Assembly: GCA_030533265.1 (NCBI GenBank)
Contig: JAUNJM010000012.1
Coordinates: 1-32,758 of the forward strand
Source: Ruminococcus sp.
GTDB taxonomy: Bacteria; Bacillota; Clostridia; Oscillospirales; Ruminococcaceae
Direction of reading: 5' to 3'
DNA length: 32,758 nt
Numbering within the stretch: position 1 is the first letter of the stretch; every line of letters starts with the position of its first letter. The position numbers and the translations under genes are program-made. Below the pieces are notes generated by a model that did not search any database, was not told the origin of the DNA, and was given only the letters and a program-made list of their open reading frames with translations. This document shows positions 1 through 32,758 of this stretch, piece by piece.

Positions 1-733
1 AGCTTGGCTTATTTGTTGTTGTTGAGCCTGGCTTATCTGTTGATGTTGAACCATCAGCTGTTGAATCAGCTGAAACATCACCTGAGCTCTGTCCACCAGC
101 GTACTGTGAAGCAAGCTGTACACCATCCTGTGAAAGTTCAATGGATTTAATGTCGATACCAAATACCTGAATCTGAATACCGTCATAAGCTTCTGCTGAA
201 GCATTTGCAGCGTCAGCCATTGCATCAACACCTGCAGCTGAAATTGTGAATGTAATTACGTTGTTGTTAGGGTCATTTGTTACGATATCTGATGACTGCG
301 CAACATATGGTACTGTTTCACCAGTGTCTTTGATTGTGTAACCAACGCCACTTTCTGCGTAATCCCAAGTTCCTGATGCTTGCACGCCTTCAATAAAGCC
401 TTCCTGAACGAGTGAAGTCCAGCCCTGTGCAGCGTGACATGGCTTGAGGATTGCATAGTTATTGTTTTCGTCATCATCTGCGAAAGCATCCTTAGCATCC
501 TGAGTGTACTCATATGTGACTTTAACTTCCAATGGCTGACCCTTTGTGAATGTCTTACCGTCAATGTAGTCATCCATTTGCTGTGTACCGTCAGTCCACT
601 TAGGGAATGCTGAGCTCCATTCACCTACGTCTGGGTTGCTTATTGAAAGTGTTGTTGCAGCTGAAGCTGAAAGTGCCATTGTTGCAGCAACTGCCATAGC
701 TGAAATACCAGCTAAAATTTTCGAAATTTTCAT
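1..733 (-). CDS. Secreted/surface protein of unknown function, 5' part (3' end outside window)
   Basis: Open frame from an ATG at 733 running off the window start, at least 244 codons. The GGAGGAG ribosome binding site lies 6 bases upstream of the ATG. The first ~25 residues form a signal peptide (MKISKILAG start, an Ala/Met-rich hydrophobic core and an Ala-Ser-Ala cleavage region). The rest is an acidic, Asn/Asp/Thr-rich extracellular region without a catalytic motif I recognise. The last visible ~25 residues are a Ser/Thr/Pro/Lys/Asp linker, typical of Gram-positive surface proteins before a wall or membrane anchor. Inference: exported, possibly anchored. The C-terminus cannot be seen, so a dockerin, sortase signal or transmembrane tail cannot be judged. 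It is transcribed divergently from dprA. Confidence 0.8.
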   Translation of the reverse strand, partial: MKISKILAGISAMAVAATMALSASAATTLSISNPDVGEWSSAFPKWTDGTQQMDDYIDGKTFTKGQPLEVKVTYEYTQDAKDAFADDDENNNYAILKPCHAAQGWTSLVQEGFIEGVQASGTWDYAESGVGYTIKDTGETVPYVAQSSDIVTNDPNNNVITFTISAAGVDAMADAANASAEAYDGIQIQVFGIDIKSIELSQDGVQLASQYAGGQSSGDVSADSTADGSTSTDKPGSTTTNKPS

Positions 734-767
734 TTCAATCTCCTCCATCTTAAATACATATTTTTTT

Positions 768-819
768 GAATTGCGCTTCAATTCTTCTATATTATATCAG
801 ATAAAAATTTGAATTGCAA
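768..819 (-). promoter_or_regulatory. Sigma-A promoter and leader hairpin of the secreted-protein gene
   Basis: Read on the minus strand: -35 TTGCAA (814-819), 17 bp spacer, -10 TATAAT (791-796). Downstream in the leader is a small hairpin, GAATTG/CAATTC with a 5-base loop (768-784). The near-consensus promoter suggests strong expression. Confidence 0.75.
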
Positions 820-930
820 GACTTTTTTAAAAATAAATCGAAAAATTCCATTAAATATGTCACAAACTTTAGTCTGCATTTTTGTGCAAATGGTACATAT
901 TATTTGCTGTTGACACTTCCTGAAAATCTG

Positions 931-959
931 TTGCTAAAAATCAGTTTGTATGCTATAAT
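931..959 (+). promoter_or_regulatory. Extended -10 promoter of dprA
   Basis: TTGCTA (931-936), 17 bp spacer and TATAAT (954-959) preceded by TGC, an extended -10. A TTGACA at 910-915 has no partner -10 at 16-18 bp, so it is probably not the functional -35. Confidence 0.7.
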
Positions 960-986
960 ACTTAATATATGAAAGGAGCTTTTGAT

Positions 987-1859
987 ATGAACTATGATCT
1001 TTTCTGCCGTTTATGGCTTTCAATAGCGTTTGGTCCTGCAAACCGACGCATAAATCAACTCCTTGATACATACCACTCTCCTCAGTCAATTTTTCAGAGC
1101 TTTTCAAGTGGTGACAGGTTAAGTCTTTCCTCTGTTGAGCTTCGTGCTCTTGAAAATGTTACACAAGCTCAGATTCATCATCTTATTGACAGTTGTAAAC
1201 AAAACGGCATCGCAATTTACACTCCCGATGACGAGGAATATCCTAATAAACTTTATTATATTGACAATCCTCCGAATCTGCTGTTTTCATACGGCGATCT
1301 TGGCAGTGTGCGTTTAAACCCGTCAATTGCGTTGATAGGTGCAAGGGATGCTGATGACTATGCCCTTACATCGGCCTACAAGATAGCTTATGAGCTTGCA
1401 CTCCGGGGAATCACCGTGATAAGTGGCTTTGCCCGGGGTGTTGACTCGGTTGCTCACAATGCAACACTATCGGCAAACGGTCAGACCGTTGCAGTTTTAG
1501 GCAGTGGTATCATGTATGATTATCCTCGCAACAGTATGTATCTCAAAAAGCAAATCGGTCAAAATGGTGCTGTTTTATCAGAATACTACCCTCCTGCCCG
1601 TCCTGCCCGTGAAAATTTCAAGGTCAGAAACCGTATCGTTTCAGGTCTGGCCGATGGAATCGTTGTGATACAAGCAGGTCAATCAAGTGGCACTCTCAAT
1701 ACTGTCAATCATGCTCTTTCTCAGGGTAGGGATATTTTCGTTCTGCCTCCTCATGACATATTCGATGACAGCTACAAGGGAAATATCGGTTTGCTTCGTG
1801 ACGGTGCAATCCCTGTGTACTCAGCTAATGATATCATCAATCATCTCGCAGGACTTTAA
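987..1859 (+). CDS. dprA: DNA-processing protein DprA
   Basis: 290-residue DprA/Smf protein. Known role: it binds incoming single-stranded DNA during natural transformation and loads RecA; many non-competent bacteria retain it. Seen: Rossmann-type core with GVDSVAHNA after SGFAR, then VLGSG, YPRN, LSEYYPP, VRNRIVSGL and SSGTLNTVNHAL, ending in GRDIFVLPP. These are the expected DprA signatures in order. The usual GSR loop reads GARDAD here. The extra C-terminal winged-helix domain of some DprA proteins is absent; the protein ends shortly after the Rossmann core. The start at 987 is chosen because AAAGGAG (972-978) lies 8 bases upstream; an ATG at 969 overlaps that ribosome binding site and has none of its own. 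Confidence 0.93.
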   Translation: MNYDLFCRLWLSIAFGPANRRINQLLDTYHSPQSIFQSFSSGDRLSLSSVELRALENVTQAQIHHLIDSCKQNGIAIYTPDDEEYPNKLYYIDNPPNLLFSYGDLGSVRLNPSIALIGARDADDYALTSAYKIAYELALRGITVISGFARGVDSVAHNATLSANGQTVAVLGSGIMYDYPRNSMYLKKQIGQNGAVLSEYYPPARPARENFKVRNRIVSGLADGIVVIQAGQSSGTLNTVNHALSQGRDIFVLPPHDIFDDSYKGNIGLLRDGAIPVYSANDIINHLAGL

Positions 1860-1940
1860 TCTGTTTGTACGGATTGTTTAAAATCCGATGTTGTAATTTG
1901 TGCAAATGTACAAATATGAACCGATATTTTAACACTACTG

Positions 1941-1969
1941 TTCACATTAGAAAAAATATGTGTTATAAT
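1941..1969 (+). promoter_or_regulatory. Promoter of the VanY-like gene
   Basis: TTCACA (1941-1946), 17 bp, TATAAT (1964-1969) preceded by TGT (extended -10). An AT-rich motif containing AAATGTACA (1904-1912) lies upstream and resembles sequences before two other promoters in the window. Confidence 0.7.
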
Positions 1970-2004
1970 GTTTTATTATAGTATTTCAGAAAGGATGAAA
2001 AATC

Positions 2005-3099
2005 TTGGCTACCAATACAGTTCGCCATATTAAATATAAAAATATTGCTATCGCTCTTGCTATAGTTCTGTTGATTTTCCTTGCTATATGCTCTGCTTGC
2101 TCCAACAAAGGCTCTTCAAAGAAAAAAGCTGAAAGCTCATCTGTTGCAGAAAGCTCCAGCGTTGTTGACAAGAATAAGCTGACATCCAACTTCAGATACA
2201 TCAGCATTAAGAACGACGAGGCCTTGAACAAGGGTGTTCTGACTCTCGTCGACTCCAAAAACAAGTATAAAGGCGGAACTCCTGCTGAACTTGACGGTGT
2301 TTACGGCTATCTTTTCAACAAATCTGACGAGCAGATTATGTCAGCAAGCAGTACTGATGTCAAGGGTAGTAAGGCTACACTTGATGCTCTGAATTCTATG
2401 GTAAGCGACTTCTATGCAAAAACAAAGCTTTCAAACATTATTATAAGCACCATGTATTACAGTCCTGAATCTGAAAACGACGATGACGCTACTCCCGACA
2501 GCAAGGAACATGCAACCGGCTACGCTTTTGACCTCAATACTTTTGATGACGCAACAGGCGGTTACCCTGAGTTCAATGGCGAAGGCAAATATAAATGGGT
2601 AGTTGAAAACTGCCATAAATACGGTATCGTTCAGAGATACACTCAGGCTAAGGCTGATATTACAGGTGTAAAGGAAAAGTTGAATCATTTCAGATACGTT
2701 GACAAGCCTAATGCTGAGATTATGATGAAAAATAATCTTTGTCTTGAAGAATACATTGAGTTTATAAAAGATTACACCTTTGAAAAGCCTTTCATTTTTG
2801 AAAGCGATGAACTGATAACTTACGCTGTTTACTATGTCGCTGCTGACAACAGCAAGACTACAAACCTACCGATACCTTTGCAGGAAAATGATATTGAGTA
2901 TATTTACGACTACTCAGGCAACAACAAGGACGGCTATATCATGTGGGTTATAACTGAAGATAACTCCGGCCTGCTCAAAATCACTACAACCACCGATTCT
3001 AAGTCATCAGATGACAGCACAGCATCATCAGTATCAGATGCTTCTTCTGACGAAAGCTCTCTGTCAGAAAGCTCTGAAGGCACTGAAAGTTCGAGATGA
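2005..3099 (+). CDS. Membrane-anchored M15/VanY-like D,D-carboxypeptidase family protein with altered active site
   Basis: 364 residues. The TTG start at 2005 is chosen because AAGGA (1991-1995) precedes it by 9 bases; the ATG at 1995 is in another frame and stops quickly. One hydrophobic segment (about 13-30), ending in an AICSAC sequence, anchors the protein outside the cell. A Ser/Lys-rich linker follows, then an M15B-like domain. Seen: the SxHxxGxAxD zinc motif as SKEHATGYAFD (H169, D176) and the second motif as KLNHFRYV (H228). Known for VanY/DacB-type enzymes: the third ligand lies in ExWHFRYV, with the Glu three residues before His acting as catalytic base. Here that position is K225 and Trp is N227, though E224 is adjacent. 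The C-terminal ~40 residues are a Ser/Asp/Glu-rich low-complexity tail. Inference: cell-wall peptide binding or trimming, possibly with reduced or no catalysis. Confidence 0.8.
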   Translation: MATNTVRHIKYKNIAIALAIVLLIFLAICSACSNKGSSKKKAESSSVAESSSVVDKNKLTSNFRYISIKNDEALNKGVLTLVDSKNKYKGGTPAELDGVYGYLFNKSDEQIMSASSTDVKGSKATLDALNSMVSDFYAKTKLSNIIISTMYYSPESENDDDATPDSKEHATGYAFDLNTFDDATGGYPEFNGEGKYKWVVENCHKYGIVQRYTQAKADITGVKEKLNHFRYVDKPNAEIMMKNNLCLEEYIEFIKDYTFEKPFIFESDELITYAVYYVAADNSKTTNLPIPLQENDIEYIYDYSGNNKDGYIMWVITEDNSGLLKITTTTDSKSSDDSTASSVSDASSDESSLSESSEGTESSR

Positions 3100-3104
3100 T
3101 TTCT

Positions 3105-3143
3105 GCTCCACTTGTGTAATAATATCACAGGTGGAGCTTTTTT
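3105..3143 (+). terminator. Intrinsic terminator after the VanY-like gene
   Basis: GCTCCACTTGTG pairs with CACAGGTGGAGC (12 bp, one G-T pair), with a 9-base loop and six Ts. It separates this gene from the ATPase/GH2 unit. Confidence 0.85.
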
Positions 3144-3200
3144 AACAGATAATAAGCTTTCTGCATAATAATATAGCAAATAACTTTAGGAGTGATTATT

Positions 3201-4271
3201 ATGTCAGAAACTTATTTCTTAGGCTCGTCTACTGCAAACGGATTCGTCACCACCTTTGACAGCATTATCAAAGATGAAAAAATGTTTACTTACATCCTTA
3301 AAGGTGGCGCCGGTACGGGAAAATCATCACTGATGAAAAAGGTCGCTAACGAGGTTGAGAACTATGAACACGTTTTGAGATATCACTGCTCGTCCGACCC
3401 CGATTCACTTGATGCTGTTGTTCTCACCGAGTCGGGTGTGGTCATTGTTGACGGTACAGCTCCTCATGTTTTTGATCCTATTATACCGGGAGTAAACCAG
3501 AAAATCGTAAATCTCGGCGATTACTGGAACGAGGATCTGCTCAAAGCTAACAAGGAAAATATCGTCAATGCAATAAATGCAAACAAGTCAGCTCTTGACC
3601 GTGCAAGACGCTTTACAGCAGCACTCACAAACATATTCTCAGACACCTGCCACATCGGTTCGGACAGCTTGCTCTACAAAAAAACAGAATCCTTCATCAG
3701 CAGATTCAAAAAGAAAATTCTCCCCAAAAAGGGCAATGGAACAGGTAAAACAAGTCTGTTTCAGTTGTCTGCTCTGACAAGATACGGCTATCTCACATAC
3801 ACAGAAACGCTTGATGACTATTTTGACATATACTATTTAAAAGACGAGTATTATGCTGCGACAGATTTTATCCTGAAAGCTGTTGCTGTTGAGGCAACAG
3901 CAAGAAATTTTGATGTCATAATCTCACCTTGTCAACTTTTTGCGTATGAAAACTATGAGCATCTGCTTATACCTGAACTGGGTATTGCTATTGTCGGTGC
4001 AAATCCGATGACAAACCTCTGCCTCGATAACGGTAAGATTATAAACGCTTCAAGATTCTATGACAAAAAACTTATCGCACAGAAAAAATCCCGTCTGAAG
4101 CTCAACAAGACTACTTATGCTGACCTTTGCAAAGAAACTGCATACACTCTTGAAAACGCAAAGATCATTCACGATGAAATTGAAAAATACTACATTGAGG
4201 CTATGAACTTTGATAAGATAAATGAGATTACAGAAAATATTATCAGTGAAATAAAATCAAAGCATCAATAA
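3201..4271 (+). CDS. P-loop ATPase with two related halves (PRK06851-like), function unknown
   Basis: 356 residues. ATG at 3201 is preceded by AGGAG (3188-3192), 8 bases away; an in-frame GTG at 3192 overlaps that site. Seen: Walker A GGAGTGKSS at 35-43, then YHCSSDPDSLD (61-71) and VVIVDGTAPHVFDP (80-93). These match a widespread but uncharacterised Firmicutes ATPase family. The second half repeats the fold pattern: YYLK (211-214), ILKAVA, an SPC segment and HLLIPELGIAIVGA (254-267) align with YILKGGAGTGKSS, LMKKVA and the GVVIVDG segment of the first half. The second P-loop position is DEYYAATD, which cannot bind phosphate. No signal peptide or membrane segment, so cytosolic. Only 28 bp separate it from the GH2 gene, suggesting an operon. 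Substrate and role are not inferable. Confidence 0.75.
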   Translation: MSETYFLGSSTANGFVTTFDSIIKDEKMFTYILKGGAGTGKSSLMKKVANEVENYEHVLRYHCSSDPDSLDAVVLTESGVVIVDGTAPHVFDPIIPGVNQKIVNLGDYWNEDLLKANKENIVNAINANKSALDRARRFTAALTNIFSDTCHIGSDSLLYKKTESFISRFKKKILPKKGNGTGKTSLFQLSALTRYGYLTYTETLDDYFDIYYLKDEYYAATDFILKAVAVEATARNFDVIISPCQLFAYENYEHLLIPELGIAIVGANPMTNLCLDNGKIINASRFYDKKLIAQKKSRLKLNKTTYADLCKETAYTLENAKIIHDEIEKYYIEAMNFDKINEITENIISEIKSKHQ

Positions 4272-4299
4272 TACTTTGCTTAAAAAGTGAGGACTGAAA

Positions 4300-7002
4300 A
4301 TGATACGGACTATTGATATTAGTGGTGAATGGGGTTTATTTATGGACAAAAGTTGTTCGGCTGTTATGCCTGAACCTGATGATGTCATAAATCTACCCGA
4401 CACCACCTCTCATGCTCAGAAAGGTGAGTATAACAACAATCGTGAAACAGGTTATCTCACTGATACTTACGCTTTTGAAGGTAATGCCTGGTTTTCAAAG
4501 AAAATTCCGCTTGAAGCTTCGCAAAACAAAATCCTGCTATTTCTTGAACGAACAAGAATAACGCATCTTTATGTAAACAGCATTGAGGTCGGCTGTCAGG
4601 AAAGCCTTTGTTCTCCTCATATCTATGATGTAACCTCTTACATTAGAAACGGTATCAACAGATTTGACATCTGTGTTTCAAATGTCGGTTACAAAACAGC
4701 AGGTGGGCATATGACCTCTCCTGACACCCAGACCAACTGGAACGGTATTACAGGCAGGATTGAATTGCAGGAATATGCTATAAACCATCTCACAAATATT
4801 ATGGTTTTCCCGGATGTCAAAAACAAATCCTTCAGAATAACTGCTGACAGTGTCGTCAGTTGCTCCGGACAAGCTGTTATCTCCGCAAAAAACGAATCGC
4901 ATAGTATTGCTCCGCAGATGTTTGAATACTGTAACGGTAAATTGGACGCTGAATACTATCTTGGAGAAAACGCTTTGTTATGGGATGAACATAATCCCAA
5001 CTTATATGAGCTGACCATCGCTGTCGGCAATGATGTGAATGTCATAAACGTCGGTTTGCGTGATTTTAAAGCCTGTGGTGACAAGTTTACTGTCAACGGA
5101 AGAAAAACATTTCTCAGAGGAAAGCATGACGGTATGATATTCCCTGACACAGCCTTTGCTCCGACCGATTTGCAGTCGTGGCTCAGGGTAATGAAAGCTG
5201 CCAGAAGCTATGGCATAAACCACTATCGTTTTCATACCTGCTGTCCTCCTGAGGCTGCTTTTGTTGCTGCCGATATGCTTGGAATATATATGCAACCTGA
5301 ACTGCCTTTCTGGGGTACTGTCACAACCAAGTCTGACGAAAATCACAACGAGAAAGAACAGCAATTTCTGATTGCTGAAGGGTATCGTATACTCCAGACG
5401 TTTGGTAATCATCCATCATTCTGCATGATGTCACTCGGCAACGAGCTTTGGGGTTCAAAGGAAAAGCTGAACGAAATCTTAGGTGCTTACAAGAGTTTTG
5501 ATAACAGGCACTTGTACACTCAGGGTTCAAATAATTTTCAGTGGTGCCCATGTGTTCTGGAAAACGATGATTTTTTCGTTGGAGTAAGACTCTCAAAAAA
5601 TCGGCTTCTTCGTGGTTCCTATGCTATGTGCGATGCTCCACAAGGCCATGTGCAGATAAAAAAGCCTTGTGCTGATAACGATTATGATAATGCTCTGCTT
5701 AGTAATAGCAGTGATAAAATTGACCAGAACAAAGTGCAGATACAGTTTGGTACAGGCGTAAAAACCGTGAATGCTGAAAATTGTGATGACAATTTTTATC
5801 CTGAGATACCAATTATCACACATGAAATCGGACAGTATGAAACGTATCCGAATTTCAATGAGATTGAAAAATACAAGTCCTCGTTAAAGCCTGAAAACTT
5901 TAAGATTTTTCGTGAACGTCTTGCACACAATGGCATGCTGTCGCTTGCTGATGATTTTTTCCAGTGTTCCGGAAAGCTCTCTGTCCAATGCTACAAACAG
6001 GAGCTTGAATCTGTTTTTCGCACCCGCAATATTGCCGGTTTTCAGCTCCTTGACATACAAGATTTCAGTGGACAGGGAACAGCTCTTGTTGGAATTCTGG
6101 ATGCTTTTATGGAAAGTAAAGGTCTGGTGTCTGCAAAGCAGTGGCTTGGATTCTGTTCTGAGGCTGTACTGACAGCAAGATTCAGTTCGTATATTTTTGA
6201 GGAAGGACAGACCTTTTCGGCTGAGATTCTGCTGACTTATTTCGGTAATAACACGGTAAACGGCAAGAATTTTAATTGGAAGATATGTGATGAACAAGGT
6301 ACAGAACTTTTTAACGGCGAGGAGCAGATTCAAGCTCAATCCAACGAAAACTACATTGACATTTGTTGTGTAAATGCGACTTTACCGACGTGCAACAGAC
6401 CGAAAAAACTGATTTTTATATTGAGCTGTGACAGCCTTAAAACTGCCAATTCTTATGAGCTTTACGTTTTTCCGAAAACTGAACATCCTGATTTGAGCGG
6501 ATACTATGTTTTTGACAGCATGAACAAAGATGCTGAAAATGCTCTTTCTGAGGGCAAACGCATACTGCTTGCACGCAAGCCTGATAGCGTAAAAAACAGT
6601 ATAGAGGGAACTTACTGTACTGATTTCTGGTGCTATCCAATGTTCCGTAGTATTTCCGAGAGCATGGGCAAACCTGTGCCTGTCGGCACAATGGGATTAC
6701 TCATTTGCAACACTCATCCTGCGTTGGAGCTTTTTCCATGCGAAAAATTTACGACTCCACAATGGTGGGAGATTGTGACAAATTCATGCTCTGAGATGCT
6801 TGACGATTGCTCTGAGGATAAAAATATTATCATTCAGACAATAGACAACTTTGAACGCAATCATCATCTGGGGCTGATGTATGAATACTTACACGGAAAC
6901 GGTCAGGTTGTTGTACTTAACTGCGATACAGACAAGCTCGCTCAAAGCATTGAGGGCAGACAATTTCTAAAGTCTGTGCTGAATTATATAGACAAAAAAT
7001 AA
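4300..7002 (+). CDS. Glycoside hydrolase family 2-type beta-glycosidase, intracellular
   Basis: 900 residues with no signal peptide. Domain order fits GH2: an N-terminal jelly-roll sugar-binding domain (about 1-165, including NWNGITGRIEL), an immunoglobulin-like domain (about 165-260), and a TIM barrel from FLRGKHDGMIFP (271-282). Catalytic signatures: SLGNELWG with N381-E382 as the acid/base pair, and THEIGQY with E509 as the likely nucleophile. RFH (310-312) also fits the barrel. A C-terminal portion of about 280 residues beyond the barrel carries further beta-rich sequence. The HDG/FHTCCP variation and the long tail make it unlike LacZ or UidA, so the sugar (galactose, glucuronate, mannose or other) cannot be named. 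Start ATG 4300 has GTGAGGA upstream. No transporter or regulator is adjacent; the partner is the ATPase 28 bp upstream. Confidence 0.85.
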   Translation: MIRTIDISGEWGLFMDKSCSAVMPEPDDVINLPDTTSHAQKGEYNNNRETGYLTDTYAFEGNAWFSKKIPLEASQNKILLFLERTRITHLYVNSIEVGCQESLCSPHIYDVTSYIRNGINRFDICVSNVGYKTAGGHMTSPDTQTNWNGITGRIELQEYAINHLTNIMVFPDVKNKSFRITADSVVSCSGQAVISAKNESHSIAPQMFEYCNGKLDAEYYLGENALLWDEHNPNLYELTIAVGNDVNVINVGLRDFKACGDKFTVNGRKTFLRGKHDGMIFPDTAFAPTDLQSWLRVMKAARSYGINHYRFHTCCPPEAAFVAADMLGIYMQPELPFWGTVTTKSDENHNEKEQQFLIAEGYRILQTFGNHPSFCMMSLGNELWGSKEKLNEILGAYKSFDNRHLYTQGSNNFQWCPCVLENDDFFVGVRLSKNRLLRGSYAMCDAPQGHVQIKKPCADNDYDNALLSNSSDKIDQNKVQIQFGTGVKTVNAENCDDNFYPEIPIITHEIGQYETYPNFNEIEKYKSSLKPENFKIFRERLAHNGMLSLADDFFQCSGKLSVQCYKQELESVFRTRNIAGFQLLDIQDFSGQGTALVGILDAFMESKGLVSAKQWLGFCSEAVLTARFSSYIFEEGQTFSAEILLTYFGNNTVNGKNFNWKICDEQGTELFNGEEQIQAQSNENYIDICCVNATLPTCNRPKKLIFILSCDSLKTANSYELYVFPKTEHPDLSGYYVFDSMNKDAENALSEGKRILLARKPDSVKNSIEGTYCTDFWCYPMFRSISESMGKPVPVGTMGLLICNTHPALELFPCEKFTTPQWWEIVTNSCSEMLDDCSEDKNIIIQTIDNFERNHHLGLMYEYLHGNGQVVVLNCDTDKLAQSIEGRQFLKSVLNYIDKK

Positions 7003-7034
7003 ACTGCCCACCACCTTTTCGGTGGAGGACAGAT

Positions 7035-7067
7035 CATGCAGGTTAGTATCAACCAGCATGCTATTTT
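7035..7067 (+). terminator. Terminator after the GH2 gene
   Basis: CATGC-A-GGTT pairs with AACC-A-GCATG (9 bp, one internal A-A mismatch, 6-base loop), followed by CTATTTTT. It lies just beyond the convergent TtcA-like gene end and appears to serve the plus strand. A smaller CCACC/GGTGG hairpin at 7010-7025 precedes it. Confidence 0.6.
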
Positions 7068-7957
7068 TATATCTCTTCATCATCGGTTTCTTCAATTCCC
7101 GATTCATCCCAAACGTATTCGTCATATTTATCGAGGAAATTATATCTTTTCCCTTTGTAGACATATTCTATAACCGTGTTGAGATTTACATTATAAACGC
7201 TTTTGAAAATATTGGTGACAACAAAATCGTTACCCTGACTAAGCTTGTGGATAAGCTCCTTTATCTCCTGACGTTTTGACATATCACCCTTGTTTTCAAG
7301 CTTTTCATACTCTTCCGTAAAACGACAAGCACACTGCAAAAATTTCAGCTCGTTATATCTTGCCCAATCTTTTATGAAAGACTCCCTCACCATATACAGT
7401 GGTCTGATAAGCTCCATTCCCTTGAAATTTTTCGAGTGCAACTTTGGCATCATGGTCTGAACCTGTCCACCATATATCATGCCCATAAGTATTGTTTCGA
7501 TAACGTCATCATAATGATGTCCGAGTGCTATCTTATTACAGCCCAAGTCCTGTGCAAATTTATAGAGATTACCTCTCCTCATTCTTGCACACATATAGCA
7601 AGGATTCTTCTCCAGTCCCACAACATAGTTGAATATTCTTGCTTCAAACATTTTTATTGGTATGTTCATAAGCTTTGCATTGTCGATTATTCGTTGACGG
7701 TTTTCAGGATTGTACCCAGGATCCATCACTATAAACTCCAACTCAAATTTCATGTCCGAGTATTTCTGGAGGTGTTGCATACATTTTGCAAGAAGCATTG
7801 AATCCTTGCCTCCTGAAATGCAGACAGCTATCCTGTCGCCCTCACTTATCATTTTATACTCTTTTATTCCCATAACGAACTTGTTCCAGATGTCCTTACG
7901 GTACTTTTTTATTATACTTCGTTCTATTATCTGATAAGGCTGTAAAACTCTTGCCAT
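7067..7957 (-). CDS. ttcA: TtcA-family tRNA 2-thiolation PP-loop ATPase
   Basis: 296 residues. Known family role: TtcA adenylates and thiolates C32 of tRNA using an Fe-S cluster. Seen: PP-loop SGGKDS (48-53); CxxC (C120, C123) in PCYMCARMRRG; GHHYDDVIET (146-155), the second PP-loop signature; and a later Cys pair CAC (C209, C211) where the third cluster ligand is expected. These residues favour TtcA over TilS. The acidic C-terminus (ETDDEE) is unremarkable. The start at 7957 is chosen for AGAAGGAG immediately upstream; an in-frame ATG 20 codons earlier lacks such a site. Firmicutes paralogues of TtcA are not all experimentally assigned, so C32 as the target is inference. Transcribed divergently from pyrE. 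Confidence 0.82.
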   Translation of the reverse strand: MARVLQPYQIIERSIIKKYRKDIWNKFVMGIKEYKMISEGDRIAVCISGGKDSMLLAKCMQHLQKYSDMKFELEFIVMDPGYNPENRQRIIDNAKLMNIPIKMFEARIFNYVVGLEKNPCYMCARMRRGNLYKFAQDLGCNKIALGHHYDDVIETILMGMIYGGQVQTMMPKLHSKNFKGMELIRPLYMVRESFIKDWARYNELKFLQCACRFTEEYEKLENKGDMSKRQEIKELIHKLSQGNDFVVTNIFKSVYNVNLNTVIEYVYKGKRYNFLDKYDEYVWDESGIEETDDEEI

Positions 7958-8033
7958 CAAAATGCTCCTTCTTTTCATATTAATTATCATTATACTATGC
8001 AATACTATGTTCGTCAAGGGATTCTCAAAACGT

Positions 8034-8061
8034 TGACACCTCCTTGCAGATGTGGTATACT
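8034..8061 (+). promoter_or_regulatory. Promoter of pyrE
   Basis: TTGACA (8034-8039), 16 bp, TATACT (8056-8061) preceded by TGG (extended -10). The leader is only about 30 bases, so there is no room for a pyrimidine attenuator or riboswitch. Confidence 0.75.
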
Positions 8062-8099
8062 GTATATACTGAAAACTATCGGAAAGGAATGTGTTTTTT

Positions 8100-8759
8100 A
8101 TGACTTACAAGGAAGAATTTATAAAGTTTATGGTTGAAAGTGGCGTGCTTACTTTTGGTGAATTCACCCTCAAAAGTGGACGAATCGCTCCTTATTTCAT
8201 AAATGCAGGAAACTATAAAACAGGTGCTCAGCTTGCAAAGCTTGGTGGATTCTATGCTGAGTGTATCAAGGATAACAATATTGACGTTGAAACACTTTTC
8301 GGCCCTGCTTATAAGGGTATCCCTCTTGCTGTTTCTGCTGCAACTGCACTCTATAACAAGTTCGGTATTGATGTGTCCTATTGCTTTGACAGAAAAGAAG
8401 CTAAAGACCACGGTGAAGGTGGTATGTTTGTCGGACGTACACTTCAGGACGGCGAAAAAGTAGTTATCATCGACGATGTTATGACATCAGGAAAAGCTAT
8501 GAGAGAATCTTTGCCAAAGCTCAAGTCCGCAGCTGATGTCAACGTTACAGGCATGGTCATCACTGTTGACAGAATGGAAAAAGGTCTTAATACTGACGAT
8601 TCTGCAGTGCAGGAGGTATATAAAGAGTTTGGTATCAAAGTTTATTCAATTATCAATATCAATGACATTATCGACGCTATAAAAAATGGTGTTATTGAGG
8701 GTAAGGAACACCTTGACAATATGCTTGCTTATCGTGAAAAATATGGTGTAGAGGCTTAA
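8100..8759 (+). CDS. pyrE: Orotate phosphoribosyltransferase
   Basis: 219 residues, normal PyrE size. It transfers ribose-5-phosphate from PRPP to orotate to give OMP, the fifth step of UMP synthesis. Seen: FTLKSGRIAPYFINAGN near the N-terminus, GPAYKGIPLA (68-77), FDRKEAKDHGEGG (96-108) on the flexible catalytic loop, and the PRPP-binding motif VVIIDDVMTSGKA (121-133). ATG at 8100 is preceded by AAAGGA (8083-8088) at 11 bases; the in-frame GTG at 8091 is too close to that site. It stands alone here, away from other pyr genes, with its own promoter. Confidence 0.95.
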   Translation: MTYKEEFIKFMVESGVLTFGEFTLKSGRIAPYFINAGNYKTGAQLAKLGGFYAECIKDNNIDVETLFGPAYKGIPLAVSAATALYNKFGIDVSYCFDRKEAKDHGEGGMFVGRTLQDGEKVVIIDDVMTSGKAMRESLPKLKSAADVNVTGMVITVDRMEKGLNTDDSAVQEVYKEFGIKVYSIININDIIDAIKNGVIEGKEHLDNMLAYREKYGVEA

Positions 8760-8796
8760 TGTTACCCGTTTGTAACTAAATGTAATAGTATTGTTG

Positions 8797-8832
8797 TTGA
8801 ATTGACAGAGAAAACAATGTATAATGTATACT
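8797..8832 (+). promoter_or_regulatory. Orphan promoter downstream of pyrE
   Basis: TTGAAT (8797-8802), 17 bp, TATAAT (8820-8825). A nearby TTGACA (8802-8807) with TATACT (8827-8832) at 19 bp is a less well spaced alternative. No gene of normal size follows before the terminator at 8889-8916. Confidence 0.55.
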
Positions 8833-8916
8833 AAGAAAAAAGAATGGAATTACTAATTTCATCCTCTCCAAATTTTTTACACAAGATAAAGACAGTCGTT
8901 GGACTGTCTTTTTTAT
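8832..8916 (+). ncRNA. Possible short RNA between pyrE and fhs
   Basis: About 80 bases lie between the orphan promoter and a strong terminator, so a short transcript is predicted. It belongs to no known RNA family that I recognise. A 34-codon reading frame (ATG at 8844) runs through the terminator stem without a clear ribosome binding site, so coding is unlikely. The alternative is that the hairpin simply ends pyrE transcription and the promoter match is fortuitous. Confidence 0.3.
8889..8916 (+). terminator. Intrinsic terminator upstream of fhs
   Basis: AAGACAGTC pairs with GACTGTCTT (9 bp) around a 4-base loop and is followed by a T run. It ends the pyrE transcript, the orphan short transcript, or both. 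Confidence 0.85.
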
Positions 8917-8956
8917 TTGTATTTTTTATATTTTTTGAAAAATATTAAAATTCTAC

Positions 8957-8985
8957 TGGAAATCATAATATAAATGTGTTATAAT
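8957..8985 (+). promoter_or_regulatory. Extended -10 promoter of fhs
   Basis: TATAAT (8980-8985) preceded by TGT, with a poor -35 (TGGAAA, 8957-8962) 17 bp upstream. The roughly 50-base leader is AT-rich and shows no obvious riboswitch fold. Confidence 0.6.
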
Positions 8986-9046
8986 AAATTGATGCAGTTT
9001 AATACTGAATTCTTGTTAATTATTATTTTGAAAGGATTGTTTTATT

Positions 9047-10717
9047 ATGTTGACAGATATTGAAATTGCTCAGCAGGCAAACATGAAAAGAATTACTGAA
9101 ATTGCCAAAGATCTGAACATCTCAGACGAATACCTTGAGCCTTACGGACACTATAAGGCAAAACTCTCCGAAAAGCTTTTTTCTGAACTCAAAGATAAAA
9201 ACGATGGTAAGCTTATCCTCGTCACGGCTATCAACCCTACTCCTGCAGGAGAAGGAAAGACTACTATCTCTGTAGGTCTTGCTGAGGCAATGGCCAAGGC
9301 CGGTAAGAAGGCAATTCTTGCTTTGCGTGAGCCTTCACTCGGGCCTGTTTTTGGCATCAAGGGTGGTGCTGCAGGTGGCGGATATGCTCAGGTAGTTCCT
9401 ATGGAGGATATAAACCTTCATTTCACAGGCGATATGCACGCAATTACTGCTGCCAACAACCTTCTTTGTGCTATGATCGACAACTCTCTGCAACAAGGAA
9501 ATCCTCTTAATATCGACCAGAGAAGAATTCTTTTCAAGAGATGTCTTGATATGAATGACCGTGCTCTGAGAAATATCGTTGTCGGCATGGGTGGAAAGGT
9601 TAATGGTGTTCCTCGTGAGGACGGTTTCCAGATAACAGTTGCATCAGAAATCATGGCTGTTCTTTGTCTTTCTGCCGATCTCAAGGATCTTAAAGCTCGT
9701 CTTGAACGTATTCTCGTTGCCTACACTCTCGATAACCAGCCTGTTTATGCTAAAGACGTTGGTGCTTGTGGTGCTATGGTTGCACTGCTCAAGGACGCTC
9801 TTAAGCCAAATCTCGTTCAGACTCTCGAAAACACACCTGCTATCATGCACGGTGGACCATTTGCAAACATTGCTCATGGCTGTAACTCTGTAAGAGCTAC
9901 AAAGCTCGGTCTTAAACTCGCTGATTATTGCATTACGGAGGCAGGTTTCGGTTCTGACCTCGGTGCTGAAAAATTCTTTGACATCAAGTGCCGTTTTGCA
10001 GGACTCAAGCCTGATTGTGTAGTACTTGTTGCTACTATCCGTGCGTTGAAATACAATGGTGGTGTTGCTAAAACCGACCTCACTGAAGAAAATGTTGACG
10101 CACTCAAAAAAGGTATTGTGAACCTTAAAACTCATGTTGAGAATATGCACAAGTTCGGTGTACCTGTTGTTGTCGCTATCAACAGATTCCACACTGATAC
10201 TGACGCTGAAATCCAAGTCATCAAGGACACCTGCAATCAGCTCGGCGTTGAAGTTTCACTTGCTGAGATTTTTGCCAAGGGTGGCGAAGGTGGTATTGAT
10301 CTTGTTGAAAAGGTTTGTGCTACTATTGATAACAACCAGAGCAACTTTAAGCCTCTGTATGACGAAAAGCTCCCTATCAAAGAAAAACTCGATATTCTTG
10401 CAAAAGAAATATACAGAGCTGACAGTGTAGTTTACACTGCCAAAGCTGAAAAGGCTATCACGGAGATTGAGGGACTCGGATTCGGTAACATTCCTGTCTG
10501 TGTTGCAAAGACTCAATATTCACTCTCTGACGATCCGACAAAACTCGGCAAGCCTGAGAACTTCAAGATAACCGTAAGAGATGCAAGACTTTCTGCAGGT
10601 GCAGGATTCGTTGTAATCTATACGGGTGACATCATGACAATGCCGGGATTGCCTAAAACCCCTGCTGCTACAAAGATTGACTGCGACAACGAGGGTAATA
10701 TTTCAGGACTTTTCTGA
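9047..10717 (+). CDS. fhs: Formate--tetrahydrofolate ligase
   Basis: 556 residues, the usual length. It makes 10-formyl-THF from formate, ATP and THF, feeding purine synthesis and, in acetogens, the methyl branch of the Wood-Ljungdahl pathway. Seen: nucleotide-binding loop TPAGEGKTT (65-73), the [18 protein letters not shown] signature (about 95-112), and the conserved C-terminal [12 protein letters not shown] stretch. ATG at 9047 follows AAAGGA (9031-9036). Presence of Fhs suits an anaerobe. The downstream tsaE gene begins about 36 bases later without an evident terminator, so co-transcription is likely. Confidence 0.97.
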
Positions 10718-10753
10718 TACTCTTACCACGCTATGTTCAAAGGACGTGAAAAC

Positions 10754-11200
10754 TTGATTTATACCACTGTTACAAAATCACCCGAAGATACTATATGTCT
10801 TGGTGAAAAGATCGGCAGATTGCTCAGAAGTGGGGACGTTATAGCTTATAACGGTGATCTCGGAGCAGGAAAGACTACCATAACAAGAGGGATTTCTATT
10901 GGTATGGGAATTGGTGACGAGGTTATCTCTCCGACTTTTTCGCTGGTTAATGAATACTCAGCCGATAAAATCAGGCTTTATCACTTTGATATGTATCGTA
11001 TTTCTTCTCCTGAGGATCTGGAAACTACAGGCTTTTACGATTACCTTGATGAAGGTGGAGTGCTTGCTATTGAATGGTCGGAAAACATTAAATCGGAGCT
11101 TCCTGAAAATACGATACGCATAAGTATTCAGCGGATTGATGATAATTCAAGACAAATTACTATAGATGGAGATGACCGTTTTGCGAATATTGGGGATTGA
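10754..11200 (+). CDS. tsaE: tRNA threonylcarbamoyladenosine synthesis ATPase TsaE
   Basis: 148 residues from a TTG start. TsaE is the ATPase of the TsaB-TsaD-TsaE complex that makes t6A37 on ANN-decoding tRNAs. Seen: Walker A GDLGAGKTT (34-42), then SPTFSLVNEY (59-68), YHFDMYR (76-82) and a Walker-B-like LAIEWSE (104-110), all standard for the family. The TTG at 10754 is preferred because AAAGGA (10739-10744) lies 9 bases upstream; an in-frame ATG at 10733 has no ribosome binding site and would add seven atypical residues. Its 3' end overlaps the tsaB start by about 20 bases, indicating translational coupling. Confidence 0.9.
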   Translation: MIYTTVTKSPEDTICLGEKIGRLLRSGDVIAYNGDLGAGKTTITRGISIGMGIGDEVISPTFSLVNEYSADKIRLYHFDMYRISSPEDLETTGFYDYLDEGGVLAIEWSENIKSELPENTIRISIQRIDDNSRQITIDGDDRFANIGD

Positions 11201-11867
11201 TACATCCGGAAAGATCGCTTCAGTTGCTATTACTGACGAAAACAGGCTTTTGTGCGAGAAGATACTATACACGAATCTCACTCACTCTCAGATAATCATG
11301 CCAATGGTTCAGGAAATGATGAATGCCTCTGATCTGAATTTTGACGACATTGATGCGATTGCTGTTGCTAACGGTCCGGGTTCTTACACAGGTCTGAGAA
11401 TCGGAATCGCTGCTGTTAAAGGCATTTGTCTTGGTCGTCCTGACATAAAATGTGCAGGCATTTCAACTCTTGCCGCTCTTGCTTACAACTGCTCGGCTTT
11501 TGTCGGAAAGATAATCCCTGTTATGAAAGCTCGTCCGAACGTTGTTTATGTGGGAGAATATCTCTCAGATGGTGAAAAGCTTACATGCACTGCTGAGGAC
11601 AAGGTTTGCAATGAAGCTGAATTCTTCACTGCTCTTGATTTGTCTGAAAAAATAATGCTTACAGGTGACTACTGCACTGAGATAAAAGAAAAATATTTCA
11701 GCGACAATGAAAATATAGTCTGTGCAGGAAAGAATCTGAGATTACAACGTGCGTCCTGTCTTTGCTCTGCTCTTGAAAATGATGATTCATATTTCACGAA
11801 TCCCGAAAAGCTTGAGGTCGCTTATCTTCAGGCTACAAAGGCTGAAAAGGACAAGGCTCACAGTTAA
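11181..11867 (+). CDS. tsaB: tRNA threonylcarbamoyladenosine synthesis protein TsaB
   Basis: 228 residues from a TTG start. TsaB is the non-catalytic ASKHA-fold partner that binds TsaD and TsaE. Seen: RILGIDTSG at the N-terminus, the near-invariant ANGPGSYTGLRIGI (63-76), and an ASKHA-type C-terminal half. The TTG at 11181 follows GGAG (11168-11171) by 9 bases and gives the family-typical start; ATGs at 11166 and 11172 overlap or abut that site. Overlaps tsaE. No rimI or tsaD follows directly, unlike many Firmicutes clusters; rpiB is next. Confidence 0.92.
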   Translation: MRILGIDTSGKIASVAITDENRLLCEKILYTNLTHSQIIMPMVQEMMNASDLNFDDIDAIAVANGPGSYTGLRIGIAAVKGICLGRPDIKCAGISTLAALAYNCSAFVGKIIPVMKARPNVVYVGEYLSDGEKLTCTAEDKVCNEAEFFTALDLSEKIMLTGDYCTEIKEKYFSDNENIVCAGKNLRLQRASCLCSALENDDSYFTNPEKLEVAYLQATKAEKDKAHS

Positions 11868-11885
11868 ATATAAGGAGGAAATAAA

Positions 11886-12326
11886 ATGAAAATAGTTATC
11901 GGAAACGACCACGCTGCACCAGAGCTTAAGCTTGCGGTCGTTGAACACCTCAAAGAGAGAGGTATTGATTACATAGACATGGGTTGTGGCATTGGTGAAA
12001 GATGCGACTATCCTGACAAGGCAAAAGAAGTCTGTGAAAAGGTTGTAAGTGGAGAGTGTGACCTCGGAATACTCATCTGCGGAACAGGTGTCGGAATGTC
12101 CATGGCAGCTAACAAGATAAAGGGCATAAGAGCTGCCTGCTGTTCTGACTATTTCTCTGCAAGGCTTACAAGAGAACATAACGATGCTAATGTACTCTGT
12201 TTCGGTGAACGGGTTGTCGGTATCGGCACTGCTATCGACCTTGTTGATACATTTATAGATACACCATACTCTCACGGTGAAAGACATCAGAAAAGAATTG
12301 ATCTTATCACTGCGTTGGAAGGATAA
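11886..12326 (+). CDS. rpiB: Ribose-5-phosphate isomerase B
   Basis: 146 residues. It interconverts ribulose-5-phosphate and ribose-5-phosphate. Seen: GNDHAA (6-11) with H9, DYPD (41-44), ICGTGVGMSMAANK with active-site C65 and T67 in the GTG loop, and H98 in REHND (96-100). The Cys marks the RpiB rather than LacA/LacB pattern, although the families are related and allose-6-phosphate isomerase activity is possible. Excellent AAGGAGG site ahead of the ATG. Last gene before the shared terminator at 12333-12371. Confidence 0.93.
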   Translation: MKIVIGNDHAAPELKLAVVEHLKERGIDYIDMGCGIGERCDYPDKAKEVCEKVVSGECDLGILICGTGVGMSMAANKIKGIRAACCSDYFSARLTREHNDANVLCFGERVVGIGTAIDLVDTFIDTPYSHGERHQKRIDLITALEG

Positions 12327-12332
12327 GATAGA

Positions 12333-12371
12333 AAATACCGTACAGGATCAGAAGTCCTGTACGGTATTTTT
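12333..12371. terminator. Bidirectional terminator between rpiB and the amidohydrolase gene
   Basis: A perfect 15 bp stem, 12333-12347 with 12355-12369 (core ACCGTACAGGA), and a 7-base loop, with A/T runs on both flanks. The minus-strand stop codon (12370-12372) abuts the stem, so both converging genes use it. Confidence 0.9.
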
Positions 12372-13647
12372 ATTTTGAAAACTCGGTTATTATCTCGTTT
12401 GCCCTTGCGTAGATACGATCAGGTTGTTCACCGATATTGAACACTCCGTTCTCATAAAGCACTCTGCCTGCACACATTGTAAGCTTTACATTCTGCTTTG
12501 AACCACTGTAAACTATGTTTTTTCCGATGTTGTTCAACGGCTGCATATTCGGCTGATTCAGGTCAAGTACGATAAGGTCTGCCTGCATACCTTCTGATAT
12601 GGAAACACAGTTGTCAAGTCCCATTGCAAGTGCCGAGCCTTTTGTTGCTGAGAAAAGAACCTTCTGCGCGTCAAACGCCGCTGCATCCTTCTGAGCGATT
12701 TTCTGTAATGCAGTCATAAGGAACATTTCTCTGAACATATCAAGACAATTATTACTTGCAGGACCGTCTGTACCCAACGCAAGTGCTATCCCTTTTTCTG
12801 ACATTGTAGACAGTGGTGCAATACCACTTGCCAGCTTTGCGTTTGATGCCGGGCAGGACACTGCATAAACTCCCCTGTTTTTGAATATCTCCATATCGTT
12901 TTCACTCATGTGAACGCAATGGAACCCTGCTCCACCATAGTTGTATATACCCATTGAATCAAACAGTTCAGTCGGTGTTTTGCCGTACTTTTCAATACAC
13001 TCTGCTACCTCTTTTGCTGTTTCGGAGTTGTGTACTGATACCGGGGCATTATACTTCTCTGCCAGACTTCCGATAGCCTCCATAAGCTCACGTTCTGCAG
13101 TGTACTCGGCATGGAACCCGAGTCGGAAGGATACAAGAGGGTCAATGTCGTTGAATTTATTATAATAACCCTCAAGTCTTTCGGCGTTTGAGGCTTCACC
13201 ACTTACCGAACCGCAAAGTACAGTTCTGAAACCACTTTCAATATGTGCTTTGACATAATCATCAAGCTCAAAATACATATCAAAATTTGCTGTGATTCCG
13301 CTGGTCAGATACTCAAGTATTGCAAGCTTGGACAGCCAGTAAATATGCTCACCGTTGAGCTTTGCCTCCATAGGAAAAACCTGCTTGAAAAGCCAGTCCT
13401 GCAAAGCCATATCATCAGCATATGAACGCAGAAATGTCATTGCTGAATGTGTATGAGCGTTCTTGAATGACGGCATAAGCAGATTACCCTCAAGGTCTAT
13501 CTCTCTTTCAAAAACTGTGTTTTTCAGCATCTCATCAGTCGGTAAACCGACAAAGCTTATCTTATCCTTGTCCACCCAGACCTCAAGATTTTCAATCGAG
13601 GTGTCGCTTACCATTGTCATAACTCTGCCATTTTTAAATCTTATCAT
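12370..13647 (-). CDS. MtaD/SsnA-type amidohydrolase (likely adenosine-type deaminase)
   Basis: 425 residues, class I amidohydrolase fold. Seen: HTHS metal motif (H65, H67), VSVHNSE (H206, E209), HCVHMSE (H243, H246) and LGTDGPASNN with metal ligand D294. The order and the HxxE plus GTDG-SN pattern match MtaD, the 5-methylthioadenosine/S-adenosylhomocysteine deaminase group, which also includes chlorohydrolase-like enzymes. Substrate is inference; SAH/MTA recycling is the usual assignment. The start at 13647 is chosen because GAAAGG lies upstream; an in-frame ATG seven codons earlier would put that site inside the gene. Monocistronic, with its own promoter and the shared terminator. Confidence 0.87.
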   Translation of the reverse strand: MIRFKNGRVMTMVSDTSIENLEVWVDKDKISFVGLPTDEMLKNTVFEREIDLEGNLLMPSFKNAHTHSAMTFLRSYADDMALQDWLFKQVFPMEAKLNGEHIYWLSKLAILEYLTSGITANFDMYFELDDYVKAHIESGFRTVLCGSVSGEASNAERLEGYYNKFNDIDPLVSFRLGFHAEYTAERELMEAIGSLAEKYNAPVSVHNSETAKEVAECIEKYGKTPTELFDSMGIYNYGGAGFHCVHMSENDMEIFKNRGVYAVSCPASNAKLASGIAPLSTMSEKGIALALGTDGPASNNCLDMFREMFLMTALQKIAQKDAAAFDAQKVLFSATKGSALAMGLDNCVSISEGMQADLIVLDLNQPNMQPLNNIGKNIVYSGSKQNVKLTMCAGRVLYENGVFNIGEQPDRIYARANEIITEFSK

Positions 13648-13682
13648 ATAAAAAACCTTTCCGATCAAATTTTCTTTTTATT

Positions 13683-13711
13683 ATTGTAACACATCTTTTT
13701 TGTTATTACAA
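13683..13711 (-). promoter_or_regulatory. Promoter of the amidohydrolase gene
   Basis: Minus strand: TTGTAA (13706-13711), 17 bp, TACAAT (13683-13688) preceded by TGT. Confidence 0.65.
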
Positions 13712-13794
13712 GTAAAGCAAATCGAAAAACAACACTCTTTTAGCAATGAAAAATCAACTCTTGTTGTTTTTATGTGTTTTACTGTCTGCACCTC

Positions 13795-13823
13795 TTGAAA
13801 AAATACGAAATATGTGCTATACT
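13795..13823 (+). promoter_or_regulatory. Promoter of the 13866-15921 operon
   Basis: TTGAAA (13795-13800), 17 bp, TATACT (13818-13823) preceded by TGC (extended -10). Confidence 0.75.
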
Positions 13824-13865
13824 GAATAGAATAATCTAAAAATTAAAACGAAGGAGATTTTTGAT

Positions 13866-14261
13866 ATGTCAGAAATATTTGTAGCAAACAATATGCAGAA
13901 TGTGTATACTCCATTGCCATTCAAAATGCACTTCTTGTTTTGCATTATCGCAACACTGCTTTATATCTTGCAGTTTTATAGAAAACGTTCATCCTACTAT
14001 ATTTTTATTATGTGTGCAATCGACCTTACTTTTGTAACACAGTATTATACCAATAAGCCGGTAATCATAGGGCTTTTTGTTGCTGAAATAATTCTTATAA
14101 TATGTGCTGTTATTTCATCTCATTTGTATAACAAAAAAATCAGAGCAGAAAATGCCATAAATCAAATTGAATCCGAGCGTCAAAAGGAAATAGAAAAAGC
14201 AATGACCGACAACGATAAAAAAATCGTGGATAACGCTTTTGACGATAAAGAAGGACTTTGA
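13866..14261 (+). CDS. Small three-helix membrane protein of unknown function
   Basis: 131 residues, family not recognised. Three predicted membrane segments (about 21-37, 43-59, 65-84) are followed by a charged, probably helical tail (89-131) rich in Glu, Lys and Asp. ATG at 13866 is preceded by AAGGAG. Its stop codon lies 3 bases before the start of the dehydrogenase gene, and AAGGA inside its last codons serves as the next ribosome binding site, so the two are translationally coupled. Promoter at 13795. A role tied to the downstream dehydrogenase or deacetylase is possible but unsupported. Confidence 0.8.
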   Translation: MSEIFVANNMQNVYTPLPFKMHFLFCIIATLLYILQFYRKRSSYYIFIMCAIDLTFVTQYYTNKPVIIGLFVAEIILIICAVISSHLYNKKIRAENAINQIESERQKEIEKAMTDNDKKIVDNAFDDKEGL

Positions 14262-14263
14262 TT

Positions 14264-15217
14264 ATGAAGCTTGTTATCCTTGATTCAGAAACAGTTACAA
14301 GAGATGACGTTTCTTTAGATAGCATAACCTCTCTCGGAGAGTCTGAGGTGTATGGCTATACTCCGAATGAAAAAATCGCTGAAACTATCGGCAACGCTGA
14401 TGCCGTTATATGCAACAAGTGCCTTATAACCGATGATGTATTCGAGCAGTGTCCGAACCTCAGGTATGTCGGTCTTTTTGCAACAGGGTATAATAATGTC
14501 GATATAGAATCAGCAAAAAATCATGGTGCTGTTGTCTGCAACGTACCTTCTTATTCTACAAACTCCGTTGCACAGCATACATTTGCTTTTATACTCAACC
14601 ACTACAATAAAGTCGCAGAGTACGCTCAGACTGTTGATAACGGTGACTGGGTGAACTATAAGCTGTTTTCATATTTTTATATCCCGACAACTGAACTTGC
14701 AGGCAAGACTATCGGTATCGTCGGATATGGCGACATTGGCAGAAAAACTGCACAGATCGCAAAAGCTTTCGGCATGAATGTTGTTACACATACACGTTCT
14801 CCGCAAAAGGTTACGGACGGCACTAAAACCTGCTCTCTTGATGAGTTGCTTGATGTTTCGGACGTGGTTTCTCTCCATTGCCCTCTCACAAAGGAAAATG
14901 AAAAGATGATAAATGCCGATACGCTTGGTAAGATGAAAAAAAACGCCCTGCTTGTAAACACTGCAAGAGGTGGACTCGTTGATGAGTATGCTCTTACCGA
15001 CGCCCTGAACAACGATGTCATATCAGGTGCTTGCATAGATACCCTTAACTTTGAGCCGATGCGTGAGGACTGCCCTCTCAGAAATGCTAAAAACTGTACT
15101 ATCACTCCTCACATTGCCTGGGCACCAAAGGAAACAAGAGAAAGACTTATTGAAGAAGTTACTGAGAATCTGAAATCCTGGCTCGACGGAAGCCCGAGAA
15201 ATGTGGTGAACAAATGA
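14264..15217 (+). CDS. D-isomer-specific 2-hydroxyacid dehydrogenase (glycerate dehydrogenase-like)
   Basis: 317 residues. Reduces a 2-keto acid such as hydroxypyruvate to the D-2-hydroxy acid, or the reverse. Seen: NAD(P)-binding GYGDIG (154-159), CPLTKENEKMI, VNTARGGLVD with catalytic R235, E264 in NFEP, and H283 in TPHIAWA, the expected Arg-Glu-His triad. The residues after the second strand (VVTHTRSP) lack the acidic residue that normally enforces NAD preference, so NADP use is possible. Start at ATG 14264 (AAGGA 8 bases upstream) rather than the in-frame TTG two codons earlier. Its end overlaps the next start (ATGA at 15214-15217). Confidence 0.88.
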   Translation: MKLVILDSETVTRDDVSLDSITSLGESEVYGYTPNEKIAETIGNADAVICNKCLITDDVFEQCPNLRYVGLFATGYNNVDIESAKNHGAVVCNVPSYSTNSVAQHTFAFILNHYNKVAEYAQTVDNGDWVNYKLFSYFYIPTTELAGKTIGIVGYGDIGRKTAQIAKAFGMNVVTHTRSPQKVTDGTKTCSLDELLDVSDVVSLHCPLTKENEKMINADTLGKMKKNALLVNTARGGLVDEYALTDALNNDVISGACIDTLNFEPMREDCPLRNAKNCTITPHIAWAPKETRERLIEEVTENLKSWLDGSPRNVVNK

Positions 15218-15921
15218 TAAAAGCTTATCTGAGAATTGACGATTCGCCGTCAGAGATAACTCCCGATTTTGTGGACTATCTTGCTGACAAAAAAATCACC
15301 CCCATTATTTTTGCAGTAGGCGAAAATATAGAAAAGCATTTTGACAATGCTGTATATGCACTGCAAAAAGGCGCTGTAATAGGAAATCACAGTCACACTC
15401 ATCCCGATTTTTCAAAGCTGTCGCTTGAACAGGCTGTGGATGAAATAGAAAAATGTGAAACTCTGCTGGATAAAGTCTATGAGTGTGCTGGTGTAAAACG
15501 AGAGCATAAGCTCTTTGCATTCCCTTATGGCAACAAGGGTGGACAAAATAAAAATGCAATACAACAGTATCTCAAAGCAAAAGGCTTTGCAAGAGTAGAT
15601 GATACAGCAATCCAGTTCGACTGGTATAAGCAAAACGGTCTTGATAAAGATATTGACTCTTTCTGGACTTTTGATCTTGCCGAGTATCAGCTACAGTGGA
15701 ACAACGGCTTTACTTATGAGAGCATACTTGAACGTATCCACGATAAACACCCAAAAGACGGTGGTGCTCTGCTACAAGAAAACAGTAATCACATAATCCT
15801 TATCCACGATCACTTTCAGACTAATGTTATAATTAAGGATTACTATAAAACGCTGATTGACTATTTGATAAACGCCGGTGTAACGTTTGTCAGACCTGAG
15901 TTTAAAAAGGAGAATTTTTAA
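15214..15921 (+). CDS. Polysaccharide deacetylase family (NodB-like) protein, cytosolic
   Basis: 235 residues. Seen: NodB-fold motifs RIDDSP (D9, D10), NHSHTHPDF with the HxxxH metal pair H59/H63, FPYG (103-106), and ILIHDHF (195-201) with the conserved His. Family members remove acetyl groups from peptidoglycan, chitin-like sugars or other N-acetyl compounds. No signal peptide is visible, unlike wall-acting members, so the substrate may be a cytosolic metabolite; this is inference. Starts inside the dehydrogenase stop codon (ATGA overlap), indicating coupling. A weak TATACT box at 15978-15983 lies between it and proB. Confidence 0.8.
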   Translation: MIKAYLRIDDSPSEITPDFVDYLADKKITPIIFAVGENIEKHFDNAVYALQKGAVIGNHSHTHPDFSKLSLEQAVDEIEKCETLLDKVYECAGVKREHKLFAFPYGNKGGQNKNAIQQYLKAKGFARVDDTAIQFDWYKQNGLDKDIDSFWTFDLAEYQLQWNNGFTYESILERIHDKHPKDGGALLQENSNHIILIHDHFQTNVIIKDYYKTLIDYLINAGVTFVRPEFKKENF

Positions 15922-16010
15922 CAGGAAATTCATCAGCACTGTTTTCGACAGACTGAAAGTAATATATTCAAGCCATTTATACTTAAATTTTAACGAATAG
16001 AGGAAGTAAA

Positions 16011-16805
16011 ATGTCAGATTTGAAATCAAAAAAACGAATAGTCGTAAAACTGGGTACTTCTACCCTTACTCACAGAACAGGCAGGCTCAATATCAGACGT
16101 GTTGAACAGCTTGTCAAAAACCTTGCTGATTTACAGAATGCAGGTCATGAGCTTATTATCGTTTCAAGTGGAGCTATAGGTCTTGGAATGGCAAAACTCG
16201 GGCTTCCTGAAAAACCTAAGGACACTCCGTCCAAACAGGCGTGTGCTGCTGTGGGACAGTGTGAACTGATGTATCTTTACGACAACCTGTTTTCAAACTA
16301 CGGCCTCAACGTTGCACAGATGCTGTTGACAAAGTACATACTCCTTGAGGACAGAAAGGAAAACGTCCAGAACGCACTTGAAAAAATCATTAAGTTTGGC
16401 GTTATCCCTATTGTCAACGAAAACGACACTGTTGCTATTGATGAGCTGGAACTCGAAGTTGGTGAGAATGATTCCCTTGCTGCAACAGTAGCATCACTTG
16501 CAAAAGCCGACTTGCTTATAATCATGTCGGATATTAACGGTCTTTATGACAGCGACCCAAGACAAAATCCTGATGCAAAGCTTATTCCTGTTGTTGAGGA
16601 AATCAACGACAGTATCCGTGCTCTTGCAGGCGGAGCAGGAACTAAGCTCGGTACTGGCGGTATGATAACGAAAATCAATGCTGCTGAAATCGCTATCAAA
16701 AACGGCATTGATATGGTAATCATGAATGGCAAGAATCCTGATAATCTTTATTATCTTTTCGAGAGCGGAAATCTCGGAACACTTTTTAAAGCTAAACAAA
16801 AATAA
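16011..16805 (+). CDS. proB: Glutamate 5-kinase (short form, no PUA domain)
   Basis: 264 residues. First step of proline synthesis: phosphorylates glutamate to gamma-glutamyl phosphate. Seen: VVKLGTSTLT (11-20), VSSGAIGLGMAKLGL, PIVNENDTVAIDELE, NDSLAATVASLAKADLL, SDINGLYDSDPR and GGAGTKLGTGGMITKINAA, all amino-acid-kinase fold signatures of ProB. The C-terminal PUA domain of the E. coli enzyme is absent, as in many Firmicutes short forms; PUA-less enzymes may differ in proline feedback, but that is not visible here. Start follows AGAGGA. proA begins 18 bases after its stop with its own GAAAGGAG site, so the two form an operon. Confidence 0.95.
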   Translation: MSDLKSKKRIVVKLGTSTLTHRTGRLNIRRVEQLVKNLADLQNAGHELIIVSSGAIGLGMAKLGLPEKPKDTPSKQACAAVGQCELMYLYDNLFSNYGLNVAQMLLTKYILLEDRKENVQNALEKIIKFGVIPIVNENDTVAIDELELEVGENDSLAATVASLAKADLLIIMSDINGLYDSDPRQNPDAKLIPVVEEINDSIRALAGGAGTKLGTGGMITKINAAEIAIKNGIDMVIMNGKNPDNLYYLFESGNLGTLFKAKQK

Positions 16806-16823
16806 CGAAAGGAGAAAACTGGT

Positions 16824-18074
16824 ATGAACTATATCGAAGAACTTGCGACTAACGCAAAAGCTTGCCAAACAGAACTTGCAAACGCATCATCTTCTCAGAA
16901 AAATGACGCTCTGCTTGAAATCGCACATATCCTGAGAAAATGCAAAGAAAAAATCATTGAGCAAAATGCTATTGATCTCGAAAATGCAAGAAACCAAGGT
17001 ATGTCACAGTCAATGCAGGACAGACTTGCACTTGATGAAAAACGAATCGACAATATTGCTAATGCCTGCGAAAAACTTACTATGCTTGATGACCCTGTCG
17101 GTCAGATTGAGAGTGGTTCTGTACGTCCAAACGGCATGAGAATTACAAAAGTCTGTGTACCAATGGGTATTATCGGAATCATCTATGAGGCAAGACCAAA
17201 TGTTACAGTTGATGCTGCGGCTCTTTGCCTTAAAAGTGGTAACGCTGTTATCCTTCGTGGTGGTAAAGAGGCTATAAACTCAAATAAAATCCTCGTTGAC
17301 CTTATGCGACAGGCTGTTGAAACATCAGGCTTCTGCCCTGATATTATCCAACTTGTTGAGGACACAGACAGACAGATCGCTGTTGAAATGATGCAGGCAA
17401 ACGGCTATATTGATGTGCTTATCCCACGAGGTGGAGCAAATCTTATCAAGGCTGTTGTACAGTCAGCAACAGTTCCTGTAATCGAAACAGGTACAGGAAA
17501 TTGTCATGTTTATGTTGACTCAACTGCTGACTTGAAGATGGCAGTTGACATCGTTGATAACGGCAAAACACAACGACCATCAGTATGCAACGCTGTCGAG
17601 AGCTGTCTTGTGCACAAGAATGTTGCTGACGATTTTCTGCCGATGCTGAAAAAACGTCTTGATGAGCATAACGTTGAAATCAGAGGCTGTCCGCTTACGA
17701 AAATGATTCTCGGTGACTGCGTTGTACCTGCTGATGAATATGACTATGCAACTGAGTTCCTTGACTATATCATTTCAATCAAGGTTGTTGACAGCTTGGG
17801 AGAGGCGATTGAGCATATCCGTACATATACAACGGGTCACTCGGAATGTATTGTTACTGAAAGTCTTTTTGCTGCCGAGGAATTCCAAAAGCGTGTTGAC
17901 GCTGCTGCTGTTTATGTGAACTGCTCTACCCGTTTTACAGACGGTGAAGAGTTCGGACTCGGTGCAGAAATCGGTATTTCCACTCAGAAGCTCCACGCAA
18001 GAGGTCCGATGGGACTCAAAAATCTTACTACTGTAAAATATCTGATCAATGGCAACGGACAGATTCGATCATAA
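16824..18074 (+). CDS. proA: Gamma-glutamyl phosphate reductase
   Basis: 416 residues, normal ProA length. NADPH-dependent reduction of gamma-glutamyl phosphate to glutamate semialdehyde, the second step of proline synthesis. Seen: VPMGIIGIIYEARPNVT (112-128), the family signature; LRGGKEA (144-150); IPRGG; the catalytic cysteine C255 in QRPSVCNAVES; and the C-terminal LGAEIGISTQKLHARGPMGL stretch. Transcribed directly after proB. No proC is in the window. No clear terminator follows; the next promoter begins at 18134. Confidence 0.96.
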   Translation: MNYIEELATNAKACQTELANASSSQKNDALLEIAHILRKCKEKIIEQNAIDLENARNQGMSQSMQDRLALDEKRIDNIANACEKLTMLDDPVGQIESGSVRPNGMRITKVCVPMGIIGIIYEARPNVTVDAAALCLKSGNAVILRGGKEAINSNKILVDLMRQAVETSGFCPDIIQLVEDTDRQIAVEMMQANGYIDVLIPRGGANLIKAVVQSATVPVIETGTGNCHVYVDSTADLKMAVDIVDNGKTQRPSVCNAVESCLVHKNVADDFLPMLKKRLDEHNVEIRGCPLTKMILGDCVVPADEYDYATEFLDYIISIKVVDSLGEAIEHIRTYTTGHSECIVTESLFAAEEFQKRVDAAAVYVNCSTRFTDGEEFGLGAEIGISTQKLHARGPMGLKNLTTVKYLINGNGQIRS

Positions 18075-18133
18075 GCCGTCCTGACCGTCTTGTAATATTT
18101 ACAAAATGTACATATATTAAGTTCGTAAAAGCG

Positions 18134-18162
18134 TTGAAAATAGCTTGAAAATAGCTTATAAT
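18134..18162 (+). promoter_or_regulatory. Promoter of the amino-acid ABC transporter operon
   Basis: TTGAAA (18134-18139), 17 bp, TATAAT (18157-18162). An upstream AT-rich stretch with AAATGTACA (18104-18112) resembles the one before the VanY-like gene. Confidence 0.8.
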
Positions 18163-18197
18163 ATTAAACATATTGTTTTATGAAAGGATTGATTTTT

Positions 18198-19070
18198 ATG
18201 AAGAAATTTTTAGCAATCTTACTCGCAGGTATAATGGGAACCACAATGCTTGCATCATGTAATGATTCAGAAGAGGATACTGACAAGGACAACGATTCAT
18301 CACCTGCAACAAAAGTTATAGACATTGACCTGACAGAAGAAGAATATGCTTTTGGTGTTGATAAGGACCAGCCTGAGCTTCTTGAGCAGGTAAACTCATT
18401 TATCGCTGAGATAATGGAAAACGGAAAGTTTGATGAAATATGCAACAAGTATTTCTCTGACGGAACTCCTACTCCAGTAAAATCCGCAACACTTGACGAC
18501 AGCAAGGATCAGCTTGTTGTAGCAACAAATGCAGCTTTTGAACCATTCGAGTATAAAGATGGTGAAAGCTATCTCGGTGTTGATATGGAAATCGCAGCAC
18601 TTTTGGCTGAAAAGCTTGGTAAGGAACTTGTTATCCAGCACATGGACTTTGATGCTGTTTGTCTTTCAGTCGGCCAGCACAAGTGTGACATCGCAATGGC
18701 AGGTCTTACTGTAAGAGAAGACAGAAAAGAACACGTTAATTTCTCAGATTCATACTATAAGGCTTCACAAAGACTTGTTGTAAATGGTAACGATACAACA
18801 TTCGATAAGTGCAAAACTGCTGAAGATGTTGAAAAGATACTTAACGAAAAGGATTCAAGCACAAAGATCGGTGTACAGAATGGTACAACAGGTCAGAAAT
18901 ATGTTCAGGGCGACAAGGAATGGGAATTTGACGGTTTCAAAGCAACCTGCACAGGCTATAAGAACGGCTCTCTTGCAGTTCAGGACATGATCAACGGTAA
19001 CATCGACTATGTTATCATCGACTCTGCTCCTGCTTCATGCATTTCAACAGCAATCAATAAGATAGCATAA
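18198..19070 (+). CDS. Polar amino-acid ABC transporter substrate-binding lipoprotein, apparently circularly permuted
   Basis: 290 residues. ATG at 18198 follows AAAGGA; the ATG at 18180 overlaps that site. Lipoprotein signal with lipobox LASC (C21). Known role: an extracellular SBP_bac_3 protein delivers an amino acid to its permease. Seen: from residue 105 the chain follows the family's normal N-terminus and core (LVVATNAAFEPFEYK, MAGLTVREDRKEHVNFSDSYY, IGVQNGTTGQ) and stops after VIIDSAPASCISTAINKIA, where typical members such as GlnH continue with a final strand and helices. That missing segment (DLTEEEYAFGV...LLEQVN...ENGKFDEICNKYF) lies instead at residues 40-87. The ligand-contacting Arg of REDRK and Asp of IIDSAP are retained. 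Inference: functional, circularly permuted binding protein. The amino-acid specificity is unknown. Confidence 0.9.
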   Translation: MKKFLAILLAGIMGTTMLASCNDSEEDTDKDNDSSPATKVIDIDLTEEEYAFGVDKDQPELLEQVNSFIAEIMENGKFDEICNKYFSDGTPTPVKSATLDDSKDQLVVATNAAFEPFEYKDGESYLGVDMEIAALLAEKLGKELVIQHMDFDAVCLSVGQHKCDIAMAGLTVREDRKEHVNFSDSYYKASQRLVVNGNDTTFDKCKTAEDVEKILNEKDSSTKIGVQNGTTGQKYVQGDKEWEFDGFKATCTGYKNGSLAVQDMINGNIDYVIIDSAPASCISTAINKIA

Positions 19071-19081
19071 CAAATAAAAAC

Positions 19082-19121
19082 AATACAATCCCCCATCTGA
19101 ATCGGTGGGGCATTGTATTTT
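19082..19121 (+). terminator. Hairpin between binding-protein and permease genes (attenuating terminator)
   Basis: A 16-base arm (19082-19097) pairs with 19104-19119 through G-T pairs and one or two imperfections, with a 6-base loop and a short T tail. Probably a partial terminator or 3' stabiliser giving more binding protein than permease, common in ABC operons; that effect is inference. Confidence 0.6.
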
Positions 19122-19135
19122 AAAGGAAAGATTTT

Positions 19136-19846
19136 ATGGGTAATTTTGATAAGAAAATTGATGCATTCTCTAAAGCTTTCTTTGATGGAAACGGCTATAA
19201 AACCGTTATCGAAGGCTTGCAGAACACCATTTTTATTGCTGTTCTGGGACTGTTTATAGGAATAATTATCGGAACTCTCATCGCAACAGTGCGAGTTCTG
19301 CCAAAGTATAAAACATTGCCTAAAGCACTTAACGCTGTTTGCAGTGTTTACGTCGGATTTTTCAGAGGAACACCAATGGTAGTTCAGCTTCTTGTGTTCT
19401 ATTATGTACTTATGCCACTTATCGGCTTGAAAATGCCGTCAGTTACCGTTGCAACATGGGTGTTTGGTTTGAACAGTGGTGCATACATATCCGAAATAAT
19501 GCGTGGAGGCATCATGTCGGTTGACATCGGACAGATGGAAGGCGGACGTTCAGTCGGACTCAGCTATTCGACAACTATGATGAAAATTATTATACCACAA
19601 GCTGTAAAGAATATTCTTCCTTCATTGGGTAATGAGTTTATCGCTCTTATAAAGGAAACATCTGTTGTAAGCTTTATCGGTGCAACAGACCTATATGTAG
19701 CGTTCAACAATATTGGAACCAATAGCTATGAGTTCATGGTACCGTATCTCGTAATGGCTATTATCTATATCATACTCGTACTGCTCATCACACTGCTTAT
19801 CAAATTAATGGAAAGGAGTCTGAGGAAAAGTGATAGAAGTCGTTAA
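19136..19846 (+). CDS. Polar amino-acid ABC transporter permease
   Basis: 236 residues of the HisM/GlnP permease family. Seen: an N-terminal [20 protein letters not shown] segment entering the first membrane helix, [33 protein letters not shown], and the cytosolic EAA loop [15 protein letters not shown] followed by [18 protein letters not shown], which contacts the ATPase. About five membrane helices. It normally works as a homodimer or with a paralogue; only one permease gene is present, so a homodimer is inferred. The ATPase gene begins 17 bases before its stop, so they are translationally coupled. AAGG-type ribosome binding site just after the attenuating hairpin. Confidence 0.93.
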
Positions 19847-20624
19847 TCTTAACAAAAGCTTTGGCTCACTCCATGTTCTAAACAATATAAATACAACTAT
19901 CAAAAAGGGTGAAAAGGTAGTTGTTATAGGACCATCAGGCTCAGGTAAATCTACATTCCTCAGATGTCTTAACTGCATGGAGGACCCGACATCAGGAAGT
20001 ATTATTTTCAACGGTGTTGACATTACTGATATGCGCGTCAATATAAATATCCACCGTCAGAAAATGGGCATGGTGTTCCAGCATTTCAACTTGTTCAACA
20101 ACAAAACTGTAATACAGAATATCATGCTTGCACCTGTTCTTATCGAAAAGAAAAAAAGACGCAAGCTGAAAATTGCAAAGCTCTTAGGTAAAAAACCACA
20201 GGAAGATATAAAGTCTGTAAAACAGATCAAGCAGGACGCAAAAGAACAGGCAATAGCACTTCTGAAAAGGATTGGTCTTGAAGATAAAGCCGATGTTTAC
20301 CCATCAGCTCTTTCAGGTGGACAGAAACAGCGTGTTGCTATCGTGCGTTCACTTGCAATGAACCCTGACGTTATCCTTTTTGATGAACCTACATCAGCTC
20401 TTGACCCTGAAATGGTCGGAGAGGTTCTCAACCTCATGAAAGAACTTGCCAACGACGGTATGACAATGGTAGTTGTCACTCACGAAATGGGCTTTGCACG
20501 AGAGGTTGCATCACGAGTTATCTTCATGGACGGTGGATCTATTACAGAAGAAGCTGATCCCGAAGAATTTTTCACCAATCCGAAAAGTCCAAGACTAAAA
20601 GAATTTCTCTCAAAGGTACTGTAA
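19830..20624 (+). CDS. Polar amino-acid ABC transporter ATP-binding protein
   Basis: 264 residues from a GTG start at 19830; GAAAGGAG at 19811-19818 is 11 bases upstream. GlnQ/HisP family. Seen: Walker A GPSGSGKS (34-41), Q-loop MVFQHFNLF (81-89), signature LSGGQKQR (161-168), Walker B VILFDEP (181-187) and H-loop H218. Compared with the usual ~240 residues it carries an insertion of about 25-30 residues, very Lys/Arg-rich, at roughly 106-139 in the helical subdomain. Energises the upstream binding protein and permease. The GNAT gene starts 2 bases after its stop. Confidence 0.94.
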
Positions 20625-20626
20625 CT

Positions 20627-21049
20627 ATGAGCTTTGATGTAAAAATTGCAAAAGGTCTTGAAAATCTCCCAAAAGCATCTGACGTCCGAAGAAAAGTTTT
20701 TATTGAGGAACAAGGCTTTGTAAACGAGTTTGATGATATTGATGCAAGAGCAATCCACGTTCTCATCTCAGATGGTGAAAAGCCTGTTGCTACGGGGCGA
20801 CTTTTCGAGGACGATGACGGTTGGCACATCGGCAGAATTGCTGTGCTTTCTGAGTACAGAGGTAACAGACTTGGTGAGAAAGTAATGCTTGTGCTACATA
20901 ACTATGCAAAGCAAAACAACATAAAAGAGATAACTCTCTCAGCACAGGTTCAGGCATCAGGCTTTTATGATAAGCTTGGATATATAAATCTTGCTGACCT
21001 GCATATGGACGAGAATTGTCCTCATGTGACTATGAAAAAAATACTGTAA
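20627..21049 (+). CDS. GNAT family acetyltransferase (YjcF/ElaA-like)
   Basis: 140 residues. Seen: an N-terminal VRRKVFIEEQGFVNEFDDID segment (21-40), typical of YjcF-like members; the acetyl-CoA-binding motif A as IGRIAVLSEYRGNRLGEKVM; and SGFYDKLGY near the C-terminus. Transfers an acetyl group from acetyl-CoA to an unknown amine. It follows the ABC ATPase with a 2-base gap and shares its terminator, so it is probably co-expressed with the transporter and might act on the imported compound or a derivative; that link is only contextual. Confidence 0.85.
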   Translation: MSFDVKIAKGLENLPKASDVRRKVFIEEQGFVNEFDDIDARAIHVLISDGEKPVATGRLFEDDDGWHIGRIAVLSEYRGNRLGEKVMLVLHNYAKQNNIKEITLSAQVQASGFYDKLGYINLADLHMDENCPHVTMKKIL

Positions 21050-21052
21050 AAC

Positions 21053-21083
21053 AAAAAGCACCTTTTTTAAAAGGTGCTTTTTT
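21053..21083. terminator. Bidirectional terminator between the GNAT gene and mfd
   Basis: AAAAAGCACCTTTT pairs with AAAAGGTGCTTTTT around a 2-base TT gap (effectively a small loop after terminal fraying). A and T tracts on both sides serve both strands; the mfd stop codon lies inside the hairpin. Confidence 0.85.
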
Positions 21084-24000
21084 CTGTCATAATCCTGATA
21101 ACCTCGGTCATGAGGTCGGATGCTTTTTGTTTTTTGTCAAGTGTGACCTTGAAATGAGGCTTAGCATCATCAACAAATCTGACACGGTTTTTATACTTAG
21201 CAGATAAAACCTGAATCTGACTTATCTCAGGCTGTTTTATATAGAACACAAGTGACTGTCCACGCTGAGTAACCTCTGTGATTCCCAGTTTCGATGCCAT
21301 GTTTCTTGTAAGTGCTACATTAATAAGCCCCATAACAGCCTTTGGAGGGTCACCGTAACGGTCAATAAGCTCATCAATCACATCACTGCTGTCCTCCTCC
21401 GATACAATCGAAGCAATCTTGCGATAAGCCTCAATTCTCTGAGCAAGGTTTTCAATGTAATCCTCAGGAATAAATGCATCTATGGCAATATCAACAAGAC
21501 AATCCTCAGGAGAGTGTGGCAAAGCCTCGCCCTTCTGTTCAGCAATAGCCTCATTGAGCAATCGCAGGTACATATCATATCCTACAGCCTCCATGTGACC
21601 ATGCTGTTTCCCGCTAAGAATAGAGCCTGCACCTCTTATCTCAAGGTCACGCAAAGCAATTCTGAAGCCTGAGCCGAACTGTGTGAATTCCTTGATAGCA
21701 TTGAGTCGTTTTGAGGCAATTTCCGTAAGCACCTTTCCACGTCGGAAAGTGAAATATGCAAACGCACGCCTGTTTGAACGTCCGACACGACCTCTGAGCT
21801 GATAGAGCTGTGATAGTCCAAGTTTGTCAGCGTCCTCGATTATAAGCGTGTTCACGTTCGGTACATCTACTCCCGTTTCGATAAGCGTTGTGCAAACAAG
21901 CACGTCAATCTCATGGTCAATAAGCTGTCTCCATATCTCCGAAAGCTCACTCTCGGACGTCTGACCATGAGCAATACCTATCCTTGCCTCAGGCAGAAGC
22001 TTTTGTAGCTTTGATGCTTTGTGTACGATAGTTTCAATGCGATTGTGAATATAGTAAACCTGTCCTCCACGTCTTAGCTCTTTTGAAATTGCCTGTGCAA
22101 CAACGCCGTCGTTATGCTCCATAACATAAGTCTGTACAGGGTGTCTGTCCTGTGGAGGTTGTTCGATTACCGACATATCCCTGATACCACTCATTGCCAT
22201 GTTAAGCGTTCTCGGAATTGGTGTAGCCGAAAGAGTCAACACATCAACCCCTTTGAACGCCTGCTTGAACTTCTCTTTGTGAGCAACACCGAAACGCTGT
22301 TCCTCATCAATAATAACAAGTCCCAGATCCTTGAACTCCACGTCTTTCTGCACAAGTCGGTGCGTACCAATTATCAGGTCAACATTTCCACGTTTCAGTT
22401 CTTTTATTATCTTTGTCTGTTCTCCCGGTTTTCTGAAACGTGAAAGCAACTCCACTTTTATCGGGAAATGCTCAAAACGCTTGATAGCCGTCTGATAATG
22501 CTGCCATGCAAGAACAGTTGTAGGAACGAGAATTGCTACCTGCTTTGAGTCGAGCATACACTTGAATGCAGCCCTTAGTGCAACTTCCGTTTTACCGAAT
22601 CCCACATCACCACAAAGCAGTCTGTCCATCGGGACAGGCTTTTGCATATCCTCTTTTATCTCAGCGATACTTCTGAGCTGGTCATCCGTTTCCTGATAAT
22701 CAAAACGCTCCTCAAAATCACTCTGCCAATCATTATCAGGGGAAAAGGCAAAGCCCTCTGCCATTTGTCGCTGTGCATAAAGCTTTGTAAGCTCGTCAGC
22801 CATATCCTTTACGGCAGCCTTTACCCTGGAACGAGTCCTGTGCCAATCCATAGAATTAAGCTTGTTGAGCTTGACTCCACTATCATCTCTCGGACCAATA
22901 TATCTCGATACAAGATCAAGCTGTGTTACAGGCACATACAAAACGTCCGTACCTGCGTATTTTATAGTGATATAATCCTTTGTTACTCCATTGGTTTCAA
23001 GATTCCTGATGCCTACAAATTTTCCGATACCGTACATAGAATGAACAACAAGATCTCCTGCAGTAATATCCGAAAGGCTCTTGATTTCTTCACCCTTTTT
23101 ATGCTTTCTGACAGCTTTCTTACGGACATTCATAGCCTTGATCTGTGTTATCACAGCACATTTTATGGCAGGATAGTCAAAGCCTCCTGATAAACTTCCC
23201 GATCTTACATATACGATTCTCGGAAGGATCTGTGCATCAGCTTTCAGTTCAAGTGCAGGTATACCCTTTTCTCTCAGGTCAGATACAATAATCGGTACCG
23301 TTTTCTCTGAGCCTGCAAGCACTAATGTGCAGTAATCATTCTCACAAAGGCTCTGCAGTTCCTCAACAAGATGTGAAATATCTCCACCCCATACTCCGAC
23401 CTGACGACAATCAGTATTTATAAGCTTTCTGAACTTTATCTCACCGTTCCCACGCATGAAAGTATCAAGAAAAACGGTCGACAGTTCAAGAGCTTTGACA
23501 GTCATTTCAGGAAAATCAATATAGCACTTATCAAGACGCTTGAAAAGAATACCGTCCTCATAAAGCAGCTTTATATCCTCAGAAAGCTGTGTCGTAACAG
23601 TCTTCGCTTTCTCAAGACAATTCTGATACTCAGAAATAATGCATATACCTTCCTTGAAATAGTCAAAAACTGTGCTCACTTCATCATAAGCAAGCTTATA
23701 GTATTTATCAAGATTAGTAAGCGTAATGCCACTTTCTATAAGCTCCAGATCCCTTGAAATATGTGTTCTGATCTTGTCAATATTCTTTCCTCGCACCGAT
23801 TTTAACAGTGCCTGCAATTTGTCTTTGAAAATTTCATCTGACGGGAAGATTATTTCAAGTGCAGGATATATCTCTATCACGTTAATAGAATCCGTTCTAC
23901 GCTGAGATTCGGTGTCAAAGTATGACACCATGTCAACCTCATCACCCCAAAGTTCAATTCTCACAGGTCTTTTGTCCTGAACAGGGAAAATATCAACAAT

Positions 24001-24531
24001 AGATCCTCTTATTGCAAACTGTGCCTGTCCCTCAACTATGTCGGTTCTGGTGTAACCTGAAGCAACGAGCTTTTCGGAAAGAAGATGCGTATTTATCTCA
24101 CTACCCGTCTTTATGCTAAAAGAATACTCCGTAAGAGTTTCTTTTGGCACAGTTCCCTGCATACAGGCCTCAACAGATGCAACGCAAACACGGCACTTTC
24201 CTGTCATAACAGCAGAAAGTGCCTCGATTCTTTTATGCTCATACTCCCTTGACATTCCCTCAAGATATACAAAATTATAATCCTTTGCAGGCAAGTGACA
24301 AGCAATCTCCTGCCCTGCCATCTCGTTCATGTCATTCACAAGTCTTAGTCCTGATGCTTCATCGTCGCATACCAACAGCACAGGCTTATACTCCGAAAGT
24401 TCCAGAGCTACATGAGCCTTGTGAATGTTTGATACTCCCGTTACCTCACAAGGCGTCAAGCCTTTTTCAACTGCACCGATAAGCTCCTTATAGAACGGTA
24501 GCTCACGGCACATCTGACTGAAAATAGTCAT
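21067..24531 (-). CDS. mfd: Transcription-repair coupling factor
   Basis: 1154 residues, full length for the family. It removes stalled RNA polymerase at DNA damage and recruits UvrA. Seen: the UvrB-homology region in the N-terminal third, the RNA-polymerase interaction domain (DLVVHSMYGIGKFVGI, KYAGTDVLYVPVTQLDLVSRY), Walker A GDVGFGKTE (641-649), DEEQRFG (742-748), SATPIPRTL, and a C-terminal TRCF domain. GGAG precedes the ATG at 24531. It follows pth with a 15-base gap on the same strand, the usual Firmicutes pth-mfd order, and probably shares the promoter at 25214-25242. Confidence 0.97.
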   Translation of the reverse strand: MTIFSQMCRELPFYKELIGAVEKGLTPCEVTGVSNIHKAHVALELSEYKPVLLVCDDEASGLRLVNDMNEMAGQEIACHLPAKDYNFVYLEGMSREYEHKRIEALSAVMTGKCRVCVASVEACMQGTVPKETLTEYSFSIKTGSEINTHLLSEKLVASGYTRTDIVEGQAQFAIRGSIVDIFPVQDKRPVRIELWGDEVDMVSYFDTESQRRTDSINVIEIYPALEIIFPSDEIFKDKLQALLKSVRGKNIDKIRTHISRDLELIESGITLTNLDKYYKLAYDEVSTVFDYFKEGICIISEYQNCLEKAKTVTTQLSEDIKLLYEDGILFKRLDKCYIDFPEMTVKALELSTVFLDTFMRGNGEIKFRKLINTDCRQVGVWGGDISHLVEELQSLCENDYCTLVLAGSEKTVPIIVSDLREKGIPALELKADAQILPRIVYVRSGSLSGGFDYPAIKCAVITQIKAMNVRKKAVRKHKKGEEIKSLSDITAGDLVVHSMYGIGKFVGIRNLETNGVTKDYITIKYAGTDVLYVPVTQLDLVSRYIGPRDDSGVKLNKLNSMDWHRTRSRVKAAVKDMADELTKLYAQRQMAEGFAFSPDNDWQSDFEERFDYQETDDQLRSIAEIKEDMQKPVPMDRLLCGDVGFGKTEVALRAAFKCMLDSKQVAILVPTTVLAWQHYQTAIKRFEHFPIKVELLSRFRKPGEQTKIIKELKRGNVDLIIGTHRLVQKDVEFKDLGLVIIDEEQRFGVAHKEKFKQAFKGVDVLTLSATPIPRTLNMAMSGIRDMSVIEQPPQDRHPVQTYVMEHNDGVVAQAISKELRRGGQVYYIHNRIETIVHKASKLQKLLPEARIGIAHGQTSESELSEIWRQLIDHEIDVLVCTTLIETGVDVPNVNTLIIEDADKLGLSQLYQLRGRVGRSNRRAFAYFTFRRGKVLTEIASKRLNAIKEFTQFGSGFRIALRDLEIRGAGSILSGKQHGHMEAVGYDMYLRLLNEAIAEQKGEALPHSPEDCLVDIAIDAFIPEDYIENLAQRIEAYRKIASIVSEEDSSDVIDELIDRYGDPPKAVMGLINVALTRNMASKLGITEVTQRGQSLVFYIKQPEISQIQVLSAKYKNRVRFVDDAKPHFKVTLDKKQKASDLMTEVIRIMTEKSTF

Positions 24532-24546
24532 ATAATCTCCAATCTT

Positions 24547-25167
24547 TTAATTAAACTTATTCATTGCCTCGCTTATTTTTCCTGAAACGATAAGTTCTGT
24601 TGCCTCGCAGGCTTCAAGACAAACCTTATCTATCTTTCTCTGATCCTCGTCAGAAAATTTGCCCAGCACCCAATCAGCAAGGTTATAATCAGGGTGAGGC
24701 TTTTTGCCTACACCAATCTTTATCCGTGGAAAATCTTCACCGTCACAAAGTGCTATAATGCTTTTAAGTCCGTTATGTCCTCCTGCTGAGCCTTTTCTGC
24801 GTATTCTCATCTGTGACGGCTCAAGCGAAATATCATCAAACAATACAAGCACGTTTTCAAGTGGTATCTTGTAAAACTTCATGGCAAGTGCAATAGCCTC
24901 TCCACTGTTATTCATATAAGTTTCAGGCTTCATGACAAGACATCTCCTGCCACCGATAACTGCCTCTCCGACAAGAGCCTTGAACTTGTGTGTCTTTACC
25001 GAAAATCCGTATTTTTTCTCCATTGCCGACACTGCCATAAATCCTGCATTGTGACGAGAGTTTTCATACTGTATCCCAGGATTGCCAAGTCCTACAATAA
25101 TATATTCTATCTTACCTGCCTGCTCCTTTTCAGCTGACAGCCTGTTGAACACATCCCATATACTCAT
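24547..25167 (-). CDS. pth: Peptidyl-tRNA hydrolase
   Basis: 206 residues. It releases tRNA from peptidyl-tRNA dropped off by ribosomes. Seen: GLGNPGIQYENSRHNAGF with catalytic H39, KPETYMNNSG (80-89), the catalytic Asp in LFDDISLEP (D111/D112) and GSAGGHNGLKS with N132. Relative to E. coli Pth (catalytic H20) the N-terminus is about 19 residues longer (SIWDVFNRLSAEKEQAGK); these residues follow the only well-placed ATG, preceded by AGGGG. First gene of the pth-mfd operon. Confidence 0.95.
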   Translation of the reverse strand: MSIWDVFNRLSAEKEQAGKIEYIIVGLGNPGIQYENSRHNAGFMAVSAMEKKYGFSVKTHKFKALVGEAVIGGRRCLVMKPETYMNNSGEAIALAMKFYKIPLENVLVLFDDISLEPSQMRIRRKGSAGGHNGLKSIIALCDGEDFPRIKIGVGKKPHPDYNLADWVLGKFSDEDQRKIDKVCLEACEATELIVSGKISEAMNKFN

Positions 25168-25213
25168 ATTTTTTACCCCTATACATACTTATTCATTCGA
25201 TTTTCATAAATGC

Positions 25214-25242
25214 ATTATACCATGAGCAACCACATTTTTCAA
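25214..25242 (-). promoter_or_regulatory. Promoter of pth-mfd
   Basis: Minus strand: TTGAAA (25237-25242), 17 bp, TATAAT (25214-25219) preceded by TGG. It lies back to back with the tRNA-Leu promoter, their -35 boxes about 20 bp apart. Confidence 0.8.
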
Positions 25243-25262
25243 TAGTTTGATTTCTTTTTTTG

Positions 25263-25291
25263 TTGACAAACCTGATTGATTAGTGTATAAT
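25263..25291 (+). promoter_or_regulatory. Consensus promoter of tRNA-Leu
   Basis: TTGACA (25263-25268), 17 bp, TATAAT (25286-25291): a perfect sigma-A consensus, fitting a stable-RNA gene. Confidence 0.9.
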
Positions 25292-25306
25292 AATATTTGT
25301 TGTATC

Positions 25307-25393
25307 GCCGCTGTGGTGGAATAGGCAGACACAAGGGACTTAAAATCCCTCGGAGTAACATCCGTACCGGTTCAAGTCCGGTTAGCGGCACCA
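25307..25393 (+). tRNA. tRNA-Leu (anticodon UAA)
   Basis: An 87-base class II tRNA with encoded CCA. The acceptor stem GCCGCTG pairs with TAGCGGC (final pair G-T), discriminator A, then CCA at 25391-25393. The anticodon arm GGGA-CTTAAAA-TCCC gives anticodon TAA, reading UUA and probably UUG leucine codons. A long variable arm (CGGAGTAACATCCG region) and a GGTTCAAGTCC T-arm are present. Leu identity is supported by the long variable arm, A73 and the anticodon. No duplicated 3' end was found elsewhere in the window. Confidence 0.97.
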
Positions 25394-25437
25394 AATAAAG
25401 CAAAAAGCACCTAAGGAGTTTTTTGCTTTATTTTTTT
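25393..25437 (+). terminator. Terminator of tRNA-Leu
   Basis: AAATAAAGCAAAAA (25393-25406) pairs with TTTTTTGCTTTATTT (25419-25433) and is followed by more Ts. It begins directly at the tRNA CCA end. Confidence 0.85.
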
Positions 25438-25795
25438 GTTGGTTATCACTTGGCTCTAATCAATTTTGCTGACTATGAAATTCGGCTTTAGCCAAATTTA
25501 TGTGCCGACAAACATGCCTTTCCTTTTTTACTCTCTTTGAGGCGGCACTTCCGGTATAGCTGCACTAAATAAAAAGCCTGACAATACCGATTTACGAAAC
25601 AGGTATTCATATAATTTTTCATTGGCTATGTATGATAGTAAAACCGATAAGTTATATTACTATAAGCTTGATACTTAAAGAATATAGGTATAAAACAAGA
25701 AAATGAGGTTATCATAATAATGCAAAATTATTTACAATATTTTTATCTATAGGAAGTAAGGTTTCAGAAAAAATAACAATAATTATGAAAAGGAC
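25438..25795. other. Gene-free stretch between tRNA-Leu and gap
   Basis: No convincing reading frame on either strand. It contains a near-perfect palindrome, AAATTCGGCT/AGCCAAATTT (25478-25499, one mismatch), and a very AT-rich second half. Possible -35/-10-like hexamers near 25670-25695 are badly spaced. No riboswitch that I can recognise. Confidence 0.5.
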
Positions 25796-25824
25796 TTGCA
25801 AAATAAAGATAAATGTTGTATAAT
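25796..25824 (+). promoter_or_regulatory. Promoter of gap
   Basis: TTGCAA (25796-25801), 17 bp, TATAAT (25819-25824), with a short leader and a strong TAGGAGG ribosome binding site at 25841-25847. Confidence 0.85.
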
Positions 25825-25857
25825 ATGAGTAGAATTTTTTTAGGAGGTAAATTAATT

Positions 25858-26895
25858 ATGGCAGTTAAAGTCGCAATTAATGGTTTCGGACGTATTGGAC
25901 GTCTTGCATTCAGACAGATGTTTGGTGCTGAAGGTTATGATGTTGTTGCAATCAACGACTTGACAAAACCTTCAATGCTTGCTGATCTTCTCAAGTACGA
26001 TACAGCACAGGGTGGTTACTGTGGCAAAATCGGTGAAAACCTTCACACAGTAGAGGCTGACGATGAAGCTGGTACAATCACAGTTGACGGTAAGACTCTT
26101 AAGATTTATGCAATGGCAAACGCAGCAGAGCTTCCTTGGGGCGAAATCGGTGTAGACGTAGTTCTCGAGTGTACAGGTTTCTACTGCTCAAAGGCAAAGT
26201 CACAGGCTCACATTGATGCAGGTGCTAAGAAGGTAGTTATCTCAGCTCCAGCTGGTAACGATCTTCCAACAGTTGTATTCTCAGTAAACGAAAATACACT
26301 TACAGCAGACGACACAATCATCTCAGCTGCTTCATGTACAACAAACTGCTTGGCTCCAATGGCTAAGGCTCTTAATGACTATGCTCCAATCCAGAGCGGT
26401 ATCATGTCAACAATTCACGCTTATACAGGTGACCAGATGATTCTTGACGGTCCTCACAGAAAGGGCGACATGAGAAGAGCAAGAGCTGGTGCAGCTAACA
26501 TCGTACCTAACTCAACAGGTGCTGCAAAGGCAATCGGTCTTGTAATTCCAGAACTCAACGGTAAGCTCATCGGTTCAGCACAGAGAGTTCCTGTTCCAAC
26601 AGGTTCAACAACAATCCTTACAGCAGTAGTTAAGGGTGCTGACATAACAGTTGACGGCATCAACGCTGCAATGAAGGCTGCTGCTTCAGAGTCATTCGGT
26701 TACAACACAGATCCAATCGTATCTTCAGACGTTATCGGTATGAAGTATGGTTCACTCTTCGATGCAACACAGACAATGGTTGCTAAGATTGCTGATGATC
26801 TCTATGAAGTACAGGTTGTTTCATGGTATGACAACGAAAACTCATACACAAGCCAGATGGTTAGAACAATCAAGTACTTTGCAGAACTTGCTTAA
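25858..26895 (+). CDS. gap: Glyceraldehyde-3-phosphate dehydrogenase, NAD type
   Basis: 345 residues. Glycolytic oxidation and phosphorylation of glyceraldehyde-3-phosphate. Seen: NAD-binding GFGRIG (9-14), D34 at the end of the second strand indicating NAD preference, catalytic C160 in AASCTTNC, H187 in [10 protein letters not shown], and a C-terminal [16 protein letters not shown] signature. ATG at 25858 is 10 bases after TAGGAGG; an in-frame ATG at 25813 overlaps the promoter -10 and is rejected. Codon use is strongly biased (GCT, GGT, ACA, CTT), consistent with high expression. Monocistronic, with its own terminator; pgk and tpiA are not adjacent. Confidence 0.97.
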
Positions 26896-26968
26896 TCATT
26901 GACTTTATAAAAGTTAAAAAGAGCTGTCTTTAGAGTCGTACTCTAAATGACGGTCGCTATGTATGATG

Positions 26969-27003
26969 CGGTGTAGCCCGTGAGGGCTGCACCGTTTTCT
27001 TTT
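26969..27003 (+). terminator. Terminator of gap
   Basis: CGGTGTAGCCC pairs with GGGCTGCACCG (11 bp, one G-T pair) around a 4-base loop, then TTTTCTTTT. A second T-less hairpin (TTTAGAGT/ACTCTAAA, 26929-26947) precedes it. Confidence 0.85.
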
Positions 27004-27291
27004 GCTTCATATTACGAATGTTTATCTCTCTGCCAAGTGTATTTTGCTTTGCATTGGCGTTGGGGACACACTTGCGTATGCGTTCCTTGATCTGTGAACA
27101 TCTGAGTCAGAAACAGAAATAGTCGGCACAGCAATGGAAAAACAAAGCCAAACGCCACGAACAGGAACGATAATATTTTCGTGAGTGCATTTTGAGCGAT
27201 GCACTCACGTTTTTTTACTTTATCCACTGCCACTTTTGGGGCGTATTCAATGCTATCCAATCGGAAATTGCATCTTTTTTTATGAAGACTA
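27004..27291. other. Gene-free stretch with an orphan terminator, possible remnant
   Basis: No complete gene. Fragments of open frame exist on both strands (for example about 33 plus-strand codons ending near 27109, and a Leu/Phe-rich minus-strand frame at 27012-27260), but none has a ribosome binding site or a recognisable domain. The clear element is the terminator at 27180-27217. Base composition is more GC-rich than the core genes, matching the TetR gene that follows. Confidence 0.45.
27180..27217 (+). terminator. Strong orphan terminator
   Basis: CGTGAGTGCAT pairs perfectly with ATGCACTCACG (11 bp) around an 8-base loop and is followed by eight Ts. No gene ends just upstream, so it closes either a small RNA or a decayed gene. 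Confidence 0.85.
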
Positions 27292-27320
27292 TTGATTTTT
27301 TTAGAAAAAACGAGTATACT
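27292..27320 (+). promoter_or_regulatory. Promoter of the TetR/HEXXH membrane-protein operon
   Basis: TTGATT (27292-27297), 17 bp, TATACT (27315-27320). The transcript start should fall within the repeats at 27319-27366. Confidence 0.75.
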
Positions 27321-27366
27321 GTAATTATCGTTATAGAATGGTTGTTACAGAATAAGCGTTACAGAT
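27319..27366. promoter_or_regulatory. Candidate TetR operator: half-sites every 14 bp
   Basis: Three direct copies, GTTATAGAAT (27330), GTTACAGAAT (27344) and GTTACAGAT (27358), are spaced exactly 14 bp apart. CTGTAA at 27319-27324 is the inverted counterpart of TTACAG, forming an 18-bp imperfect palindrome with TTATAG (27331-27336). Position across the transcription start and leader suits autorepression by the TetR protein encoded next. Confidence 0.55.
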
Positions 27367-27378
27367 AGGAGGGGCATT

Positions 27379-27996
27379 ATGCCACCGAAAGCGAAGTTTA
27401 CAAAGGAACAAATCACAAAAGCTGCACTTGGCGTTGTTTCTGAAAAGGGGGCGCAGGCATTGACGGCTAAGGAACTGGGTGTAGCTCTGGGCACATCTAC
27501 CACCCCGATTTTTACACTGTTCAATTCTATGCAGGAAGTTCAGGATGAAGTGATGCTCGCCGCTATGGAGCGATTTGAGGAATACGCACACAAAGTGGCA
27601 CATATAAAGCCTGTTTTTAAGCAGGTGGGTATGCAGATGATTCTGTTTGCCAAGGAAGAACCAAAGCTGTACCAACTCATTTTTATGTCTTCCATCGGCG
27701 AAGCACAGTCCTTTGATGATATTTACGCTCACTTGGGCTCGCTTGCAGATGAATGCCTGGATATACTTCAAAAAGACTATGATTTGAGCAAAGAAAATGC
27801 CAAAACGCTGTTCGAGCATGTTTGGATTCACACCTTCGGCATCGGTGCTCTGTGCGCCACCGGTATGTGCGATTTCTCTAATGAACAGATTGCCCAAATG
27901 CTGACACAAGACTTTACCGCCATGATGATGCTGATGAAATCCGGTAAATCCAATCAGGCTATAAAAAAGCAAGACCGGATTCCCCCATTGAGGTGA
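27379..27996 (+). CDS. TetR/AcrR family transcriptional regulator
   Basis: 205 residues. An N-terminal helix-turn-helix spans about 9-50 (ITKAALGVVSEKGAQALTAKELG, then STTPIFTLFNSMQEV, the typical TetR pattern). The C-terminal ligand/dimer domain is mostly helical and of unknown ligand specificity. ATG at 27379 follows AGGAGGGG. The downstream membrane-protein gene begins next to its stop, so both are probably co-transcribed and controlled by the operator-like repeats ahead of this gene. Visibly richer in GCC, CTG, GGC and CCG codons than the housekeeping genes, suggesting acquisition. Efflux-type regulation is a common TetR role but nothing here shows an exporter. Confidence 0.9.
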   Translation: MPPKAKFTKEQITKAALGVVSEKGAQALTAKELGVALGTSTTPIFTLFNSMQEVQDEVMLAAMERFEEYAHKVAHIKPVFKQVGMQMILFAKEEPKLYQLIFMSSIGEAQSFDDIYAHLGSLADECLDILQKDYDLSKENAKTLFEHVWIHTFGIGALCATGMCDFSNEQIAQMLTQDFTAMMMLMKSGKSNQAIKKQDRIPPLR

Positions 27997-28025
27997 TGAA
28001 AAAATACAATATTGAGAGGTTTTAT

Positions 28026-28529
28026 ATGAGCAAACAGATTCGACAATATCTCGGACTGCTTTCGGCAGTGTTGGTTTATTATTTGGTACACGAAGGCGCG
28101 CATCTGATTTACGCACTGTCTATTGGCATGTTCCGCCAAATCAACTTTATGGGTGTGGGGATTCAGATTGATGTCTATGCGGACCAAATGAGCAATCTAC
28201 AAATGGGCGTTTTTTGTCTGGTTGGTGCTGTCACGACAACCATTTCAGCCTATGTGTTGACTTTGGTTGCACCAAAAATCTGTAAAATCCATTCCAAGGT
28301 TTTCAAAGCCTGTTTGTACTATATCACACTGATTATGCTGATGTTGGACCCGCTGTACCTAAGTGTCCTGTGCGGCTTTTTCGGCGGTGGAGATATGAAC
28401 GGAATTGCCCTGCTTCTTCCGGAAGTATTTGCAAGAATCCTTTTTGGCGTGATATTGGTGATCAACGGCCTGCTGTTCTGGAAAGTGATTCTTCCAAAAT
28501 ACAAGATGGCCTTTTCGGAAATACAATAA
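28026..28529 (+). CDS. Small polytopic membrane protein with HEXXH motif (M50-like metallopeptidase candidate)
   Basis: 167 residues. ATG at 28026 has GAGAGG six bases upstream; an earlier in-frame ATG (27996) nearly abuts its ribosome binding site. Seen: four or so membrane helices (about 8-34, 58-82, 92-116, 130-153). The first contains VHEGAH (H22, E23, H26), the zinc-binding HEXXH of intramembrane metallopeptidases. A later helix carries LMLDPLY (D108), where site-2 proteases place their Asp ligand, followed by a Gly-rich GGGDMNG loop (120-126). Short compared with typical site-2 proteases (over 350 residues) and without a PDZ domain. Inference: TetR-controlled membrane zinc peptidase; substrate unknown. 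Alternatively the HEXXH is structural. Confidence 0.7.
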   Translation: MSKQIRQYLGLLSAVLVYYLVHEGAHLIYALSIGMFRQINFMGVGIQIDVYADQMSNLQMGVFCLVGAVTTTISAYVLTLVAPKICKIHSKVFKACLYYITLIMLMLDPLYLSVLCGFFGGGDMNGIALLLPEVFARILFGVILVINGLLFWKVILPKYKMAFSEIQ

Positions 28530-28547
28530 TTTACGGAGGATATTTAT

Positions 28548-29018
28548 ATGGTACATTTAGTATATTGTGATAACACAGGTAAAAAAGGCGAAAAGGTATT
28601 AGATAAAATTTTAAATGGAACAAAAACAATGGTAGTGCGTGGTGCTGCCGGAAGAAAAATTCCTCATAGCAGAGCTTTCCAGGGAGAAACCCTTTATTTT
28701 ATGGAAAAAGGAAGCGCTTTAATATCGGCCACTGCCACGGTAAAAAGTGTTCAAAATTATGTGAAGCTTTCCAATGATGAAATTATTAAGGTTCTTTCAG
28801 ATAACCAAAGCAAACTTAATCTGTCGGAGAAGCAAAAAGAGCGTTGGCACAAAAAATGCTTGTGCCTAATTGAATTTGAAAATGTCACCGAGATTACTCC
28901 TCTCCAATTTGAGCATCAGGAAAATATGGACGATTGGCTCATTTTAGAAAAAATCGAAGATGTAGTTAAAGGTACAAGCATACCCTACAATTACGAAAAC
29001 TCAAAATTTAAAAAATGA
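28548..29018 (+). CDS. ASCH/PUA-like domain protein, function uncertain
   Basis: 156 residues. The N-terminal pattern (LDKILNGTKTMVVRGAAGRK at about 18-37, then GETLYFMEKG and a TATVKSV strand) resembles ASCH/EVE-type PUA folds, which bind RNA or modified nucleic acid. The second half is helical and charged (SEKQKERWHKKCLCLIEFENV). GGAGG at 28536-28540 precedes the ATG, 18 bases after the membrane-protein stop, so it may extend the TetR operon. Its codon use is AT-richer than those two genes, hinting at a separate origin. The fold call is by pattern only. Confidence 0.55.
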   Translation: MVHLVYCDNTGKKGEKVLDKILNGTKTMVVRGAAGRKIPHSRAFQGETLYFMEKGSALISATATVKSVQNYVKLSNDEIIKVLSDNQSKLNLSEKQKERWHKKCLCLIEFENVTEITPLQFEHQENMDDWLILEKIEDVVKGTSIPYNYENSKFKK

Positions 29019-29107
29019 TTTGTAATGCTTTAAGAGAGAAAGCCAATTTTGCTTTTTTCTTTATAAATGACGTAGAACAGGCAAAAGAATGGCTTGTATC
29101 AGAATAG
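29015..29107 (+). pseudogene. Possible gene tail or 30-codon ORF
   Basis: A frame beginning ATG 29015 (overlapping the previous stop as ATGA) encodes 30 residues, ending FFINDVEQAKEWLVSE. The ending looks like the C-terminus of a larger cytosolic protein (EEAKEWL-type ends are seen in SpoIIAA/STAS-like proteins). There is no ribosome binding site. Best read as a remnant left by a deletion; a coupled microprotein is the alternative. Confidence 0.3.
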
Positions 29108-29117
29108 AAGGTAATAT

Positions 29118-29630
29118 ATGATAGTAAAATTAAGGAAATGGGAGCTTGCCGACGCAGAGGATTTAGCAAAAGCTCTTTCAAATAAAAAGGTACAGGATCG
29201 CTTGCGTGACGGACTGCCATACCCATATACCAAGCAGGATGGGAGAGAATACATATCTGCCATGCTTGCGGCTGATGCCAATGATACCTTTGCTTTTGCC
29301 GTTACTGTTGACGAAAAAGTGATTGGAAGCATCGGTGCATTCCGTCAGGCAAACATTCATAATAGGACTGCCGAACTCGGATACTACATAGCAGAAGAAT
29401 ATTGGGGTAAAGGTATTACTACAGAAGCAGTTAAGCAACTTTGCGATTATGTGTTCACGAATACGGATATTATCCGGATTTTCGCAGAGCCTTTTGCTGA
29501 TAATATCGGCTCTTGCCGTGTGCTTGAAAAAGTGGGATTTAAATATGAAGGAACCCTGCGAAGCAATGCCTTCAAAAACGGAGTAGTTTTGGATATGAAG
29601 ATGTATTCCTGTTTAAGGGAAGAAAGATAG
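29118..29630 (+). CDS. GNAT family N-acetyltransferase (RimJ/RimL-like)
   Basis: 170 residues. Seen: the N-terminal LRKWELADAEDLAKALSN segment typical of RimJ/RimL-like GNATs, the acetyl-CoA motif A as LGYYIAEEYWGKGITTEAV (about 92-110), and the C-terminal NIGSCRVLEKVGFKYEGTLR block (about 137-156), very characteristic of the group. Members acetylate ribosomal-protein N-termini, polyamines, antibiotics or other amines; no substrate can be named. AGAAGG lies ahead of the ATG. Followed at 13 bases by a membrane protein gene. Confidence 0.9.
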   Translation: MIVKLRKWELADAEDLAKALSNKKVQDRLRDGLPYPYTKQDGREYISAMLAADANDTFAFAVTVDEKVIGSIGAFRQANIHNRTAELGYYIAEEYWGKGITTEAVKQLCDYVFTNTDIIRIFAEPFADNIGSCRVLEKVGFKYEGTLRSNAFKNGVVLDMKMYSCLREER

Positions 29631-29643
29631 GAGCTGTGGTTAG

Positions 29644-30129
29644 TTGAAGAATAAAATACTAAATCCAATCAGTATGTTTTTAATTGGATTACTGCTGGGT
29701 GTCGTAAGCCGACTGCTCGATATCTACACTGAAAATTTAGGAAACATATTTTCACAAATGGCAATTTGGATACTGTTCGGAGTTTTGATTTCCATATACA
29801 GCAGTTCAAAAAAACGAGCTATGCTTAACATTTTGCCCTTTTGTATAGGTATGCTCATAACTTATTATTTTGTGGCGTTTGTTACTAAAGGTGTTTATTC
29901 TACTGTGTTTATTATAGGCTGGACTGTATTTGCTTTCCTTTCTCCGCTAATGGCATATTTTACCTGGATGACCAAAGAAAAAGGGGTATTCCCTAAGATA
30001 ATCAGCGTCGGTATTATAGTTGTATCTTTATTATCAAGCGTAGTTTTATTTGACAGGATAAGATTTTACGACATTATCATAAACGGTATAATGGCATATT
30101 TCTTGTTTGTGAAAAAGATAGAAAGATAG
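29644..30129 (+). CDS. Polytopic membrane protein of unknown function
   Basis: 161 residues from a TTG start at 29644; AGGAG at 29628-29632 is 11 bases upstream. Five or six membrane helices fill most of the chain (about 8-24, 36-52, 59-80, 85-105, 118-136 and 143-157). A short basic SSKKRA segment lies between helices 2 and 3. I do not recognise the family with confidence; no enzyme or transport motif is visible. Coupled to the GNAT upstream and followed by a truncated gene. Confidence 0.75.
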   Translation: MKNKILNPISMFLIGLLLGVVSRLLDIYTENLGNIFSQMAIWILFGVLISIYSSSKKRAMLNILPFCIGMLITYYFVAFVTKGVYSTVFIIGWTVFAFLSPLMAYFTWMTKEKGVFPKIISVGIIVVSLLSSVVLFDRIRFYDIIINGIMAYFLFVKKIER

Positions 30130-30158
30130 CAAAGTTTATATTTTGGAGGAGGAACATT

Positions 30159-30242
30159 ATGGCATTTGATTTTAAGAAGGAATATAAAGAATTTTACAGC
30201 CCGAAAAACAAACCGGAATTTGCCGTTTGTATACAAAAATAG
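30159..30242 (+). pseudogene. 5' remnant of a GyrI-like effector-binding protein gene
   Basis: A very strong GGAGGAGG site (30145-30152) precedes ATG 30159, but the frame stops after 27 codons. The peptide begins MAFDFKKEYKEFYSPKNKP, the characteristic N-terminus of a GyrI-like small-molecule-binding family in Clostridia, whose members are usually about 200 residues. The body is missing and the sequence runs directly into the promoter of the XRE gene. A deletion junction near 30215-30242 is inferred. Confidence 0.55.
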
Positions 30243-30261
30243 CGGGTGGCTTAACACTCCA

Positions 30262-30290
30262 TTGACTTTTAATACCGGTTGTCATAGAAT
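30262..30290 (+). promoter_or_regulatory. Promoter of the XRE-membrane protein gene
   Basis: TTGACT (30262-30267), 17 bp, TAGAAT (30285-30290), immediately upstream of the ribosome binding site GGCGGAGG. Confidence 0.65.
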
Positions 30291-30311
30291 GTTAGGCGGA
30301 GGTGGTCCTAT

Positions 30312-31310
30312 ATGACCGATAAAAAAACATTTGGCTCATTCATAAAATCCAAACGAATTGAAAAAAATTATTCCCAAAAGACGATGGCAGAATTGTTGTT
30401 TGTAACCGAAGGGGCAGTAAGTAAATGGGAACGTGGAGTATCATATCCCGACATCACTTTAATTGCCGATATTTGCCGTGTTCTCGATATAAGCGAACAC
30501 GAATTTATTACTGCGACAACCGACACGTCAACAAGAAAACTACAACACGAGGCACGACAGTTTCGTGTAATAAGCGGTGTATGGTTTTGGGTATCCACAA
30601 TATCCTATGCCGTTGCATTAATTATCTGCTTTATTTGTAACCTTGCAGTAAATCATACTCTTTCTTGGTTTTTTATAGTGTTAGCGTCTTTGCTTTGTGC
30701 ATACTCTTTTGTACCTACCTTTACATCCTTTTTTAAGTCGAAAAAATTGCTTGTATTTACCGTCACAAGCCTGCTTTCGATTTGTTTGCTGTTGTTTACC
30801 TGTGCAGTATATACCAATACTGTTTTTTGGGTTCCAACGGCTTGTATCGGTACTTTGATAGGATATGTATTATGTTTTTTACCTGTTCTGTTATCAAAAA
30901 GCAAAGCAACACGCTTTAAATTTCTAATTTCGTTTGTATTGGCATTTGCTTTAACTGTAATACTCCTTTTGGCTGTAAATATTTGGAAGCAGTTTATGAT
31001 TACATCTGCAATAAAAATGGCCTGCTATGGATTTATTCCCGCTATTATTTGTTTAGCTATATGCATTTTTCATTTTGACGCATTTTTGAAAGCAGGAATT
31101 TGCACTTTGGTTGTCACATTGCCACTCTATTTTTCAGGTTATGTTGTTGACAGTTTGTTTAATTTGGATGGGAATAACTATCAAATAAATTTTCATAATT
31201 GGAGTGAGTGTGTAAACGGTAATGTTATGCTTATCATTTTACTGTCACTCCTGCTTTTGACTGCCGTTTTCACAGGAATAGGGCTTTTCAGAATAATCAA
31301 AAGAAGATAA
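30312..31310 (+). CDS. XRE-type DNA-binding domain fused to an eight-helix membrane domain
   Basis: 332 residues. An XRE/Cro helix-turn-helix at about 7-61 (SQKTMAELLFVTEGAVSKWERGVSYPD is the DNA-binding core) is followed by a linker and about eight membrane helices (near 89-111, 116-136, 145-167, 171-193, 201-221, 234-254, 260-278, 305-326). It ends in a basic RIIKRR tail, so both termini are probably cytosolic. Similar one-protein membrane regulators occur in Clostridia, but their signals are mostly unknown. Own promoter; start preceded by GGCGGAGG. Inference: a membrane-bound transcription factor sensing an envelope signal. Confidence 0.82.
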   Translation: MTDKKTFGSFIKSKRIEKNYSQKTMAELLFVTEGAVSKWERGVSYPDITLIADICRVLDISEHEFITATTDTSTRKLQHEARQFRVISGVWFWVSTISYAVALIICFICNLAVNHTLSWFFIVLASLLCAYSFVPTFTSFFKSKKLLVFTVTSLLSICLLLFTCAVYTNTVFWVPTACIGTLIGYVLCFLPVLLSKSKATRFKFLISFVLAFALTVILLLAVNIWKQFMITSAIKMACYGFIPAIICLAICIFHFDAFLKAGICTLVVTLPLYFSGYVVDSLFNLDGNNYQINFHNWSECVNGNVMLIILLSLLLLTAVFTGIGLFRIIKRR

Positions 31311-31311
31311 A

Positions 31312-31491
31312 ATTCAGTTTGCTGGTGATCGAGTGGATATTTTACTTGCAAAAAATCAAGATATTGACGGTTGGATGAATCTTGTATGCAAGGTCAAGGA
31401 TAGCTTTCCCGGACTTGAAACTGAAGATGCCCTGAATGAACACAGGAGTACGGTTCAGGAGTTTGTTTTAATACGATGTAGAACGAATTAA
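31312..31491 (+). pseudogene. 5' remnant of a GNAT acetyltransferase gene
   Basis: An open stretch without a good start codon encodes FAGDRVDILLAKNQDIDGW, then KVKDSFPGLETEDALNEHRS and a short unrelated end before TAA at 31489. This N-terminal pattern is that of a clostridial GNAT subfamily; the acetyl-CoA-binding part is absent. It sits directly behind the XRE gene stop. A broken, non-functional copy is inferred. Confidence 0.5.
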
Positions 31492-31501
31492 GAAGAAAAT
31501 G

Positions 31502-31544
31502 TATTACATCTCTATAATAGAATATGGAAAAGGGAGATGTAATA
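31502..31544. repeat. Perfect 11-bp inverted repeat
   Basis: TATTACATCTC (31502-31512) and GAGATGTAATA (31534-31544) are exact inverted copies, 21 bases apart. A TATAAT hexamer (31513-31518) and a GGGAG ribosome-binding sequence lie between or within the arms. It looks like an operator flanking a -10 region or a structure that hides a start codon. No T tract follows, so it is not a terminator. Confidence 0.7.
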
Positions 31545-31825
31545 ATGTATATTAAAACATAGGCGATTATAAAAGTCGAGCATAAAATTTCCAAAAAAGA
31601 AAAAAGATTATTCTTCCGAACAGAAATACAAAAGCATTTTGAGGAGTAGAAGATGTAGAAAATGATATGAGTGTCCGCGTTGAAAGCACTATTTGTTCCG
31701 ACAATGAGCGAATATGTGGAAGGATACGATGCCTTCGTGGCAGCTCTTTTTGTATATCATCTTGACAAAAGAAGAATATGAGTGTAAACTTGAAGTAAGA
31801 CCAAATATTAAAGGAAGATTTTTTT
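31545..31825. other. Gene-poor stretch with a decayed small ORF
   Basis: An ATG at 31545, well placed after GGGAG, is stopped by TAG at its sixth codon (31560). The same frame then stays open for 28 basic residues (core VEHKISKKEKRLFFRTEIQK) to TAG at 31647, suggesting a decayed small gene. The rest has no convincing frame. A weak hairpin with a T run lies near 31720-31750, and the promoter of the next gene at 31762-31790. Confidence 0.4.
31762..31790 (+). promoter_or_regulatory. Promoter of the CBS/CorC protein gene
   Basis: TTGACA (31762-31767), 17 bp, TAAACT (31785-31790). Perfect -35, modest -10. Confidence 0.6.
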
Positions 31826-32707
31826 ATGGACGATGTCGGGCAAAACAAGAAAAATGTAATTGCAAAAATATTTTCAAAGCTTAAGCTTATAAGAAAGAAC
31901 CATGAGAAGGATTCTGTCACCGAGGAAGAGATACTTCGAATGGTAGATGCCGTAAACGAAACAGGCGGCATAGAGGAATCACAGGCTGAAATGATAAGCA
32001 ATATATTCGAGTTCGATGACCTCGAAATCAGTGACCTCATGACCCACCGTACTGAGGTATTTGCCATTGAAATAAACACTCCCATACAGCAGGCTGTCGA
32101 AAGCATAATCAGAGAGGGCTTTTCAAGAATACCCGTATATGAGGACAATATCGACAATATATGTGGAGTGGTTTTTGCAAAAGACCTGCTTAAACTCATC
32201 TATTCCGATAACTGTAACAGTGCAATGATCAAGGATTTTGTTAGAGAGATAAAATATGTTCCTGAAAGTAACAGCTGTCGTGAACTGTTGGAATATTTTT
32301 CATCACAGAAAAATCATATTGCCGTTGTCGTGGACGAGTATGGTGGCACTGCAGGTATAGTTACACTTGAGGATCTGCTTGAATCTATTGTCGGCAACAT
32401 TCAGGACGAGTATGATAATGAGGTCGAGGAAATTCAGGAGATAACTCCGAACACCTTTGACATTCTCGGCAATGCCGATACAACTGAAGTCATGCATACA
32501 CTGGGTAAAAAGCTTGATGATGAGGAGGATTATGATACCATCGCAGGCTTTGTTACAGATCTGCTCGGATATATCCCGAAGGAAAATCAGAATCCGTCTG
32601 TCAGTTGGGAAAATATCGAGTTTCGTATTATAAAATGCAAGGATAATCGAATCGAAAAGCTCCGGGCTGTCATAAAGAATGATAAAACCTTAAAGGAACG
32701 CAGTTAG
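31826..32707 (+). CDS. CBS-pair and CorC/HlyC-domain protein, without DUF21 membrane domain
   Basis: 293 residues, matching CorC/YbeX-type proteins (about 290) rather than the 420-residue hemolysin-C/CNNM transporters. Seen: two CBS motifs, at about 70-125 (LMTHRTEVFAIE, GFSRIPVYEDNIDNICGVVFAKDLL) and about 135-190 (HIAVVVDEYGGTAGIVTLEDLLESIVGNI), then the CorC/HlyC transporter-associated domain from about 205 (FDILGNADTTEV to the C-terminus). No membrane helix. Family links are to Mg2+/Co2+ homeostasis through adenine-nucleotide-sensing CBS domains; the exact role here is unknown. Start follows AAAGGAAG; the gene appears complete rather than a truncated transporter. Confidence 0.87.
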   Translation: MDDVGQNKKNVIAKIFSKLKLIRKNHEKDSVTEEEILRMVDAVNETGGIEESQAEMISNIFEFDDLEISDLMTHRTEVFAIEINTPIQQAVESIIREGFSRIPVYEDNIDNICGVVFAKDLLKLIYSDNCNSAMIKDFVREIKYVPESNSCRELLEYFSSQKNHIAVVVDEYGGTAGIVTLEDLLESIVGNIQDEYDNEVEEIQEITPNTFDILGNADTTEVMHTLGKKLDDEEDYDTIAGFVTDLLGYIPKENQNPSVSWENIEFRIIKCKDNRIEKLRAVIKNDKTLKERS

Positions 32708-32758
32708 TAAAGTAGTCAATACTTTGTAGACACAAAAAAGAATCAAGCTGCCAGATCA

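Follow-up and report, generated by a model that had tools for sequence, protein, structure and literature searches.

The window analyzed here is a 32,758-nucleotide stretch of DNA from Ruminococcus sp. At 18198-19067 on its plus strand, it encodes a lipoprotein of 290 amino acids, P0001, whose parts are listed in Table 1 together with the flanking sites and the two transport genes that follow. The P0001 open reading frame (ORF) measures 300 aa from stop to stop. The promoter-like site in front of it is weak evidence, since six such sites occur in the region, which is not above the number in shuffled sequences (mean 7.8). The hairpin behind it could result in more receptor than permease being made. 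Directly upstream of P0001 lie proB and proA (window 16011-18074). We discarded this pair as a hint to the function of P0001, as neither gene was found in the 34 tabulated loci, several of which include little upstream DNA.

Table 1. Features of the P0001 locus (coordinates in the window; S, N and C-lobe as defined in the text)
Feature	Position	Strand	Basis or remark
Promoter-like site TTGAAA-17-TATAAT upstream of the P0001 gene	18134..18162	+	11/12 consensus matches
P0001, apparently circularly permuted SBP_bac_3 amino-acid-binding lipoprotein, 290 aa + stop, order S-N-L	18198..19070	+	Intact ORF
Lipoprotein signal peptide and lipobox LASC, predicted anchor Cys21	18198..18260	+	Read off sequence; Cys21 invariant in 14/14 rows of alignment A1
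S block, residues 40-87, equivalent in a normal SBP to the final strand of the C-lobe, the second hinge crossing and the C-terminal helices	18315..18458	+	Pfam positions 98-131; GlnBP mapping
New S-to-N linker, ~17-18 aa, with invariant positions; joins old C terminus to old N terminus	18459..18509	+	
N block, core of the N-lobe plus first hinge crossing (GlnBP ~5-95)	18510..18782	+	N-HMM match E 2e-41
C-lobe (GlnBP ~96-171); its end is the point at which a normal protein runs on into the S block	18783..19067	+	L-HMM match 18867-19034, E 2e-26
Hairpin with T-rich tail in the gap between the genes for P0001 and the permease; may be a partial terminator	19091..19120	+	2 such sites seen against 2.3 expected in shuffles
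Polar amino-acid ABC permease, His/Glu/Gln/Arg family	19136..19846	+	NCBIfam TIGR01726, 79.5 bits (cut-off 42.2)
Polar amino-acid ABC ATPase, GlnQ-like	19830..20624	+	Best NCBIfam match GlnQ, E 1e-91, under its cut-off

We refer to the N-lobe core as N, to the C-lobe as L and to the C-terminal segment as S. Ordinary proteins have the order N-L-S, and P0001 has the order S-N-L. Its membership in PF00497 (SBP_bac_3) is clear, with 107.4 bits against a gathering score of 26.4, over two swapped stretches. The two pieces were matched separately by the SBP_bac_3 profile, a comparison proposed in the original prediction: positions 98-131 correspond to residues 44-101, a piece of 58 aa (E 5e-7), and positions 1-98 to residues 95-290 (106-217; E 1e-22). 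Positions 98-131 thus stand ahead of positions 1-98, P0001 fails to follow the N-to-C order of the family in one stretch, and only a rotation restores this order. This is in agreement with the earlier proposal that residues 40-87 resemble the segment that normally ends SBP_bac_3 proteins, which was also recovered by our S profile (18321-18455, E 4e-23), and that residues 105-290 resemble the normal N terminus and core and halt where the last segment should begin. Since the chain ends at GlnBP ~171, where the N-terminal block resumes, nothing appears to be missing or doubled. Both hinge crossings are present in the P0001 sequence as mapped on GlnBP. A phmmer search against solved structures again gave swapped matches, residues 105-279 of P0001 aligning with chain positions 11-171 of AncQR (4zv1) and residues 36-87 with positions 181-232.

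A six-frame scan of the window found a single block of each kind (N, L and S), and all three lie within the P0001 ORF; outside this ORF, just one chance-level S match was obtained (E 0.97, 10336-10277, minus strand). Past residue 290, no frame of the window encodes a C-terminal segment, so the second copy that could have betrayed a sequencing error is absent, and we rejected a frameshift or a lost downstream segment. We also rejected a tandem two-SBP protein, given that the stop-to-stop ORF has one of each block. We then scored rearranged sequences against a profile of 221 positions built from 98 ordinary N-L-S ORFs. P0001 reached 162.2 bits as encoded and 200.3 bits when rearranged to N-L-S, in a single match covering positions 2-220 of 221, and the four remaining block orders gave 115-118 bits. 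N-L-S was likewise the best-scoring order for all nine other permuted proteins tried (9/9), among which both permuted orders were represented. The swapped Pfam and PDB matches, this rotation test, the 13 relatives of the same order and the exclusively cyclic orders of the ORFs described below all bear out the proposed circular permutation, and the reading of P0001 as a permuted SBP_bac_3 protein appears strongly supported.

Our scan of genome contigs gave 56 loci, 14 of which (L035-L048) encode full-length proteins of S-N-L order. Judged by their titles, these 14 loci come from genomic scaffolds, MAGs or isolates that are uncultured and belong to metagenome projects, with no named cultured strain among the sources. 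No relative turned up among the viral contigs scanned, and viral spread thus gets no support. P0001 and 13 of the relatives were aligned (A1, 14 rows; L044, a near copy of L043, was omitted). The 13 proteins are 63-74% identical to P0001 and share its block order. Throughout A1, the lipobox cysteine and many positions in S, in the linker and in N are invariant, and the linker has a single length. More broadly, a loose lipobox pattern was present in 29/29 distinct S-N-L ORFs. In three pairwise comparisons of S, of the linker and of N-L, pN ranged from 0.07 to 0.27 and pS from 0.44 to 1.01, values that we quote because dS was saturated in most comparisons. For the linker, the excess was modest (P0001 versus L035, pS 0.44 against pN 0.22 over 18 codons). 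Two further P0001-type loci, both fragmentary, lie outside the 20-locus tabulation used below. One of them, L013, is at a contig edge; the other, L009 (G040), has S in one ORF and N-L in another, in different reading frames, so that this copy is either broken or mis-sequenced.

The linkers between S and N measure 18-32 aa, with medians of 18 in S-N-L and 21 in L-S-N proteins. Such lengths would permit the exchange of S blocks between molecules: S would then pair with the N-lobe of a second molecule, in a domain-swapped dimer or chain, and P0001 would be an oligomer rather than a re-cut monomer. However, a linker of fixed length with invariant residues across the 14 rows of A1, and of similar length in other permuted clades, fits an intramolecular joint better. 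In addition, TpMglB-2, a known SBP permutant, was consistent with a monomer (PMC4990184). We therefore regard the oligomer as unlikely and retain a re-cut monomer as the reading of P0001.

We next turned to the ligand site and the transport role. The best NCBIfam matches of P0001 are amino-acid SBPs. Against TIGR01096 (cut-off 256.35), P0001 scored 111.2, the S-N-L protein L107 126.4 and the ordinary protein L135 134.6. Because L135 also falls under the cut-off, we dropped the idea that order-aware models under-annotate permuted genes. All chain parts and the ligand-site framework of Escherichia coli GlnBP (GlnH, 1ggg/1wdn) align with P0001. GlnBP differs in having the order N-L-S and both ends on its large domain, and it is a periplasmic protein devoid of a lipid anchor. 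In GlnBP numbering, this framework consists of Gly68, Thr70, Arg75 and Asp157, the last of which we take to be a ligand-contact residue, and it is invariant in 14/14 rows of A1. The same holds for the positions equivalent to 11 GlnBP ligand residues, a list taken in part from PMC7400645, which gives Gly68, Thr70 and Arg75 as ligand contacts. Six of these 11 positions carry GlnBP's own residue in P0001, including Arg75 and Asp157. The other five (D10, K115, G119, S120 and H156) are replaced by N, Q, T, G and I, respectively, indicating that the ligand of P0001 may not be glutamine. Finally, PAAT permease and ATPase genes lie directly downstream of the receptor gene in 20/20 tabulated P0001-type loci, as expected for a polar amino-acid importer.

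With five ligand residues replaced and a ligand that may differ, one could also imagine that P0001 no longer serves transport but works as a sensor or decoy, and that its permutation is tolerated for this reason. This is very unlikely in our view: permease and ATPase genes follow in every tabulated locus, the ligand-site positions are invariant, and L107 and L135, opposite in order, have permeases that are 81% identical. We thus consider P0001 to be very probably a working membrane-anchored receptor of a polar amino-acid ABC importer, encoded by a circularly permuted gene. Its chain would adopt the usual two-lobed SBP fold and retain both hinge crossings, and a short lipid tether would hold the C-lobe instead of the N-lobe. 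In the usual way, the ligand would be caught between the lobes and then handed on to the neighboring permease and ATPase.

To see how common such orders are, the N, L and S profiles were run over all ORFs of at least 90 aa in loci L001-L189, with L190-L199 outside this block scan. One of each block was found in 172 ORFs, a number that includes duplicates of P0001 and of a few others: 101 were N-L-S, 38 L-S-N and 33 S-N-L, and none of the 172 had a non-cyclic order. These proportions are biased towards kin, as the survey was seeded with permuted queries, and the scan is blind to cuts very near the normal ends. Counting distinct genes with full-length blocks, we obtained 96 N-L-S, 35 L-S-N and 29 S-N-L. 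ORFs without a full set comprised five S-N, four N-L, three N-S and four with a single block. L170 and L176 are L-S-N-L genes, cut inside L, and L164 and L165 are tandem SBP arrays. In L153, L154 and L155, the L profile gave no match, and alignment was used to assign them as permuted.

One genome from each of 31 families of the class, our own genome among these 31, was surveyed with PF00497: 26 gave a match and, with some partial matches left unclassified, at least five held a permuted gene (G000, G302, G306, G313 and G325; eight genes, among them L153, L154 and L155). Within the family of our genome, at least 66 genes in at least 64 of 297 genomes were colinear with a permuted L-S-N query over at least 200 of its 262 residues, counted among the matches listed rather than by block scan and with the query itself as one of the 66. 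Two of these genomes, G117 and G185, consist of a single contig. In the sample of the phylum (249 genomes), the permuted single-SBP genes from outside the class among the fetched loci are L161, L170 and L176, the last two forming a pair; further colinear matches, in G765 and G789, lie outside the fetched set. That P0001 stems from an error of assembly or sequencing, or is what remains of a tandem gene for two SBPs after loss of its other halves, might be suggested by kin that are mainly MAGs, by the tandem SBP genes of this group (L164 and L165) and by the split relative L009, but S-N-L order in 14 contigs of the genome-contig scan, the L-S-N-colinear genes of the family, two of them in single-contig genomes, and the absence of a second block from the window leave it hardly any credibility. 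The same-order kin and the own-family matches also rule out, for the family, a chimeric MAG as the source of the order.

We then built a tree from 99 of the 160 distinct full-length-block genes (192 columns), after thinning at 80% identity for permuted and 68% for ordinary proteins. Excluded were L140 and L148, which failed the block-length filter; L153, L154, L155, L170 and L176, in which the L block was undetected or split; the partial L009, L013, L020 and L088; L141, L144, L156, L157 and L159; and the tandem L164 and L165. The tree of the 99 proteins requires nine order changes, and its starred branches force at least four per permuted order. Either permuted order as one clade was recovered in 0% of 200 bootstrap trees. 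Furthermore, AU tests rejected a single clade for S-N-L (p 1e-46), for L-S-N (p 4e-71) and for all permuted rows (p 9e-5), and we accordingly rejected a single ancestral permutation forming one clade. Indeed, the clade of P0001 itself includes the L-S-N members L011 and L050. Block order has thus changed repeatedly in related proteins, in counts that do not separate gains from reversions to the ordinary order. Circular permutation in nature tends to be regarded as a rare accident; here, one abundant family appears to have switched its chain order several times.

An instructive case is provided by L107 (S-N-L) and L135 (N-L-S; genome G305, same class), which are supported sisters (100/98). The two proteins are ~78% identical overall, with 78.6% identity in N-L and 75.5% in S, and their permeases are 81.3% identical. 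Against TIGR01096, L135 aligns in one stretch (residues 9-247 to positions 4-250) and L107 in two. The likeness of the permeases speaks against a gross change in how the SBP would face its permease, an effect that the original prediction expected for P0001, and this pair argues that docking would survive the swap. L107 and L135 thus offer a ready-made natural experiment on whether folding, ligand capture and docking depend on the order of the chain and the place of the anchor.

To locate the cuts, 17 representatives were mapped onto GlnBP by alignment. The new ends fell at GlnBP ~96-98 in L015, L025, L091, L101 and L161, at ~107 in L011, L050 and L153, at ~126 in L170 and L176, and at ~167-171 in P0001, L010, L106, L107, L151, L154 and L155. 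The small domain of GlnBP spans residues 90-180, with hinges at 85-89 and 181-185, according to PMC7400645. By these limits, all four cut sites lie in the C-lobe and keep both hinge crossings. The strand order suggests that the new ends would sit at the distal end of the C-lobe, as a mirror image of the normal ends on the N-lobe. The changed attachment point of the lipid anchor that had been predicted for P0001 follows from its cut site and, with all cuts in the C-lobe, the anchor would move from the N-lobe to the C-lobe wherever a lipobox is present. Among proteins with a lipobox-like pattern (81 N-L-S, 33 L-S-N and 29 S-N-L), the tether from the lipobox to the first recognized block was short whatever the order, with a median of 21 residues in N-L-S, 19 in L-S-N and 14 in S-N-L. 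L154 and L155, both from G313, are related permuted genes, of which one has a lipobox and the other an apparent transmembrane anchor.

We tentatively suggest, while giving it somewhat less than even chances, that the amino-acid SBPs of Clostridia and their kin are a recurrent hot spot of permutation, with four C-lobe cut sites, in which selection acts on the lobe that is tethered. If true, selection would bear on which lobe is tethered, through opening, ligand release or docking, beyond the tolerance of the fold to cuts. C-lobe anchoring may be favored by selection, or cuts in the C-lobe may merely be better tolerated.

Within the open-licence literature, the only natural permutant SBP that we could identify is TpMglB-2 (Tp0684) of Treponema pallidum, a circularly permuted lipoprotein termed "Cluster Bc" (PMC4990184). 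According to this report, the protein binds ligand and changes conformation upon binding, and the same topology is noted in Gram-positive and gut bacteria. However, TpMglB-2 is a glucose-binding protein of Cluster B (Type I) in which the N-lobe was re-cut and a fourth hinge crossing added (PMC4990184), whereas P0001 and its kin are SBP_bac_3 proteins for amino acids, with C-lobe cuts at four positions and an order that changed repeatedly. P0001 does not show the Cluster B sugar core of Cluster Bc; in Pfam, it matches SBP_bac_3 and, weakly, a glutamate-receptor domain. The passage of PMC7701253 that mentions circular permutation concerns an ATP-grasp protein. No natural permutant was found reported for SBP_bac_3 in the open-licence literature, which does not imply absence from print. 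The authors of the TpMglB-2 study considered its topology a possible adaptation to tethering and saw no obvious advantage in it (PMC4990184). Repeated cases in which the anchor has moved to the same lobe make this idea testable.

As for the origin of the P0001 gene, a tandem duplication in frame may have come first, after which the first copy lost its front and the second its back. In the phmmer search, residues 50-239 of P0001 were colinear with 6h30, a tandem GlnPQ protein, over the joint between its SBD1 and SBD2, so the expected kind of intermediate does exist. The S-linker-N join is common to both, although GlnPQ has two complete domains and P0001 the parts of only one. In the family of P0001 itself, we found no tandem intermediate, and the duplication is thus a route that we infer. 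The 779-aa ORF of L165 (G715), a tandem array of SBP blocks, is the kind of intermediate that such a route needs.

Other arrangements of these genes were also encountered. In L014, L019, L022 and L098, L-S-N SBPs are fused to the front of the permease, in proteins of ~500-540 aa, and L014 has a hydrophobic helix at its start in place of a lipobox. In L020, such an L-S-N SBP-permease fusion is interrupted by TAG. Finally, beside the permuted SBP gene of L050, a 389-aa ORF (4854-6020, plus strand) combines a lipoprotein signal, an apparent stand-alone C-lobe (the L block alone was found) and a fused permease.
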